A stretch of 64,000 bases of DNA from Brevundimonas sp. EYE_349. Lineage in GTDB: Bacteria > Pseudomonadota > Alphaproteobacteria > Caulobacterales > Caulobacteraceae. Positions 1-64,000 of this stretch are shown one piece after another. The number at the start of each line of letters is the position of its first letter. Within the stretch, counting starts at the first letter, position 1. Location of the stretch: the NCBI RefSeq assembly GCF_023147505.1, contig NZ_JAHXPB010000007.1:62001-126000 (forward strand). The letters run 5' to 3'. Under the pieces are notes generated by a model. It was not told where the DNA came from. It ran no database searches and saw nothing but the letters and a program-made list of their open reading frames with translations. Made by a program: the position numbers and the translations under genes.

Positions 1-137
1 ACCAGGGCGGAGGCGCGGCCCTTCTCCACCCCCGTCGCCACCGCGAACAGATTGGCCGGACCCGGCGTGACGGCCATCACCGCCATGACGCCCAAGAAGG
101 TCGAATACAGGTGCGGATCGACGGGCAGGGCGGACAT
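1..137 (-). CDS. LysE/RhtB-family amino-acid exporter, N-terminal fragment cut by the window edge
   Basis: Reading the minus strand from the ATG at 137, 45 codons run off the left edge. The peptide starts MSALPVDPHLYSTFLGVM and contains TPGPANLF, the N-terminal hallmark of LysE/RhtB translocators, which export amino acids or homoserine lactones across the inner membrane. The first hydrophobic segment is visible at about residues 12-35, and GVEKGRASAL, which follows it, is also typical of the family. No strong Shine-Dalgarno precedes the start. The substrate cannot be told from this part. Confidence 0.85.
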   Translation of the reverse strand, partial: MSALPVDPHLYSTFLGVMAVMAVTPGPANLFAVATGVEKGRASAL

Positions 138-200
138 GTGGCGCGATGTCGCTGGTCCGCCGTGCGCGGTCAAGCCGTGCGCGTCAGCCGCCCCCGGAAA

Positions 201-812
201 TCAGGCGCGCGGACGACGGGGCGTTTGGGGCGGTGCGGGCGGTTCTGGCGGCGCGGGGGCCTCAACCGCCTCGGGCGCTTCGACCGCTTCAGGGCCGACG
301 GCGTCGGCGGCCTGGTCCAGCGCATACTGGGCGATCAGTCCATAGGTGACCATCTGTTCGGGGTCGGGATTGGCCCAGGTTCCGTTCTGCGCGATGCCGG
401 TTCCGACAACCGAGCCATAGCGTGCGCCATCCTCGATCGCTTGTTTGACCTCCGGGTCGTTCAGGGCGTCGGCGACCAGGGTGTCGACGTCGATGTTCTT
501 GAGCGCTTCGGCCGCCATTTCGCCGGCGTGTTTGGCTGTCTCAGTGGTGAAGGCGGCGACGTCCGGCGCGTATTCGCTCCACAGTGCGGCGATGCGGCTG
601 CCCCGCTGCGTCTCGCTGAGACTGGGGTCTTCGGAAAGCGCCTCGGCTCGTTTGCCGAACTCCTCCATCCGCGCCTCGAAGGCGCTGGAGGCGGCCTCCA
701 GACGGGCTTCGGCCGCCGAAGGCGGCGTGTCCTGAACGCGGGCTGCGGCGGGCGAGGCGAGGCTTATCAGCACCAGAGGCAGGGCGGCGCCGAGGCCGAG
801 AAGACGGATCAT
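201..812 (-). CDS. Secreted or periplasmic hypothetical protein, helical with Pro-rich tail
   Basis: 203 aa, not recognised as a named family. Residues 1-24 form a Sec signal peptide (hydrophobic core LGLGAALPLVLISLA, cleavage near AAA-R). Residues about 32-130 are Ala/Glu/Arg-rich and predicted helical, possibly coiled coil (ARLEAASSAFEARMEEFGKR). The last 30 residues are Pro/Ala/Glu repeats (EAVEAPEAVEAPAPPEPPAP), a low-complexity tail. It precedes another small exported Ala-rich protein on the same strand (893-1336). A role in the envelope is inference from the signal peptide only. Confidence 0.7.
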   Translation of the reverse strand: MIRLLGLGAALPLVLISLASPAAARVQDTPPSAAEARLEAASSAFEARMEEFGKRAEALSEDPSLSETQRGSRIAALWSEYAPDVAAFTTETAKHAGEMAAEALKNIDVDTLVADALNDPEVKQAIEDGARYGSVVGTGIAQNGTWANPDPEQMVTYGLIAQYALDQAADAVGPEAVEAPEAVEAPAPPEPPAPPQTPRRPRA

Positions 813-892
813 GGGACAGCTCCCCCAAACATGACCCGCGCAAACTCCGCTCTCGGCGGCCCTGTCTCAAGTGAAATCGCGGTAAGGCGGCC

Positions 893-1336
893 TTACTGCG
901 GTTGGGCCGGAGCGGCCGCCGCTTCCTCCGCCTTGGCGCGGACCATGGCGGGGATGGATTTGATCTGGGTGGCGGCCATGGCCATCTGATCGGCCGGGGC
1001 GCCCTGCGCGACCGCATAGGTCTGCAGTTCATTGGCGAAGGTGTCGGCCTGGCTCTGATAGCGCGCCTGCAGGGCGTCCAGATCGGTCTTGGCCTTGGCC
1101 TTGTCGGCCTGGGCCGCGGCCGCCTGCATTTCCGTCGCCATGGTTTCCATGCTGGTTTCGAAAGCCTCGCCTTTGGCTTCGAAGGCGGCGGCTTCCGGGC
1201 TTTCGGCGGCCTCGGCCGGGGCGGGAGCGGCGGGCTGGGCGGCGGGGGCCGGGGCGGTCGCCGTCTGGGCGAGGGCCAGGGTCGGGCCGCTCAGGACCAG
1301 GGCCGCGACGGCGGCGGTGCAGGACAGAAGACGCAT
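893..1336 (-). CDS. Small exported Ala-rich hypothetical protein
   Basis: 147 aa from the ATG at 1336, chosen over an upstream in-frame codon because it has a GGAG ribosome site and begins directly with a signal peptide (MRLLSCTAAVAALVLSG, cleavage after ALAQ). A Pro/Ala linker (residues 25-45) is followed by a long amphipathic helix rich in Ala, Met, Gln and Lys (ETMATEMQAAAAQADKAKAK) and a second helix near the C terminus. No catalytic motif is visible. It resembles its neighbour at 201-812 in architecture, but not convincingly in sequence. Confidence 0.7.
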   Translation of the reverse strand: MRLLSCTAAVAALVLSGPTLALAQTATAPAPAAQPAAPAPAEAAESPEAAAFEAKGEAFETSMETMATEMQAAAAQADKAKAKTDLDALQARYQSQADTFANELQTYAVAQGAPADQMAMAATQIKSIPAMVRAKAEEAAAAPAQPQ

Positions 1337-1418
1337 GGAAGAACTCCGGGGCGAGGCCGAAAGCGGCCGCAAGGGGCCTGTGGTCAGGCCCAAGAGCGCT
1401 TACCGTGGACCACAAGTG

Positions 1419-2192
1419 TCAGATTTCAAAGACCCGATAGGGCGTGTCGCCCAGGGTTTTCAGCACCGGCAGGGCGACGTTGTAGACCGGAACGCCCCGG
1501 TTGGTCCGCCCCTCCGGCCCGCCGCGATGGGCGTGGCCGTGGACCACCAGGCTGACGTTGTCATAACGGTCGATGGTTTCGGCCAGGCGCGAAGACCCCA
1601 AGAAGGCATGGATTTCTGGCGGTTCGCCCATTACCGTCTCGACCACGGGCGCATAGTGCAGCAGGACGACCGAACGCTCGGTGCGCAGCTTGCGGATCGA
1701 GTTTTCCAGCAGATTGGCGTCCTCGACCGCCTCCTGCACGAACCGCTTGATCGAAGCCTCGCCGAAAGAGGACAGCATATAGCGGCCGAAGCCGCCGACG
1801 AACCCCTTGCCGCCGGCAAATCCCACGCCGTCGATCTCATACGCCTCGCCGTTCAGCATCCTGACCCCGGCGTCTGTCAGCATCCGTTCGACCTCTTCCG
1901 GCTGGCCGCATTCGTGCTCGTGATTGCCCATGACGCCGACCATGGGGATGGTGCAGAGCTTCAGATCCTCCAGCAGCCGCTCCACCTCGGGCGTCTTGCC
2001 GTAGTTGGTCAGGTCGCCGCACAGGCACAGGACGTCGGCGTCGTCCGCGACCCGCTGGAACAGGTCGCGATAAGGGCGTTCGCTGGTCTCCCCGACGTGC
2101 AGGTCGCCGACGGCCGCGACGCGCATCTTCTTGGCCGGGCCGGGTTCCAGGCCCGGCTGGGGCGTCTGCGGATCGACGGTCGCGTCGGTCAT
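1419..2192 (-). CDS. Calcineurin-like metallophosphoesterase
   Basis: 257 aa from the ATG at 2192, which follows an AAAGAGAGAG ribosome site; the open frame upstream overlaps the preceding gene and is discarded. All metallophosphoesterase blocks are present in order: AVGDLHVG (D-x-H), CGDLTNYG (GD), GVMGNHEHE (GNHE), LLHYAP and VVHGHAHRG (GHxH). Such enzymes hydrolyse phosphomono- or phosphodiesters with a two-metal centre; the substrate is unknown. No signal peptide, so cytoplasmic. The start lies 16 bp downstream of the stop of the nucleotidyltransferase gene at 2209-2997, so the two are very probably co-transcribed and may act on the same substrate. Confidence 0.9.
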   Translation of the reverse strand: MTDATVDPQTPQPGLEPGPAKKMRVAAVGDLHVGETSERPYRDLFQRVADDADVLCLCGDLTNYGKTPEVERLLEDLKLCTIPMVGVMGNHEHECGQPEEVERMLTDAGVRMLNGEAYEIDGVGFAGGKGFVGGFGRYMLSSFGEASIKRFVQEAVEDANLLENSIRKLRTERSVVLLHYAPVVETVMGEPPEIHAFLGSSRLAETIDRYDNVSLVVHGHAHRGGPEGRTNRGVPVYNVALPVLKTLGDTPYRVFEI

Positions 2193-2208
2193 GGCGGCTC
2201 TCTCTCTT

Positions 2209-2997
2209 TCAGTGGCCCAGATTGACCGGGTCGTGGCGTTCCTCCAGCCCCTTGCCGACCACGTCGCCAAAGCCCCATTCGGCGACGTCGGCGACATAGT
2301 CGCGCGGACTGAAAAGCCGGCCGCGACACACCTTCACGCGCGGCGCCGGCAGGTCGATCTGAGCCGTCAGCCGCTCGACCAACTCCTCCATCAACCAGCG
2401 CGGAATGCGGTCGCGCTCGGTCGGATAGGCGAAGCGGAAGTTCAGCAGATGGGCCGCCAGAACCTCCCAATAGAGGTCCATCTGATCCAGCAGGCTCTTC
2501 CAGTCGATGGCGTCGGACTGTTTCAGGATGACGTGGTTCACGTCCGCCCCGTCATAGCGATAGCGGTCCTGGATGAAGACCTTGGACAGGATCAGGGCCG
2601 TGGGCGGGGTGATCTGGACCTGATGGCCATAGACGGTGATCCTATCTTCGCTGAACCAGCTGTCGGACACGGCGATGGTGCCGTTCGACATGGCGAATAT
2701 GACATCGAAGAAATGTTTCTCGTCCTTCCAGACCTTGGCGATCCAGCGCTCGTCCTCGACGTCGGTGCGATAGCCGTGCTTCTGGAAGAAGGCCAGGATG
2801 CGGGGATAGTCGCCGGGCTTGCAGAAGACATCCAGATCCTTGGTTGGACGACGGATGCCCGTATAGGCCGTCACCGCATAGGTGCCGGACAGCAGGAAGG
2901 GGATGCCGCTTTCCTTCAGCAGGCCCAGGCTTTCCGCGTAGAAGGCCAGGGCGTCGGCTGGCGGTTCGAACGTCGGTTCGGCGATCACGTCGGACAT
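2209..2997 (-). CDS. Nucleotidyltransferase-fold protein (MNT/AbiEii-like)
   Basis: 262 aa from the ATG at 2997 (MSDVIAEPTFEPP); a start nine codons upstream is possible but less likely. The N-terminal third carries the minimal nucleotidyltransferase signature: LLSGTYAVTAYTG followed by RPTKDLDVF, the G-[ST]...D-x-D pattern that binds the nucleotide and metal. Proteins of this type add nucleotides to RNA, proteins or small molecules, and some are toxins of type IV toxin-antitoxin or Abi systems. The remainder is an uncharacterised helical region. It is followed at once by a metallophosphoesterase, giving a two-gene nucleotidyl-transfer/phosphodiester-hydrolysis pair. A physiological role cannot be assigned. 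Confidence 0.75.
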   Translation of the reverse strand: MSDVIAEPTFEPPADALAFYAESLGLLKESGIPFLLSGTYAVTAYTGIRRPTKDLDVFCKPGDYPRILAFFQKHGYRTDVEDERWIAKVWKDEKHFFDVIFAMSNGTIAVSDSWFSEDRITVYGHQVQITPPTALILSKVFIQDRYRYDGADVNHVILKQSDAIDWKSLLDQMDLYWEVLAAHLLNFRFAYPTERDRIPRWLMEELVERLTAQIDLPAPRVKVCRGRLFSPRDYVADVAEWGFGDVVGKGLEERHDPVNLGH

Positions 2998-3112
2998 CGG
3001 CTGCGCCCTCCCTGGCGAGGGCAAGGGAACGACGACGCCCCGCCCCGGTTCCGGGAAAATACCTAAGTCGGCGGCGCCGGGATCATTAAGACCTGCGTGC
3101 GATGTTCATTGC

Positions 3113-5251
3113 ATGACCAGCACGACGCGCTTCATGAAACCCGTCCCGTGGCGCCTGTTTCGCCATGAAGCCGGCCGTGTCGCTGGCCCGCCCGCCTGGG
3201 CCTATCTGGCCCTGTTCGGCGTTTGCCAGTTGGCCGGTTTCTGGATGGCGCAGACCTTTTCCGTGACCATCCTATGGCCGGCCAATGCCGTGCTGGTGGC
3301 GGCCTTGCTGCAGTTGCCCCGCAAGCAGGCGGTTCAGGTGATGGGGGCGGCGGTCGCCGTGAATCTTCTGGGCAACCTGGTGCGAGGCGACCCAGGCGTG
3401 TTTCTGTGGGCCAACGCCCTGTTCAACCTTATCCAGGTTGTAGTCACGACCCTGCTGGCGCGTCGATTCGGCGGCGCGGCGCTGGACATGCGCCGCCCGC
3501 GCCGGCTGCTGCGGTTCGCCTTAGCCCTGATTCCCGCCGTCGCCCTCAGCACGGCGCTTTCGGGCCTTCTGATCCTGGTCATGGGGCACACGCCCTTTGG
3601 CGGACTGGCCTATCGGCTGCGTTATCTGTTCGAGATGGAGGCCTTGGCCATGCTGATCGTGGCCCCCTCTCTGTTGCTGATGGCGCGACAGCACAGGTTC
3701 CGCGCCGACGGCGTGGCGCGTCTGCCCGAGATTGCGCTGCTGGCTGGTCTGGTCGTCGGCTTGACGGCGGCTGTATTCAGCCAGAGCCAGGCGCCTGTGC
3801 TGTTCCTGGTCTTCCCGCCGCTCATTCTGCTGGCCTTCCGCCTGTCGCCGCCCTGGACGGCGACCGCGGTGATTCTGATCTCCGTCTGGGCGGCCGCTGC
3901 GACCCTGACAGGGCATGGGCCGATCACCCTGACAAGACTGGCGCCCACGCCCGAGATGCAGGGCGTTCCCATCGCGATGCGGCAGATGGGCGTTTTCCAT
4001 CTGTTTCTGTTGGCGCTGCTGGGCACGGCCTTGCCCATCACCACCTTGTCCAGTGAACGGCGGCGTTTGGTCGAGCGCCTGAAGACGCGCACCGAGGTCG
4101 CACTGGCTGCGCGAAAGCGCGCCGAAGCGGATCGGGCCGCCAAAAGCCGGTTCCTGGCGATGATGAGCCACGAAATGCGTACGCCCCTGACCGGCGTCAC
4201 GGGTTATGCCGACCTGCTGTCGCGCAACGCCAGCCTGGATGCCGAGGGCGTCCGTCAGGTCGACGCCGTTCGCCATTGCGGCGAGGCGATGCTGCGTCTG
4301 GTCGAGGATCTGCTTGAGGTGTCGCGCGGCGGGGTCGAGGTGGCGCCCAGGGTCAATGACCTGCGAGAGGTCATCGAGGAGGCCGTCGGACCCGCCCGCG
4401 AATGGGCCAGGGTCAAGGGGTTGGAGTTCGACGTCCGCATCGCGCCGGAAGCCGAGGGGCGCATCCTGATCGACGCTCGGCGGTTGCGTCAGACCCTGCA
4501 CCATCTGGCGCAGAACGCGGTCAAGTTCACGGCGCGCGGTCGGGTGGGCCTGACGGTGCGCCGGACCGAAGACCGGCTGATCCTGGACGTGTCCGACACA
4601 GGCTGCGGCATGGACGAGGAGACGCGCGCGGGCGTGTTCCGTCTGTTCGAACAGGCCGACGCCACGACCAGTCGCGCCCATGAAGGCGCAGGGGTGGGGC
4701 TGGCCCTCGCCAAGACCCATATCGACTGTCTAGGCGGGACCGTGACGGTTGAAAGCGTCCTCTGGCAAGGTTCGACCATCACCCTGACCGTGCCGGCGCC
4801 GAGCGTCGCCACCGAGGAGGATGAGGCGATGGAGCCGCTCCACAGCCGGCGTACGCGGGTTCTGATCGTCGACGACCATCCCGCCAATCGCGATCTGCTG
4901 TGGATCATGCTTCAGGCGGCGGACTGCGAAACGGCCGAGGCCAGCGACGGCGAGCAGGCCCTGGAGGCGCTCCAGGACCAGGCTTTCGACCTTGTGCTGA
5001 TGGACGTGCGGATGCCGGTGATGGACGGTCTGACCGCCACCCGCGCCCTGCGCGCTATGGACGCTCCGACCTGCGATGTGCCCGTTCTGGCGGTGACCGC
5101 CGAGGCCATGCCCGAGGATGCGGCCCGATGCCTTGCCGCCGGCATGGACGGCCATCTGGCCAAGCCCGTCACCCAGGCCAAGCTCTACGCCGCCATCGAG
5201 GCGGTGTTCGACACAGTCTCCAAGCGGGCGGATGCGGCGCGGGCGGCTTGA
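3113..5251 (+). CDS. Hybrid sensor histidine kinase with MASE1 membrane domain and receiver
   Basis: 712 aa. Residues about 25-310 hold eight or more hydrophobic segments with the WPANAVLVAALL pattern of the MASE1 integral-membrane sensor domain. A short coiled coil leads to HisKA (AMMSHEMRTPLTG, phospho-acceptor His353), then HATPase_c with N box (HLAQNAVKF), DVSDTGCGM and GVGLALAK. A C-terminal receiver domain has LMDVRMPVMDG with the acceptor Asp631 and a conserved Lys in LAKP. The protein is therefore a hybrid kinase needing a histidine phosphotransferase partner, which is not nearby. The sensed signal is unknown. Its stop lies 4 bp from the convergent GST gene. Confidence 0.92.
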   Translation: MTSTTRFMKPVPWRLFRHEAGRVAGPPAWAYLALFGVCQLAGFWMAQTFSVTILWPANAVLVAALLQLPRKQAVQVMGAAVAVNLLGNLVRGDPGVFLWANALFNLIQVVVTTLLARRFGGAALDMRRPRRLLRFALALIPAVALSTALSGLLILVMGHTPFGGLAYRLRYLFEMEALAMLIVAPSLLLMARQHRFRADGVARLPEIALLAGLVVGLTAAVFSQSQAPVLFLVFPPLILLAFRLSPPWTATAVILISVWAAAATLTGHGPITLTRLAPTPEMQGVPIAMRQMGVFHLFLLALLGTALPITTLSSERRRLVERLKTRTEVALAARKRAEADRAAKSRFLAMMSHEMRTPLTGVTGYADLLSRNASLDAEGVRQVDAVRHCGEAMLRLVEDLLEVSRGGVEVAPRVNDLREVIEEAVGPAREWARVKGLEFDVRIAPEAEGRILIDARRLRQTLHHLAQNAVKFTARGRVGLTVRRTEDRLILDVSDTGCGMDEETRAGVFRLFEQADATTSRAHEGAGVGLALAKTHIDCLGGTVTVESVLWQGSTITLTVPAPSVATEEDEAMEPLHSRRTRVLIVDDHPANRDLLWIMLQAADCETAEASDGEQALEALQDQAFDLVLMDVRMPVMDGLTATRALRAMDAPTCDVPVLAVTAEAMPEDAARCLAAGMDGHLAKPVTQAKLYAAIEAVFDTVSKRADAARAA

Positions 5252-5255
5252 CGCC

Positions 5256-5909
5256 TCAGCCTTCCCAACCGTCCTCGAATGGAAAGCGCGCGGCCCAGAA
5301 GTCGGCCAGTTCGGGCAGGGCGTCGATCCGCCGGACCACCTCGGACATTCGCGGCGCTTCGGCGTAGAAGCGCCGCCGCATCGGCCGCCAGCGGCTGACC
5401 ACGGTCACATAGAGGTCCAGCATCGTCATCCGCTCGCCCAGCAGAAAACGGCCGGGCGACAACTGGTCCTCCATCGTGCGCCAGCATTCGGCGATCCGAT
5501 CCGCCGTCCGCTCGAGGATGCGCGACTGATCGTCAGGGTCGTCGCCGGCCAGCCGCGCGGGAATGTCGCGCACCCAGTACATCGAATAGATCGAGGCCGG
5601 GATGAAGGTCATCCAGCGCAGGAACTGGCCGCGCTCAGGATCGCCCGCCGCCGGCGCCAGCCCCGCCTGCGGATGCCGTTCGGCCAGCCAGATCAGGATG
5701 GCCGCGCTCTCTGTCATGACTTCGCCGTCCGGCGCGATAACGGCCGGCAACTGTCGCATCGGATTGACGGGCGCCACGCGGTCGCGCTGATGATCCCCTT
5801 CCCAAGTGGGGGCGTCCACGACCACGTCATAGGGCGCGCCGATCAGGGTCAGCGCCGCTTCCACCGGGACAGAACCGGAACCGGCCGCGCCGTAGATGCG
5901 ATATTTCAT
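5256..5909 (-). CDS. Glutathione S-transferase family protein
   Basis: 217 aa. The N-terminal 80 residues fit the thioredoxin-like GST fold (MKYRIYGAAGSGSVPVEAAL), with the cis-Pro in RQLPAVI and the glutathione-binding MTESAAIL. The helical C-terminal domain includes FLLGERMTMLDLYV, matching the conserved N-capping/D motif of GSTs. It probably conjugates or reduces using glutathione in the cytosol; the substrate is unknown. It is transcribed divergently from nrdB, sharing the intergenic region with the NrdR-box-like motif at 5943-5958, and converges on the hybrid kinase. Confidence 0.88.
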   Translation of the reverse strand: MKYRIYGAAGSGSVPVEAALTLIGAPYDVVVDAPTWEGDHQRDRVAPVNPMRQLPAVIAPDGEVMTESAAILIWLAERHPQAGLAPAAGDPERGQFLRWMTFIPASIYSMYWVRDIPARLAGDDPDDQSRILERTADRIAECWRTMEDQLSPGRFLLGERMTMLDLYVTVVSRWRPMRRRFYAEAPRMSEVVRRIDALPELADFWAARFPFEDGWEG

Positions 5910-5942
5910 CCCCAGACCTCTCCCCAGTTTGCTGTGGCCAAT

Positions 5943-5958
5943 CTACTATATGTAGCGG
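5943..5958. promoter_or_regulatory. Candidate NrdR box upstream of nrdB
   Basis: The palindrome CTACTATATGTAGCGG matches the NrdR-box pattern acaCwAtATaTwGtgt at nine of the ten core positions. It lies about 105 bp upstream of nrdB. A related motif (core CTATATGTGG) sits upstream of nrdA at 22420-22435. NrdR is the ATP/dATP-sensing repressor of ribonucleotide reductase genes; its boxes usually come in pairs, and I see only a poor second half-match downstream here. Confidence 0.6.
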
Positions 5959-6062
5959 GTCGAACGAAATGTGATCGCAACATAGACCAATTTCGGCTTG
6001 GCGCCGAAGCGTGGGAGTCGCATGGTGAATGCGTCTTCAGAATCGCTCTCAGGTCCAGTTCG

Positions 6063-7112
6063 ATGAACGCCATCACCCCGATCATCCATCCCGACCGCGC
6101 CGGTCTTCTGACCCCATCCGCCGCCTACAAGCCGTTCCGCTATCCTTGGGCGTTCGACATGTGGAAGAAGCAGCAGCAGGTCCACTGGATGCCCGAAGAG
6201 GTGCCTCTGGGCGAGGACGTCAAGGACTGGGCCTCGACCCTGAACGACAATGAACGCAATCTGCTGACCCAGATCTTCCGCTTCTTCACCCAGGCGGACA
6301 TCGAGGTTCAGGACAACTACATGGAGCGCTACGGCCGGGTGTTCAAACCCACCGAGGTGAAGATGATGCTGGCCGCCTTCGCCAATATGGAGACCATCCA
6401 TATCGCGGCCTACGCCCTGCTGCTCGAAACCATCGGCATGCCCGAGAGCGAGTTCGGCGCCTTCATGGAATACGAGGCCATGCGGGACAAGCACGACTAT
6501 ATGGGCCAGTTCGGAGTCGATTCCGACGCCGACATCTGCCGCACCCTGGCCATGTTCGGCGGCTTCTCGGAAGGGGTTCAGCTGTTCGCGTCGTTCGCCA
6601 TGCTGATGAACTTCCCGCGCCAGAACAAGATGAAGGGCATGGGCCAGATCGTGTCCTGGTCGGTGCGCGACGAGAGCCTGCACTGCGAGGGCATCATCAA
6701 GCTCTATCACGCCTTCAACAAGGAGACGGGCGCCGTCACCAAGACCGTCGCCGACGACATCGTCGACTGCTGCAAGACGGTGGTGAACATGGAGGACAAG
6801 TTCATCGACCTGGCCTTCGAAATGGGTTCGGTCCAGGGCATGACGCCCGACGACATCAAGCAATACATCCGCTTCATCGCCGACTGGCGCCTGCGCCAGT
6901 TGAAGCTGCCGGAAGTCTATGGGGTGACGGAAAATCCGCTGCCGTGGCTGCAGTCCCTGCTGTCGGGGGTTGAGCACGCCAACTTCTTCGAGGCCCGCGC
7001 CACCGAATATTCCAAGGCGGCGACGCAGGGAAACTGGCACGGCGCCGACGGCGTCTGGACCGAGTTCGACCGCATGATGGCCCGGCGCGACATGAGCCTG
7101 GTCGCGGGCTGA
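6063..7112 (+). CDS. nrdB: Class Ia ribonucleoside-diphosphate reductase, beta (radical) subunit
   Basis: 349 aa from the ATG at 6063 (MNAITPIIHPDRAG); the frame is open much further upstream but without coding character. It supplies the tyrosyl radical for NrdA. The di-iron ligands are all present with the spacing of the E. coli protein: Asp79, Glu110, His113, Glu170, Glu204 and His207, with the radical tyrosine at Tyr117 (METIHIAAY). Tyr rather than Phe at this site and the partner NrdA support class Ia. No N-terminal ATP-cone is fused. nrdA lies 15 kb downstream at 22510-24399 rather than adjacent. An NrdR-like box precedes the gene. Confidence 0.96.
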   Translation: MNAITPIIHPDRAGLLTPSAAYKPFRYPWAFDMWKKQQQVHWMPEEVPLGEDVKDWASTLNDNERNLLTQIFRFFTQADIEVQDNYMERYGRVFKPTEVKMMLAAFANMETIHIAAYALLLETIGMPESEFGAFMEYEAMRDKHDYMGQFGVDSDADICRTLAMFGGFSEGVQLFASFAMLMNFPRQNKMKGMGQIVSWSVRDESLHCEGIIKLYHAFNKETGAVTKTVADDIVDCCKTVVNMEDKFIDLAFEMGSVQGMTPDDIKQYIRFIADWRLRQLKLPEVYGVTENPLPWLQSLLSGVEHANFFEARATEYSKAATQGNWHGADGVWTEFDRMMARRDMSLVAG

Positions 7113-7179
7113 CACCCGTCGTCTTTCGGGCGTAGGCTGTCCTGAAAAGGGAGCCTGCGCCATGAACGATGCGTCGACC

Positions 7180-7668
7180 CTAGCGCGCCGGTCCGACCGG
7201 CGTGCAGCAGGCCGCGCGGACGCCGGACTGGCACAGGCGGACCCGTTCGCGCCAGGCGGCGTAGTCGCGGTCGTACTGGTCCTGGGCGGCGCGGGTCGCC
7301 TCGGCGGCGGCGCGAGCCTGCTCCTCGCCCTGGCGCACCGCGATCTCGTGACGCGCCAGGGCGGCGTCGTAGTCCAGGCGGGCGTCGGCGTCGGCCTTGT
7401 CGGCCAGGGCGTTCCGGGCGGCGATCTCGTCGTTCAGGGCGCGGGTGGCGCGCAGTTCCTCTTCGGTCTGCTTGTCGTCGCCCGCGCGGTGATAGGCCTC
7501 GCCGCGCGCCTTCAACAGGGCGTCGCGATCCGCCGGATCGGGCAGGGCGCGCTGGTCGCGATAGGCGTCCGCTCCGGCATAGGGGCGGGGCTGTGACGCG
7601 GTTTGGGCCAAGGTCGGCGACGCTGCGACCGCCAGGGCCAGAACCAGAAGCGGGGGGCGAAGGGTCAT
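7180..7668 (-). CDS. Exported coiled-coil hypothetical protein
   Basis: 162 aa from the ATG at 7668 (MTLRPPLLVLALAVAASPTLAQ), the first Met that gives a signal peptide; the open frame upstream is longer but overlaps the opposite-strand gene at 7822-8085. After the signal peptide a charged, Ala/Arg/Asp/Glu-rich helical region runs about 110 residues (ARLDYDAALARHEIAVRQGE), then a short tail with three cysteines (LCQSGVRAACC). The cysteines suggest a disulfide in the periplasm. No family recognised. It converges on nrdB with a gap of 67 bp. Confidence 0.7.
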   Translation of the reverse strand: MTLRPPLLVLALAVAASPTLAQTASQPRPYAGADAYRDQRALPDPADRDALLKARGEAYHRAGDDKQTEEELRATRALNDEIAARNALADKADADARLDYDAALARHEIAVRQGEEQARAAAEATRAAQDQYDRDYAAWRERVRLCQSGVRAACCTPVGPAR

Positions 7669-7821
7669 CGATCTACTCCTTGATGGAAGGCCGCTGCGGC
7701 ATACAGCTTGGCCATATCCTGTCTGGTGGGACAACGCCGCACGCACGAAAAGGTGGCGCGCCGCGCCGCTTCGCGGCATGGTCGGTCCAGAGCCCTTCCG
7801 ACATCCGATCAGAGACGACGC

Positions 7822-8085
7822 ATGATCCTGAGCACCTCGTCCGGCGACTTCCCCATTCCCGCCGAAGTCGCGCGCCAGCTGCCCAATGTGCCGGCCCTGC
7901 CGGATTCGTCGGCGGCCGACGCCCGACTGCAGATCGAGGATTTCCGCCACTGGCTGGACGCCTCGCCCGAACACGCCATCGACTATGAGCGGCTGCGGCG
8001 CTGGCATCTGGTGCAGGAGGAGCTGGCCGCCCAGGCCAAGGCCGAGAACCGCGCCTTCGTCGTGTCCGACGACGGACTGGAATAG
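7822..8085 (+). CDS. Small hypothetical protein with FecR-N-terminus-like segment
   Basis: 87 aa from the ATG at 7822 (MILSTSSGDFPIPAEVA); the frame is open to 7708 but that part has no coding look. The central stretch FRHWLDASPEHAIDYERLRR resembles the short N-terminal helical motif of FecR-type anti-sigma proteins (a W-L-x-x-S-P-E-H pattern before a variable loop). There is no membrane segment, and no sigma factor or FecR domain lies next to it, so the resemblance may be superficial. It converges on the kinase gene with 13 bp between stop codons. Confidence 0.6.
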   Translation: MILSTSSGDFPIPAEVARQLPNVPALPDSSAADARLQIEDFRHWLDASPEHAIDYERLRRWHLVQEELAAQAKAENRAFVVSDDGLE

Positions 8086-8098
8086 GCGCAACCGGCGC

Positions 8099-9571
8099 TC
8101 AGGACGGCAGGCGCAGTTCGAAGACCGCGCCTGCCCCGTCCGCCTCGACCAGCCTCAAATCCCCGCCGTGCAGGGCCGCCAGCTCGCGAGAGATGGTCAG
8201 GCCTAGGCCCGTGCCGTCCGAGGTCTTGGAGCTGACGAACGGCTCGAACAGGCGTTCGGCCAAACGCGGCGGAATGCCCGGCCCGTCGTCGGCTATGCGG
8301 ACCACGCAGAAGCCGTCGTCGCCGAAGGCGCTGACTGTGATGGCGCCCCGGCCACGTCGCTCGGGCGGGCGGGCGGGATCGGCCTCGATGGCCTGACGGG
8401 CGTTGCGCATCAGATTGACCAGGATGCGATACAGCTGGTCAGGGTCGGCCTCCACCGCGAACCGCGCCGGCAGTTGTTTGACCAGACGCACGCCGTCGGG
8501 GTCCAGCCCTGCGTCCTCGGCCGCCAGGGTCAGGGCCTTGGTCAGGACGACGCGGGTCTTCTGCGGCGCCGGCTCTTCGCTCTTGCCGTATTCCAGCACG
8601 TTGCGCGACAGGCTGGCGGCGCGACTGAGGGCCCGCTCCAGTCGGGGCAGGGCCTTGGCGACCTGGGGATCGGCGGACGACGCCAGCCGGTCCGACGCCA
8701 TCTGGGCCGAGGTCAACATGTTGCGCAGGTCGTGGTTGATCTTGGCCACCGCCTCGCCCAGAGCCACCAGACGCGCGCGTGAGCGCAGGGAATGGCGCAC
8801 CTCCTCCTGCATCCGGCTCAGTTCGCGCTCGACCCGGCCGATCTCGTCGTGCCGGTCGGAAGGGGTTTCGGCCTCGCTTTCGGGATCGGCGGCGAACCGC
8901 TCCATCGACCGGGTCACGCGCCGCAGGGGGCGCAGCACCAGAAGCGCCAGACCACCATAGAGAAGCGCCCCCGCCGTCGCCGAGATCAGCAGCGACACCA
9001 GAAGGCTGTTCAGCAGAAAGGCCTTCAGCTCCAGCTTCAGCGGCTGGGCCGGGGTGACGATCTCGATGAAGTCGCCCGAGCGATAGCGCGGCTTGGCCTG
9101 GACCCGCAGCGAACGGTCGGGATGACCGAACAGGGTGCGCCAGGGGTCGGTCAGCCGCGCCCAGCTGTCCTGCTGACGCAGGTCGATCAGTTCGGGCGCG
9201 CGGGGCAGGTTGGGGGCCTGCAGCAGCAGGCGCCGCACCCCCTGTTCAGTCAGGGCCACGGCCTGGACCCCGCCGATCCGCATCAACTCGGCCGCCGTGT
9301 CGTCCTCCACCGCGCTATAGGGCAGGGCCTCGACCCCGACCGAGGCCAGTTCGGCGGCCTGCAAGCGGTCGCGCAGCCAGCGTTCGTGGAAGGCCGCCAG
9401 GTTCGGCCCCATGATCAGCGCCTCCACCGCCAGGGTGAAGGCGACCGTCAGCAGCAGCAGCCGCGCCGACAGGCCGTCGGGCGCGCGCGGTGTAAGGCGC
9501 TCGCGCCAGGTCGCCGCCTGTTCGGGCGACAGGTTCAGCCGCGCGGCGATCCGGTCGAACAGGGCGCTCAT
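8099..9571 (-). CDS. Membrane sensor histidine kinase
   Basis: 490 aa from the ATG at 9571, which overlaps the stop of the preceding gene. Transmembrane segments at about residues 38-57 and 185-213 flank a periplasmic sensor region of some 125 residues. A HAMP linker (about 214-260) leads to a HisKA-type domain with INHDLRNMLTSAQ (phospho-acceptor His280), then HATPase_c with NLMRNARQAIE, DDGPGIPP and GTGLGLTIS. No response regulator lies beside it. Translational coupling to the TVP38-family gene suggests a shared membrane or envelope function, which is inference. Confidence 0.92.
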   Translation of the reverse strand: MSALFDRIAARLNLSPEQAATWRERLTPRAPDGLSARLLLLTVAFTLAVEALIMGPNLAAFHERWLRDRLQAAELASVGVEALPYSAVEDDTAAELMRIGGVQAVALTEQGVRRLLLQAPNLPRAPELIDLRQQDSWARLTDPWRTLFGHPDRSLRVQAKPRYRSGDFIEIVTPAQPLKLELKAFLLNSLLVSLLISATAGALLYGGLALLVLRPLRRVTRSMERFAADPESEAETPSDRHDEIGRVERELSRMQEEVRHSLRSRARLVALGEAVAKINHDLRNMLTSAQMASDRLASSADPQVAKALPRLERALSRAASLSRNVLEYGKSEEPAPQKTRVVLTKALTLAAEDAGLDPDGVRLVKQLPARFAVEADPDQLYRILVNLMRNARQAIEADPARPPERRGRGAITVSAFGDDGFCVVRIADDGPGIPPRLAERLFEPFVSSKTSDGTGLGLTISRELAALHGGDLRLVEADGAGAVFELRLPS

Positions 9572-10317
9572 GCCGGCGTCTCCGCGATCCGCCGTGCACG
9601 GATCATCTGGAAAAGCTTGATGCCGATGGGCAGCAGCAGCGACAGGAAGACCACCCCCATCAACGGCCAGAAGAACTGGTGCAGCAGCAGCGGCAGGTCC
9701 GGCCGCACGCCCGCGCGCAACAGATCGCCCAGCTGCGATCCGATCCAGGTGTAGATGAAGGTCGATGGCAACAGGCCGATGAAGGTGGCGATCACATAGG
9801 GCCGCAAGGGCACGGCCATCATTCCCGCCGTGGCGTTGACCAGGACGAAGGGCACGCTGGGGATCACCCGCAGGGTGAACAGGGTGGTGAAGGCGTTGCT
9901 GTCGATCCCCTTGGCCAGCCGATCCATGAAGCCGGCGTCCGCCTCGAACTTGGCGCGCAGCCAGGTTCCGATCGAGGTGCGATAGACATAATAGATGACG
10001 ACCGAGCCGATCGTCGCCCCCGTCGACTGGGCCAGGGCGCCGACATAGGGGCCGAACATCATCCCGCCCAGCAGGGTCAGGAAGACCGGCCCCGGAATGG
10101 TCGAGGCGGTCGCCAGGGCGTAGACGGCGACGAAGGCCGCCAGCGCGATCCACAAGTGATCCCGAGCATAGGCCTGAAGGTTCAATCCGTGTTCGCGGAT
10201 CAGATCCATCGACAGATAGCGGTTCCAGCCCAGGACGAAGAAGGCGACCACAAGGCCGGCGATGGCCATGAGCGGCGCCAGCCGCAGGGCCCACTCCTTC
10301 GCCGTTCGTTTCGCCAT
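9568..10317 (-). CDS. TVP38/TMEM64 (DedA-like, VTT domain) membrane protein
   Basis: 249 aa with about six membrane segments. The middle holds the VTT-domain core: TIPGPVFLTLLGGMMFGP, then STGATIGSVVIYYVYR and the second half LRVIPSVPFVLVNATAGMM. This family is related to DedA proteins, several of which flip or move phospholipids or undecaprenyl phosphate; the substrate of this member is unknown. The last codons overlap the start of the sensor kinase by 4 bp (ATGA), so the two are translated together. Confidence 0.9.
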   Translation of the reverse strand: MAKRTAKEWALRLAPLMAIAGLVVAFFVLGWNRYLSMDLIREHGLNLQAYARDHLWIALAAFVAVYALATASTIPGPVFLTLLGGMMFGPYVGALAQSTGATIGSVVIYYVYRTSIGTWLRAKFEADAGFMDRLAKGIDSNAFTTLFTLRVIPSVPFVLVNATAGMMAVPLRPYVIATFIGLLPSTFIYTWIGSQLGDLLRAGVRPDLPLLLHQFFWPLMGVVFLSLLLPIGIKLFQMIRARRIAETPA

Positions 10318-10349
10318 AGGTCCGTCATTCCCGAATTGCCGACCGAGCG

Positions 10350-10378
10350 TTGACTCGCGCGATCATGCGACTTATACG
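10350..10378 (+). promoter_or_regulatory. Sigma-70-type promoter of rpmH
   Basis: TTGACT at 10350-10355 and TATACG at 10373-10378 are separated by 17 bp, a near-consensus housekeeping promoter. It lies 66 bp upstream of the GTG start of rpmH and would drive rpmH-rnpA and probably yidC-engB. Confidence 0.6.
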
Positions 10379-10443
10379 CCCGCCCTTCCTGCGGCGGACG
10401 CCTCTTGCCCCGTCGCCCAACCTTTTAACGTCAGGAGCCGACC

Positions 10444-10578
10444 GTGAAGCGGACCTATCAGCCGTCGCGACTCGTGCGCAAGCGCCGTCACGGCTTCCGC
10501 AGCCGGATGGCCACCAAGAACGGCCAGAAGATCGTTGCGCGCCGTCGCGCCAAGGGCCGCAAGCGCCTGACGGCGTAA
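10444..10578 (+). CDS. rpmH: 50S ribosomal protein L34
   Basis: 44 aa from a GTG start at 10444 preceded by AGGAG. The sequence [18 protein letters not shown] and the ending KGRKRLTA are diagnostic of L34, a small, very basic protein of the large ribosomal subunit, and the length is exactly that of the family. It heads the conserved rpmH-rnpA-yidC cluster, 30 bp before rnpA. A candidate promoter is at 10350-10378. Confidence 0.98.
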
Positions 10579-10608
10579 GCGGCTTATCGCGTCCCGGTCT
10601 CTGGACGC

Positions 10609-11013
10609 ATGAGCGACCCTTTACAGATCAAGCGTCTGTTGCGGCGGCCCCAGTTCCTGGCGGCCGCCAAAGGCGTTTCCGAGGCGCGCGGCGCCGTGGT
10701 GATCCAGAGGCTGGATCGCGGCGACGGTTCGCCGCACATCGGCCTGGGCTTCACCGCCACCAAGAAGATCGGCGGGGCGGTTGTTCGCAACCGCGCCAAA
10801 CGCCGTCTGCGCGAGGCCGCGCGGGCCATGCTGGCCCGTCACGGCGTGCCCGGCAGCGATTATGTCTTCATCGCCCGCATGGGCACGACGGAGCGCGCGT
10901 GGGACCGTTTGCTTGACGACGTGAAATCCACCCTTACAAGGCTGGCGACACCCAAGGCTGACAAGCCTTCGCCCGCCCGCGCCCCTTCCGGCCAGGACCG
11001 CCAGATTCCATGA
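10609..11013 (+). CDS. rnpA: Ribonuclease P protein component
   Basis: 134 aa. RnpA binds the catalytic RNase P RNA and helps it cleave the 5' leader of pre-tRNAs. The family signature is clear: GLGFTATKKIGGAVVRNRAK followed by RRLREAAR, the basic RNR helix that contacts RNA. The C-terminal 25 residues are a Pro/Ala/Lys-rich extension, probably disordered. The stop overlaps the start of yidC by 4 bp (ATGA), so translation of the two is coupled. Confidence 0.96.
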   Translation: MSDPLQIKRLLRRPQFLAAAKGVSEARGAVVIQRLDRGDGSPHIGLGFTATKKIGGAVVRNRAKRRLREAARAMLARHGVPGSDYVFIARMGTTERAWDRLLDDVKSTLTRLATPKADKPSPARAPSGQDRQIP

Positions 11014-12806
11014 AAAACGAGAACACGCGCAACACGATCACCTTCATCGTGTGCTCGGCCCTGATCATGGGGATCTATTATTTCGCCGTCCTGCGTCCGC
11101 AGGCCGAGCGTCGGGCGGTGCAGCAGCAGGCGCACGCCGAACAGTCGCAGACGGCCGAGAACGCCGCGCGCACGGCGCTGAGCCCGCAAGGCCCCACCTT
11201 CGTCACCGACCGCAGCCAGGCGCTGAGCAGCGCCGCGCGGGTGCCGATCCAGTCGGGCACGCTGAAGGGCTCGCTGTCGCTGCAGGGCGGGCGGATCGAC
11301 GACCTTTTCCTGACCGACTACCGCGAGGTCCAGGACAAGCCACAGCCGGTGGAGCTGTTCCGCCCGCAGGGAATGCAGAACGCCTATTTCGCCCAGTTCG
11401 GCTGGACCGGCCCGAACGTGGCCGGCGGCGTGCCGGGGCCGAACACGGTCTGGCGCCTGACCAACGGCTCGACCCTGACGCCGACCACGCCGATCACCCT
11501 GACCTGGGACAACGGCCAGGGCCTGCGCTTCACCCGCGTCATGTCGGTGGACGACAGATACGTCTTCTCGATCCAGGACACGGTCCAGAACCTGGGAACC
11601 CAGGCCATAACCATCGCCCCCTACGGCAGCGTCCAGCGCCAGGGCGTGCCGCCGGCAGCCGGCTCCTCCCATATCGTCCACGAGGGCGCCATCGGCACCT
11701 TCGGCAAGCCCGGCGACTATCGGACCGAGCAGAAGAAGTACAAGGACTGGCTGAAGGAGCCCCGGATCGAGAACGCCTCGACCGGCGGCTGGCTGGGCAT
11801 CACCGACAAATACTGGCTGGCGGCCCTGCTGCCCCAGCAGAACGAGGCGGTTGAAACCGAGTTCCGCGTGCGCGGCGAAGGCGCCGGCCAGCAGCTGGAA
11901 GCCAATCTGCTGGGCACGACCCGCACCGTCCAGCCCGGCTCCACCGCGACCGAGACCCAGCGCCTGTTCGCCGGGGTCAAGCGCGCCGAGGTGCTGAAAT
12001 CCTATGAGCAGAGCCTGAACCTGCCGCGCTTCGTCTATGCGATCGACTGGGGCATGTTCTGGTTCCTGACGCGCCCGATCTTCTGGATCCTGGAGAACGT
12101 CTATGGCCTGGTCGGCAGCTTCGGCGTCGCCATTCTTGCCCTGACCGTCATCGTCAAACTGGTCATGTTCCCGCTGGCCAACAACGCCTACGCCTCGATG
12201 TCCAAGATGCGGAACCTCCAGCCCAAGATGGAGGAGATCAAGAAGAAGTTCAAAGACGACCCGCAGAAGCAGCAGCAGGAAACCATGGCGCTGTATCAGC
12301 GCGAGAAGATCAATCCGGTCGCCGGCTGTCTTCCGCTGGTGCTCCAGATTCCGGTCTTCTACGCCCTGTACAAGGTGCTGACCGTCACCATCGAGATGCG
12401 CCACCAACCGTTCCTGGGCTTCATTCACGACCTGTCGGCGCGCGATCCGTCGTCGATCTGGAACCTGTTCGGCCTGATTCCGTGGGATCCTTCGATGGCG
12501 CCGCTGATCGGCGGCCTCTTGGCCGGGCCGCTGCACCTGGGCCTGTTGGCCATCGCCTATGGCCTGACCATGTGGCTGCAGACGGCGATGAATCCGCCGG
12601 CGGCCGATCCGGTCCAGCGTCAGATCTTCCAGTTCATGCCGCTGATCTTCACCTTCATCATGGCGCCGTTCGCGGCGGGCCTGTTGATCTACTGGGCCTG
12701 GTCCAACGTCCTGACCATCCTGCAGCAGTACGTCATCATGCATCGCTACAAGGCCGAGAACCCCATCGACGCCTTCCTCGCCCGCTTCAAGAAATCGCCG
12801 GCGTGA
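11010..12806 (+). CDS. yidC: Membrane protein insertase YidC
   Basis: 598 aa. YidC inserts and folds inner-membrane proteins, alone or with SecYEG. An N-terminal anchor ([20 protein letters not shown]) is followed by a large periplasmic beta-sandwich domain (about 60-350) and the conserved C-terminal core of five membrane segments, including the amphipathic stretch [15 protein letters not shown] and [20 protein letters not shown]. The length is usual for Gram-negative YidC with the periplasmic domain. The stop overlaps the GTG start of engB. Confidence 0.97.
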
Positions 12807-13456
12807 TCGACGAGACCGAGTTCACCCCTGAGGAGATCGAGGTCGCGCGCATCCTGTTTGCGCGGCCCGCGACCTTCGTCATGGGCGCAGCCAAGATCGA
12901 GCAACTGCCCGATCCCGACCTGCCCGAAATCGCCTTCGCCGGCCGATCCAATGTCGGCAAGTCCAGCCTGATCAACGGCCTAGTCGGCATGCACAAGCTG
13001 GCCCGCGCCTCCAACGAGCCGGGCCGCACGCGCGAGGTCAATTTCTTCGATCTGGACGGCAAGCTGCGTCTGGTCGACCTGCCGGGCTATGGCTGGGCCA
13101 AGGCGTCCAAGACCACGGTCAAGAAGTTCCAGGATCTGGGTCGCGACTATCTGCGCGGCCGGGTGACGCTGAAGCGGGTCTATCTTCTGATCGACAGCCG
13201 CCACGGGCTGAAGAGCGTGGACACGGAGGCGCTGGACGCCCTGGACCTGGCCGCGGTCAGCTATCAGATCGTCCTGACCAAGGCCGACAAGCTGAAGAAG
13301 GGCGAAGGCGAGAAGGTTCAGGAGGCCACGCTGAAGGCCATCTCCAAACGCCCCGCCGCCTTCCCGGTCGTGGCCCTGACCTCGTCCGAGAAGGGCCTGG
13401 GCCTGCCCGAACTGCGCGCCGAGATCATGCGCACGACCGGCGCGACGCTGGATTGA
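12803..13456 (+). CDS. engB: Ribosome-biogenesis GTPase EngB (YsxC/YihA)
   Basis: 217 aa from a GTG start at 12803 that overlaps the yidC stop as GTGA; a frame open far upstream inside yidC is a shadow. G motifs: P loop GRSNVGKSS, switch T in [19 protein letters not shown] (G3), TKADK (G4) and ALTSSEKG (G5), all as in EngB. It assists assembly of the 50S ribosomal subunit. An imperfect palindromic repeat and the convergent terminator at 13520-13543 follow. Confidence 0.96.
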
Positions 13457-13461
13457 ACGCC

Positions 13462-13496
13462 CCCGTCACCCTCGGGTCTAGCCCGAGGATGACGGG
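13462..13496. repeat. REP-like palindrome
   Basis: Arms CCCGTCACCCTCGGG and CCCGAGGATGACGGG pair at 14 of 15 positions around a 5-base loop. The same left arm recurs exactly at 36611-36625, so this is a dispersed intergenic palindrome. It sits directly after engB. Confidence 0.7.
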
Positions 13497-13519
13497 AACA
13501 GAGGGAAGCATGGAAAAAA

Positions 13520-13543
13520 GGCCCGGAGATCGCTCTCCGGGCC
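13520..13543 (-). terminator. Intrinsic terminator for the M16 peptidase gene
   Basis: GGCCCGGAGA and TCTCCGGGCC form a perfect 10-bp stem with a 4-base loop. On the minus strand the stem is followed by a run of six T, giving a classic rho-independent terminator 27 bp past the peptidase stop. It may also halt engB transcripts from the other side, less efficiently. Confidence 0.8.
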
Positions 13544-13569
13544 TTCGCCGTTTCGGTCTGCCGTCGTCT

Positions 13570-16422
13570 TTACTGGGCGGCGGGCGCCGCCGAGCGGACT
13601 TCGACCGGAATGCCCAGGGCATCCAGCTGCGGCTTGACCACCGAGGCGTCGCCGACCACGATCCAGACGAACTTGGACGGGTCGATTGCGGCCTTGGCGG
13701 CGGCGTCCAGCTGGGCCGCCGTCAGGGCGTTGGTGCGCGCCGCGACCGTCTCGGGATAGTTGTCGGGCCGACCCAGCAGATCGTTCTGACGCATGGCCGC
13801 CAGCACCGCCGACGACGTCTCGTAGCTGCCGGCCAGACGGCGGGTGTTGCCGTTGATGGTGCGTTGCAGCTCTTCGGCCGTCACACCCTTGCCGCCCGAC
13901 AGGAAGTCTTTGAACTGCTGGTTCAAGGCTTCGATGGCGGGGCCGGTCTTGTCGGCCTGGACCGGGGCGGTCACCAGATAGGGCACGCGCCCGGCGAACG
14001 GATTGACCGAGGCGTTGACGCCGTAGGACCAGCTCTTGGTCTCGCGCAGGTCGGTGTTGATGCGCGACAGGAAATCGTTGCCCAACACATTGTTGGCCGC
14101 GTTCAGCACCAGAAGATCATCCTTGCCCGAGACGCCCAGAACCTCGCCGCCCATGATGTAGGACTGGGGCGACTGTGGACGGTCGATCAGCACGATCTTG
14201 GGTGTCGCGGCCGGGATGGGGGCCGAGAAATCCTTGACCGGCTTGGCGGACGCCGGCGGCACCCACTGGCCGAAGGCGGCGTCCAGGATCGGGGTCACTT
14301 CGGACAGCGGCTTGTCCGAGACGATGAAGATCTTGGCGTTGTCCGGCCGGATCCACCTGGCGTAGTCGGTGCGGATGTCCGCCTCGGTGATCGCCTTGAC
14401 GCTGGTTTCGTCGCCCGCGCCGCTGAACGGACGGCCGTAGGGGCTGTCGGCGCCATAGATCAGTTCGGGCAGGGCGCGGCTGGCCAGCGCCGCCGGCTGG
14501 GTGCGCTCTGCGGCGATGCGCGACAGGCGGGTGGCGCGCAGCCGCTCCAGCTCGGCCGGGGCGAAGGCGGGGCGGCGCACGACGTCGGCCATCAGGGCCA
14601 CCGACGGCTGAAGGTTGGGCGTCAGGGCCGACAACTGGATCAGCGAGCTGTCCATGGTCGCGCCGGTGGTGATGGTGGCGCCCAGGGCCTCCTGCGCCTC
14701 GGCCAGCTGGGTGGCGTTCAGCGTCTGGGTGCCCTCGTCCATCAGGTCCAGCATCAGGGTCTGCAGACCCAGTTTGGCCCGGTCGTCGGCGGCCAGGCCC
14801 GCGTCGAAGTCGATGGCGATCTTGGTGGTCGGGGTGGCGTCGCGATGGGCGTAGATCACCTCCATGCCGTTCGACAGACGGGTGCGCTCGACCGCCGGGA
14901 AGTCGACGTTGGCGACTTGGCCGATCTCGGGCTTGGCCATGCGCGCCTTGCGCTGGATTTCCGGCGCCGGGATATGGTTGGCACCGGACGGCGAGGCGGC
15001 CGCCTCCTGATAGGCTTCGCGCTGGCCGGGCAGGGTGGTCAGCGTATAGGCCGGACGGGTCAGCCACTTCTGCATGGCGGCTTGAACCTGGGCCGGCGTG
15101 ACGGCGGCGTAGGCGGCCAGCTGCTTCTTGTAGAACTCGGGATCGCCGGCATAGAGCTGGCCCTCGGCGAGCGCCGTGGCCTTGCCGCCAAAGCCGCCCA
15201 CCTGTTCCAGGCCCTGGATGCGGCGCGAGGCGTATTGGGTGACAACGCGGTTGATCTCGTCCTGGGTCGGACCGTTGGCGATCAGCCCGTTCAGGATCTC
15301 GCGCATGCGCGCCTCGACAGCCGCGGGATCTTCGCCGGGCTTCACCATGGCGCTCATCTCGAAGATGCCGACCCGGTGGAAGTCGCTGTTGTTGGCGCTG
15401 ACCGAGACGGCGGTCTGTTCGCCGCGCACCAGTTCGTTATCAAGGCGCGAGGAGGCCAGGCCGCCCAGCACTTCGGCGCCGACGCTCAGAGGCACGGAGT
15501 CGGGGTCCAGCATGCCCGGCACCGCCCAGTTCACCCAGACACGGGCGTTGGAGACGCGATCGTGAGAGGTCTCGTTGATCGGCGCCGCCAGGGTCGGCAC
15601 CGATGCTTGAGCCGGATTGTTGACCGGGCCGCGCGCGATAGGGCCGAAATATTTCTCGGTCAGTTCGCGCGCCTTGGCGGGCGTGATGTCGCCGGCGAGC
15701 ACCAGGACCGCATTGTTCGGGCCGTAGTTGGAGGTGAACCAGTCGCGGACCGTCTGCATCGAGGCGGCGTCCAGGTCGGCCATCGACCCGATGGTGGTGT
15801 GTCGATACGGGTGGCCTTCGGGGAACAGGGCCTCCAGCCGCTTGTATTGGCTCAGGCCATAGGGCTGGTTGTCGCCCTGACGCTTTTCGTTCTGGACGAC
15901 GCCGCGCTGCAGATCCAGCGTCTCCTGGCTGATGGCGCCCAGCATATAGCCCATGCGGTCGCTTTCCATGAACAGGGCCTGTTCCAGCGCCGGGGTCGGG
16001 ACCGTCTCGAAATAGTTGGTGCGGTCGAAATAGGTGGTCCCGTTCATGTCGGTCGCGCCCATGTTGCGCATCGGCGTGAAATAGCTGCCCGGGGCATTCT
16101 CCGACCCGCCGAACATCAGGTGTTCGAACAGGTGGGCGAAGCCGGTCTTGCCCGCCGGTTCGTCCTTGGAGCCGACATTGTACCAGACGGACACGGCGAC
16201 GACGGGCGCCTTGTGGTCCTCGTGAACCAAGACGGTCAGGCCGTTGTCCAGCGTGAACCTGGTGTAGGGAATGTCCACGGCGGCGACCAGGTCGGCGACC
16301 GGCGCGGCGCGCGGGGCGGGCGCGGCGGCCTGGACGGCGGGCGCGGGCGCGACGGAGGCCCAGACGGGGGTGGACACCGCCAGAAGGGCGGCGGCGGCGA
16401 CGAGAGAGCCGGTGCGGCGCAT
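13570..16422 (-). CDS. Periplasmic two-domain M16 zinc metallopeptidase (pitrilysin/insulinase family)
   Basis: 950 aa with a signal peptide (residues 1-22, ending VWAS). The N-terminal catalytic half has the inverted zinc motif HLFEH (His97, Glu100, His101) and the downstream zinc-ligand Glu178 in VVQNEKR. A second M16 half starts at about residue 500 (RLSNGMEVIYAHRDATPTTK) and lacks HxxEH, as in two-domain members where it only closes the chamber. These enzymes degrade short peptides. A promoter is expected in the 190-bp region shared with argG; a strong terminator follows the gene. Confidence 0.93.
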   Translation of the reverse strand: MRRTGSLVAAAALLAVSTPVWASVAPAPAVQAAAPAPRAAPVADLVAAVDIPYTRFTLDNGLTVLVHEDHKAPVVAVSVWYNVGSKDEPAGKTGFAHLFEHLMFGGSENAPGSYFTPMRNMGATDMNGTTYFDRTNYFETVPTPALEQALFMESDRMGYMLGAISQETLDLQRGVVQNEKRQGDNQPYGLSQYKRLEALFPEGHPYRHTTIGSMADLDAASMQTVRDWFTSNYGPNNAVLVLAGDITPAKARELTEKYFGPIARGPVNNPAQASVPTLAAPINETSHDRVSNARVWVNWAVPGMLDPDSVPLSVGAEVLGGLASSRLDNELVRGEQTAVSVSANNSDFHRVGIFEMSAMVKPGEDPAAVEARMREILNGLIANGPTQDEINRVVTQYASRRIQGLEQVGGFGGKATALAEGQLYAGDPEFYKKQLAAYAAVTPAQVQAAMQKWLTRPAYTLTTLPGQREAYQEAAASPSGANHIPAPEIQRKARMAKPEIGQVANVDFPAVERTRLSNGMEVIYAHRDATPTTKIAIDFDAGLAADDRAKLGLQTLMLDLMDEGTQTLNATQLAEAQEALGATITTGATMDSSLIQLSALTPNLQPSVALMADVVRRPAFAPAELERLRATRLSRIAAERTQPAALASRALPELIYGADSPYGRPFSGAGDETSVKAITEADIRTDYARWIRPDNAKIFIVSDKPLSEVTPILDAAFGQWVPPASAKPVKDFSAPIPAATPKIVLIDRPQSPQSYIMGGEVLGVSGKDDLLVLNAANNVLGNDFLSRINTDLRETKSWSYGVNASVNPFAGRVPYLVTAPVQADKTGPAIEALNQQFKDFLSGGKGVTAEELQRTINGNTRRLAGSYETSSAVLAAMRQNDLLGRPDNYPETVAARTNALTAAQLDAAAKAAIDPSKFVWIVVGDASVVKPQLDALGIPVEVRSAAPAAQ

Positions 16423-16491
16423 AGATCATCCTCGGATTTCAGGTGAACGGACCATAACGCGGGTCGATCGGCTGGCAACGCGACGGAATGA

Positions 16492-16513
16492 AACATGACC
16501 AAAGCTTCATGTT
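16492..16513. promoter_or_regulatory. Inverted repeat between the M16 peptidase and argG, possible operator
   Basis: AACATGA and TCATGTT are perfect 7-bp arms around an 8-bp spacer in the divergent intergenic region. A dimeric regulator could bind here; which gene it would control is unknown. A weak argG promoter candidate (TTGCAT at 16540, TATGCG at 16563, 17 bp apart) lies just downstream. Confidence 0.35.
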
Positions 16514-16612
16514 CGACGTCCGACCTTGCTTGGAAAAGGTTGCATCGCCGGACCCCCGGTCTTATGCGCGCGTCAACTCCCCGACTGACCGCCCCTTGCT
16601 GAAAGAGCCGCC

Positions 16613-17851
16613 ATGTCCGCACCCGCCGACAAGCCCGTCAAGAAAGTCGTCCTCGCCTATTCGGGCGGTCTGGACACCTCGATCATCCTGAAGTGGCTGC
16701 AGACCGAATATAACGCCGAGGTCGTGACCTTCACCGCCGACCTGGGCCAAGGCGAGGAACTGGGCCCGGCGCGAGAGAAGGCGCTGAAGCTGGGCATCAA
16801 GCCCGAGAACATCTTCATCGACGACCTGCGTGAAGAGTTCGTGCGCGACTTCGTCTTCCCCATGTTCCGCGCCAATGCGCAGTACGAAGGCGACTATCTG
16901 CTGGGCACCTCCATCGCCCGCCCGCTGATCTCCAAGCGCCAGATCGAGATCGCGCGTCAGGTCGGGGCCGACGCCGTCTGTCACGGCGCGACCGGGAAGG
17001 GCAACGACCAGGTCCGGTTCGAGCTGGGCTACTATGCGCTGGAGCCCGACATCCGCGTCATCGCCCCATGGCGCGAGTGGGAGTTCCGCAGCCGCGAGGC
17101 TCTGCTGGACTTCGCAGAAAAGAACCAGATTCCGATTTCCAAGGACAAGCGCGGCGAGGCGCCCTTCAGCGTCGACGCCAACCTTCTGCACTCCTCGTCC
17201 GAGGGCAAGGTGCTGGAAGACCCGGCGGTCGAGGCCCCCGAGTTCGTCCACCAGCGCACCATAAGCCCTGAAGACGCGCCGGACGTGGCGACCGTCATCG
17301 AGATCGGCTTCGAAAAGGGCGATCCCGTCTCGATCAATGGCGAGGCCATGTCGCCCGCGACGATCCTGACCGCGCTGAACCAGTACGGTCACGACAACGG
17401 CGTCGGCCGTCTGGACCTGGTCGAGAACCGTTTCGTCGGCATGAAGTCGCGCGGCGTCTATGAGACCCCCGGCGGGACCATACTGATCGCGGCGCACCGC
17501 GGCATCGAAAGCATCACCCTGGACGGCGGCTCCATGCACCTGAAGGATCAGCTGATGCCGAAATACGCCGAGCTGATCTACAACGGCTTCTGGTTCTCGC
17601 CTGAGCGCGAGATGCTGCAGGCCGCCATCGACAAGAGCCAGGAAAAGGTCTCCGGCTCGGTCAAGGTCAAGCTGTACAAGGGCAATGTCTCGGTCATCGG
17701 CCGCGAAAGCCCCAACAGCCTTTACGACCAGGATCTGGTGACCTTCGAGGAAGGCGTCCAGGCCTATGACCACAAGGACGCGGCGGGCTTCATCAAGCTG
17801 AATGCGCTGCGTCTTCGTGTCCTGGCCAAGCGCGAGGCGCGCGAGGGCTAG
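16613..17851 (+). CDS. argG: Argininosuccinate synthase
   Basis: 412 aa. It joins citrulline and aspartate using ATP in the arginine pathway. The PP-loop ATP pyrophosphatase motif [10 protein letters not shown] is at residues 15-24, and family blocks include [24 protein letters not shown] and [11 protein letters not shown]. Length matches type I ArgG. The start is supported by GAAAGAG eight bases upstream. It stands alone without argH; the downstream gene is convergent with only 4 bp between stops. Confidence 0.97.
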
Positions 17852-17855
17852 GGTC

Positions 17856-19142
17856 TCAATCGGCCCGGGCGATCCTGAGGATCGCCCGGCTGCGGTCGTC
17901 GGCGATGCAGATCGACCCGTCGGCCGCGACCGCTAGGGCGACAGGCGAGCCGCGCGGCTGACGGCCCGCGACCGCGTCCCAGCCCGGCGTCAGCACCTTG
18001 CCGCGTATGCTGGGCGCGCCGGCCGGATAGGACAGGGCGCCGCGCGGATAGATGGCGTAGCGGCCGCCGATGTCGGTCAGGGGCCGCCCCTCGCCGTCCG
18101 TCTCGGCCGCCACGATCCGTCCGCCCGTGCGGCGATAGCCATGCCAGCTCATCAACAGCCGGCCGCGCAGTTCAGGGAACATCGCCCCGTCGTAATAGAT
18201 CAGGTCCAGCGGCGCGGCGTGCGGCGGCAGCAGGGCCAACGGCCGATCCCTCTGGCCGCACCGCGCCTGCGCCGCGCTCCATCCCGGCAGGGGCGTCGCC
18301 AGGTCCATGCAGTAGGGCCAGCCGTAATGGCCGCCTGGGCGCAGCACATTGATCTCGTCATAGGGATGATCCGGCGTGGTCAGGTCGACCGAATTCTCGC
18401 CCTGCAGGATCGTGCCCGACGAATGCCGGACCAGGGCGATGGAGTTCCTCAGGCCCGAGGCGAAGACCGCGCCGGCCTCGTCCCACCGGCCGTTCCCCAG
18501 ATAGGCGTGACGCCGAACCTGGGCCGTCTCGGCGCTGTCGGCGCAGGCGCCCGAGGTCGTCGTGCGCGGCCGGCCCCTGTCGTCCAAGCACCTATCGCTG
18601 GGCGCGCCGACATTGACCAGCAGCGCCCCGTCGCCATCGAAAACGAAGCTGGACAGCGGGTGGCGGTTGTCGTGCAGCCGGTTGTCCGGCAGGCCGCCGA
18701 TCACGGTCCGCACCGTCGCCGCCGGATCGGCCGCCTCCGGGTCCAGCGTCAGGATGCGGTTCATTTCGGACACATAGATGCGGCCGTCCGGCCCGCGCGC
18801 CACGGTGTGGGGCATGGACAGACCCTGGGCCAATCTGCGCCAACGCGGCGATCCGTCCGGTGTGAACGCCAGGCGCCAGACGGAGCCCCGCCCGGCCTGC
18901 CAACCGCCCAGGTCGGTGACCAGCCAGTCGCCGCCGGACAGGGCCAGCAGCCCGCGCGGCATTCGCGGCCCGTCCGCCCCGTCGCCCTGCCACACCAGGC
19001 CCAGGCAATAGCCCGGCGCCATCCGCACCGTGGTCATCGGCCGCCCGGCGCAGTCGCCTTGCGTCGCATAGGCTCTCTGGGCCGCGCCCGCGCCGACTGG
19101 CGTGGCGATCAGAGCCAGGATCAGAAGGAAGGGGCGCAGCAT
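17856..19142 (-). CDS. Exported PQQ-type sugar (sorbosone/glucose) dehydrogenase-like beta-propeller
   Basis: 428 aa from the ATG at 19142; the signal peptide MLRPFLLILALIATPVGAGA supports it. The body shows propeller repeats typical of the GSDH/sorbosone dehydrogenase family: GLSMPHTVARGPDGRIYVSE, DEINVLRPGGHYGWPYC and FASGLRNSIALV. Such proteins oxidise sugars in the periplasm with PQQ, but no PQQ synthesis gene is nearby and cofactor use is not shown. Eight cysteines suggest disulfides. It ends a minus-strand run with the ABC ATPase and CoA-transferase genes. Confidence 0.8.
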   Translation of the reverse strand: MLRPFLLILALIATPVGAGAAQRAYATQGDCAGRPMTTVRMAPGYCLGLVWQGDGADGPRMPRGLLALSGGDWLVTDLGGWQAGRGSVWRLAFTPDGSPRWRRLAQGLSMPHTVARGPDGRIYVSEMNRILTLDPEAADPAATVRTVIGGLPDNRLHDNRHPLSSFVFDGDGALLVNVGAPSDRCLDDRGRPRTTTSGACADSAETAQVRRHAYLGNGRWDEAGAVFASGLRNSIALVRHSSGTILQGENSVDLTTPDHPYDEINVLRPGGHYGWPYCMDLATPLPGWSAAQARCGQRDRPLALLPPHAAPLDLIYYDGAMFPELRGRLLMSWHGYRRTGGRIVAAETDGEGRPLTDIGGRYAIYPRGALSYPAGAPSIRGKVLTPGWDAVAGRQPRGSPVALAVAADGSICIADDRSRAILRIARAD

Positions 19143-19201
19143 GAAGTTTCCAGCTTCTCCCTTTCGTCCTCCTCCGGCAAGCCGCCGCAGGACGCTCCGC
19201 T

Positions 19202-20005
19202 TCAATCCAGATGCGCCCAGAACCAGTCGCCGCGTCGTTCGACCGTGGTCGGCAGGCCGAAGAGGTCGCTGAGGACCGGACGGGTCAGCAGGTCGTCCTT
19301 GGCGCCGTCCGCCAGCACCTGGCCATCGCGCAGCAGGACGAGATGGTCGATCTCGGGCAGGATTTCTTCGATGTGGTGGGTGACCAGCACCAGGGTCACG
19401 CCCGACCGCCCCACGTCGCGCAGAGCCTCCAGAAACTGTCGCCGCGTCGCCGGGTCCAGCCCGCTGCAGGGTTCGTCCAGCAGCAGGGCGCGGGGCTGGT
19501 GGACCAGGGCGCGGGCGATCAGCACGCGGCGCGCCTCGCCGGTCGACAGGGTGGCCATCGTCCGCCCGGTCAGGTGGCCAGCGCCCATCCGCTCCAGCGC
19601 CTCGCGGCTGGCCCGACGCATCGGCTCCGTCACCTTGTGCTTCCACACCCCCCGTGCGGCGAAGAAGCCGGACACCACCGCATCGAACACCTCCAGCCCC
19701 TCGTCGCTGGTGAAGTCGGACTGGACGGCGGGCGACACGACGCCCAGCAGGCTGCGCAGCTCGAAGACGTCCCAATGGGCGCGGCCCAGAATGCGGACCT
19801 CGCCCAGACCGCCGTCGCCGCCCACGCCGGCGGTGGGATAGAGCTGTCGGGTGATCAGTTTGACCAGGGTCGACTTGCCCGACCCATTGCGGCCCAGGAT
19901 GGCGGTGTGGCGGCCTTCGGGGAGGATCAGGCTGACGCCGTTCAGCAGTGTGCGGTCTCCGCGTGCGACGCTGACGTGGTCCATCGACAGAAGCGGTTGG
20001 GTCAT
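19202..20005 (-). CDS. ABC transporter ATP-binding protein
   Basis: 267 aa from the ATG at 20005 (MTQPLLSMDHVSVARGD). A single nucleotide-binding domain has Walker A GRNGSGKST, signature LSTGEARRVLIARAL, Walker B ALLLDEPCSGLDP and H loop VTHHIEE. The pattern resembles stand-alone ATPases of the ModF/YlmA group (SP.VQSDF, WxxHK), which lack a cognate permease. None is encoded here. It lies 51 bp after the CoA-transferase gene and 59 bp before the sugar dehydrogenase-like gene. The substrate is unknown. Confidence 0.88.
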   Translation of the reverse strand: MTQPLLSMDHVSVARGDRTLLNGVSLILPEGRHTAILGRNGSGKSTLVKLITRQLYPTAGVGGDGGLGEVRILGRAHWDVFELRSLLGVVSPAVQSDFTSDEGLEVFDAVVSGFFAARGVWKHKVTEPMRRASREALERMGAGHLTGRTMATLSTGEARRVLIARALVHQPRALLLDEPCSGLDPATRRQFLEALRDVGRSGVTLVLVTHHIEEILPEIDHLVLLRDGQVLADGAKDDLLTRPVLSDLFGLPTTVERRGDWFWAHLD

Positions 20006-20056
20006 GGCCGAAAGCCTAGCCGTCGTCGGCAAGAAGTGGAACCCAAGGGCGCGAGC

Positions 20057-21379
20057 TCAGATCAGGCCCTGAGCCTGGGCCTCGCGCGCCAGGCCCTCGC
20101 GGAACTCGGGCGCCGCCAGGGCGATGAGGGCGCGCGCCCGTTCGCTGGTCGACCTGCCCTTCAGATTGGTCCAGCCGTGTTCGGTGACGACGATGTGTGT
20201 GTCGTTGCGCGGCGTCGTCACCGGCCCGTCCAGACGCGCCACGATGCGCGACGCCGCGCCCTTCGCCGCCGTGGAATGGCAAGCGATGATCGACTTGCCG
20301 CGCTCCGACCCATAGGCGCCGCGCACGAAGTCCAGCTGGCCGCCCGCCGCCGTGAACTGGCGACCGTTCAGGAACTCCGAACAGCAGGCGCCGGACAGGT
20401 CGATCTGAAGCGTGGCGTTGACCGAAATCATCCTGGCGTTTCGGGCGATCACCGCCGGATCGTTCACATAGGAGACCGGATGGGCCTCCATCTCGCGATT
20501 GCCGTCCAGGAAGTCGTAGGTGTTCTGGTCGCCCATCGAGAAGGCGAAGACGCCGACGCCGGGGTGCAGGGTCTTTCGGCCGTGATTGGCCGCTCCCGCC
20601 TGCATCAGCTCGACCAGGCCGGGCGTCAGCATTTCGGTATGGACGCCCAGGTCACGGTGGTCCTTCAGGGCGTCGCAGACGGCGTTGGGCAGGGCGCCGA
20701 TGCCCATCTGCAGCGTGGAGCCATCCTCGACCAGATCGGCGATGATCCGGCCGATGATGCGGTCGGCGGGCAAGGGCTGGGCCTTGGGCACGACCAGCAG
20801 CGGAGCGGCGTGTTCGACAATGCCCGCGACCTTCGACACATGGACGGTGCAGTCGCCGAACACGCGCGGCATGTGCGGATTGACCTCGACGATCACCGTC
20901 CGGGCCGTCTCTGACACCGGCTTGGAATAGTCGGTGTTCGTGCCGAACGAGAAGAAGCCGTCCTCGTCCATCGGCGACACGGCGCAGATCAGCGTATCCA
21001 CCCCCACCTCATGACACAGCAGGCGCGGCGACTGCTGAAACCCTGTGGGGATGAACTGGACCGGATTGGGTCTGCCCGCGTCGCGCGCCCGCTGCTCCAG
21101 CCCGCGCTCGATGGCAGTGTGGAACAGGCTCCAGGGACGGATGCGGCCCATCAGTTCGTCGCGCAGCACCGTCTGGCCGGCGATGGCGGTGCTGAGCAGA
21201 TAGTAGAGGTTGACGTCCTCGACCTCGCCGCGCTCGGCCCGGTCGGCCAGGGCCTGGAGCAAGGCCGGCGGCTGGGACACGCCCAGGCCCATGGCCACCT
21301 TGGCCCCCGAAGCGATCAGGGCGGCGGCCTGATCGGGGGTTTTCAACCGTTCGGCGTAGAGGCGGGCGGCGTCGTCCAT
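20057..21379 (-). CDS. Acetyl-CoA hydrolase/transferase family protein (butyryl/4-hydroxybutyrate CoA-transferase-like)
   Basis: 440 aa from the ATG at 21379. It shows both halves of the acetyl-CoA hydrolase/transferase fold: an N-terminal domain starting at GAKVAMGLGVSQPP, and a C-terminal domain with LGVHTEMLTPGL (the Glu that forms the CoA thioester) and GRQFTAAGGQLDF. The ending HIVVTEHGWTNLKGRST is typical. The enzyme moves CoA between short-chain carboxylates in the cytosol. Acceptor specificity cannot be told. Downstream are an ABC ATPase and a sugar dehydrogenase-like gene; upstream, 83 bp away, a PAP2 phosphatase. Confidence 0.9.
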   Translation of the reverse strand: MDDAARLYAERLKTPDQAAALIASGAKVAMGLGVSQPPALLQALADRAERGEVEDVNLYYLLSTAIAGQTVLRDELMGRIRPWSLFHTAIERGLEQRARDAGRPNPVQFIPTGFQQSPRLLCHEVGVDTLICAVSPMDEDGFFSFGTNTDYSKPVSETARTVIVEVNPHMPRVFGDCTVHVSKVAGIVEHAAPLLVVPKAQPLPADRIIGRIIADLVEDGSTLQMGIGALPNAVCDALKDHRDLGVHTEMLTPGLVELMQAGAANHGRKTLHPGVGVFAFSMGDQNTYDFLDGNREMEAHPVSYVNDPAVIARNARMISVNATLQIDLSGACCSEFLNGRQFTAAGGQLDFVRGAYGSERGKSIIACHSTAAKGAASRIVARLDGPVTTPRNDTHIVVTEHGWTNLKGRSTSERARALIALAAPEFREGLAREAQAQGLI

Positions 21380-21462
21380 GGCGTGTCTCCGTCTGCGCCC
21401 CTCTCGTGACCCTTGCGGGGGCGTCCAGGCCCAATATCCTCTGTCGTGGAGGGAGAGGGGCC

Positions 21463-22236
21463 TTAGACTTTGGTCGGGGCCTCGGTTCGGTCCAGCATCT
21501 CGTGGTCCTGCAGCGCGGCGTGACGCCCCCGCTGCAGCCGGGCCACGCCATAAGCGATCAGCCACAGCGCCATGGCCCAGGCCGCGCCCACAGCCCATCC
21601 GGCTAGCACGTCCGACGCCCAGTGCGCCCCCAGATAGATGCGGGTCAGCCCGACCAGCAGGGCCATCAGTATGCCCACGCCCAGGACGAAGGCCTTGAAC
21701 CGCCGCTTGGGAAAGGCGCGGGTCAGCATGACCGCAACCGACAGATAAAACACGGTGGAAAGCAGGGCATGGCCCGAGGGGAAGCTGGCGTTGATCGTCT
21801 CCACCGCCTGCATGGCCGCGGGCGGCCGTTCGCGCTCGAACACCGCCTTCAAGCCTTCGCTCAGCCCTACCCCGCCGGCGAGCCCCAACACCAGTAGAAG
21901 CGACGACAGCCATTTCCTCTGGCTCAGCAGAAAGACGATCACGATCAGGGCGAACAGACCCAGCACCGATATGCCGCCCAGGGAGGTGATGTCGGCCGCC
22001 GCCTCCTTCAGCCACCACGGACCCCACGGCCGGCCGGGATCGTCGGCATAGGGTCGCATCAGCGCCAGGACGTGCTGGTCGAAGGCCTGGCCGTCCGTCT
22101 CACTCATGTCGTCGGCGATCTCGACGAAACTCCACACCCCGCCCGCCATGACCAAAAGGGCGGTCAGGGCCGCGACCTCGGTGCGAGCGACTGTCAGGAT
22201 ACGTCTCAAAACGGCGCGAACGTCTGCGAGTGTCAT
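21463..22236 (-). CDS. PAP2-superfamily membrane phosphatase
   Basis: 257 aa from the ATG at 22236; a TTG six codons upstream is an alternative. Several membrane segments carry the lipid phosphatase signature: KAVFERERPP (motif 1), SFPSGHALLS (motif 2 with the catalytic His) and RIYLGAHWASDVLAG (motif 3). Such enzymes dephosphorylate phosphatidate, phosphatidylglycerophosphate or undecaprenyl pyrophosphate on the periplasmic side; which one applies is not evident. The C-terminal 20 residues are hydrophilic. It is the first gene of the minus-strand run that ends at 17856. Confidence 0.9.
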   Translation of the reverse strand: MTLADVRAVLRRILTVARTEVAALTALLVMAGGVWSFVEIADDMSETDGQAFDQHVLALMRPYADDPGRPWGPWWLKEAAADITSLGGISVLGLFALIVIVFLLSQRKWLSSLLLVLGLAGGVGLSEGLKAVFERERPPAAMQAVETINASFPSGHALLSTVFYLSVAVMLTRAFPKRRFKAFVLGVGILMALLVGLTRIYLGAHWASDVLAGWAVGAAWAMALWLIAYGVARLQRGRHAALQDHEMLDRTEAPTKV

Positions 22237-22419
22237 GGGCAGGCGAACGGCCAAGCTGGCGGGATGTTCCGATCACGCGGTCGTGATCTCGCTGTCGCGA
22301 GGATGCAAAAGGGGCGTGCTGGCTTGCTTGCTGGCTTTTCCACATGCCTGCGCGACTTGTTCGACCGATTCGCTCATAAACCGACCGTCAAGCCCGTTGA
22401 CGGGTCATTAGGCATATGC

Positions 22420-22435
22420 GCCCTATATGTGGGCT
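22420..22435. promoter_or_regulatory. Candidate NrdR box upstream of nrdA
   Basis: GCCCTATATGTGGGCT matches the NrdR core (CwAtATaTwG) at eight of ten positions and shares CTATATGT with the box upstream of nrdB. An inverted repeat CCGTCAA/TTGACGG (22385-22403) just upstream contains TTGACG, which could be a -35 element, so the box would overlap the -10 region. The 20-bp spacing to CTATAT is long for a promoter. Confidence 0.5.
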
Positions 22436-22509
22436 CAGGGAGCGCCGAACCCACAAGATGATGTGGTTATGGCGCAGGTGGCTCTAGGCGATTTCTGTTC
22501 AGGACGCGG

Positions 22510-24399
22510 ATGATCATGGCTGGCGGCGAGGCATTGAAGACGACGGAATTCCAAGGCGTTGCGGCGACGCCGACGCCTGAACGCCCCCATCTGACCGTCG
22601 TGAAATCGGTGCAGGTGGACCGTTCGCGCGACGCCCTGCTGACCGACTTCGGCAAGAAGACGCTGGAAGACCGCTACCTTCTGGCGGGCGAAAGCTATCA
22701 GGACATGTTCGCCCGCGTCTCGACCGCCTTTTCGGACGACGCCGAACACGCCCAGCGGCTGTATGACTATATGAGCCGCCTGTGGTTCATGCCCGCCACA
22801 CCCGTCCTGTCGAACGGCGGCGCGGATCGCGGCCTGCCCATCTCCTGCTTCCTGAACGCGGTGGGGGACAGTCTGGACGGCATCCAGAACGTCTGGAACG
22901 AGAACGTGGCCCTGGCCTCGAACGGCGGCGGCATCGGCACCTACTGGGGCGGCGTCCGTTCCATCGGCGAGAAGGTCAAGGGTGCGGGCAAGACCTCGGG
23001 CATCATCCCCTTCATCCGCGTGATGGACTCGCTGACCCTGGCGATTTCGCAAGGCTCGCTGCGCCGTGGTTCGGCCGCTGTGTACCTCGACATCCACCAC
23101 CCTGAGATCGAAGAGTTCCTGGAAATCCGCAAACCCTCGGGCGACTTCAACCGCAAGTCCCTGAACCTGCACCACGGCATCAACGTCACCGATGAGTTCA
23201 TGGAGGCGGTCAAGGTCGGCGGAACCTTCGATCTGAAATCGCCCAAGGACGGCGCGGTTCTGAAGACCGTAGACGCCCGCTCGCTGTGGACCAAGCTGCT
23301 CGACATCCGCATGCAGACCGGCGAGCCCTATCTGATCTTCTCCGACACCGTGAACCGCCAGATGGCGCCGCACCAGCGCGACCTGGGCCTGAAGGTCAAA
23401 CAGTCGAACCTGTGCGCCGAAATCATGTTGCACACCGGCAAGGATCATCTGGGCGTGGACCGCACCGCCGTCTGCTGCCTGTCGTCGGTCAACGCCGAGA
23501 CCTTCCTGGAGTGGCGCGAGGAGCCCCGCTTCATCGAGGACCTGATGCGGTTCCTGGACAATGTGCTTGAGGACTTCATCCGCCGCGCCCCGCCCGCCAT
23601 GGCCGCCGCCGTCTATTCGGCCAAGCGCGAGCGTTCGGTGGGTCTGGGTCTGATGGGCTTCCACTCCTTCCTGCAAGGTCAGGGCGTCGCCTTCGAAAGC
23701 GCCATGGCCAAGTCGTGGAACATGCGCCTGTTCAAGCATCTGCGCCGCGAGGCCGACAAGGCCAGCCGCACCCTGGCCGAAGAGAAAGGCCCCTGCCTGG
23801 ATGCTCAGGACCGTGGCGTCATGGAGCGGTTCAGCCACAAGCTGGCCATCGCCCCGACCGCCTCGATCTCGATCATCTGCGGCGGCACGTCGGCGGGCAT
23901 CGAGCCGATCCCCGCCAACATCTATACGCACAAGACCCTGTCCGGCTCGTTCGCGGTCAAGAACCCCTATCTGGAGCGTCTGCTGGACGAGAAGGGCATC
24001 AATACCGAGGCCGTCTGGAACTCGATCCTGGAGCATGAAGGTTCGGTCCAGCACATCGACGACCTGAACGAGGACGAGAAGGGTGTGTTCAAGACCGCCT
24101 TCGAACTGGACCAGCGCTGGGTGGTCGAACTGGCCGCCGACCGCGCGCCGGAAATCTGCCAGGCCCAATCGCTGAACCTGTTCATTCCCGGCGACGTCAA
24201 CAAGTGGGACCTGCACATGCTGCACTGGTCCGCGTGGGAACGCGGCGTGAAGTCGCTCTACTATCTGCGCTCCAAGTCGGTTCAGCGCGCCGCCTTCGCC
24301 GGCGCCGAGGACAAGGCCGAAGAGGTGGTCGATCCGAACCAGCCCGACCTCTTCTCCATGCCCAAGACCGACTACGACGAGTGCCTGGCCTGCCAGTAA
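22510..24399 (+). CDS. nrdA: Class Ia ribonucleoside-diphosphate reductase, alpha (catalytic) subunit
   Basis: 629 aa (a second ATG lies two codons on). It reduces ribonucleotides to deoxyribonucleotides with the radical from NrdB. Catalytic residues correspond to E. coli: Cys113 in PISCFLNAVGDSL, Cys and Glu in KQSNLCAEIML, Cys in AVCCLSSVN, the radical-transfer tyrosines in KSLYYLRSKS, and the C-terminal thiol pair in DECLACQ. The first catalytic Cys is at 113 rather than about 225, so the N-terminal ATP-cone (dATP overall-activity switch) is missing. nrdB is at 6063. A terminator follows. Confidence 0.96.
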   Translation: MIMAGGEALKTTEFQGVAATPTPERPHLTVVKSVQVDRSRDALLTDFGKKTLEDRYLLAGESYQDMFARVSTAFSDDAEHAQRLYDYMSRLWFMPATPVLSNGGADRGLPISCFLNAVGDSLDGIQNVWNENVALASNGGGIGTYWGGVRSIGEKVKGAGKTSGIIPFIRVMDSLTLAISQGSLRRGSAAVYLDIHHPEIEEFLEIRKPSGDFNRKSLNLHHGINVTDEFMEAVKVGGTFDLKSPKDGAVLKTVDARSLWTKLLDIRMQTGEPYLIFSDTVNRQMAPHQRDLGLKVKQSNLCAEIMLHTGKDHLGVDRTAVCCLSSVNAETFLEWREEPRFIEDLMRFLDNVLEDFIRRAPPAMAAAVYSAKRERSVGLGLMGFHSFLQGQGVAFESAMAKSWNMRLFKHLRREADKASRTLAEEKGPCLDAQDRGVMERFSHKLAIAPTASISIICGGTSAGIEPIPANIYTHKTLSGSFAVKNPYLERLLDEKGINTEAVWNSILEHEGSVQHIDDLNEDEKGVFKTAFELDQRWVVELAADRAPEICQAQSLNLFIPGDVNKWDLHMLHWSAWERGVKSLYYLRSKSVQRAAFAGAEDKAEEVVDPNQPDLFSMPKTDYDECLACQ

Positions 24400-24422
24400 G
24401 GCTGGCGCACCAACGCCCTTGG

Positions 24423-24450
24423 AAAGGCCCTGCGACCGCAGGGCCTTTTT
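24423..24450 (+). terminator. Intrinsic terminator of nrdA
   Basis: AAAGGCCCTGC and GCAGGGCCTTT form an 11-bp stem around GACC, ending in a run of five T. It lies 23 bp past the nrdA stop. Confidence 0.85.
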
Positions 24451-24572
24451 CGTTCTGGAACCCTCCGCTCGGGATCGCCGTTGAAAAGCGACGAAACCGT
24501 GTCGAAAACTCCGTTGGACTCCTGCGTCTCTTGGTTGCAGGGTGATCGCCAGCGGATCGGTGGGGAGACCGA

Positions 24573-25433
24573 ATGCGTTCCAAGGTGTTGATGATGGGGG
24601 CCTGCGGCGTCCTGGCTTCGGTCGGGATGGGCGCGGATGTCGCCTACGCCCAGACCTGGGCGCCCAACGCCTTCGACACGCCCGCCGACAACGCCGTCGC
24701 CCGCCTGACCGACCAGATCCGTTTCCGCGTCGCGCCCGACGCCCGCTTCGGCGGCGACATCGAACTGCCGCCCGTCTTCCAGCATGATGATCGCTCGGGG
24801 CTGGAGGCGGCCAGCCGCCGCGACGTCTGGATCGACCGCGCCGCTTTCACCGACCGGGTCACGCTTGAAACCGCCGGCCGTCTTCGCCGCGCCGACGGCT
24901 CGCCCCTGCCGGTCACGCCCATCGACCGGGCCGAACTGTCCCCCGACGCCTACGACCTGCGCTATGTGCGCGGCTTCCGCGGCGCCCACGGCCATACCGC
25001 CTCGGGCCTGGAAGTCAGCCTGACCCCCCACGCCGGCCTCGGCGTCGGCAGCGAGGGGCGGTCGGCCGAGGCGGGCGTAACCCTCAAGATCGGCGAAGGA
25101 TTGGAGCGTCTGGCCCCCAGCGGCGCCGAACGCTTCGGGGAACGTCCCCGCTGGTATGTCTACGCCGCCGGTTCAGGCCGAGCCGTGGGCTACAACTTCG
25201 CCCGCACGCGCGACGGCGACTACGCTCGCTCCGGCTACACCCAGGACAAGGGCAGCTTTCTGGGCGACGCCTCGGTCGGCGTGGCCTATCGCAAGGGCGA
25301 CATGCAGACCTCCATCGGCGTCGTCTATCGCGAGATCGACGCCGGCAAGGGCCTGCGCGGCATGAACGGACTGGACACCGACGTCAGCGAGGGCCTGCTG
25401 GCCTTCCAACTGTCGATCCGCCCCAGTCGCTAA
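24573..25433 (+). CDS. LpxR-like (DUF2219) outer-membrane beta-barrel protein
   Basis: 286 aa with a signal peptide (residues 1-26, cleavage after AYAQ) and a GGGGAGA ribosome site. The segment LTPHAGLGVGSEGRSAEAGV and the later WYVYAAGSGRAVGYNF and GVVYREIDA resemble the C-terminal strands of the lipid A 3'-O-deacylase LpxR family. The N-terminal part does not show the Asn-Asp and DRxYTxG motifs expected of an active LpxR, so it may be a structural relative without deacylase activity. The alternating hydrophobic pattern fits an outer-membrane barrel. Convergent with the GGT gene, stops 4 bp apart. Confidence 0.6.
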   Translation: MRSKVLMMGACGVLASVGMGADVAYAQTWAPNAFDTPADNAVARLTDQIRFRVAPDARFGGDIELPPVFQHDDRSGLEAASRRDVWIDRAAFTDRVTLETAGRLRRADGSPLPVTPIDRAELSPDAYDLRYVRGFRGAHGHTASGLEVSLTPHAGLGVGSEGRSAEAGVTLKIGEGLERLAPSGAERFGERPRWYVYAAGSGRAVGYNFARTRDGDYARSGYTQDKGSFLGDASVGVAYRKGDMQTSIGVVYREIDAGKGLRGMNGLDTDVSEGLLAFQLSIRPSR

Positions 25434-25437
25434 GGCT

Positions 25438-27183
25438 TCAGCGCGCCTCCGCCTCCGCCACCGCCACGCCTTCGCGACGCGGATCCGCCCCCGCATCCCA
25501 CCGTCCATTGCGCCAGATCGCCCCGTGAAGGCCCGACGTCTCGGTTGCGTTCGGCCGCAACGACATGCCCGCCGCGTCCAGGGCGTCACGGACGTCCGGC
25601 GACATCATCTGGGTGTCGGCGCCCACCATATCGCCCCGCACCACCAGATTGGGCAGGGCGATGGCGTCCTGCATCGACAGTTTCCACTCCAGCGTCCCGA
25701 CCAGGGCCTTGGCCACATAGGCCAGGATGCTGGACCCGCCGGGCGAGCCGATGGCCCCGATCAGCCGCCCCTGCCCATCCAGAATCAGAACCGGCGTCAT
25801 CGATGACCGGGGCCGCTTGCCCGCCGCCACCGCATTGGCCGCCGGATGCCCGTCCTCGGTCGGGGTGAAGGAGAAATCCGTCAACTGGTTGTTTAGGAAG
25901 AAGCCGTCGACCATCCGTCCATTGCCGAACAGGCTCTCGACCGTGGTGGTCATGCTGACCGCATCGCCCCAGGCGTCGACGACCACGAAGTGCGAGGTGC
26001 CGCCCGGCTCGGCGGTCCGGTCGGCGCCGCGCGGCGGCGATCCGGTGGGCGCTCCGGCCTCGACCGGACCGTTCACCTGGGGCGCCAGCGCCGCGCGCCG
26101 CGCCACATAGTCGGGATCCAGCAGGCCCGCTATGGGCACGCCGACGAAATCGTTGTCGCCGATATAGCGGTCGCGATCCGCATACATCAGCCGCTGCAGA
26201 CGCCCGAACGCCACCCAGGCCTCGGGGCTCTGCGCGCCCTTGTCCAGATCGGGCGTATCCTCCGCCATGCCCAGGAATTGCAGCAGGGCCACGCCGCTGG
26301 ACGGCGGCGGCGGCACGCAGACCACATAGGCCTGATAGGGCCGGCACAGGGCGTCGCGACGCAAGGGGCGATAGGCGGCGATGTCCGCCTCGGTCAGGCC
26401 GCCGGGACGCGGCCCCTCCTGCACCGTGGCCGCGATCCGCCCCCCGATCGGTCCGCCATACAGAACCCCCGGTCCCTGGGCCGCCAACCGCGCCACCGTC
26501 TCGGCGTAGGCGGGGTTCCTAAGCGTGTCTCCCGCCTGATAGCGTCGTCCGTCCGGCCGGGTGAAATAGGTCGTCGCCCATCGGGTCTTCGCCTGGGGCG
26601 CGTCGCCGTTGATCATGCCGGCCAAACGCGGGCTGACCGTGAAGCCGTCGCGCGCCAGCCGTTCGGCGTCCCCGAAAAGATCGCGCCAGGCCAGTTTGCC
26701 GTGATCCTTCTGGGCCATGGCCAGCATGGCCACCGCCCCCGGCGCGCCGGTCGAACGCCCCGACAGCACCGCGTCGATGAAGGGCAGGGGTTTGCCGTTC
26801 TCATAGAACAGCTCCGGCGTCGCCGACGCCGGCGCCGTCTCGCGCCCGTCATAGGCCGTCACCGCGCCGGTCCCGGCGTCATAGGCCATCAGGAAGGCGC
26901 CGCCCCCCAGTCCCGACGACTGCGGCTCCACCAGCCCCAGCACCGCCTGGATGGCCACCGCCGCATCCACCGCCGACCCGCCGCGCCGCAGCACCGCCAT
27001 CCCCGCCTCCGCCGCCACCGGATTGGCCGCCGCCACGAAGGGTCCACGCGCCGTATCGCTTCTGACCTGGGCGGACGTCGGAACGGTCGCGACCGCGCCC
27101 GCGTTCGGCGCCGCGCCCGTCTGGCATCCCGCCAGGATCACGGGAACGAGCAGGGCGGCCAGTCGGCGACGAAGAGGGCGCAT
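25438..27183 (-). CDS. ggt: Gamma-glutamyltransferase, lipoprotein type
   Basis: 581 aa. Residues 1-20 end in LAGC, a lipoprotein signal, so it is probably anchored in the periplasm. The Ntn-hydrolase precursor cleaves itself before the catalytic Thr in PGGTSHFVVVDAWGD to give large and small subunits. Family blocks include AANPVAAEAG, VEPQSSGLGGGAF, DGRETAP and NAVAAGKRPRSSMTP. It breaks glutathione and other gamma-glutamyl compounds, releasing or transferring the glutamyl group. The insert near PTGSPPRGADRTAEPG before the cleavage site is ordinary. Confidence 0.94.
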   Translation of the reverse strand: MRPLRRRLAALLVPVILAGCQTGAAPNAGAVATVPTSAQVRSDTARGPFVAAANPVAAEAGMAVLRRGGSAVDAAVAIQAVLGLVEPQSSGLGGGAFLMAYDAGTGAVTAYDGRETAPASATPELFYENGKPLPFIDAVLSGRSTGAPGAVAMLAMAQKDHGKLAWRDLFGDAERLARDGFTVSPRLAGMINGDAPQAKTRWATTYFTRPDGRRYQAGDTLRNPAYAETVARLAAQGPGVLYGGPIGGRIAATVQEGPRPGGLTEADIAAYRPLRRDALCRPYQAYVVCVPPPPSSGVALLQFLGMAEDTPDLDKGAQSPEAWVAFGRLQRLMYADRDRYIGDNDFVGVPIAGLLDPDYVARRAALAPQVNGPVEAGAPTGSPPRGADRTAEPGGTSHFVVVDAWGDAVSMTTTVESLFGNGRMVDGFFLNNQLTDFSFTPTEDGHPAANAVAAGKRPRSSMTPVLILDGQGRLIGAIGSPGGSSILAYVAKALVGTLEWKLSMQDAIALPNLVVRGDMVGADTQMMSPDVRDALDAAGMSLRPNATETSGLHGAIWRNGRWDAGADPRREGVAVAEAEAR

Positions 27184-27348
27184 GGGATATTCCAGGACAA
27201 GGCGAAAAAGACCGGGCGGCCGGCCATCGCCCTAACGCCTAAGCGGTCCGCCGCCCCGCGCCAACCGTTCGATGTACAGAAACTGCATTCCCCCGCTTGC
27301 GTCCGGCCGATCCACCCGCTAAAGACCCGCCCTCGCCGCAAGGCAGCC

Positions 27349-27425
27349 GCACCCGTAGCTCAGCTGGATAGAGCATCAGACTACGAATCTGAGGGTCGGG
27401 CGTTCGAATCGCTCCGGGTGCGCCA
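27349..27425 (+). tRNA. tRNA-Arg (anticodon ACG)
   Basis: A full cloverleaf of 77 nt: acceptor GCACCCG pairs with CGGGTGC, D arm GCTC...GAGC, anticodon stem TCAGA/TCTGA with loop CTACGAA (anticodon ACG at 27383-27385), T arm with TTCGAAT, and encoded 3' CCA. ACG is read as ICG after A34 deamination and decodes CGT, CGC and CGA. A perfect 8-bp hairpin (TTGCTTTC/GAAAGCAA, 27427-27448) follows and may act as its terminator. A degenerate integrase gene lies 132 bp downstream. Confidence 0.97.
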
Positions 27426-27426
27426 C

Positions 27427-27448
27427 TTGCTTTCTCTTTTGAAAGCAA
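27427..27448 (+). terminator. Hairpin after tRNA-Arg
   Basis: TTGCTTTC and GAAAGCAA are perfect 8-bp arms with a TCTTTT loop directly behind the encoded CCA. The T-rich tract that follows is short (CTTCTTAG), so termination or 3'-end processing is likely but not certain. Confidence 0.45.
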
Positions 27449-27497
27449 CTTCTTAGCTCTGAAGCGAGCTCCCTGAAATTCCGAAGCGCCCGGCCGT

Positions 27498-27528
27498 TTT
27501 TACAGTGGTTTTACAGTCTTTTTTACAG
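27498..27528. repeat. Three direct repeats TTTTACAG, possible integrase arm-type sites
   Basis: TTTTACAG occurs at 27498, 27509 and 27521, spaced 11 and 12 bp, close to one helical turn. The repeats lie between the integrase stop and the tRNA gene, where arm-type sites for a tyrosine integrase are expected. Binding is inference. Confidence 0.5.
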
Positions 27529-27557
27529 GGCTATCGTCGCGCCGATTTCCGATGCGC

Positions 27558-28756
27558 TCAGGCGTCTTTTTTCGACATCGCGCGCACAGACTGATCGATC
27601 CGGTCCTGAGCCGCGTCCGCGAGGCGGCGGCGGCTCGCTTGGCGACGATAAATCCGCGCCGCCCTATCGGTCGCGTGTTCAAGATGGCTCATGATTTCGG
27701 CGTCGGAGCCGCCCGACTCGGCGATCTCGTTGCCGCGCGCATGTCGCAGGCCGTGAATGTCGAGCGGGCAAGTGGTCTCGCCTTTAGCGTTGAAGCCGGC
27801 TCGGACCTTCCCTGCTTTTGCTAAACTCAGCAGAACTCGATCGAGCGACTGGTTCAGCCCGCGTTCGCGGAAAGGCTGTCCCCGATCGTTGTAGGCGACT
27901 GTAGGGCCGCGATTCGGCGTGCTGTCGATCAAGGCTGTAAGGCGCGGATCCTCCCGCTTGTCGCAGGCCACCTTCCGCTTCTCTGTGAGCCATAGAAGGC
28001 GGATGTGCTCAGAGCCGTCCGCAGCGCGTGTAGGCACTCGAGCGGAGAGGGGGAGGGCGCAGATCGTCTGGCGTCTGAATCCGGCGTACCGGCCAAGAGC
28101 GACCGCCCTCGCTAGCCCGGGAAGGCCCCGCCTGAGGCACTCCTCGAGCACTGCGGACACTTCGTCGTCCATCCAGGTCGGATGCGGCTCGCCGAGGACG
28201 TGAGGGCGTTTGACCTTCGCCAGCTTCAGAAAGGGGTCGCCGGAGATGCGGTCGTCGGTCTGATCGTCGATCGCCGGAGCCAGGGCGTTCTTCAGCACCT
28301 GCATTCTGAGATTTGCGGCCCGGTGGCCACGCGGCGCCCAGGCGTCTCTGAGGCTTCGCAACCATGCCTGCGACACCTCAAAGAGCATGACCTCACCAAG
28401 GTCTGTGATCATCTCGTCGATGTAGTCCTGATAGGCGCGTCGAGTGGACGAGGCCTTCATCCGGAACTCGGCGGACTGGTTGTAGCTGGACAGCATTCCA
28501 CCAATGGTATTGGGGCGGGGCGTCTTTGCGGCGGTCTCAGCCGCCCCACCTCGGCGCCCGCTACGGCGTGCTGGGCGCGCTCATATTGGCCCAAGACGGT
28601 GTACGAAGCCGCTTTGTCTTCAAGCGCGGTCGTTTCGCGAGAGGGTTTTCCAGCATGCTTGGGTGAAGCCTTAAGACGACGCCATACCTTTGAACTTAAT
28701 GCTGTTTGCAGCTTCCTGCCGCGTATTTGCGGCCGATCGAGGAGGCCGTAGCGCAC
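27558..28756 (-). pseudogene. int: Tyrosine-type site-specific integrase, frameshifted
   Basis: The intact 312-aa frame 27558-28496 holds the catalytic domain: Arg141 in AGFRRQTICAL, HGLRHARG (His248, Arg251), His274 in HLEHATD and the nucleophile Tyr283 in ARIYRRQ. Its reading frame continues upstream of the apparent ATG with conserved residues (ETAAKTPRPNTIGG), so that ATG is internal. A second frame, 28457-28756, encodes the N-terminal part (SSKVWRRLKASPKHAGKP). The two join if one C is added to the CCCC run at 28544-28547, giving about 399 aa, the usual length. So a 1-base deletion seems to have broken the gene; a sequencing error in the homopolymer is the alternative. Confidence 0.75.
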
Positions 28757-28771
28757 TGGCGACCGCAGGTT

Positions 28772-28784
28772 TCGGGCATTCGAA
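28772..28784. other. Possible degenerate attachment site matching the tRNA-Arg T arm
   Basis: TCGGGCATTCGAA here matches TCGGGCGTTCGAA in the T arm of tRNA-Arg (27396-27408) at 12 of 13 positions and in the same orientation. The two copies bracket the integrase gene, as attL and attR would. The match was found after the fact and contains the palindrome TTCGAA, so chance is not excluded. Confidence 0.35.
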
Positions 28785-28891
28785 ACAGCGCATCGCCTTA
28801 AGTCAGGTCATGTCTCGGCCTGTAAACCCAACGGCCACACGAACTCTTAACCGTGAGCGCTTTACAACCTGAGGGTGATCTTGAGGTTGGG

Positions 28892-29323
28892 ATGCGTATG
28901 TATCGCTTCAGTCTTCACGAAAGACGGTTCCAGGGGCGTCAAGGCGCGGCGGCGGTGGAGTTCGCCCTGGTGGGGCCGGTCCTGATCCTGCTGCTGATTG
29001 GGATCGTCGTTTATGGCGGTTGGTTTCTGACGGCGCAGACGGTTCAGGCGGTGGCGTCGGAGGGGGCGCGGGCGGCGATCGGGGGGCTGAATGCGGCCGA
29101 GCGCGAGGGACTGGTGCGTGGCGAGGTGGCAGGCGCCGTGCATGGCGTGGCGCTGAAGCCTGAACGCACGACCGTACAGGTGGCGGAGGAGGCCGGGCGG
29201 CTGCGTGTCGTCGTGGTCTATGACGCCAGCGACAGTCCCCTGATGCTGATGGGCGGCATGCTGCCCCGGCCGCCGGCGGTCATCCGCCGCGTCGCCGTGA
29301 TCCAGGTCGGCGATCCGTCGTGA
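28892..29323 (+). CDS. TadE-like minor pilin / pilus assembly protein
   Basis: 143 aa from the ATG at 28892, preceded by GAGGTTGG; a GTG at 28853 is an alternative. The N-terminal RQGAAAVEFALVGPVLILLL is the TadE motif: a charged start, then the conserved Glu in a single membrane helix, like a prepilin. The rest is a small extracytoplasmic domain. TadE proteins are pseudopilins of Flp/Tad tight-adherence pili. It overlaps the TadG-like gene by 4 bp. The core tad genes (cpaA-F, tadA-D) are not in this window. Confidence 0.85.
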   Translation: MRMYRFSLHERRFQGRQGAAAVEFALVGPVLILLLIGIVVYGGWFLTAQTVQAVASEGARAAIGGLNAAEREGLVRGEVAGAVHGVALKPERTTVQVAEEAGRLRVVVVYDASDSPLMLMGGMLPRPPAVIRRVAVIQVGDPS

Positions 29324-30984
29324 TCCGTTTCTCCGCCCGTTTCGCCCAGGATCGGCGCGGCGCGGTCGCGGTGATAGCGGCGGTTGCGGGCGGGCTTTTG
29401 TGTCTGTTGACTGCTGCGGTCATCGATCTGGGCGTTCTGGTGCTGCACATCCGCAGGGTGCAGGGCGCTGCGGACCTGGCGGCCTTGTCGGCCGTGCGTG
29501 TGCTGGATCGTGGCGAGGGCGCGGTGCGGGATGCGGCGGACCGGACGGTCCAGGCCAATGTCGCGCCCGAGGCGGTGGTGTCCGTCTCAACCACGTTGGG
29601 CGTCTATACTCCCGATCCAAAGATCGACCGCGCCCAGCGCTTTCGGCCCGGCGGCGCGGCGAACGCCGCGCAGGTGGAGGCGACCAGCCCCGCGCCGATG
29701 TTCTTCGCCTCTCTGCTGCTGGGTCGGGACAAGGTCGTGGTCAAGCGCCGCGCCGTCGCTGCGCGCATGGGCGGGGCTCCGCCCAAGGCCATGTTCTCGA
29801 TCGGGTCTCGCCTGGCGCGGTTGGACGGCGGCGTGGCCAACCAGCTGTTGAGCGGCCTGACCGGATCGAAGGTGTCGCTCAGCGTCATGGACTATCGCCG
29901 GCTGGTGGATCTGGACGTCAATCTGCTGGGATTCACCGACGCCCTGGCGACCGATCTGGGGGTCAAGGTCGGCGACTACGACCGATTGCTGGCGACCCAG
30001 GTTGATGCGGGCCGCGTGCTGAAGGTGCTGGAGGGGCTGGCCGGCGGATCCGATGGCGGGGTGCTGGGCCGTCTGGCCTCGGTTTCGGCGGGGGTGAAGG
30101 TCGAACTGGGCGATCTGATCGGGGTCGACGCCCAGGCGCCGGACGGCATCCGCCAGGGGCTGGACGCCTCCGTTTCGGCCATGGACCTGATTTTCGCGAT
30201 GTTGGAGATCGGCGGGGGAGAGCGCCAGGTCGCGCTGAATCTGGATGTGCCGGCCGGTCTGGCCGACCTGAAGACGACCCTGGCGATCGGCGAGCGGCCC
30301 AATCGGTCCCCGTGGCTGACGGTCACGTCCGATGGTCAGCCGGTCATTCGAACCGCCCAGACGCGGCTCTATGTCCGTGCGCGGACGGCTCAGGCTCTAT
30401 CGGGCCTGGCCCGGGTCGAACTGCCGATATTGGTGCAGTTGGCGCCGTCCGAGGCGCGGCTGAAGTCCCTGGCGTGCGATCCGGCGCGGCGCGTCGATGT
30501 CGATGTGCGGCCCGGGCTGGCGCGCGCTTCGGTCGGGGTGGTGGACGAAGCGCGGGTCTCGGACTTCAAGACCGCTCTGACACCGCGTCCGGCGACCCTG
30601 CTTTCCGTGCTGGGACTGGTGTCGATCACCGCCAAGGCGGATATCGAAATCGCCGATGTCGGGTTCCGCCCCTTGAGGTTCGATGCGGCCGACATCCAGG
30701 CCCAGCGGACCAAGACCATGACTTCGCGCGGTCTGGCGACCGGCCTGGTGTCCAGCCTTTTGCAGCGGCTGGAGGTGACGGTGAATCTGGCTGGCCTAGG
30801 CCTGGGTTTGGGCGACCTGACCAAGGCCCTGGGGCTGTTGCTGACGCCATTGGGCCCGGTTCTGGACGGGGTGCTGAACCCGGTCCTGGATCTGCTGGGC
30901 CTGAAGCTGGGCGAGGCCGACGTCACCGTCCACGGCCTCTCCTGCCCGGATCAACAGAGATCCACGCCGCGTCTGGTCGGCTGA
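29320..30984 (+). CDS. TadG-like Flp pilus-associated protein
   Basis: 554 aa from a GTG start that overlaps the preceding stop (GTGA). The N-terminal DRRGAVAVIAAVAGGLLCLL and membrane helix match the TadG/putative Flp pilus-assembly domain. A long Gly/Leu-rich extracytoplasmic part follows, ending with repeats of LxLLxxxLGPVLDGVLNPVL-type helices. There is no obvious von Willebrand A domain, which many TadG proteins carry, so it belongs to the shorter, less understood TadG type. Probably anchors or tethers pilus or envelope components. Convergent with the M23 peptidase, stops about 9 bp apart. Confidence 0.8.
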   Translation: MIRFSARFAQDRRGAVAVIAAVAGGLLCLLTAAVIDLGVLVLHIRRVQGAADLAALSAVRVLDRGEGAVRDAADRTVQANVAPEAVVSVSTTLGVYTPDPKIDRAQRFRPGGAANAAQVEATSPAPMFFASLLLGRDKVVVKRRAVAARMGGAPPKAMFSIGSRLARLDGGVANQLLSGLTGSKVSLSVMDYRRLVDLDVNLLGFTDALATDLGVKVGDYDRLLATQVDAGRVLKVLEGLAGGSDGGVLGRLASVSAGVKVELGDLIGVDAQAPDGIRQGLDASVSAMDLIFAMLEIGGGERQVALNLDVPAGLADLKTTLAIGERPNRSPWLTVTSDGQPVIRTAQTRLYVRARTAQALSGLARVELPILVQLAPSEARLKSLACDPARRVDVDVRPGLARASVGVVDEARVSDFKTALTPRPATLLSVLGLVSITAKADIEIADVGFRPLRFDAADIQAQRTKTMTSRGLATGLVSSLLQRLEVTVNLAGLGLGLGDLTKALGLLLTPLGPVLDGVLNPVLDLLGLKLGEADVTVHGLSCPDQQRSTPRLVG

Positions 30985-30993
30985 AGTGCGGGT

Positions 30994-32349
30994 TTAGCCG
31001 CGTGCGGGACGCAGACCCTCGGCCGAGGCCTGCTGCAGCGCGGGACGCTTCTGGCCGCCCGAGGCGATGATGCGGTCGATGCGGCTCTTTTCGGCCCGGA
31101 AGGCGGCCAGGTCGGCGCCGGCCAGTTCGGTGCCTTCCTGGGTGCGGACGCCGGCGGGATTGATCCGCTGGCCGTTGCGCCACAGTTCATAGTGCAGGTG
31201 CGGACCGGTCGAGGCGCCGGTGGAGCCGACATAGGCCACGATCTGGCCCTGGCTGACCCGCTGGCCGGCGCGGATGCCCGAGCCGTAGCGCGACAGGTGG
31301 CCGTAGCCGCTTTCCAGCCCGTTGTTGTGGCGGATGCGCAGCCAGTTGCCATAGCCGCCCCAGCGTCGCGCCTCGACCACAACGCCGTCGGCGGGGGCCA
31401 CGACCGGGGTGCCGGTGCCGGCCGCGAAGTCGATGCCCTGGTGCATCTTCTTGTAGCCCGAGATCGGATGGGTGCGGAAACCGAAGTTGGAGCTGACCCG
31501 GCGGAAGCTTTGCAGCGGGGTGCGCATCATGGCCGAGCGCAGGTTCTTGCCGTTGGCGTCGAAGAACTGGGGCTCCTTGGCGCCCGCCGGCTTGAACCGA
31601 TAGAAGGTCACGCCGCGCAGTTCGGCGTACATCAGGTCGCCCACGTTCACCGTGCGCCCGGCCTCGGTCACCTCGCGGTCGAAGACCATGGTGAACTCGT
31701 CGGTCGCGCGGATGTCGCGCTGCATGTCGAACTTGGTGGCGAACAGGCGGCTGGCCGAACGCACGATGGAGGCGGTGGCGCCCAGTTCGCGCGCGCTGGC
31801 CGACAGGCTGCGTTCCACGTCGCCTTTCACCACGACGGTCTCGTGGGTGACCTTTTCCTCCAGCGAGCGCAGGCGAAGCGCGCCGTCGAAGCTGCGCGAC
31901 ACGGTCAGCTGGGACGCCGGGCCGGTGCGCATGGTCAGGCCGATCAGGCGGGCGTCGCCCCGGCCGTCGCGGGGACGGGCGATGGCGGTCTCGAACTTCA
32001 GCCCGGCGCGCAGGTCGGCGAGATCGAAGGCGTTGGCGACGGTGGCGGCGACGGCGCTGGCTTCGGCGGGGGCGACGCCGGTGCGGCGCACGGCCTGTTC
32101 GAAGGTCTCGCCACGGCGGATCTGGACGGGAACGGCTTCCGGCGCGGTCAGGCCGGCGGGGGCGTTGGCGGCGGCGAAGGCCCTGGCCTCCATGGCGGCC
32201 ATCTGGGCCGAACTCATGGCGGGAACTTCTTCGGCCTGCGCGGGTTGATAGGCTCTGCCGGCGATCATCGCGACCGAGATCGCGGCGACGGCGGTAAGTG
32301 CATGCGGCGCCAGGCGCATAGGCTGGCGGCGTGGGTCGAACTGAGCCAT
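30994..32349 (-). CDS. M23 family (LytM-type) metallopeptidase
   Basis: 451 aa from the ATG at 32349 (MAQFDPRRQP). A single N-terminal membrane anchor lies at about residues 12-30 (APHALTAVAAISVAMIAG). A middle region (about 90-260) contains an OapA/LysM-like opening (PVQIRRGETFEQAVRR). The peptidase domain carries MHQGIDFAAGTG (zinc His and Asp) and GPHLHYELWRNG (HxH). Such enzymes cut peptidoglycan cross-links or act as activators of amidases; the zinc residues are intact, so a hydrolase is likely. Confidence 0.93.
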   Translation of the reverse strand: MAQFDPRRQPMRLAPHALTAVAAISVAMIAGRAYQPAQAEEVPAMSSAQMAAMEARAFAAANAPAGLTAPEAVPVQIRRGETFEQAVRRTGVAPAEASAVAATVANAFDLADLRAGLKFETAIARPRDGRGDARLIGLTMRTGPASQLTVSRSFDGALRLRSLEEKVTHETVVVKGDVERSLSASARELGATASIVRSASRLFATKFDMQRDIRATDEFTMVFDREVTEAGRTVNVGDLMYAELRGVTFYRFKPAGAKEPQFFDANGKNLRSAMMRTPLQSFRRVSSNFGFRTHPISGYKKMHQGIDFAAGTGTPVVAPADGVVVEARRWGGYGNWLRIRHNNGLESGYGHLSRYGSGIRAGQRVSQGQIVAYVGSTGASTGPHLHYELWRNGQRINPAGVRTQEGTELAGADLAAFRAEKSRIDRIIASGGQKRPALQQASAEGLRPARG

Positions 32350-32672
32350 CGGTCCCCGTCGTATTGCGACGCCCAGCGGCGCCAAAGCTTTACTCGTTCT
32401 CGAAGTCCGCGCCTATCGCCCGTGGCGCGAAAGGCGGTCGTATAGCGTGCTCGACTCATTTTGGGAAGCAGACTGTTACAAAGCGTTAACGCGGCGCTTA
32501 CCATGATCGCGCCTCTGGCGACGGCCGTGCCGGACCACGCCCCTTTCTCGCCCAGCTTGGCGGCCATTCACTCGCCCGCTTTCGACCAAGGGGCGCGCTT
32601 TGATCTTGTGCTTGGGGTCAGGATGGCGATGGTGGTCGCAACGCCGTTATAAAAAGCTGCCGATCGACCCGT
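32350..32672. other. 323-bp intergenic region between M23 peptidase and ydbH
   Basis: No open reading frame with coding character and no strong inverted repeat is seen. TATAAA occurs at 32648-32653, 20 bp before the ydbH start, without a good -35 partner. Promoters for both divergent genes must lie here. It is more AT-rich than the flanking genes around 32450-32520. Confidence 0.5.
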
Positions 32673-35600
32673 TTGACCGACGCCCCGACATCCTCCGCCG
32701 ATCCATCGTTCCCGCCCGCCCCCAAGCGCGGTTCCGGGCCGCGTCGCCCGCGCCGGGCCGCTCGCGTCGCCGCGACCGTGGGGCTGATCCTGATCCTGCT
32801 GATCGGCGTGGCGGCGGCCCTGCTGTATCTTAACCGCCGGGCGGTGGCGCGCGACGTGCTGGTCGGCTGGCTGGACCAGCGCGGCATTCCCGCCGACGTC
32901 GAGGTCGAGCGGATCGAGCTTGACGGCTTCGTGGGCCGCATCCGTATCGGCGATCCCGACAATCCCGACGTCACGGTGGAGCGGGCCGAGGTCGATTACG
33001 CCGTCGCCCTGCCATGGTCCAAGACCGGCCTGGGCGTCACCCCCAGCCGCATCCGCCTGGTCCGTCCGGTGGTCCGCGCCAGCTGGAAGGGCGGAAAGCT
33101 GTCTCTCGGGTCGCTGGACCCCTTGGTGAAAGAGTTCACCGGCGGTCCGCCCCGCCCGGATTCGCGCAGCCCCCTGGTCATCGTGGAGGGTGGGCGCGGG
33201 CGGCTGTCGACCGAATACGGGACAGTGGATCTGCTGGCCGACGCGCGGGTCGACAACGGCAAGCTGATGCGCCTGGCCGCGCGCTTGCCGACCAGCGCCC
33301 TGAAGAGCGGGCAGGTGGAGGCGTCCGGCCTGGCCGCCGCCCTGGATCTGACCACCACGGGCGACCGCGTCGCTGTGCGGCTGAACGCGACCGCCGACCG
33401 GTTCCGCACCCCTGCCGCCGACGGCCAGACGGCCGCCCTGACCTTGACCGGCGACCTGCCCTATCCCGATCTGAAGATCCGACGCGGCGACGGGCGCGCG
33501 GTGCTGGACGCGCGTCTGACCGGCGATGTCCTGGGCGCGCCGTCCGCCCGGGCGCGCGACGCCGAACTGACCGCGCGGTTCGCGGGCGCGGTGTCCGGCT
33601 GGATAGAGACCTTCCGCGTGGAGGGCGCGGCCGACGCCCGCCTGAACGCCCGCGCGGTCGAGGGGGCGGACCTCGGCGCCGGCGCCGTTTCGGCGGCGGT
33701 GTCCCAGGCGCGCGTCGAGATTTCCCGCGACGACGCCCTGCGCTGGAGCGTTCGGGCGCCGCTGTCCCTGACCGCCGGCTCGGCCCGCTCGGGCCAGACC
33801 CAGGTGCAGAATCTGGTCCTGTCGTCCGGCGGCCTGACCCTGGGCGGAAAGGATGCGGCCTTCGAGGCCACGGGCCCCCTCGCCGCCGCCTTCGACCGTT
33901 TCGGCTTCGGCGATCTGGCCCTGAAACGCGGTCGCGTCGATCTGGACCTGGATGTCGTCAGCGACGGCGCCGTGCATATCGACGCGCAAGGATCGCTGCG
34001 CGCCGCCGACGGCGCCTGGCCCCTGTTCGGCCCGGCCGCCCGCGACGACATCGTGGAGCTGGGCGAGATGAAGCGCGCCCTGTCCGCCTTCGCTCTGAAC
34101 GCCCCGTCCATCCGGCTCTCGACCGGCTCTGGCGGAACGTCGGTGCAGTTGCCGCGTCCCGTGACGCTGGCGCCCGCCAACGGCGGGGTGCTGACCATCG
34201 CCCAGGCGGGGCAGGGCGTCTATCAGGCCGAGCCGGGCCGGCTGGGCGGCGGCGCCCTGACGTTGACGGCGACGCGCGGCAAGGGGCTGCCGGAACTGGC
34301 CGTCGCCGTGCCGGACTGGCGCCTGACCGAGGGTGGGTTCGAGGCGACGCTGGACGGCCGGGCGCGGCTGGACTTCGACCTGGCGCGCGGCGTCGACGCC
34401 CGCACGCGCGGCGTCCTGGCCCTGAACGACGGCCGCCTGACCTATTTCGCCAGGGACTGCGTGGACCTGACCGTCGAACGGCTGGAGATGGACGAGAACG
34501 ACGTGCACCAGGTCGCGGGCCGGCTGTGCCCCGACGCGGGGCCGTTGCTGACGTCCAGGGACGGGGTATGGCGCGTCTCCGGCGGTTTCGACCGGCTGTC
34601 GGCCCAGGCGCCCTTCCTGGGGATGCGGTTCGCCGACGCCGCCGGCCGTCTGACCGTGGACGGGGCCAAGTCGGGCGTCGGCCTGCGCGCCAGCGTGGCG
34701 GACGGGCGGGTGATCGACGCCGAGACCCCCGAACGGTTCGAACCGCTGGCCGCCAACGGCGAGGTGGCCCTGGCCAATGAACGCTGGAGCGGCGCCTTCG
34801 ACCTGAAGGGAACGGGCAAGGCGGCCGCCTATACGCTGGGGCGGCTGACCCTGGCCCATGACGGACGCATCGGCGCGGGCGGCATCGTGATTTCCGCCCC
34901 GAACGTGGTCTTCGCCGAACACGGCCTGCAGCCCGCCATGCTCAGCCCCCTGGTCGCCGACTTCATCCAGTCGCCGGTCGAGGGCTCGGTCGGGTTCGAA
35001 GGCCGCTTCGACTGGACCAAGGACGCCGAACCGACCTCCAGCGGCCGCCTGACCACGCCCGGCCTGGATTTCGTCAGCCCGGCCGGCGCGGTGAAGGGGC
35101 TGAAGGGCGATGTCGCCTTCACCAGCCTGACGCCCCTGATCACGGCCCCGAACCAGCATTTGACGGCCGACAGCCTGTCGGTCGGCGCGGAAGTCACGGC
35201 CCTGGACCTGACCTTCTCCATCGACCAGGCGGGCATCGTCATCGACGGCGCCCAGATCGTCGCCGGGGGCGGGTCCATCTCCATCGAGCCCCTGACCATC
35301 CCGCTGGACGCGACCCAGGCCTACAGCGGCGTGATCGTGCTGGATCGGGTGCAGCTGGGCGACCTGATCGCCGACACCGGCTTCGACGACAAGGTGCTGC
35401 TGGACGCGGTGGTCTCGGGCCGGCTGCCCTTCATCATGGACCCCAAGCGCGGCCTGAAGATCACCGCCGGCAAGCTGGAGGCGGTCCAGCCCGGTCGTCT
35501 GTCGATCAAGCGCGAGGTCCTGACCGATGTCGCGGCCAGCGGCGGCGGCGAGGAGGTGTCGGAGAACATGGTCGAGGACCTGGCCTATCAGGCCATGGAG

Positions 35601-35930
35601 AACCTGTCCTTCGATCAACTCAGCGCCGATGTGAACAGTTTGGACGGCGGCCGGATCGCGGTCCTGTTCCATATTCGCGGCCGACATGATCCGCCCCAGC
35701 GCCAGGAACTGCGCCTGACCCTGTCCGAACTGGTCAGCCGCAGCTTCCTGAACCGCAAACTGCCCCTGCCGTCCAATACCCAGATCGACCTGACGCTGGA
35801 CACGACCCTGAACGCCAACCAGCTGATCTCGGACCTGATGGCCGTCAATCGCGCCCGCCAAGGCCAGCAGGAGGCCCAGCAGCAGGCCCAGCCCGACGCG
35901 CCCGCGCCTGTCCCGGCGGGTCGGCCGTGA
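32673..35930 (+). CDS. ydbH: YdbH-family intermembrane phospholipid transport protein
   Basis: 1085 aa, AsmA-like. One membrane anchor (about residues 32-50, VAATVGLILILLIGVAAALL) is followed by some 1000 residues of beta-strand-rich sequence, the repeating groove fold that carries lipids between inner and outer membrane (YhdP, TamB and YdbH act redundantly in E. coli). The C-terminal region (ITAGKLEAVQPGRLSIKRE, SSELVSRSFL-like NRKLPLP) matches the YdbH C-terminal domain. The start is a TTG with no clear ribosome site, so the true start may differ by a few codons. Directly followed by ynbE and ydbL, the same order as in enterobacteria. Confidence 0.85.
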   Translation: MTDAPTSSADPSFPPAPKRGSGPRRPRRAARVAATVGLILILLIGVAAALLYLNRRAVARDVLVGWLDQRGIPADVEVERIELDGFVGRIRIGDPDNPDVTVERAEVDYAVALPWSKTGLGVTPSRIRLVRPVVRASWKGGKLSLGSLDPLVKEFTGGPPRPDSRSPLVIVEGGRGRLSTEYGTVDLLADARVDNGKLMRLAARLPTSALKSGQVEASGLAAALDLTTTGDRVAVRLNATADRFRTPAADGQTAALTLTGDLPYPDLKIRRGDGRAVLDARLTGDVLGAPSARARDAELTARFAGAVSGWIETFRVEGAADARLNARAVEGADLGAGAVSAAVSQARVEISRDDALRWSVRAPLSLTAGSARSGQTQVQNLVLSSGGLTLGGKDAAFEATGPLAAAFDRFGFGDLALKRGRVDLDLDVVSDGAVHIDAQGSLRAADGAWPLFGPAARDDIVELGEMKRALSAFALNAPSIRLSTGSGGTSVQLPRPVTLAPANGGVLTIAQAGQGVYQAEPGRLGGGALTLTATRGKGLPELAVAVPDWRLTEGGFEATLDGRARLDFDLARGVDARTRGVLALNDGRLTYFARDCVDLTVERLEMDENDVHQVAGRLCPDAGPLLTSRDGVWRVSGGFDRLSAQAPFLGMRFADAAGRLTVDGAKSGVGLRASVADGRVIDAETPERFEPLAANGEVALANERWSGAFDLKGTGKAAAYTLGRLTLAHDGRIGAGGIVISAPNVVFAEHGLQPAMLSPLVADFIQSPVEGSVGFEGRFDWTKDAEPTSSGRLTTPGLDFVSPAGAVKGLKGDVAFTSLTPLITAPNQHLTADSLSVGAEVTALDLTFSIDQAGIVIDGAQIVAGGGSISIEPLTIPLDATQAYSGVIVLDRVQLGDLIADTGFDDKVLLDAVVSGRLPFIMDPKRGLKITAGKLEAVQPGRLSIKREVLTDVAASGGGEEVSENMVEDLAYQAMENLSFDQLSADVNSLDGGRIAVLFHIRGRHDPPQRQELRLTLSELVSRSFLNRKLPLPSNTQIDLTLDTTLNANQLISDLMAVNRARQGQQEAQQQAQPDAPAPVPAGRP

Positions 35931-36021
35931 TCGCCGTGCGGCATCGCGGTCATTCAGCGCGCGTTCACCCCTTGGCGTGCTATTGAGCTTCATCAACCTT
36001 GGCCGAACCGGAGCCTATGTC

Positions 36022-36210
36022 ATGATCAACAAGCGCCAGTTGGCGGGCCTTGGCTTTGGGGCTGTCGTCGTCGCCGTGTCGGCCTGCGCCCCCACCATTC
36101 GTCTGGAGGTCGCGCCGATCCAGATCTACGCCAAGCTGGACGCCGACGTGCGCGTCCGCCTGGACCAGGAGCTGCAGCAGCTGCTGCAGCAGAACCCCAA
36201 TCTCTTCTGA
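36022..36210 (+). CDS. ynbE: YnbE-family small lipoprotein
   Basis: 62 aa from the ATG at 36022. The signal ends in AVSAC with Cys22 as lipidation site. The mature part APTIRLEVAPIQIYAKLDAD is the YnbE motif, followed by DVRVRLDQELQQLLQQ. In E. coli YnbE forms an outer-membrane oligomer that completes the YdbH bridge by strand addition. It sits 91 bp after ydbH and 31 bp before ydbL. Confidence 0.9.
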   Translation: MINKRQLAGLGFGAVVVAVSACAPTIRLEVAPIQIYAKLDADVRVRLDQELQQLLQQNPNLF

Positions 36211-36241
36211 TCGCCGTTTTTTCTTGAAAGGACAGGCTGAC

Positions 36242-36601
36242 ATGACCTTACGCAAAATCTTCGTCGTCGGCGCCGCCCTGGCCGCCCTCGGTTTCGCCGG
36301 CGCCGCCATCGCCCAGACCAGCGCCCAGAAGGCCCAGATCGACCAGGCCAAGGCCGCCGGCGTCGTGGGCGAACAGGCGGACGGCTATTTGGGCTTCCGC
36401 ACCTCGACCTCGGACGCCGGCCTGCGCGCCGCCGTGGACGCCACCAACGCCGGCCGCCGCGCCGCCTATGCTCGCAGCGCGACCGATGCCGGCACTTCGG
36501 CGGACGTGGCCGGCGCCCGGATGTTCGAGGCCCAGCTGCTGCCGCGCATCTCGTCCGGCCAATGGTACCGCAACGCCCAGGGCCAGTGGGTCCAGCGCTA
36601 A
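36242..36601 (+). CDS. ydbL: YdbL-family (DUF1318) periplasmic protein
   Basis: 119 aa with an AAGGA ribosome site and a signal peptide (residues 1-24, cleavage after AIAQ). The mature protein shows the DUF1318 pattern: AKAAGVVGEQADGYLGF, AVDATNAGRRAAYA and RISSGQWYRNAQGQW. In E. coli YdbL acts as a chaperone that prevents wrong oligomerisation of YnbE, so the three genes here form one functional unit. Confidence 0.9.
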   Translation: MTLRKIFVVGAALAALGFAGAAIAQTSAQKAQIDQAKAAGVVGEQADGYLGFRTSTSDAGLRAAVDATNAGRRAAYARSATDAGTSADVAGARMFEAQLLPRISSGQWYRNAQGQWVQR

Positions 36602-36610
36602 AACCAGAAA

Positions 36611-36637
36611 CCCGTCACCCTCGGGCTCGTCCCGAGG
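36611..36637. repeat. REP-like palindrome, partial copy
   Basis: CCCGTCACCCTCGGG is identical to the left arm of the element at 13462. The right arm is cut short to CCCGAGG. It lies just after ydbL. Confidence 0.6.
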
Positions 36638-36674
36638 GGCCACGGCCGGTTCAGCTATCCCGCGGGTCCGCTCA

Positions 36675-36784
36675 TCCCGGCGACCGCCGGGACTCCGTGC
36701 TTTCGCATCGCTCGGCGTCGGATGACCGCCGTGATCTCAGGCGTCTTTCGGCCAGACGATGAGATTCCGGCCTTCGCCGGGATG
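36675..36784. repeat. Pair of short palindromes of a second dispersed type
   Basis: TCCCGGCGACCGCCGGGA at 36675-36692 and a related stem around CCTTC (TTCCGGC/GCCGGGA, 36765-36782) face each other about 90 bp apart. With flanking GA(C/G)TC and CATC they resemble the CCCGGC-loop-GCCGGG intergenic repeats common in alphaproteobacteria. Confidence 0.5.
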
Positions 36785-36961
36785 GGCCGGAAAAGCGCGA
36801 GTGGGTGGGCGCACATGGTCGCCAAAGCTCCAGCCATCCTATTTGACGAAAGAGACAGCCGCCTTTTCAGACAGTTGAGCCGCCGGATCGTCATCTTTCC
36901 CGCCACACCTTCAAACCGGGTTATAATCTCGCCCGGTCTTTGACATCGCCATCTGCACGAC

Positions 36962-37123
36962 TGGGACACTTGGACTCGTTGGACTGTTTTTTTGGAGTCC
37001 AACTTCCGCGTGAAACTGCGCCATCTTGCACTCGTGCAATTCAGGCCCATGAAATATCCGATAAAAAACAATGCGCTGTCGTAAGATTGCACGCATTGCA
37101 CTGTTTTTTCTCAAGGGTGCAAT
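36962..37123. repeat. Two heptamer-repeat hairpin elements and a third palindrome
   Basis: Element A (36970-37002): TTGGACT twice with period 9, then G and a run of seven T, GG, and the inverted copy AGTCCAA. Element B (37086-37123): ATTGCAC twice with period 9, TG, six T, then GTGCAAT after a short spacer. Between them TTGCAC-TC-GTGCAA (37026-37039). A and B share the layout but differ in stem sequence in a base-pairing-preserving way. Function unknown. Confidence 0.6.
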
Positions 37124-37141
37124 TTCACCGCCGTCAGCGGT

Positions 37142-38254
37142 TCAGGCCGCCGCCGGATGTCCGGTCAGCGCGGGCGCCAGCAGGCCCTCGGTCAGAGCGC
37201 GCACCACCGGCACGGCCACCGCATCGCCCATCAGCTTCAGCGCCGCGCTTTCGCTGGCGGGCAGGCGATAGGCGTCCGAAACCCCCATCAGACGCGCCGC
37301 CTCGCGCCCGGTCAGGCGTCGCACCCTGACCCGGCCCTGGTCGCACACCACCACATATTGTCGCGACGATCCGCCCGCCGGCGTTCTCAGGCATCCGGCC
37401 AGGCCGTCGAAGCGGATCTCCAGCCGCTGCACCTTGCGGCCGTCCTCCATGCGAACCCGGCGATAGGCGGCGCCGACTGTGCGCTGGCCCGACGCCAGGG
37501 CCGCCGCGATCCGCGCCTTATGCAGGGGCGCGGCCAGCGCCAGGATCGCCTCGGGATCGTCCAGCCAGGCGACCGCCGCGTCCAGCTCCAGCACGGCGGC
37601 CAGATCAAGGTTGCGCCGGGGCGGGCGGGGCAGGGACCACCAGGCCCAGGCCGCCTTGACCATCTCGGGCAGGCGGGCGTGGGCGGCGACCAGACGGGCC
37701 GAATGGAAGGGGGCGGCAGGCCCGGACGCGCGCGGCGCCTCGCCCTTGACGGCCACCACGAACAGGCGTGGCCGCGACTGGGGCAGCCAGTGGGCGGCAT
37801 CCATCTCCAGCGCCCCGACCGTATAGCCCGCCTCGACCATGGCGGCGCAGACGGCCGCGAAGTCCCGACCCTGGCCAGAGGTCAACAGGCCGATCACATT
37901 CTCCAGCACCACGAGGCGCGGCCCGCGCCCCTCGGCCGACAGCCCCTGCATCAGCCGCCAGAACCCCCAGAAGGCGCCCGACCGCCCAGCCTCTAGCCCG
38001 CCGCGCGCGCCCGCCAGGCTGACGTCCTGACAGGGCGAAGAGGCCCAGGCCAGGTCCGGTCGTCCGGGCAGGTCATCGACCGTCAGGCCCCAGACGTCGC
38101 CCTGCCGAAACGGCGTCTCGGGGTGATTGGCCGTGAAGGCCCTCGCCTTGGCCTGATCCATGTCGTTGGCGAAGATCGTATCGATCCCGGCCATGCCAAG
38201 ACCGGCCAGGCCGCCGCCGGCGAAGAACTCATATGCGGTCGGGCGAATCGACAT
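37142..38254 (-). CDS. DNA (cytosine-5-)-methyltransferase, orphan
   Basis: 370 aa. All m5C motifs are in order: I FFAGGGLAGLGMAG; IV SSPCQD with catalytic Cys75; VI VVLENV (Glu118-Val120); VIII QSRPRLFVV; IX about RRLTGREAARLMG; X GDAVAVPVV. The target-recognition region lies at about residues 200-290. No restriction endonuclease or other modification subunit is encoded next to it, so it looks like a solitary methyltransferase. The recognition site cannot be predicted. Upstream lies a 66-bp tandem duplication, downstream the hairpin-rich spacer. Confidence 0.93.
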   Translation of the reverse strand: MSIRPTAYEFFAGGGLAGLGMAGIDTIFANDMDQAKARAFTANHPETPFRQGDVWGLTVDDLPGRPDLAWASSPCQDVSLAGARGGLEAGRSGAFWGFWRLMQGLSAEGRGPRLVVLENVIGLLTSGQGRDFAAVCAAMVEAGYTVGALEMDAAHWLPQSRPRLFVVAVKGEAPRASGPAAPFHSARLVAAHARLPEMVKAAWAWWSLPRPPRRNLDLAAVLELDAAVAWLDDPEAILALAAPLHKARIAAALASGQRTVGAAYRRVRMEDGRKVQRLEIRFDGLAGCLRTPAGGSSRQYVVVCDQGRVRVRRLTGREAARLMGVSDAYRLPASESAALKLMGDAVAVPVVRALTEGLLAPALTGHPAAA

Positions 38255-38264
38255 GGCCGCACCA

Positions 38265-38396
38265 TAACCCGGCGTCGCCCCTTGACCGAGGCCGTCCGGC
38301 TTCTCACCTGCGGCCTGCCTTCATAATCCTTAACCCGGCGTCGCCCCTTGACCGAGGCCGTCCGGCTTCTCACCTGCGGCCTGCCTTCATAATCCT
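38265..38396. repeat. Tandem duplication, two 66-bp copies
   Basis: Two apparently identical 66-bp units, starting TAACCCGGCGTCGCCCC and ending TTCATAATCCT, lie head to tail at 38265-38330 and 38331-38396. They fill the region between the divergent methyltransferase and lipoprotein genes, so the promoter region of one or both is doubled. Confidence 0.85.
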
Positions 38397-38420
38397 TGGT
38401 CGTTCGTCGAGGAGACCGCC

Positions 38421-38906
38421 ATGCGCCCCATCCCGTTCGCCCTCGCCCTGTCCGCCGTCCTTGGCGGCCTGACCCTGGCGGGCTGCTATGACCGTGACGA
38501 CGCCAAGCCCAAGGCCGCGCCGGAGCCTCAGGTCGCCGCGGTCCTGGCGGGTGTGGACCTGGGCAAGCCGGTTCGCGCCCTGGGCACGGAACCCTTCTGG
38601 AGCGTCGAGATCACCCCCGACGCCCTGATCTACACCCGCGTCGATCAACCGACCCAGCGCGCCCCCAATCGCGGCGCGACGGTCCAGGGGACGGTGGCGA
38701 CCTTCGCCAGTTCGACGGATCTGAACCAGGCGCTGAACGTCACCCTGATCGCCACCGAATGTTCAGACGGGATGAGCGACCGCACCTATCCGCTGACCGC
38801 GCGGGTCGAAATCGGCGCCGACACCCTGACGGGTTGCGCCGCCTCCGTTTCGGCCATCATGAGCGCGGGCGAAAGCGGCCCCGTCGTGGATCGCCCGGCT
38901 GGCTAG
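38421..38906 (+). CDS. Lipoprotein with GTEPFW motif
   Basis: 161 aa. The signal ends LTLAGC with Cys22 as lipidation site. The mature part has VRALGTEPFWSVEITPD, a motif found in COG3650-type envelope proteins of unknown function, and two further cysteines (ATECSDG, TLTGCAA) that could form a disulfide. It starts 25 bp after the 66-bp tandem duplication and ends 5 bp from the convergent LytTR gene. Function unknown. Confidence 0.75.
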   Translation: MRPIPFALALSAVLGGLTLAGCYDRDDAKPKAAPEPQVAAVLAGVDLGKPVRALGTEPFWSVEITPDALIYTRVDQPTQRAPNRGATVQGTVATFASSTDLNQALNVTLIATECSDGMSDRTYPLTARVEIGADTLTGCAASVSAIMSAGESGPVVDRPAG

Positions 38907-38911
38907 GCTGT

Positions 38912-39691
38912 TCACCACCAGTCGGCGTCGCGCAGCATCCGGGCGTAACGTCGGCTGACCGGGGCCGACAGGCCGCCGTCCAGCGTCAGGGTGGCGCGGC
39001 CGTCGCCGCGCTCGACCCCCCGAACGGCGTCCTTGGCCACCCACCAGCTGCGGTGCGTCTGGGCGCCTTCCAACCCCTCCAGCTCCTCCACGGCGTCCGA
39101 CAGCCGCATCAGGATCAGGTCCGACCCCCGGTCGGTGTGGATGCGCAGATAATGGTCCTCGGCCTGGACCGCGCGGATCGTCGCTCCTCTCAGCTTCATC
39201 GGCATCCGATCCAGAAACCGCACGGGTCGGGCCGGCGTCTCGGGCGGGGTGGCATAGGTCTGGATCGGCCGGGCGCGTCCCAGGAAGACGTTCAGCGTCG
39301 TCACCGCCGCCGTCACCACCAGGACCGGCACGACCAGTTGCGGCAGGGCCGCCAGCGGGTACAGTTGCTGGGCGAAGAACAGCCCCGTCGCCGCCCAGAC
39401 GATGACGCACAGCGGCCCTGTGATCACCATGACCATGACCGCGATAGTCAGCCACGGCCGCTCGTCCGTATCCAGGAACCGGCCGACCAGCGCGCTGCAC
39501 AGATGGCCCCACAGCCCGCCCAGCACCATGACCACGACCCAATAGGCCAGCCGTGGCCCGAACGCGGCGCCTGCGGATCCGAACGCCCCGGTCATCGCCA
39601 GGAAGACGCCGCCCAGAACGGCGACGATCAGGCCGCGCAGGAAGGTTCGGCGGCGCTCGGCGGCAAGGGTCGTCATGGCGGCTTTCGGCAT
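38912..39691 (-). CDS. Membrane-bound LytTR-family transcriptional regulator
   Basis: 259 aa from the ATG at 39691 (MPKAAMTTLAAE); the Met six residues on is an alternative. Four hydrophobic segments cover about residues 16-140. The C-terminal 100 residues are a LytTR DNA-binding domain: IRAVQAEDHYLRIHTDRG, LSDAVEEL, THRSWWVAKDAV and the ending VSRRYARMLRDADWW. LytTR proteins bind pairs of short direct repeats; a perfect 11-bp pair 21 bp apart lies in its own upstream region (39745-39776). No receiver domain, so it is a one-component membrane regulator. Divergent from a DUF2306 protein. Confidence 0.88.
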   Translation of the reverse strand: MPKAAMTTLAAERRRTFLRGLIVAVLGGVFLAMTGAFGSAGAAFGPRLAYWVVVMVLGGLWGHLCSALVGRFLDTDERPWLTIAVMVMVITGPLCVIVWAATGLFFAQQLYPLAALPQLVVPVLVVTAAVTTLNVFLGRARPIQTYATPPETPARPVRFLDRMPMKLRGATIRAVQAEDHYLRIHTDRGSDLILMRLSDAVEELEGLEGAQTHRSWWVAKDAVRGVERGDGRATLTLDGGLSAPVSRRYARMLRDADWW

Positions 39692-39744
39692 CGGAGGATC
39701 GCGCCTTGAGATCACGATTTCTCGCCGGGCGAAAGATGGGTGGG

Positions 39745-39776
39745 CGTTGGCGCAAGCCGGATGGCCGTTGGCGCAA
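39745..39776. promoter_or_regulatory. Direct repeats, likely LytTR operator
   Basis: CGTTGGCGCAA occurs twice, at 39745-39755 and 39766-39776, exactly 21 bp (two helical turns) apart, with matching flanks (TGGGCG / TGGCCG). This is the spacing LytTR regulators recognise. The site sits between the LytTR gene and the DUF2306 gene, 54 bp and 58 bp from their starts. Confidence 0.7.
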
Positions 39777-39833
39777 TCGAGGATGCGGCGGTGGGCATGG
39801 CGGATCAGGGCGGTGCAAACGGAGATTTCCCCC

Positions 39834-40364
39834 ATGCCTCGCCTATCCCGTCTCTGGCCGTCCGTCCTGGCCCTGTTGCTGCTGATCGTCCCGCTTGTCG
39901 CCTATCTGGTGATCGACAACGGACGGCGGGCGCGGATGGGGTTCAGCCTGCGCGTCCCGCGCTGGGACCTGTTTGCGGCTTCGCCGACGACGATCCAGAT
40001 CCATGTCGCGGCGGCCGTGACGGCGCTGGCGATCGGCATCGTCCTGCTGGTCGGGGTCAAGGGGAACCGGCTGCATCGGACGTTGGGCTGGGCCTGGGTG
40101 CTGGCCATGGGCGCGACGGCGATCAGTTCGTTCTTCATTCACCAGCTCAATCCGAACGGGCCCGGCGGCCTGTCGCTGATCCATCTGCTCAGCGGCTGGA
40201 CCGTGGTCGCCCTGCCGATGGCGGTCTACGCCGCGCGCCGCCACCGCGTCGCCGTCCATCGGCGCGCCATGACGGGCATGTTCGTCGGCGGGCTGATCGT
40301 CGCCGGCGCCTTCACCTTCCTGCCTGGCCGGCTGATGTGGGCGATCTTCTTCAGTCCGAACTGA
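39834..40364 (+). CDS. DUF2306 four-helix membrane protein
   Basis: 176 aa from the ATG at 39834 with GGAG upstream. Four hydrophobic helices carry the DUF2306 pattern: TTIQIHVAAAVTALAIG (His in helix 2), GVKGNRLHRTLGWAWV, SLIHLLSGWTVVALP and HRVAVHRRAMTGMFVGG. The repeated His residues are reminiscent of haem or metal ligands, but binding is not shown. It is divergent from a LytTR regulator with a shared operator. Its stop codon abuts that of the TetR gene (TGATCA at 40362-40367). Confidence 0.85.
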   Translation: MPRLSRLWPSVLALLLLIVPLVAYLVIDNGRRARMGFSLRVPRWDLFAASPTTIQIHVAAAVTALAIGIVLLVGVKGNRLHRTLGWAWVLAMGATAISSFFIHQLNPNGPGGLSLIHLLSGWTVVALPMAVYAARRHRVAVHRRAMTGMFVGGLIVAGAFTFLPGRLMWAIFFSPN

Positions 40365-41123
40365 TCAGTCCAGCCGCGGCGACATCCCGACCACGGCCCG
40401 GAATCCCGCCGCCGCGAACCGGACCATATAGTCGCCCGCCGTCTCCAGATCGCCCGAGCGCGCCCGCCCGTTCGACAGCCGGTCCAGCCGCCCCGTCTCG
40501 CCCAGCGTCAGGGTCAGGGCGCCCGACAGATTGTGATAGCCCCAGTACAGATCCACCTCGCTGGCGTCCGGCAGGACCCGCGCGATCAGTTCGATCAGCC
40601 GGTGGATGGCCGGGTCGAAATACCGGGCCATGGTCTCGCCGCCGAAGCTGGGGTTGGCGTTGGTCTGGGCCACCAGGGCGGCATAGTGTTTCCACCCCGG
40701 CCCGCCCTTCAGCGACCATTCGAACGGCGGCCGCAGGAAGGCCTCCAGCAGCCCCTCCAGCGTCATCGCCTCGCCCGCGCCTTCGGCGTAGCGGTCGATG
40801 GCGGCGACCCGGTCTGCGTTCCACACTTCGGCCCGGCGCAGGAAGACCGCGTCGAACAGCGCGCGCTTGGCCCCGAAATAATAGTGGACCAGGGCGGTAT
40901 CCACGCCCGCCTCGCGCGCCACCTCGCGGATGGTGACGCCATAGAAGCCGTGTTTGGAGAACAGGTCCTCGGCCGCGTCCAGGATCAGGTCGCGTGTCTC
41001 CCCGGCCGCCTGGGCCTTGGCCTTGGGCGGGCGCCCGCGTCTGGTCGGCGCCGCGCCCGCCGCCTTTCGACGCGCGGCGGCCACGGGGCGAGGGGCGGGC
41101 AGGGCGGCGTCGGTCTTGCTCAT
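40365..41123 (-). CDS. TetR-family transcriptional regulator
   Basis: 252 aa. A basic N-terminal tail (about 40 residues, RRGRPPKAKAQ) precedes the TetR helix-turn-helix: ILDAAEDLFSKHGFYGVTIR then VAREAGVDTALVHYYFG. The ligand domain (TYFDPA-type, PFEWSLKGGPGW, GYHNLSGALTLTLGETGRL) fits the TetR_C group found in AefR/CmeR-like regulators. It is divergent from the TonB receptor gene, and a palindrome (41195-41207) in between is a good operator candidate. The effector is unknown. Confidence 0.9.
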   Translation of the reverse strand: MSKTDAALPAPRPVAAARRKAAGAAPTRRGRPPKAKAQAAGETRDLILDAAEDLFSKHGFYGVTIREVAREAGVDTALVHYYFGAKRALFDAVFLRRAEVWNADRVAAIDRYAEGAGEAMTLEGLLEAFLRPPFEWSLKGGPGWKHYAALVAQTNANPSFGGETMARYFDPAIHRLIELIARVLPDASEVDLYWGYHNLSGALTLTLGETGRLDRLSNGRARSGDLETAGDYMVRFAAAGFRAVVGMSPRLD

Positions 41124-41194
41124 CCGCAGAGGCTAGGCGCGCCCCCGCGAAGGCGCAACGACCATGGCAACGGCGCCACGCTCGACCGGCCAGA

Positions 41195-41207
41195 TGACGT
41201 CACGTCA
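41195..41207. promoter_or_regulatory. Palindromic operator candidate between tetR-like gene and TonB receptor
   Basis: TGACGT-C-ACGTCA is a perfect palindrome of two 6-bp arms. TTGACA, a consensus -35 hexamer for the receptor direction, lies 9 bp further on (41217-41222), though no good -10 follows at standard distance. A TetR dimer bound here could block the receptor promoter. Confidence 0.5.
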
Positions 41208-41311
41208 GCACGGCGTTTGACAGCCGGGCGAAACCGGGTCAGTTTCCATGAAAATCATTGAACGCTGAATAAAAGCGTCCACGGGCTGGAAAACGACAAG
41301 GGGTTGAGATC

Positions 41312-43540
41312 ATGAACCGTCATGTGAAGTGCGCGCTGCTGGCCGGGGCGGCGTGGGGCGTGCTTGCCGGGGCCTCTGTCGCCCAGGACGCCGAAACGAG
41401 CGCCCAGGCGGCGAGCGCCAACCAGGACACGGCGACCGTCGACGACATCGTCGTCACAGCGCGCCGCCGCGACGAACAGCTGAAGGATGTGCCGATCGCG
41501 GTTTCGGCCCTCAGCGCCGAACGTCTGGAGCAGACGGGCGCCGTCAACATCACCGCGCTTCAGCAGCAGACGCCCAACGCCACGGTCCAGATCGCGCGCG
41601 GCTCCAACTCCACCCTGATCAGCTTCATTCGCGGCGTGGGCCAGCAGGATCCGCTGTGGGGCTTCGAGCCCGGCGTGGGCCTCTATGTCGACGACGTCTA
41701 TGTGGCCCGTCCGCAGGGGGCGGTGCTGGACATCTTCGACATCTCGCGCATCGAGGTGCTGCGCGGTCCGCAGGGCACGCTGTACGGTCGCAACACCATC
41801 GGCGGCGCGATCAAATACGTCACCAAACGTCTGGGCCAGGATCCCAGCCTGACGGCCCGCGCCGAGGTGGGCGCCTATAACGAGCACAACTTCCTGCTGT
41901 CGGGTTCGGTCCCGGTCGGTCAAACCTTCGCCATCGGCGGGGCGGTCGCCACCTATCAGCACGACGGCTACGGCAAGAACCTGAACACCGGTCAGGATCA
42001 GTACGACAAGGACGTCACCGCCTATCGCGCCAGCGCCGAGTGGACGCCGAACGACAACCTGTTCTTCCGCCTGGCATGGGATCGTGTCGAGGATGACTCC
42101 AGCCCCCGCCACGGCCACCGTGAAGTCACGTCTTCCGACGGCCTGTGGCGCGCGCCCGCCGGCAAGTACGACACCTATGCCGGCATCACCGGCGAGCAGA
42201 AGGTCGTGACCGAGGGCGTGGCCCTGACCGGCGAATACCGCGTCAACGACAGGCTGACGCTGAAGTCGATCACCGCCTATCGCTCGGGCGACACGGCGAC
42301 GGTCATCGACTTCGACCAGACGCCGAACCCGACCCTGGACGTGCCGGCCATCTATGCCGACCACCAGTTCACCCAGGAATTCCAGGCCTTGTTCACTGGC
42401 GGGCGCTGGTCCGGCGTGGCGGGCGTCTATTATCTGGACGGAACCTCGTCCGGCGTATTCGACACCATCGCCGGCAATCTGGGCCTGTCGATCGCGGCGG
42501 CCGGTTCGGTGGACACCAAGTCCTTCTCGATCTTCGGCGACTTCAGCTACGACCTGACGGACCGCCTGCACCTGTCGCTGGGCGGCCGCTACACCCGCGA
42601 CGACAAGGACGCCTCGGTCCTGCGCCAGTTCTATCTGGGCGCCACCCGCAGCCCGCTGACCGGCGGCGCGCCGCGCGCGGTCTTTGCGACCCGCACCAAC
42701 TACACGGCCTCCGACACCTTCGAGAAGTTCACGCCGCGCGCCAGCCTCTCGTATGACTTCTCCGACCAGATGACCGGCTACGCCTCGGTCAGCCAGGGCT
42801 TCAAATCGGGCGGCTGGGACATGCGCGGCGACGCCGCCCTGGTGCCTCAGACGGTCAACGGCTACCAGCCCGAGACGGTCACGACCTATGAAGTCGGCCT
42901 GAAGGGTTCGGCTTTCGACCGGCGTATGAACTTCGCCTCGGCCATCTTCTACTCCGACTACAAGGATCAGCAGATCACGACCCAGCAGGTGGCCACGCCG
43001 CCCGCCGTCGGCATCGCCTCGGTGGTCGACAACGCCGGCGCCTCGACCATCTACGGCTTCGAGCTGGAAGGCTCGGCCTATCTGACCGGCGACATCACCG
43101 CCAACTTCTCACTCGGCTATCTGAAGAACGAGTTCGACGAGTTCATCACCCTGGTCACGGGCGCGCCGGTCGATATCTCGGACCAGCGCAAGCCCCAGAA
43201 CTCGCCGGAATGGTCGGCCTACTACGGCATGACCTGGCGCGGCGATGTCCTGGGCGGCGAGATCCGCGTCACCCCGTCGCTGTCGTATCGCTCGGACTAC
43301 CATCTGTTCGATGCGCCCGATCCGATCCTGGACCAGAAGGGCTATGTCCTGGCCGACGCCAGCGTGATCTGGACCGCGCCCAGCAAGCGCTGGGAAGTGG
43401 GTCTGTTCGGTCGCAACCTGACCGACGTCCGCTACAAGGTCGGGGGCTACAGCTTCCCCGGCGCGACCTACAACAACTCGATCAGCGCCTTCTACGGCCC
43501 GCCGACCACCTATTCGGCGCGCCTGACCTATCGGTTCTGA
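41312..43540 (+). CDS. TonB-dependent receptor
   Basis: 742 aa with a signal peptide (residues 1-24, SVAQ) and a TonB box-like DDIVVTARRRDEQLKDVPI. The plug domain follows (ALSAERLEQTGAVNITALQQ to IEVLRGPQGTLYGRNTIGGA), then a 22-strand barrel ending YSARLTYRF with a C-terminal Phe. It takes up a large or scarce substrate across the outer membrane with energy from TonB-ExbBD. The type with the plug motif QGTLYGRNTIGGAI and barrel GFKSGGWD is common in sphingomonads and caulobacters; the ligand is unknown. Followed by a terminator and an MFS gene. Confidence 0.95.
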   Translation: MNRHVKCALLAGAAWGVLAGASVAQDAETSAQAASANQDTATVDDIVVTARRRDEQLKDVPIAVSALSAERLEQTGAVNITALQQQTPNATVQIARGSNSTLISFIRGVGQQDPLWGFEPGVGLYVDDVYVARPQGAVLDIFDISRIEVLRGPQGTLYGRNTIGGAIKYVTKRLGQDPSLTARAEVGAYNEHNFLLSGSVPVGQTFAIGGAVATYQHDGYGKNLNTGQDQYDKDVTAYRASAEWTPNDNLFFRLAWDRVEDDSSPRHGHREVTSSDGLWRAPAGKYDTYAGITGEQKVVTEGVALTGEYRVNDRLTLKSITAYRSGDTATVIDFDQTPNPTLDVPAIYADHQFTQEFQALFTGGRWSGVAGVYYLDGTSSGVFDTIAGNLGLSIAAAGSVDTKSFSIFGDFSYDLTDRLHLSLGGRYTRDDKDASVLRQFYLGATRSPLTGGAPRAVFATRTNYTASDTFEKFTPRASLSYDFSDQMTGYASVSQGFKSGGWDMRGDAALVPQTVNGYQPETVTTYEVGLKGSAFDRRMNFASAIFYSDYKDQQITTQQVATPPAVGIASVVDNAGASTIYGFELEGSAYLTGDITANFSLGYLKNEFDEFITLVTGAPVDISDQRKPQNSPEWSAYYGMTWRGDVLGGEIRVTPSLSYRSDYHLFDAPDPILDQKGYVLADASVIWTAPSKRWEVGLFGRNLTDVRYKVGGYSFPGATYNNSISAFYGPPTTYSARLTYRF

Positions 43541-43566
43541 TCGCGATCAGAGACGCCTGAGGACGA

Positions 43567-43594
43567 GGGGCGGCGGTTTCCGGGCCGCCGCCCC
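43567..43594 (+). terminator. Hairpin after the TonB receptor gene
   Basis: GGGGCGGCGG and CCGCCGCCCC form a perfect 10-bp stem around TTTCCGGG, followed by TTTGCTTTG. It is a likely terminator or attenuator 26 bp past the receptor stop, before the MFS gene. Confidence 0.6.
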
Positions 43595-43646
43595 TTTGCT
43601 TTGCAGCAGGCCGAGTTACGGCTAGGCTCGCCTCAACAAGAAGAAC

Positions 43647-45185
43647 ATGCCCAGGGAAACGCCGATGACGACGGATACGCTGACGGTCGAGGACAAGGTG
43701 CGCCCGGAGCGGCCCGGCTACCGCTACTATGTGTTGGCGGTCCTGATCCTGATCTACATGCTGAATTTCCTGGATCGCCAGATCATCGGCATTCTGGCCG
43801 CGCCGCTGAAGGCCGAGTTCGGCATGTCGGACAGCCAGTTCGGTCTGTTGGGCGGCATCGCCTTCGCCTCGGTCTATTCGACATTGGCCATTCCCCTGGC
43901 CTGGCTGGCGGATCGATTCAGCCGGGTCTGGATCATGACTGGCGCCCTGGCCGTATGGTCGGGCTTCACCGCCCTGTGCGGCATGGCCGGGTCGTTCGGC
44001 CAGCTGTTCCTGTGCCGGATGGGCGTCGGTATCGGCGAGGCGGGCGGAGTGGCGCCGGCCTATTCGCTGATCGCCGACTACTTCCCGCCGCATCAGCGGG
44101 CGCGAGCCATGGCGGCCTTCGCCTTCGGCATTCCGCTGGGCATGGCGGCGGGCACGCTTGTCGGGGGGCTGCTGGCGGCGACCTATGGCTGGCGTACGGC
44201 CTTCATCGTGGTCGGCCTTCTGGGCGTGCTGGTTGCGCCGCTGCTGCGCCTGACGGTGCGCGACCCCAAGCGGGGCGGGACCGATGTGGCCAAGACCGAA
44301 GCCCAGGTCGCGGCTCTGGCCGCCGCCCCCCTCGGCGTGGACCGGGCCGGCAAGATCGCCGCCCAGATCATGCTGGGCCTGGGTGTCGGCCTGCTGGTGC
44401 TGGCCGCCCTGAACTGGCTGATGGGAATGTCGCTGGGCAATCCGCTGGTGCTCGCCTTTGGCGGCCTGCTGGCCGTGGTGATCGGCGTCTCGCTGATGAT
44501 CGCGCGGCGCACGGCCTCGCTGGTGATCAGGAAGCCCAGCTTCTGGCTTTTGGCGCTCGGCGCGGCCTCGTCTTCGGTGTGCGGCTACGGCGTCGCCGGC
44601 TGGTTGCCCCTGTTCTTCATGCGCAGCTTCGACCTGACCCTGAAACAGACCAGCGTCTATTACGCCGGCATCGCCCTGATCGGCGGCATCCTAGGAATCT
44701 GGTTGGGCGGCATGATCGCCGACAAACTGTCGAAAAGGGGCAAGGGCGCCTATCCGCTGACGCCCGCCGTCGCCTTCCTGATCTCCGCGCCCTGTTTCAT
44801 CCTGGCGATGAACTCGCCTTGGCTGATCGGCCTGGTCCTGCCCGGCGGCGGCAGCCATGTGCAGCAACTGACGCTGGCCTTCTTCATCTTCCTGCTGCCG
44901 ACAGGGCTGAACCTGGCTTGGCTGGGTCCAATCACGGCGGCGATCCAGCATCTGGTGCCGGCGGCCATGCGCTCGACCGCCTCGGCCCTGTTCCTCTTGC
45001 TGAACAATCTGCTGGGGATCGCGGTCGGCTTCTATTATTTCGGCTGGATGAGCGACCTTCTGGCGCCGCGCTTTGGCGAGGAGAGCCTGCGCTGGGCCAT
45101 CTACACCGGCATGGGCTTCTATGTGCTGGCGGCGATCCTGCTGATCGGGGCCTCACGCACGCTGAAACGCGACTGGGTCGACTAA
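43647..45185 (+). CDS. MFS transporter (spinster-like)
   Basis: 512 aa; the ATG at 43665 (MTTDTLTVED) is an equally good start. Twelve core helices carry MFS signatures: YMLNFLDRQIIGILAAPL in helix 1 and PLAWLADRFSR between helices 2 and 3. The central loop between the two halves contains two additional hydrophobic segments (about residues 240-290), so the protein may have 14 helices. It follows the TonB receptor on the same strand and could carry the same substrate across the inner membrane. Confidence 0.9.
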   Translation: MPRETPMTTDTLTVEDKVRPERPGYRYYVLAVLILIYMLNFLDRQIIGILAAPLKAEFGMSDSQFGLLGGIAFASVYSTLAIPLAWLADRFSRVWIMTGALAVWSGFTALCGMAGSFGQLFLCRMGVGIGEAGGVAPAYSLIADYFPPHQRARAMAAFAFGIPLGMAAGTLVGGLLAATYGWRTAFIVVGLLGVLVAPLLRLTVRDPKRGGTDVAKTEAQVAALAAAPLGVDRAGKIAAQIMLGLGVGLLVLAALNWLMGMSLGNPLVLAFGGLLAVVIGVSLMIARRTASLVIRKPSFWLLALGAASSSVCGYGVAGWLPLFFMRSFDLTLKQTSVYYAGIALIGGILGIWLGGMIADKLSKRGKGAYPLTPAVAFLISAPCFILAMNSPWLIGLVLPGGGSHVQQLTLAFFIFLLPTGLNLAWLGPITAAIQHLVPAAMRSTASALFLLLNNLLGIAVGFYYFGWMSDLLAPRFGEESLRWAIYTGMGFYVLAAILLIGASRTLKRDWVD

Positions 45186-45204
45186 ATTCCCGCTTCACAT
45201 ACTG

Positions 45205-45240
45205 TTGCACCCGCGAAGGGGCGGGGCCTATAAGCCCCGC
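45205..45240 (+). promoter_or_regulatory. Promoter of sucC with palindrome around the -10
   Basis: TTGCAC (45205-45210) and CTATAA (45228-45233) are 17 bp apart, a good sigma-70 promoter 40 bp before sucC. The -10 lies exactly in the loop of a perfect inverted repeat GCGGGGC/GCCCCGC (45221-45240). Confidence 0.6.
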
Positions 45241-45272
45241 AACTCTCCCCAGCGAAGATTGCGGCGGTTTCC

Positions 45273-46463
<1,191 letters not shown>

Positions 46464-46494
46464 CCCTTCGATAACCGGCGGCCGGGACCAGACG

Positions 46495-47412
46495 ATGACA
46501 CGGTTCGATGTCGTCGCCATGGCCCTGGCCCCCGAACGGCACATCGGCGTCTTCGTCGATCATTACCGGGCGAGGGGCGCCCAGCGTGTGCGGGTCTATT
46601 TCGACGGGCCCGCCTCGGCCGCCCCCCGGCCGAACGCCGTCGGCCTGTCCGACGATGAACTGACCCTCTGCGACGACGCCTTCTGGGGCGCGCGCGGCGG
46701 TCGCCCCGCCTCGGTCGAGGCCCGCCAACGCATTGTCTATGCCGACGCCTATCGCGACCTGCAGGCCGACTGGCTGGTGGTCGTGGACATCGACGAACTG
46801 ATCTTCGGGCCGGTCGACCTGGCCGCCGCGCTTCAGGCCGTGCCCGCCGGGCGCGGTCTGGCGGTCTTTCCCACGGTCGAGGCGGTGTGGCGGGCCGGCG
46901 ACGACCTGAACCGCGAGTACGGCGCCGTCCTGGCGCGCAAATCCTATAGCGGGCCGTGCTGGTCCGAGCTTGGCCATCTGCTCTATCCGGGCGGGGGCGC
47001 CTTCTTCGTGCGCGGCCTGCTGGGCCACCACATGGGCAAATATGCGGTGCGGCGCGGTCTGGACTGCACCACCCCCTGCATTCACGAAGCCAAGCGGAAC
47101 GAGGTTCCGTTGAAGGCCGCGCGACTCCGCGACCCACGCACCAATCGGCCCGTGTGGTTGCTGCACTACGACGCCATCAGCCTGGACGCCTGGCGGGCCA
47201 AGTGGGATCGGCGCCTGGCCGCTGGCGACACGGTCGAGATCGGGCGCCGCCGTTGTCGCCAACAGGCGACCTATGCCGCCGCGCGCGAGACCGGCGGAGA
47301 GTGCGCCCTGTTCTCCCGGCTTTACAGCATGAACCGCGTGCAGGAGGCGGCCCTGCGCGTCCTGGGCCTGCTGCTGGACATCCCGCCGTCCCCGCGTTCC
47401 GTGCGCGACTGA
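46495..47412 (+). CDS. Glycosyltransferase family 2/92-like protein
   Basis: 305 aa. The pattern fits the small DUF23/GT92-type transferases of bacteria: FDVVAMALAPERHIGVFVDH, VRVYFDG, and the metal-binding DxD in WLVVVDIDELIF. The later FPTVEAVWRAG and ARKSYSGPCWSELGHLL carry conserved aromatic residues. No membrane segment or signal peptide, so cytosolic; the donor and acceptor are unknown. It starts 31 bp after sucC and ends 52 bp before the antitoxin gene, on the same strand. Confidence 0.75.
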   Translation: MTRFDVVAMALAPERHIGVFVDHYRARGAQRVRVYFDGPASAAPRPNAVGLSDDELTLCDDAFWGARGGRPASVEARQRIVYADAYRDLQADWLVVVDIDELIFGPVDLAAALQAVPAGRGLAVFPTVEAVWRAGDDLNREYGAVLARKSYSGPCWSELGHLLYPGGGAFFVRGLLGHHMGKYAVRRGLDCTTPCIHEAKRNEVPLKAARLRDPRTNRPVWLLHYDAISLDAWRAKWDRRLAAGDTVEIGRRRCRQQATYAAARETGGECALFSRLYSMNRVQEAALRVLGLLLDIPPSPRSVRD

Positions 47413-47464
47413 CTTGCCTGTACAGGCTCCACGGCCTATGTGCTCCACATAACCCGTGTAACCC

Positions 47465-47719
47465 ATGACCCGAAACATCACCCTCGCCATCGACGACGCC
47501 CTGCTCGACAAGGTGCGTGTTCTGGCCGCCATGAAGCGGACGACGGTCAACGAGGCGGTGCGCGGTTTCCTGACCCAGTGGGTCGAGCAGGAAACCTCGA
47601 AGGACGAGGCGCGCGAGGCGCTGTTGAAGCTGATAGACGAATCCGAGGGCCGTATGGGCGATTGGCGTCCCGGAAAGCGCGACGAAATCTACAGTGGGGA
47701 TCGTCGGTTTGATCGCTAA
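47465..47719 (+). CDS. vapB: VapB-type antitoxin
   Basis: 84 aa. The N-terminal TRNITLAIDDALLDKVRVLA is a ribbon-helix-helix DNA-binding motif, followed by KRTTVNEAVRGFLTQWVE, the two helices of that fold. The charged C terminus (ESEGRMGDWRPGKRDEIY) would bind and block the toxin. The stop lies 26 bp inside the PIN gene. Antitoxins of this type repress their own operon; no operator was identified. Confidence 0.88.
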   Translation: MTRNITLAIDDALLDKVRVLAAMKRTTVNEAVRGFLTQWVEQETSKDEAREALLKLIDESEGRMGDWRPGKRDEIYSGDRRFDR

Positions 47720-48134
47720 TTCCGAGGTCTTTCTCGACACCAACATCCTGCTTTACGCCGCCTTGGGGCAGCAGCACGCGGGCCGTCGTTGGGAGCGGGC
47801 GCGCGAGATCGCGCTGACTGAGGACTATTGCACCTCGGGCCAGGTGCTGGCCGAATTCTACAATATCGCCACGCGCAGGGGCGCCCCGCCGCTCACCTTG
47901 GATCAGGCGCGGGAGTGGATTCGCGTCATCGCCTTGAAGCCCTGCCAGCCGATCACGCCCGAAGTGGTCGTGGCGGGCGTCGACAACGCGCGTCGCTACC
48001 AACTGTCCTACTGGGATGGCGCGATCATCGCCGCCGCCGAGAAGATCGGAGCCAAAATTCTCTATTCCGAAGATTTGAATCACGGTCAGACCTACGGGTC
48101 GGTCCGCGTTGAAAACCCTTTCCTTCCCGCCTGA
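47694..48134 (+). CDS. vapC: VapC-type PIN-domain toxin
   Basis: 146 aa from the GTG at 47694, or 141 aa from a TTG at 47709. The PIN-domain acidic residues are all present: Asp15 in VFLDTNILLYA, Glu54 in QVLAEFYNIA, Asp108 in YWDGAIIAAA and Asp127 in LYSEDLNHG. VapC toxins are magnesium-dependent ribonucleases, often cutting tRNA or rRNA. Complete active site and the overlapping antitoxin indicate a functional pair. It ends 18 bp before sucD. Confidence 0.92.
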   Translation: MGIVGLIANSEVFLDTNILLYAALGQQHAGRRWERAREIALTEDYCTSGQVLAEFYNIATRRGAPPLTLDQAREWIRVIALKPCQPITPEVVVAGVDNARRYQLSYWDGAIIAAAEKIGAKILYSEDLNHGQTYGSVRVENPFLPA

Positions 48135-48152
48135 CCAAAGAAGCGAGCCAAT

Positions 48153-49055
48153 ATGTCCATCCTCGTCGACAAGAACACCAAGATCATCGTTCAGGGCCTG
48201 ACCGGCAAGACCGGCGGCTTCCACACCGAACAGGCCCTGGCCTATCACGGCACCCAGATGGTCGCCGGCGTGCACCCGACCAAGGGCGGCACGAACTGGA
48301 CGGGCTCGCACGGCGAAACCCTGCCGATCTACGCCTCGGTCGCCGAAGCCAAGGACGCGACGGGCGCTGACGCCTCGGTCATCTACGTCCCGCCGTCGGG
48401 CGCGGCGGCCGCCATCATCGAGGCCATCGACGCCGAGATTCCCTTCATCACCTGCATCACCGAAGGCATCCCGGTGGTGGACATGGTCAAGGTGAAGCGC
48501 CGCCTGGAAGGCTCCAAGTCGCGCCTCCTGGGTCCGAACTGCCCGGGCATCCTGACGCCGGACGAGTGCAAGATCGGCATCATGCCGGGCAATATCTTCA
48601 AGAAGGGCTCGGTCGGCATCGTGTCGCGTTCGGGCACCCTGACCTATGAAGCCGTGTTCCAGACCACCAATGAAGGCCTGGGCCAGACCACGGCCGTCGG
48701 CATCGGCGGCGACCCGGTCAAGGGCACCGAGTTCATCGACGTGCTGGAACTGTTCCTGGCCGACGAAGAGACCACCTCGATCATCATGATCGGCGAAATC
48801 GGCGGCGGGGCCGAAGAAGACGCCGCCCAGTTCCTGATCGACGAAGCCAAGAAGGGCCGCAAGAAGCCGATGGCCGGCTTCATCGCGGGCCGGACCGCTC
48901 CGAAGGGCCGCACGATGGGCCACGCCGGCGCCGTCGTCTCGGGCGGCAAGGGCGATGCGGAATCCAAGATCGCGGCGATGGAAGCCGCCGGCATCCGCAT
49001 GTCGGAATCGCCGGCTCGCCTGGGCAAGACCCTGGTGGACGTGCTGAAGGGCTGA
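48153..49055 (+). CDS. sucD: Succinyl-CoA synthetase, alpha subunit
   Basis: 300 aa. It holds the CoA site and the phosphorylated histidine. The Rossmann start [20 protein letters not shown], the conserved PGGTKGG-type [29 protein letters not shown] and the active-site His in [13 protein letters not shown] are as expected. It follows the VapC gene by 18 bp, so its expression is tied to the TA module unless an internal promoter exists. A terminator follows at 49111. Confidence 0.97.
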
Positions 49056-49110
49056 TGCTCTCTGCCTGATGGCGTTTCGGCATCAAAAATGCCGTGTGAC
49101 GCATCGATGG

Positions 49111-49142
49111 ACGCCCTCGGCTCAGGCTGGGGGCGTTTTTTC
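49111..49142 (+). terminator. Intrinsic terminator of the sucC-sucD unit
   Basis: ACGCCC and GGGCGT arms with an inner partially paired loop (CTCGGCTCAGGCTGGG) are followed by six T. It separates sucD from sucA. Confidence 0.75.
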
Positions 49143-49268
49143 TTGGGCCTGCGACCAAATTCCTACCAAAATGCCCCGTTTCGGTCATGACCCATAAGGA
49201 AACGACGCCTATATGACGGGCGCGCCCCTCACGGAGATGTGTCCGTCGGGCCCAGGGATTGCGAAACG

Positions 49269-52200
49269 ATGGCGGACGATGCCGGTCGGCTGAACCAGGT
49301 CTTTGCCGAGACCTCCTTCCTCTACGGGTCCAATGCGGCCTATATCGAGGAGCTTCACGAGAAATGGGCCAACGACCCTGGCTCGGTCTCGGCGGAGTGG
49401 AAGGCCTTCTTCGACCAGCTTCGCGACAACGCCGCCAGCGTGAAGGCCTCGGCCGAGGCCGGCGCCTGGGGCCGCGACACCGCCACGGAGCCCAGCGAGG
49501 CGACCGCCGTCTTCGACGGCCGCTGGCCGGCCCCCAAACCCGATCCCAAGAAGCCTGCCGCCGCCGCTGCTGCGCCCGCCGCCGCCGCCGCTGCGCCGGC
49601 CGAGGTTTCGGCCGACGTCATCCGCGCCGCCGCTCATGATTCCATCCGCGCCCTGATGCTGATCCGCAGCTATCGGGTGCGTGGCCACCTGCAGGCCAAG
49701 CTGGACCCGCTGGGCATCGAACAGCCGGTCGAGAACCCCGAGCTGACGCCTGAATTCTACGGTTTCACGGGCGCCGATCTGGACCGCCCGATCTTTCTGG
49801 ACGGGGTGCTGGGCCTGCAGACCGGCACGATCCGTGAAGTGCTGGACATCCTGAAGCGCACCTATTGCGGCACGGTCGGCATCCAGTTCATGCACATCGC
49901 CGAGCCGGAGGAGAAATCCTGGCTGCAGCAGCGGTTCGAGGGCGCCGACAAGTTCGAACAGAACGCCTTCTCCAAGGAAGGCAAGCTGGCCATCCTGTCC
50001 AAGCTGGTCGAGGCGGAAGGCTTCGAGCGCTTCCTGCACAAACGCTTCCCCGGCACCAAGCGGTTCGGCCTGGACGGCGGCGAGGCCATGGTCCCGGCGC
50101 TGGAGCAGGTCATCAAGCGCGGCGGTTCGCTGGGCGTCGACGAGGTCGTGCTGGGCATGGCCCACCGGGGCCGCCTGAACGTGCTGGCCGCCGTGATGGG
50201 CAAGCCTTACAAGGTCATCTTCCACGAGTTCCAGGGCGGTTCGGCCGTGCCGAGCGACATCGAGGGTTCGGGCGACGTCAAATACCACATGGGCGCCTCG
50301 TCGAACCGCGAGTTCGACGGCAATCACGTCCACCTGTCGCTGACCGCCAACCCGTCGCACCTTGAGATCGTCAACCCGGTCGTGCTGGGCAAGGCGCGCG
50401 CCAAACAGGCGTTCGACATCCGCGAGGCCAACGAGGGCGTGCCGGAAGGCCAGTGGGCGCTGGATCGCTCCAAGGTCGTGCCGCTGCTGATCCACGGCGA
50501 CGCCGCCTTCGCCGGCCAAGGCGTGGTGGCCGAATGTTTCGCCTTGATGGGGCTGAAGGGCTACCGTACCGGCGGCACGCTTCACTTTGTCATCAACAAC
50601 CAGATCGGCTTCACCACCAGCCCGCGCAACTCGCGCTCGTCGCCCTATCCGTCGGACGTGGCGCTGATGGTCCAGGCGCCGATCTTCCACGTGAACGGCG
50701 ATGACCCTGAAGCGGTTGTCTTCGCCTCCAAGGTGGCCACCGAATACCGCCAGAAGTTCCACAAGGACGTGGTGGTGGACATGTTCTGCTACCGCCGCTT
50801 CGGCCACAACGAAGGCGACGATCCCACCTTCACCCAGCCGCTGATGTATTCGAAGATCCGCGCCCAGCCCTCGACCCGCGAACTCTATTCGCAGCGTCTG
50901 GTCGCCGAGGGCGTGGTCACCCAGGAGCAGGTGGACGCCGAGGTCGAGCGGTTCGAGAAATTCCTCGACGAACAGTTCGAGGCCGGCAAGACCTGGACCG
51001 CCGAGAAGGCTGACTGGCTGGACGGCCAGTGGCAGGGCTTCCAGACGCCCAAGGACGAGCTGCGTGGCGACACCGCCGTGCCGCTGGCCAAGCTGACGGA
51101 TCTGGGCCACCGCCTGACCACCATTCCCAACAGCGTCGACATGCACAAGACGCTGAAGCGGGTCATCGACGGTCGGCGCGAAGCCATCACCTCGGGCCAG
51201 GGCCTGGACTGGGCCACGGCCGAGAGTCTGGCTTTCGCCAGCCTTGTCGACGAAGGCTTCCCGATCCGCCTGTCGGGCCAGGATTCGGTGCGCGGCACCT
51301 TCTCGCAGCGTCACTCGGGCATCATCGATCAGACGACCGAAGAGCGCTACATCCCGCTGAACAACCTGCGCGAAGGCCAGGCCAATTTTGAAGTCATCGA
51401 CTCGGCCCTGTCCGAAGAGGCGGTGCTGGGCTTTGAATACGGCTACTCGCTGGCCGATCCGAATACGCTGGTCATGTGGGAAGCCCAGTTCGGCGACTTC
51501 GTAAACGGCGCCCAGGTGGTGATCGACCAGTTCATCTCGTCGGGCGAACGCAAATGGCTGCGCATGAGCGGCCTGACCATGCTGCTGCCCCACGGCTACG
51601 AAGGCCAGGGGCCGGAACACTCCTCGGCCCGTCTGGAGCGCTTCCTGCAGGCTTGCGCCGAGGACAATATGCAGGTCGCCAACTGCACGACCCCGGCCAA
51701 CTATTTCCACATCCTGCGTCGCCAGCTGCACAGGCCGTTCCGCAAGCCGCTGATCCTGATGACGCCCAAGTCCTTGCTGCGCCACAAGAAGGCGGTCTCG
51801 TCCATGGCGGAGCTGGCGGAGGGCTCGGCCTTCCACCGCGTCCTGCACGATGACGCACAGACGCGGCCCGAGATCGCCGGGATCACCATCAAGGCGGACA
51901 AGGACATCCGTCGCGTCATCCTGTGCTCGGGCAAGGTCTATTACGACCTGCTAGATGCGCGCGAGAAGAAGTCCAAGGACGGTCAGGCGGTGGACGATGT
52001 CTACATCCTGCGTCTGGAGCAGTTCTATCCGTGGCCGATGCAGTCGTTGCGCAAGGAACTGGCCCGCTTCCCCAACGCCGAACTGGTCTGGTGCCAGGAA
52101 GAGCCGAAGAACATGGGGGGCTGGACCTTCGTTGATCCGTGGCTGGAGCTGACCCTGGACAAGCTGGACATCAAGGCCAAGCGCGCCCGCTACGTCGGCC

Positions 52201-52286
52201 GTCCCGGATCGGCCTCGACCGCCGCCGGGCTGATGAGCCGACACCTTAAGGAACTGGAAGCCTTCACCACTGAAGCCTTCGCCTGA
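49269..52286 (+). CDS. sucA: 2-oxoglutarate dehydrogenase E1 component
   Basis: 1005 aa from the ATG at 49269; a GTG ten codons upstream is less likely. It decarboxylates 2-oxoglutarate with thiamine diphosphate. Family blocks: N-terminal [17 protein letters not shown] (E2/E3-binding segment), an Ala/Pro linker at about 95-125, [37 protein letters not shown] (ThDP, GDA), [16 protein letters not shown] and [20 protein letters not shown]. Length is usual. sucB follows 42 bp on, encoding E2 of the same complex. Confidence 0.97.
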   Translation: [1005 protein letters not shown]

Positions 52287-52328
52287 TACACGTACAAAAG
52301 ACCGAACTAGAGACGAGCTGGACCTGAC

Positions 52329-53855
52329 ATGGCCGACATCCTGACCCCCGCCCTCGGTGAATCCGTCACCGAAGCCACCATCGCCAAATGGACCAAGAAG
52401 GTCGGGGATGCGGTCAAGAAGGACGAACTGCTGGTCGAGCTTGAGACCGACAAGGTCTCGCTGGAAGTCGTCTCGCCCGCAGACGGCGTGTTGGGCGACA
52501 TCAAGGCGGCCGAGGGCGACACGGTCGTCCCCGGCGCGGTCCTGGGTTCGGTGACGGAAGGCGCGTCCGCGGCCGCCGCTCCGGCCGCTGCGCCGGCGAA
52601 GGCTGCCAAGGCTGACACCAAGGCCGCGCCGGCCGCCGCCGCTCAGGCCGCTGCCGCCGCGATCGACATCACCGTGCCGGTCATGGGCGAGAGCGTCGCT
52701 GAAGGCTCGATGGGCAAGTGGGTCAAGAAGAACGGCGACGCGGTCAAGAAGGACGAACTGCTGGTCGAGATCGAAACCGACAAGGTCGCGGTCGAGGTGT
52801 CGGCCCCCGCTGACGGCGTCCTGACCATCGCCGCCGATGAAGGCGCGACCGTCACGCCGGGCCAGAAGATCGGCTCCATCTCGGGTTCGGGCGCCGCCTC
52901 GGCTCCGGCCGCGTCCGCTCCGACCCCCGCTGCCGCACCGGCCAACACCGGCTCGGCCCAGGTTTCGGGCTCCAAGAACGAAACCCTGTCACCCGCCGTG
53001 CAGCGTGTCGTCGGCGAAAACAACCTTGATCCCAAGGCCATCGCCGCCACGGGTCCGAAGGGCAACATCACCAAGGCCGACGCCATCGCCGCCATCGGCC
53101 AGGCCTCGGCTCCAGCCCCTGCCGCCGCTGCGCCGGCCGCGCCGCGCGCCGACCAGCCGCGCGAGGAGCGGGTGAAGATGACGCGCCTGCGTCAGACCAT
53201 CGCCCGTCGCCTGAAGGAATCCCAGAACACGGCCGCCCAGCTGACCACCTTCAACGAGGTGGACATGACCAACGTCATGGCCCTGCGCGCCCAGTACAAG
53301 GAAGTGTTCGAAAAGCGCCACGGCGTGAAGCTGGGCTTCATGTCCTTCTTCACCAAGGCGGTGGTCGCGGCCCTGCACGAGATTCCGGCCGTCAACGCCG
53401 AGATCGACGGCGCCGACATCATCTACAAGAACCACTATGACATCGGCGTCGCCGTCGGCACCGACAAGGGTCTGGTGGTCCCGGTCCTGCGTGACGCCGA
53501 CACCCTGTCGCTGGCAGGCATCGAAAAGGGCATCGGCGCCCTGGGCAAGGCCGCCCGCGACGGCGCCCTGACCATGGACCAGATGCAGGGCGGCACCTTC
53601 ACCATCACCAACGGCGGCACCTATGGCTCGCTGATGTCCACGCCGATCCTGAACGCGCCGCAGTCTGGCATTCTGGGCATGCACAACATCGTCCAGCGCC
53701 CGATGGCCATCAACGGCGAGGTCAAGATCCGCCCGATGATGTATCTGGCCCTCAGCTACGATCACCGCATCGTGGACGGCAAGGAAGCCGTGACCTTCCT
53801 GGTCCGCATCAAGGAGCTGCTGGAAGATCCGCAGCGCGCCCTGCTGGACCTGTAA
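52329..53855 (+). CDS. sucB: 2-oxoglutarate dehydrogenase E2 (dihydrolipoyl succinyltransferase) with two lipoyl domains
   Basis: 508 aa, longer than the about 400 aa of most SucB. There are two lipoyl domains instead of the usual one: lipoyl Lys42 in [10 protein letters not shown] and Lys152 in [10 protein letters not shown], joined by Ala/Pro/Lys-rich linkers. The peripheral-subunit-binding domain lies at about 218-255 ([19 protein letters not shown]). The catalytic domain ends with [12 protein letters not shown] (His479, Asp483). The clean ESV(T/A)E pattern and position after sucA identify it as SucB rather than pyruvate E2. A terminator follows. Confidence 0.96.
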
Positions 53856-53862
53856 GACCTGG

Positions 53863-53890
53863 AAAGGCGGCGAGGCTCTCGCCGCCTTTT
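53863..53890 (+). terminator. Intrinsic terminator of sucA-sucB
   Basis: GGCGGCGAG and CTCGCCGCC form a 9-bp stem with a GCT loop, preceded by AAA and followed by TTTT. It lies 10 bp past the sucB stop; no lpd gene follows. Confidence 0.8.
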
Positions 53891-53914
53891 CTCTAGTTCA
53901 CATCTCGCCAGAGA

Positions 53915-54334
53915 TCAGATGCTCAAGGCGACGATCAGCGACAGAGCGATAATGCCTGCGATCAACGCCACGCCGATCCAGTGGATGGTCCGCAGCCGCT
54001 GAGGAAGGCTGTTTCCCCAGAAGGCGCCCATGACCGCCAGCGTCAGGGCCAGGCCCCGGCCAAGATTGCGGGTCGTCGGGCTTGGGGCGACCAGATCATC
54101 TTCGTCTTCAGTGGCGAATTCACCCCCCGCAGCACGCGCCAGCAGATCACGCGCCGTCTCCACCTGATCCGACGGCGCCATGAGCCGCAGTCCCAGCGCG
54201 CGCTGCATCAAAGGGTCGACGGTGGTCTGGAAGCGTTCGGTCACTTCGACCTGAATGCCTTGATCCGCCAGAAACGCCGCCGCCAGACCGGCTTCGTAAA
54301 CATCCGGGAAACGGGTGATCTCGACCAGGGCCAT
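53915..54334 (-). CDS. DUF2007-like protein with C-terminal membrane helices
   Basis: 139 aa. The N-terminal half (VEITRFPDVYEAGLAAAFLA, VDPLMQRALGLRLMAPSDQV) matches the small DUF2007 fold thought to sense or bind signals in some PII-like proteins; its role is unknown. Two hydrophobic segments follow at about residues 90-105 and 115-138, making it a membrane protein with a cytosolic N-terminal domain. Its stop lies 24 bp past the sucB terminator, convergent. Confidence 0.65.
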   Translation of the reverse strand: MALVEITRFPDVYEAGLAAAFLADQGIQVEVTERFQTTVDPLMQRALGLRLMAPSDQVETARDLLARAAGGEFATEDEDDLVAPSPTTRNLGRGLALTLAVMGAFWGNSLPQRLRTIHWIGVALIAGIIALSLIVALSI

Positions 54335-54577
54335 GGGGCGCTCGTGTCACTTGGAGGGCGGGTGACAGATTATGCCGCCGGGGCAGGGAGCGCACCATGC
54401 GAAAGCGCCGGGGTGCGCATCATGACGGCAACAACGATAAACAGCGATTAGTTGTAGGGTTGTGCACCCGCTCCCATATCGTCGGTTGTGTCTTTAAGGC
54501 TTCGATCCATCGTTGATCGATCATCTTGTGTATTTTGTTGGATTACAGGGCGCAGAAACGGTGGCCATATTCTCGCC

Positions 54578-54973
54578 ATGGAATGGGCTGCGCGCGCAAT
54601 CGGGGTGTTCTATGTCATGGGCGGGCTGCTGCTGTTGAGCCAGTCCTGGCTGAACTGGCGCCTGCAGGCGGAGCTGTCGCGTTTCGTGCGGATTCGCCTT
54701 GATGACTATGTCGAAGAACTGGCGACCGCCCTTGGCGGGCTGATGGTGCTGGCGTCGGGTGTGTCTCTCGCCCTGCTCAGCACCTGGGCGGTGTCGGCCT
54801 TTGTCGCAGGCTGGACTGTACAGGCCGTCTATCTGTTGTGGGCCAGCCGGGGCGCATGGAGCCGCAGCGCCTTTGTGGTCCGCTGTCGCCGCCAAACCGT
54901 TCACGCCTTCGCCGGTTTCACCGCCGTCACCGCACTGGTTCTTTGTCTGCCCACGCTGGGGCTGCTGCGCTGA
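54578..54973 (+). CDS. Small four-helix membrane protein, unknown
   Basis: 131 aa from the ATG at 54578 (MEWAARAIGVFYVMGG), chosen because it opens directly into a membrane helix; the longer frame from 54488 adds residues without coding character. Four hydrophobic helices at about residues 6-24, 46-66, 70-90 and 108-128, with charged turns. I do not recognise the family. The stop abuts the convergent prfA stop as TGATCA. Confidence 0.65.
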   Translation: MEWAARAIGVFYVMGGLLLLSQSWLNWRLQAELSRFVRIRLDDYVEELATALGGLMVLASGVSLALLSTWAVSAFVAGWTVQAVYLLWASRGAWSRSAFVVRCRRQTVHAFAGFTAVTALVLCLPTLGLLR

Positions 54974-56041
54974 TCAGCCGAACTCGGCTTCCAGGTCGGC
55001 CAGGCGGGCGGCCTGATCCTCTGCGATCAGGGCGTTCAGCAGCGGGTCGATGTCGCCTTCCAGAATCTGCGGCAGGCTGTGCAGGGTCAGGCCGATCCGG
55101 TGGTCGGTCACCCGACCCTGGGGGAAGTTGTAGGTGCGGATGCGCTCGGATCGGTCGCCAGATCCCACCTGGGATTTGCGGGAATCCGCCCGCGCCAGAT
55201 CCTTGGCCTGGCGTTGCATGTCGTACAGGCGCACCCGCAGGTTCCTCATCGCCTTGTCGCGGTTCACGTGCTGGGACTTTTCCGAACTGGTAGCCACGAT
55301 CCCGGTCGGCAGGTGGGTGATGCGCACTGCCGAATCCGTCTTGTTGACGTGTTGCCCGCCCGAGCCGGAGGCGCGGAAGGTGTCGATGCGTATGTCCTTG
55401 TCCAGGATTTCGATCTCGACGTCCTCGACCTCGGGCAGGACGGCGACCGTCGCGGCCGAGGTGTGGATGCGGCCGCCCGCTTCGGTCGTCGGCACGCGTT
55501 GCACACGGTGGACGCCGCTTTCGAACTTCAGTCGTCCGAACACGCCTTCGCCGGTGACGGTGGCGATGATTTCCTTATAGCCGCCCGCGTCGCCCTCGGT
55601 CGCGGAATCCAGTTCGATCCGCCAGCCGCGCGTCGAGGCGTAGCGCGAATACATGCGAAACAGGTCGCCCGCGAACAGGGCCGCCTCGTCGCCGCCGGTT
55701 CCGGCGCGGACTTCCAGAACGGCCGAGGCGTTCTCGTCGGCGTCGCGCGGCGCCAGCAGCAGGGCGACGTCGCGCTCCAGCCCCGGCAGGGCGTCGTTCA
55801 GAAGCTGCAACTCGTCCTGGGCCATCGCGGCCATTTCCGGATCGGCGGTCATGGCCTCCAGGTCCGCCATTTCGGCGCGGGCGCGGGCCAGGCCCTGAAC
55901 CGCGTCGGCCACCGGCTTCAGTTCGGCGTGCTCCTTGGACAGGCGCACGATCTCGGCCCCGTCGGTCGCCGCGCCCATGCGGGCCTCGACCTCGTGAAAG
56001 CGGTCGAGCACCTGATCAAGACGGGCCTGGGGCAGACGCAA
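54974..56041 (-). CDS. prfA: Peptide chain release factor 1
   Basis: 355 aa from a TTG at 56041, the only start that gives the full N-terminal helix ([20 protein letters not shown]), with AGGA upstream. It ends translation at UAA and UAG. The peptidyl-hydrolysis motif is GSGGQHVN; the stop-codon-reading tripeptide appears as P-T-T in [15 protein letters not shown], within the PxT pattern of RF1. [17 protein letters not shown]-type [20 protein letters not shown] is intact. prmC, the usual partner that methylates the GGQ glutamine, is not adjacent. Confidence 0.95.
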
Positions 56042-56253
56042 AAGACGGTATCCTGGAAGCGGGCGACAGGGCGCCTGTCCTTAGCCGCCAGGCGCGGTCG
56101 TGTCGATTGCAAGCCGCTTCGCCGCCCAGCGCCGGTCGATAAGGCGTTCGTGATCGGCGATAACGTCCCGGTCACGATGGCGTCAGGCGCGGTTACGAAA
56201 TCCGCCTTGGCCGTTTAGCTGGTTCGAAGGCAAGGCTGTTAGGAGGACTTTTC

Positions 56254-56889
56254 ATGTTCGATCGCCCGCCCGTAACCGAACCCGATCACGCGCCCACCCA
56301 AACCGACCCGGTCGCCGACAGCGTGGAGCGTCTGTGCCGGCTGTACGACACACGCTTGGCCGACACCGGCGGCGACCTGTCGCCCGAGGATACGCGCGAA
56401 CTGAAGGCCATGGCCGCCATCTACGACCTGGACACCGACCGGCCGTCGGCCGAGGTGTGGCGCGATCTGCGGGCCGTGGTGACGCGCCAGGCGCCGGCCG
56501 CCTCGAGCGACGCACCGCGCTCTGACGCCGAAGCGCTGACGCTTCTGGTGGTCGAGGACGACGCCGACGCCGCCGCCAGCCTGACCGAGCTTCTGACCGA
56601 GGCCGGGCACAGCGTCGTCGGACCGTTCCACAGCGCCGCCGCCGCCGAGGCCGCCGCCGCGCTCCACGCCATCGACGCGGCTCTGCTGGACATCAACCTG
56701 TCCAGCGAGATGACAGGCGTGGAGTTGGCCGAGGTCCTGACCTCGCGCTGGGACGTCCGGGTCATCTTCATCTCCGGCGACGTCAGCGCCGCCGCCCGCC
56801 ACGCCGATCTTGCGGAGGCCCTGGTGCTGAAACCCTACAACGGCGCACAAATCCTGGAGGCCGTCGCTCGCCTGGGCCAGACCGGGTGA
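56254..56889 (+). CDS. Response regulator with N-terminal extension and C-terminal receiver
   Basis: 211 aa with an AGGAGG ribosome site. The receiver domain occupies about residues 95-211: LLVVEDDADAA (acidic pocket), Asp146 in ALLDINLS, Ser174 in FISGDVS and Lys193 in LKPYN. The first 92 residues (SVERLCRLYDTRLADTGGDL and ELKAMAAIYDLDTDRPSAEV) are helical and unlike a known output domain. No kinase is next to it. It could act as a phosphate shuttle or by protein-protein contact. The acidic pocket and acceptor are intact. Confidence 0.85.
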   Translation: MFDRPPVTEPDHAPTQTDPVADSVERLCRLYDTRLADTGGDLSPEDTRELKAMAAIYDLDTDRPSAEVWRDLRAVVTRQAPAASSDAPRSDAEALTLLVVEDDADAAASLTELLTEAGHSVVGPFHSAAAAEAAAALHAIDAALLDINLSSEMTGVELAEVLTSRWDVRVIFISGDVSAAARHADLAEALVLKPYNGAQILEAVARLGQTG

Positions 56890-56931
56890 AGACCGCCTTG
56901 CGCCCGTCGGCGCGGCGCGCCATCTCAGGCC

Positions 56932-57372
56932 ATGCTGTCGAACCGGTCCCGCTATGCGCTGCGCGCCATGGTCCATCTGGCCGGCCTGCCGGGGGGCGGG
57001 CCGGCGACCATCGCCGAAATCGCAGAGGCGTCGGCGGCCCCGCGCAAGTTTCTGGAGGCCATTCTTCTGGACCTGCGCCGACAGCACCTTCTGGTGTCCC
57101 GGCGCGGGCGATCGGGCGGCTACGCCTTGGCGGCGCCGCCCGACGGCATCAGCTTCGCCGATGTGATCCGCGCTCTGGAGGGGGCGCTGGCCTTGGCGCC
57201 CTGCGCCTCGCGCACCGCCTATGGCCCGTGCGAGACCTGCCCGGATGTCGAGACTTGCCCGCTGCAACCCGTGCTGCGCGACGGGCGCGACGCCCTGGCG
57301 GCGGTGTTCGAGGCGCGAACGCTTCTGCAAGCGGCCGCCATTTCTTCTCCTATTGACCCACTAGGGAAATAG
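56932..57372 (+). CDS. Rrf2-family transcriptional regulator with a cysteine cluster
   Basis: 146 aa. The winged helix-turn-helix of the Rrf2 family is clear: MLSNRSRYALRAMVHLA, ATIAEIAEASAAPRKFLEAI, LLVSRRGRSGGYALA. A loop carries four cysteines, Cys91, Cys100, Cys103 and Cys109 (APCASRTAYGPCETCPDVET). IscR-type members bind a [2Fe-2S] cluster with three Cys and a His, so this could bind an iron-sulfur cluster or sense thiol stress, but that is not shown. It starts 32 bp before a TauE/SafE exporter gene. Confidence 0.9.
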   Translation: MLSNRSRYALRAMVHLAGLPGGGPATIAEIAEASAAPRKFLEAILLDLRRQHLLVSRRGRSGGYALAAPPDGISFADVIRALEGALALAPCASRTAYGPCETCPDVETCPLQPVLRDGRDALAAVFEARTLLQAAAISSPIDPLGK

Positions 57373-57403
57373 ACCGCACCGTTCGCGCGTCTTTGGGGCC
57401 GCC

Positions 57404-58180
57404 ATGCAAGATTTCCTTCTCTTCCTCGCCGTCGGATTCCTGGCCCAGATCGTCGATGGCGCCCTGGGCATGGCCTATGGCGTGATCTCCTCGACCGTGC
57501 TGCTGTCGTTCGGCGTGCCGCCCGCGACCGCCTCGGCAAGCGTGCACGCCGCAGAGGTCTTCACCACCGCCGCATCCGCCGGGTCGCACACGGTCAACAA
57601 GAACGTGAACTGGAAGCTGTTCGTGCCCCTGGCCCTGGGCGGCGTGGTCGGCGGCGGGATCGGGGCCTTCGTCCTGACCAGCATCGACGGCGACGTCATG
57701 CGGCCCTTCATCACCGCCTATCTGGCCGTCATGGGCCTGGTCATCATCTGGCGCGCCACCCGCCAGACGCGCGAACGGATCTTTCCCAGAAAGTTCGCTG
57801 GTCCCCTGGGCTTGGTCGGCGGCTTCTTCGACGCGATCGGCGGCGGGGGATGGGGCCCGACCGTCACCACCACCCTGGTCGGTACGGGCCAGGACCCGCG
57901 CGCATCGATCGGCACGACCAATACGGCCGAGTTCTTCGTCACCTCCGCCATTTCCGCCACCTTCCTGGTCGCCCTGCTGACCGGCCATTGGCAGGAGGCC
58001 GAGGGCATCTCCAGCCACGCCATGGCCGTGCTGGGTCTGGTTGCCGGCGGCCTGATTGCGGCGCCCCTGGCCGGCGTCATCGCCCGCATCGCCCCCCGCC
58101 GCGTCCTGACCTACGGCGTCGGCACGGTGGTCCTGCTCTCGGCCGGCTATCAGGCCCTGCGCCTGTTCAAGGTGATCTGA
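57404..58180 (+). CDS. TauE/SafE (TSUP) family anion exporter
   Basis: 258 aa with eight predicted membrane helices in two repeats: AVGFLAQIVDGALGMAYGVI in the first and GGFFDAIGGGGWGPTVTTTL in the second, the two conserved motifs of the family. Members export sulfite, sulfoacetate or taurine-derived anions. The Rrf2 regulator 31 bp upstream on the same strand suggests regulation by sulfur or redox signals. Substrate is not determinable here. Confidence 0.9.
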   Translation: MQDFLLFLAVGFLAQIVDGALGMAYGVISSTVLLSFGVPPATASASVHAAEVFTTAASAGSHTVNKNVNWKLFVPLALGGVVGGGIGAFVLTSIDGDVMRPFITAYLAVMGLVIIWRATRQTRERIFPRKFAGPLGLVGGFFDAIGGGGWGPTVTTTLVGTGQDPRASIGTTNTAEFFVTSAISATFLVALLTGHWQEAEGISSHAMAVLGLVAGGLIAAPLAGVIARIAPRRVLTYGVGTVVLLSAGYQALRLFKVI

Positions 58181-58190
58181 AACGAGAAAC

Positions 58191-58214
58191 GGCGGCGGAC
58201 TGGCGTCCGCCGCC
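58191..58214 (-). terminator. Hairpin between the TSUP and PEGA-like lipoprotein genes
   Basis: GGCGGCGGA and TCCGCCGCC form a 9-bp stem around CTGGCG. On the minus strand it is followed by GTTTCTCGTTTC, a loose T tract, so it is probably the lipoprotein gene terminator. Confidence 0.5.
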
Positions 58215-58240
58215 GCGTCGTCGCCGTCGTCAATGGCGCG

Positions 58241-58708
58241 TCAGGGGTTGCTGGCGGCCGGCGCCGCTGTCGCAGCGGCCCGCGTCGCCGCGGCCTCTTC
58301 CGCTGGGGTACGCAGGGTGACGACCAAAGGGTTGGGCTTGAGATCGTTCATCGCGCCTGAGGTGGCGTCGATGGCTCCGCCGATGATGCCGCCGATCAGG
58401 ATGTTGCCCGCCATGGCCGTGCCGCCTGCGCCTGAAACGCTGCTGGTGATCTCGTGCGTCTGGGCGACATAGCCGTCCTTGGCCACCGTGATGCTGAAGC
58501 CGTCCTTGCGCGGCATGCGGAAGGTGCAGGGCGTAGCCTGGCATTCGAAACCGTTCGACGTGCTGACCTGGGCGCCGGGCGGCGTGCTTTCGACGGTGAA
58601 CTGCTGGCTGGATCCCCGCGTCATGGTGGCGCACGCAGGCAAGAAAAGCGCCACGCCGATCAGCGTGAACGCACGCGCGCCAAGGCACGCGACAGTCTTG
58701 GAAATCAT
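58241..58708 (-). CDS. Lipoprotein with PEGA-like domain
   Basis: 155 aa. The signal ends LFLPAC with Cys26 as lipidation site. The mature part has SQQFTVESTPPGAQVSTSNG and ATPCTFRMPRKDGFSITVAK, the repeated beta-hairpin pattern of PEGA domains (the TPPGAxV core), with two cysteines that may pair. A Gly-rich segment (GGTAMAGNILIGGIIGGAID) follows, then an Ala-rich tail. Likely a periplasmic surface or peptidoglycan-interacting lipoprotein; function unknown. Confidence 0.8.
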   Translation of the reverse strand: MISKTVACLGARAFTLIGVALFLPACATMTRGSSQQFTVESTPPGAQVSTSNGFECQATPCTFRMPRKDGFSITVAKDGYVAQTHEITSSVSGAGGTAMAGNILIGGIIGGAIDATSGAMNDLKPNPLVVTLRTPAEEAAATRAAATAAPAASNP

Positions 58709-58837
58709 GGAACCCCTCGGTGAAACAGGGTCCGATCTCCCCAGGCGGACCTATAGCCTAGGTTGCATTTTCAATATCGAGCGTCAATCACGGAACGGTG
58801 AAGGTTGAGCGCCGCCGTGAGGCGAGATGACGCAGTC

Positions 58838-59974
58838 CTACTCCGCCGCCTGAAGGGCCGCCGAGCGGGCCGCATCCAGTTCGGCCGCCTTTTCCTCGAC
58901 CAGGGCGACGATGTGGTCGATCATGCCGTCGTTGGCCTGTTTGTGGGCGATCTTTCCGTTCAGATAGATCATGCCCGCGCCCTTGCCGCCGCCGGTGAAG
59001 CCGATGTCGGTATAGAGGGCCTCGCCCGGTCCGTTCACGACGCAGCCGATCACCGACAGGCTCATGGGCGTGGAGATATGGGCCAGCTTCTCCTCCAGCA
59101 CCGCCACCGTCTCGATGACGTTGAAACCCTGACGGGCGCAGGAGGGGCAGGCGATGATGTTGACGCCTCGGTGACGCAGGCCCAGCGACTTCAGGATGTC
59201 GAAGCCGACCTTGATCTCCTCGACCGGATCGGCGGCCAGCGACACGCGGATGGTGTCGCCGATCCCCGCCCACAGCATGGAGCCCATTCCGATGGCCGAC
59301 TTGATCGTGCCGGTGCGCAGGGGGCCCGCCTCGGTCACGCCCAGGTGCAGGGGGCAGTCGATGGCCTCGGCCAACTGATGATAGGCGGCGACGGTCAGGA
59401 AGGGGTCGGACGCCTTCACCGAAATCTTGAACTCGTGGAAGTCGTTGTCCTGCAGGATGCGGGCGTGGTTCAGCGCGCTTTCGACCATGGCGTCGGGGCA
59501 GGGCTCGCCGTACTTCTCCAGCAGTTCCTTTTCCAGCGAGCCCGCGTTGACGCCGATCCGCATGGAGCAGCCGTTGTCGCGGGCGGCCTGGATGACATCG
59601 CGCACCCGGTCGGGGCTGCCGATATTGCCCGGATTGATCCGCAGGCAGGCGGCCCCGGCCTCGGCCGCCTCGATGCCGCGCTTGTAGTGGAAATGAATGT
59701 CGGCGACCAAGGGGACCTTGGCCTCGCGCGCGATGGTCTTGAAGGCCGCCGTCGATTCCACGTCGGGGCAGGAGACGCGCACGATGTCGGCGCCGGCCTC
59801 TTCCAACTGGCGAATCTGGTCGATCGTCGCGGCGGCGTCCGACGTCGGCGTATTGGTCATGGACTGGACGCTGATCGGGGCGTCGCCGCCGACCAAAACC
59901 GAGCCCACCCTGATCTGGCGGCTCTTGCGACGCTCGATATGGCGCCAGGGACGGATGTGAGAATGGTCGCTCAT
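58838..59974 (-). CDS. ispG: (E)-4-hydroxy-3-methylbut-2-enyl-diphosphate synthase
   Basis: 378 aa. It makes HMBPP from MEcPP in the non-mevalonate isoprenoid pathway. The [4Fe-4S] cluster ligands are Cys276 and Cys279 in ACPSCARQG and Cys311 in [11 protein letters not shown], with the nearby Glu318. The TIM-barrel N terminus has [17 protein letters not shown] and [18 protein letters not shown]. The compact bacterial form lacks the insertion found in plants. The gene lies 48 bp after rodZ, probably in one operon, as in related alphaproteobacteria. Confidence 0.97.
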
Positions 59975-60022
59975 CGCGTCCTCATATAGGCCGATGATGA
60001 CGGCGACGCCACGGCGGACCGA

Positions 60023-61150
60023 TCAGTTCGGCGCCGTCGGCATGGTCGGGGAAACGGAGGCGGATGTGGTGTTCGGCGGCGAAGAGGGGGAGGCTGAGGC
60101 GGGTCGCTCGCCGGTCTGGGCGCGGGCCTGGGCCGCCTGGGCCTGGGCCTGAGCGCGCGCCTGGACCGCCGCCAGGGTCTTGGCCGCCTGGTCGGCGCGG
60201 CTGTTCAACTGGGCCAGCGGCGTCAGAACACCGGCCAGCGGCCCGCCGTATTCGCCGTTCAGATAGACGTCGAAGGCCGCCGGATCGGACACGTCAACGG
60301 TGGCGGAGACGCCAGCAGGGGCGCGCCAGGCCTCGCCCGGCGACATCTGGCGCGCAAACAGGGCCTGTCCGTCGCCCAGCCGCACGACCAGTGCGCCGGC
60401 GGTGCGGGCCTGGATCACCACCATGGAGGCGTTGGCGGGCGCCCCATAGACGGCCCCGCGCGGGTTGAATGCCTTCTGCACCGGCGCGGCGTTGGCGGCG
60501 GCGGCGGCCAAGGCCGCGGGATCGGCCGGATCGACGCCGGTCAGCTCCGCCTCCAGGCCGCGGGTGATATAGGGCGCAGGCGTGGTCTGATCGGGCGGGG
60601 CGGCCATCGGCGCGCTCAGCGCGAACCGGGGATCGGTCATATCTCCGCTGGCCCAGGTCTTGGGGGCGACGGCGATATCGGACGGATGGGCGATCTGGCG
60701 CAGATTGATCCGCTGGAACACGTTCCAGCCGATCACGGCGACGGCCACCACCGCGATGCCGGCGACGATGCGCGGCGAATGTCGGCGCACATCCTCGAAG
60801 GCGATCCCGATGGGCGCCTTCAGCGGCACGGAGGTGTCCGGGCTTTCGCGCTTGAACCGCTCGACCGCCAACTGTTCGTCCAGCGCCAGGGCCGAGGCGT
60901 AGGCCCGCACATAGCCCAGAGCGAACACGCGCGAGGGCAGGGAAGACCAGTCCCCCTGCTCCAGGGCGGTCAGGAAGCGACGGTGCACCTTGGTCTCGGC
61001 GGCCAGCTCCGCCATCGACTTGCCCGAGCGTTCGCGGGCGTGGCGCAGACCCTCGCCAAAGGTGGCGGCGTCGGCGAAGGCGGCGGTCGGGTCCGCCGCG
61101 TCCGCATGGGTCTTCAACGCATCGGGGGCGATCCCCGCATTCGACGCCAT
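60023..61150 (-). CDS. rodZ: RodZ-like cell-shape protein (helix-turn-helix plus membrane anchor)
   Basis: 375 aa. Residues about 30-100 are an HTH domain (FGEGLRHARERSGKSMAELA, VHRRFLTALEQGDWSSLP) as in RodZ, followed by one membrane helix at about 127-146. The periplasmic part contains a DUF4115-like beta domain (VIQARTAGALVVRLGDGQAL, APAGVSATVDVSDPAAFDVY) and a long Ala/Gln/Arg-rich tail. RodZ ties MreB filaments to the membrane and helps place cell-wall synthesis. Position before ispG supports the name. Confidence 0.85.
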   Translation of the reverse strand: MASNAGIAPDALKTHADAADPTAAFADAATFGEGLRHARERSGKSMAELAAETKVHRRFLTALEQGDWSSLPSRVFALGYVRAYASALALDEQLAVERFKRESPDTSVPLKAPIGIAFEDVRRHSPRIVAGIAVVAVAVIGWNVFQRINLRQIAHPSDIAVAPKTWASGDMTDPRFALSAPMAAPPDQTTPAPYITRGLEAELTGVDPADPAALAAAAANAAPVQKAFNPRGAVYGAPANASMVVIQARTAGALVVRLGDGQALFARQMSPGEAWRAPAGVSATVDVSDPAAFDVYLNGEYGGPLAGVLTPLAQLNSRADQAAKTLAAVQARAQAQAQAAQARAQTGERPASASPSSPPNTTSASVSPTMPTAPN

Positions 61151-61262
61151 CAGGCCAGAACCCCTGTCCGGGAAGGACCGCCTTCGAGCGGTCGTGCAAC
61201 AGCCGCCGAGATAGACGATTGCGCCCTCGCCAGCAACGCCGCCGATGCGGCCCAGCCCGAGG

Positions 61263-63542
61263 TCAGACCGAGACGTTCAGCTTGCGCGCCAGGGATTCGA
61301 TCTCGTTCCTGACCGAGCCGGTGGACAGGTTCAGAAGATTGGTCATGCCCCGCCGCGCCGCCGTCAGGTCCGCCGAGAGGATCATCCGCTTGACCGGCCC
61401 CACTCCGCCCGCCGGCGCCGACAGACGGGTGAAGCCCAGGGTGATCAGGGCGAAGGCCTCCAGCGGCCGCCCGGCCAGTTCGCCGCAGATGGAGACGGGT
61501 GTGCCGGTGTCGGCGCAGGCCTTCTGAATGGTCTGGAGCGCGCGCAGGGTCGGCGGCGACAGGGGGTCGTAACGGTCCGACACTAGCGGATTGGTCCGGT
61601 CGGCCGCGTACATATACTGGAACAGGTCGTTGGTGCCGATAGAGACGAAATCCGTCAGCGGCAGCAGGGCGTCCAGGTGCCACAGCAGCGACGGGCATTC
61701 GACCATGGCCCCGACCCGCAGCAGGGCCGGCAGCGCCCGCCCGCGACGCCGCGCCCAGGCGCATTCGATGTCGACCAGTTCGCGCGCGGCCCGGAACTCG
61801 TCCACCGTGGCGATCATCGGAAACATGACGCGCAGCTCGCGCCCAGCCCCGGCGGCCAGAAGCGCGCGCAACTGCATCCGCAGCAGGGACGGCCGGTCCA
61901 GGCCCAGGCGGATGGCGCGCCGCCCCAGGGCGGGGTTCTCCTCGCGCTCGGCCTCCAGATAAGGCAGCACCTTGTCGCCGCCGATGTCCAGGGTGCGGAA
62001 GGTGACGGGGCGGTCGCCGGCGGCGTCCAGCACCAGCTTGTACAGGGCCGTCTGGGCGTCCAGCCGGGGCAGTTCGTCCGACACCATGAACTGGAACTCG
62101 GTGCGGAACAGGCCGATGCCCTCGGCCCCCGTCTCATTCAGGTTCTCCAGGTCCACCGCCAGGCCGGCGTTGGTCAGCAGGCTGATGCGCTGGCCGTCCA
62201 GGGTGACGGCGGGGGTGTCGCGCAACTGGGCGAACTCGGCCTGACGCTGTTCGCGCACGGCCATCCGCGACTGCACCGCCTCCAGCATGTCGGGGCGCGG
62301 GCGCAGATAGGTCTCGCCGGTCTCGCCGTCGGCGATGACCATGTCGCCTTCCGACAGCCGGTCGCGCAGGCCCATCAGGCGCCCGACGCACGGGATCTGC
62401 AACGCGCGGGCCACGATGGCGGCGTGGCTGGCGGCCGAACCTTCCTCCAGCAACAGCCCCTTCAGCTTGTCGCGCGGATATTCCAGCAGGTCGGCGGGGC
62501 CCAGGTTGCGCGCCACAAGAATGGCGTCGTCGGGCAGTTCGCGCTCGCCCGGCTTGTCGCCCGCCAGCACCCGCAGCAGCCGGTTGGCCAGATCCTCGAA
62601 ATCGTGCAGCCGCTCGCGGATATAGGGGTCGCGCGCCTGGGCGAAGCGGGCGCGGTGTTCGTTTCTGACCCGGTCCACCGCCGCCTCTGCGGTCAGGCCG
62701 TTGCGGACGGCCTCCTCCAGCGACCGGTTCCAGCCCCGGTCGTCGGCGAACATCCGATAGGTCTCCAGCACCTCGAACGAGGGACCGGCCAGGCCCTGGC
62801 CCTTGTCCAGCATGACGTCCAGCCCGGTCTTCAGCGTGGCCAGGGCCAGCTTCAACCGCGCCTCCTCCATCGCAGGATCGTCGGACAGCAGGCGCTCGGG
62901 GGCCAGCGGCGCCTCGTGCAACACCACATGGCCGAAGGCCAGGCCGTCGGCGAACTTCTGGCCCTTCAGCCGCTCGGGCCGATGGGGCGCCAGTTCGACG
63001 TCGCGCAGTTCGTCCTGGGCCAGCAGTTCGCCGGACGCCACCGTCTCGGACAGGACCATGGCGATGGTCTGGATGTCCTCGACCTCCTCCTCGTCATAGC
63101 GCCGCTCGGTGCGGTTCTGGACGACCAGGACGCCGATGGCCCGTCCGCCGCGCAGCAGGGGCGCGCCCAGGAAGGCGTGATAGGGATCTTCGCCCGTTTC
63201 CGGCCGGTAGGAGAAGGCCGGGTGCGACGGCGCGTCCGACAGGCTGATCGGCTGGGCCATGCGCGCCACCTCGCCCACCAGGCCCTCGCCGGGCCGCAGC
63301 CGGGTGGTGTGCACGGCCTCGGGGTTCAGACCCTCGGTGGCGAACAGCTCCAACTCGCCCGAGGCGCGCCGCAGATAGATGGAGCAGACCTCGGCGACCA
63401 TCGAACGGGCGATGATGCGAACGACCATGTTCAGCCGGTCCTGAGCCGGCGTGGCGCCCGCACCCGCCCCGCCCAGAGCCTCGCGGATCTGGCGCAGGAG
63501 GATCCGAGGTCCCCTGGTCATCGCGCCGCCTGCCGGCATCAT
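61263..63542 (-). CDS. ptsP: Phosphoenolpyruvate-protein phosphotransferase PtsP (enzyme I Ntr)
   Basis: 759 aa from the first of two ATG codons, with GGGAG upstream. A GAF domain covers about residues 34-170. The enzyme I part follows: phosphohistidine His373 in GSAASHAAIVAR, the PEP-binding barrel with LFRTEFQFMVSDELPRLD, MFPMIATVDEFRAA and FVSIGTNDLFQYMYAADR, and the Cys in SICGELAGRPLEA. It starts the nitrogen phosphotransferase relay that regulates metabolism; NPr and EIIANtr are not in the window. GAF domains in PtsP bind glutamine or other ligands. It lies 46 bp after lysC. Confidence 0.95.
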   Translation of the reverse strand: MMPAGGAMTRGPRILLRQIREALGGAGAGATPAQDRLNMVVRIIARSMVAEVCSIYLRRASGELELFATEGLNPEAVHTTRLRPGEGLVGEVARMAQPISLSDAPSHPAFSYRPETGEDPYHAFLGAPLLRGGRAIGVLVVQNRTERRYDEEEVEDIQTIAMVLSETVASGELLAQDELRDVELAPHRPERLKGQKFADGLAFGHVVLHEAPLAPERLLSDDPAMEEARLKLALATLKTGLDVMLDKGQGLAGPSFEVLETYRMFADDRGWNRSLEEAVRNGLTAEAAVDRVRNEHRARFAQARDPYIRERLHDFEDLANRLLRVLAGDKPGERELPDDAILVARNLGPADLLEYPRDKLKGLLLEEGSAASHAAIVARALQIPCVGRLMGLRDRLSEGDMVIADGETGETYLRPRPDMLEAVQSRMAVREQRQAEFAQLRDTPAVTLDGQRISLLTNAGLAVDLENLNETGAEGIGLFRTEFQFMVSDELPRLDAQTALYKLVLDAAGDRPVTFRTLDIGGDKVLPYLEAEREENPALGRRAIRLGLDRPSLLRMQLRALLAAGAGRELRVMFPMIATVDEFRAARELVDIECAWARRRGRALPALLRVGAMVECPSLLWHLDALLPLTDFVSIGTNDLFQYMYAADRTNPLVSDRYDPLSPPTLRALQTIQKACADTGTPVSICGELAGRPLEAFALITLGFTRLSAPAGGVGPVKRMILSADLTAARRGMTNLLNLSTGSVRNEIESLARKLNVSV

Positions 63543-63588
63543 GTCTCCCGCGCCCTTTGGTCTGATGTAGGCGCTTTCTTCAGATCAC

Positions 63589-64000
63589 CTATAGCGCGTC
63601 CAGGCCGTAGGCCGAATGCAGGGCGCGCACGGCCAGTTCGGCGTAGGCGGCGTCGATCAGGACGCTGATCTTGATTTCCGAGGTCGAGATGGCCTGGAAT
63701 TTGACCCCCTTGTCGGCCAGGGCCTTGAACATGGTCTGGGCCACGCCCGCATGGCTTCTCATGCCCACGCCCACGACCGAAACCTTGGCCACGTCCTCGT
63801 CGACGCGGATTTCCTCGAAGGGCAGGTCGCCCTGGGCCGCCTTCATGATGTCGGCGGCGCGCACGGCGTCGCGGCGGCCGGTGGTGAAGGTCAGGTTGAC
63901 GGTACCTGCGGTCCGCGCCTGGCTCTGGACGATCATGTCCACGTTCACATTGGCCTCGGCCAGGCGGGTGAAGACGTCGGCGGGGGCGTCGACGCGATCC
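63589..64000 (-). CDS. lysC: Aspartate kinase, C-terminal part cut by the window edge
   Basis: 137 codons visible, reading in from the right edge. The sequence DRVDAPADVFTRLAEANVNV and later TEVSV-type DEDVAKVSVVGVGMRSHAGV form the ACT domains of aspartate kinase, which bind lysine or threonine as feedback inhibitors; ALADKGVKFQAISTSEIKIS is the second. The kinase domain lies beyond the window. It begins the lysine, methionine and threonine pathway. The gene order lysC-ptsP is common in alphaproteobacteria. Confidence 0.93.
   Translation of the reverse strand, partial: DRVDAPADVFTRLAEANVNVDMIVQSQARTAGTVNLTFTTGRRDAVRAADIMKAAQGDLPFEEIRVDEDVAKVSVVGVGMRSHAGVAQTMFKALADKGVKFQAISTSEIKISVLIDAAYAELAVRALHSAYGLDAL

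Follow-up and report, generated by a model that had tools for sequence, protein, structure and literature searches.

A four-helix transmembrane LytTR regulator and the divergently transcribed gene for a DUF2306 membrane protein in Brevundimonas sp. EYE_349 probably form a conserved regulator-target unit, in which a HigX-like membrane one-component regulator would act through direct repeats lying between the two genes. That LytTR and DUF2306 make up one regulatory unit is very probable because their pairing is conserved and because the repeated signal goes with DUF2306. This result yields a predicted binding site together with a predicted target for the transmembrane LytTR proteins of the Caulobacterales; HigX, the studied member of this class, was as late as 2026 still described as "currently mysterious" (PMC13384398). 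The predicted operator also offers a genetic handle on DUF2306, a membrane family without an assigned function in bacteria. In the literature searched, which mostly excluded subscription papers, we found no description of a LytTR-DUF2306 pair or of its operator; the two names were mentioned together only as separate entries of a table, and LytTR appeared together with Brevundimonas only in the paper on HigX.

A divergent pair of predicted membrane proteins

We analyzed a 64,000-nucleotide stretch of the genome (the window), in which the two genes diverge from a shared region holding the repeats (Table 1). A search of the whole genome found one LytTR and one DUF2306. Of 80 named relatives of the LytTR protein, most belong to Brevundimonas. 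The original prediction of a membrane LytTR regulator divergent from a DUF2306 protein is borne out by Pfam matches above the cutoffs and by structural models of both proteins. The regulator matches the LytTR domain (PF04397) at 61.2 bits against a curated cutoff of 22.6, and its AlphaFold model (mean pLDDT, 84.7) has four long N-terminal helices (residues 9-34, 44-70, 79-107, and 113-139) followed by the LytTR part. As modeled, the protein is a four-helix bundle joined to a LytTR domain without a periplasmic domain, the composition of a HigX-type regulator. An in-frame ATG at 39676 is the counterpart of the start picked in several relatives. A LytTR profile had no match among PDB sequences at 0.01, and neither the LytTR nor the DUF2306 protein matched an NCBIfam model above its cutoff.

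The DUF2306 protein matches PF10067 at 45.2 bits (cutoff, 31.6) and is modeled with five long helices (mean pLDDT, 72.7). It had been described as histidine rich; the enrichment is mild, with six histidines in 176 residues, and four of these (H57, H81, H117, and H142) are invariant among 26 aligned sequences. For its fold we found no PDB sequence match and no Foldseek match at an E value of ≤0.001; the best VIA-align hit (Z, 11.7) was to designed helical bundles, which for helical models may reflect only a common arrangement. We take the protein to be a regulated output, perhaps a histidine-ligated redox or envelope protein. PraC, which a fungus requires to epoxidize pramanicin, is described as biosynthetic, and its likeness to the protein studied here is that of the family name (PMC12895699).

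Table 1. Features of the LytTR-DUF2306 locus and its neighbors, in window coordinates
Feature	Position	Strand	Basis
C5-methylase gene	37142-38254	-	
Lipoprotein-like ORF, no Pfam match	38421-38906	+	
4TM-LytTR regulator gene, 259 aa, ATG start at 39691	38912-39691	-	Pfam PF04397, model, 22-sequence alignment
Four predicted membrane helices, coding part, residues 9-139	39275-39667	-	AlphaFold model
LytTR DNA-binding domain, coding part, residues 171-255	38927-39181	-	Pfam match range
Possible degenerate extra copy, weak, 6/11 bases as in C	39724-39734	+	One 21-bp step upstream of C
Candidate operator half-site C, CGTTGGCGCAA	39745-39755	+	Exact copy
Candidate operator half-site D, CGTTGGCGCAA, starting 21 bp after the start of C	39766-39776	+	Exact copy; kept before DUF2306 in relatives
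DUF2306 gene, encoding a 176-aa membrane protein with five predicted helices	39834-40364	+	Pfam PF10067, 26-sequence alignment, model
TetR regulator gene, abuts DUF2306	40365-41123	-	
TonB receptor gene	41312-43540	+	

A 66-bp sequence is perfectly duplicated in tandem (2.0 copies, 100% matches) at positions 38265-38397, in the gap that separates the C5-methylase gene from the lipoprotein-like ORF.

The direct repeat in the window

The perfect direct repeat noticed in the original prediction is present as described, with two exact copies of CGTTGGCGCAA placed 21 bp apart from start to start. The single 11-mer is not rare (three matches in the window at one mismatch or fewer versus 2.2 expected). 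When the two copies are taken together as a degenerate pair, CGTTNGCGNA-N11-CGTTNGCGNA, the window site is the sole perfect match in the 3.44-Mb genome; ten places match with two mismatches, and at three mismatches or fewer there are 108 matches versus 71 for a reversed control. Within the 150 bp upstream of DUF2306, the P value of the pair is 0.0033, which is the floor of 300 dinucleotide shuffles. LytTR regulators are described as binding pairs of 9-bp direct repeats 10 to 13 bp apart, mostly just upstream of a −35 box (PMC6193735, PMC11347149). The window repeat has a 9-bp core and a 12-bp spacer, inside the 11 to 13 bp that mark the spacers of LRS operators.

Repeat finding also aligned 39728-39748 with 39749-39769 at 76%, which is the basis of the weak third copy in Table 1; a clearer copy stands at that position in one relative (L047). 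A box near TTGAGAYCAYGATTTC (39706-39721) lies between LytTR and the repeats and is retained also in several genomes without DUF2306; such boxes are possibly part of the LytTR promoter.

Pairing and operator layout in the Caulobacterales

The pairing proposed from the window recurs widely. Across the order, 214 of 299 genomes gave a match to a profile built from proteins of the genus, and we read 70 loci, 30 fetched automatically (five of them from Brevundimonas, including the window) and 40 hand-picked to cover families. In 63 of the 70, a divergent LytTR gene lies upstream of DUF2306 within 1.5 kb, sometimes behind another gene. By family the pairing was seen in 28/28, 14/14, 10/12, 11/13, and 0/3 loci, that is, in four of five families, and it extends to 21 of 25 genera. 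The genes outside the pair match less often: between families, outer ORFs matched in 138 of 1,349 locus pairs on the DUF2306 side and in 27 of 373 on the LytTR side, counted on stretches of at least 700 bases. A DUF2141 gene recurs between LytTR and DUF2306, in Brevundimonas and in other families.

Outside the order, 30 class-level DUF2306 loci (L341-L370), fetched automatically from 64 matching genomes among 289, held no LytTR ORF within about 1.5 kb on each side by a Brevundimonas LytTR profile, which could miss a distant LytTR. In that sample the pairing therefore looks specific to the Caulobacterales.

In many of the order loci the putative operator comprises four half-sites, each following the pattern C(G/A)TTN(G/A)CGNA. 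Half-site A is forward, B is reverse and overlaps the end of A, C is forward 30 to 32 bp after A, and D is forward 21 bp after C, so that an inverted pair (A-B) precedes the direct pair (C-D). The window has C and D, and A-B is not recognizable there (P = 0.88 for A-B-C). The complete layout was found at P ≤ 0.01, the floor of 100 shuffles, in 49 of the 63 loci with LytTR and in one of the seven without; these P values are partly circular because we had already seen these loci when the consensus was set, and the counts are not independent because the loci are related. The stronger point is that the spacing recurs in separate families. The one LytTR-less locus with the layout (L197) is cut by a contig end, and the layout was absent from the other six, whose fetched stretches lack LytTR and are not cut short by a contig end.

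Ten of the 14 LytTR loci that failed were retested near the LytTR start, and six pass. Three of the six are L210, L216, and L238, where the layout lies near the LytTR start, before a DUF2141-DUF2306 unit; L213, L234, L239, and, at P = 0.03, L232 fail the retest. The other four comprise three Brevundimonas loci with C and D only and L187 at P = 0.02.

Repeats accompany DUF2306 in Brevundimonas

Among 131 Brevundimonas genomes searched, 124 had at least one LytTR match and 35 had a match to this DUF2306; the other 96 gave no match to it. We fetched 118 stretches around these matches and tested 34 DUF2306 upstream regions, omitting one (L146, genome G108) with a weak DUF2306 match of 30% identity. 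The consensus pair stands before DUF2306 at P ≤ 0.01 in 28 of the 34, the window included, at the matching place and with drift in the spacer. Across all 34 regions, self-similarity peaks at an offset of 21 (mean best 11-mer match, 8.62 versus 6.45 in shuffled sequence; z, 11.6), and the peak appears separately in the window-like group (16 regions) and in the DUF2141-DUF2306 group (8 regions). A group of five (L104, L127, and L141-L143) peaks at 31 and then at 21 (z, 3.9 and 1.9), and another group of five shows no peak at 21. In four of the latter (L089, L111, L112, and L123) LytTR is next to DUF2306, yet there is no repeat; the fifth (L144, from the 83% complete genome G117) has DUF2306 without the repeat in a genome without a LytTR match. 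L141 fails the pair test owing to the chosen start codon, and the same genome passes the A-B-C-D test as L177.

The position of the repeats follows DUF2306. In the window's group the two genes are adjacent and divergent with the repeats in between. Eight loci (L066, L068, L069, L074, L077, L080, L083, and L099) have a DUF2141 ORF between LytTR and DUF2306, and in all eight the repeats lie directly before DUF2306, about 0.5 kb or more from LytTR; a repeat test near the LytTR start found nothing significant there, so these loci show no sign of LytTR autoregulation. In the two loci where DUF2306 is apart from LytTR (L142 and L143, genomes G071 and G100), the repeats are retained in both, in the A-B-C layout as well; in G071 DUF2306 sits beside a threonine dehydratase gene identified by Pfam, and G100 has an alike stretch. 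Conversely, the consensus pair was found upstream of LytTR in 17 of 31 cases where the fetched locus has DUF2306 and in none of 82 where it has none. LytTR comes directly after tetR in many of the loci that lack DUF2306. By its placement across these genomes, the repeat appears to serve the DUF2306 transcription unit as its operator.

An earlier, plain offset count upstream of LytTR was set aside, as it was muddied by the period-3 signal of coding sequence, with tetR coding sequence lying there in many relatives; the tests on DUF2306 upstream regions and the consensus pair test superseded it. In the offset test on DUF2306 upstream regions, a control set of 83 LytTR upstream regions without DUF2306 also gave high z values at offsets 18, 21, 12, 15, 39, and 27; each of these is a multiple of three, the pattern that coding sequence would give, and a search with the motif itself finds the pair in none of 82.

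A second LytTR type with its own DUF2306

A second LytTR type (33 to 40% identical) was read in 21 loci, 20 of them fetched, including eight chosen for the repeat, plus L159. The repeat occurs at zero or one mismatch, reading away from LytTR, in 9 of the 21, and a divergent DUF2306 occurs in 12 of the 21 (Pfam checked for L159, L241, L245, and L259); when L159 and the eight loci chosen for the repeat are set aside, the divergent DUF2306 occurs in three of the remaining 12. In L252 a hydrolase-like gene takes the place of DUF2306 beside LytTR, which recalls HigX and is a lead.

Proposed regulation and alternative readings

From this arrangement we infer that the LytTR domain, acting from the membrane, would bind the 21-bp-spaced direct repeats C and D upstream of the DUF2306 promoter and would control DUF2306, most likely as an activator; DUF2306 would be the output of the regulator, and feedback would also be compatible. 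We place the regulator-target reading first, and activation as likely, because the spacing is of the LytTR type, because family f1 has a TTGAG box, and because HigX works from the membrane. In 13 of 16 family f1 loci outside the genus, the TTGAG box begins 6 bp after D, and in most of those loci CTCC follows 14 bp after TTGAGR, an arrangement resembling that of an activated promoter. No sigma-70 consensus promoter was found at the window site.

HigX (CCNA_03131) of Caulobacter crescentus is reported to be a transmembrane LytTR protein that can act while membrane bound and for which the helices seem to be required, and the term "fused LRS" is used in that account for alphaproteobacterial proteins (PMC13384398). 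The LytTR domains of C. crescentus are all described as coming with membrane segments (PMC10269533). HigX and the window regulator share four N-terminal helices and a C-terminal LytTR domain, a likeness by description, and both come from the Caulobacterales; their neighbors differ, being ctrA and a hydrolase gene for HigX and DUF2306, tetR, the lipoprotein-like ORF, and the methylase gene in the window (PMC13384398). The motif reported for HigX from ChIP (ATGTTASC/GSTACCAT) is an inverted repeat and differs in sequence from the window repeat, and the main text of that paper has no occurrence of DUF2306 (PMC13384398). CoxC of Afipia, as described, is also a membrane-bound single-component alphaproteobacterial LytTR protein acting on spaced direct repeats, TTNNNGCN; it differs in having a seven-helix MHYT sensor, a CO signal, and three repeats over the −35 box, and it represses (PMC11347149).

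In an alternative that we consider unlikely, DUF2306 would sense a signal and hold or license the membrane LytTR protein, with the operator serving a feedback loop, as in the LRS pairs HdrRM and BrsRM. Those pairs likewise join a LytTR protein to a multihelix membrane protein and use direct repeats with a period of about 21 bp, and Bacteroides LRS-like operons are described with LytTR proteins that carry membrane segments, as here (PMC6193735). Both proteins of the window pair are predicted membrane proteins, they co-occur in 21 of 25 genera, and the pairing recurs for the second LytTR type, with a DUF2306 subtype of its own. The resemblance to HdrRM and BrsRM drawn in the original prediction holds for the repeat spacing, as in LRS operators. 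In architecture the systems differ: their LytTR protein is soluble and encoded first in an operon, whereas the window regulator has four predicted helices, its partner is a DUF2306 protein, and the pair is divergent here and in the 63 of 70 loci (PMC6193735).

Selection on LytTR also speaks against this alternative. LytTR is under purifying selection also where this DUF2306 is missing: dN/dS was 0.06 to 0.20 across 12 comparisons of genomes lacking a match to it and 0.07 to 0.17 across 10 of genomes that have one; the comparisons share sequences, and some genomes of the first set (e.g., G052, locus L255) carry the other DUF2306 subtype. Because purifying selection is alike with and without it, LytTR seems to have work independent of this DUF2306. 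The retained repeats where DUF2306 stands apart from LytTR (G071 and G100) and the eight DUF2141-type loci without a repeat beside LytTR point the same way, as does the report that HigX without its helices failed to regulate its promoter, an experiment in which the truncated protein was below detection (PMC13384398). A regulator conserved without this DUF2306 and a repeat that tracks the DUF2306 unit would fit DUF2306 as the output.

In a bolder form of the sensing idea, which we hold to be doubtful, DUF2306 would sense a redox or small-molecule signal through its invariant histidines and gate the membrane LytTR protein, the pair having been duplicated as a unit with its four-half-site operator. 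If true, that operator would place a membrane-bound regulator on an inverted repeat as well as on a direct one, and this alphaproteobacterial sensing module would correspond to the Gram-positive LRS in a divergent, membrane-fused form. The natural losses of DUF2306 in Brevundimonas and the second pair make the regulator-target and partner-inhibitor models directly testable.

It is quite improbable that another regulator, such as the neighboring TetR protein, binds the repeats with LytTR as a bystander. TetR proteins bind inverted repeats, A-B is of this kind, and in the window tetR abuts DUF2306; but direct repeats spaced at about 21 bp form the pattern described for LytTR regulators, and a homologue of the window tetR occurs in 14 of the 70 order loci, all in one family. 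The A-B-C-D layout is moreover missing from the six uncut loci without LytTR, the C-D pair is missing from all 82 LytTR upstream regions without DUF2306, and like repeats stand beside the second LytTR type. That the repeat is a functionless chance or structural duplication, as its mere two copies and the commonness of the 11-mer might suggest, is hardly credible given that it keeps its place in 28 of 34 relatives despite spacer drift and recurs in four families.

Genus-wide matches to the repeat pattern

A scan of the genus at one mismatch or fewer gave matches in 54 of 131 genomes (77 listed versus 36 for a reversed control). The sites lie at the LytTR-DUF2306 locus in 15 genomes and beside the second LytTR in nine, with the rest elsewhere. 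The genus genomes also hold recurring one-mismatch matches, CGTTGGCGGACGGGCCGTGATCCTTGGCGAA and CGTTGGCGGCCATCTGGCGGCCGTTGGCGAA, away from the listed LytTR genes; these are perhaps conserved coding sequence.
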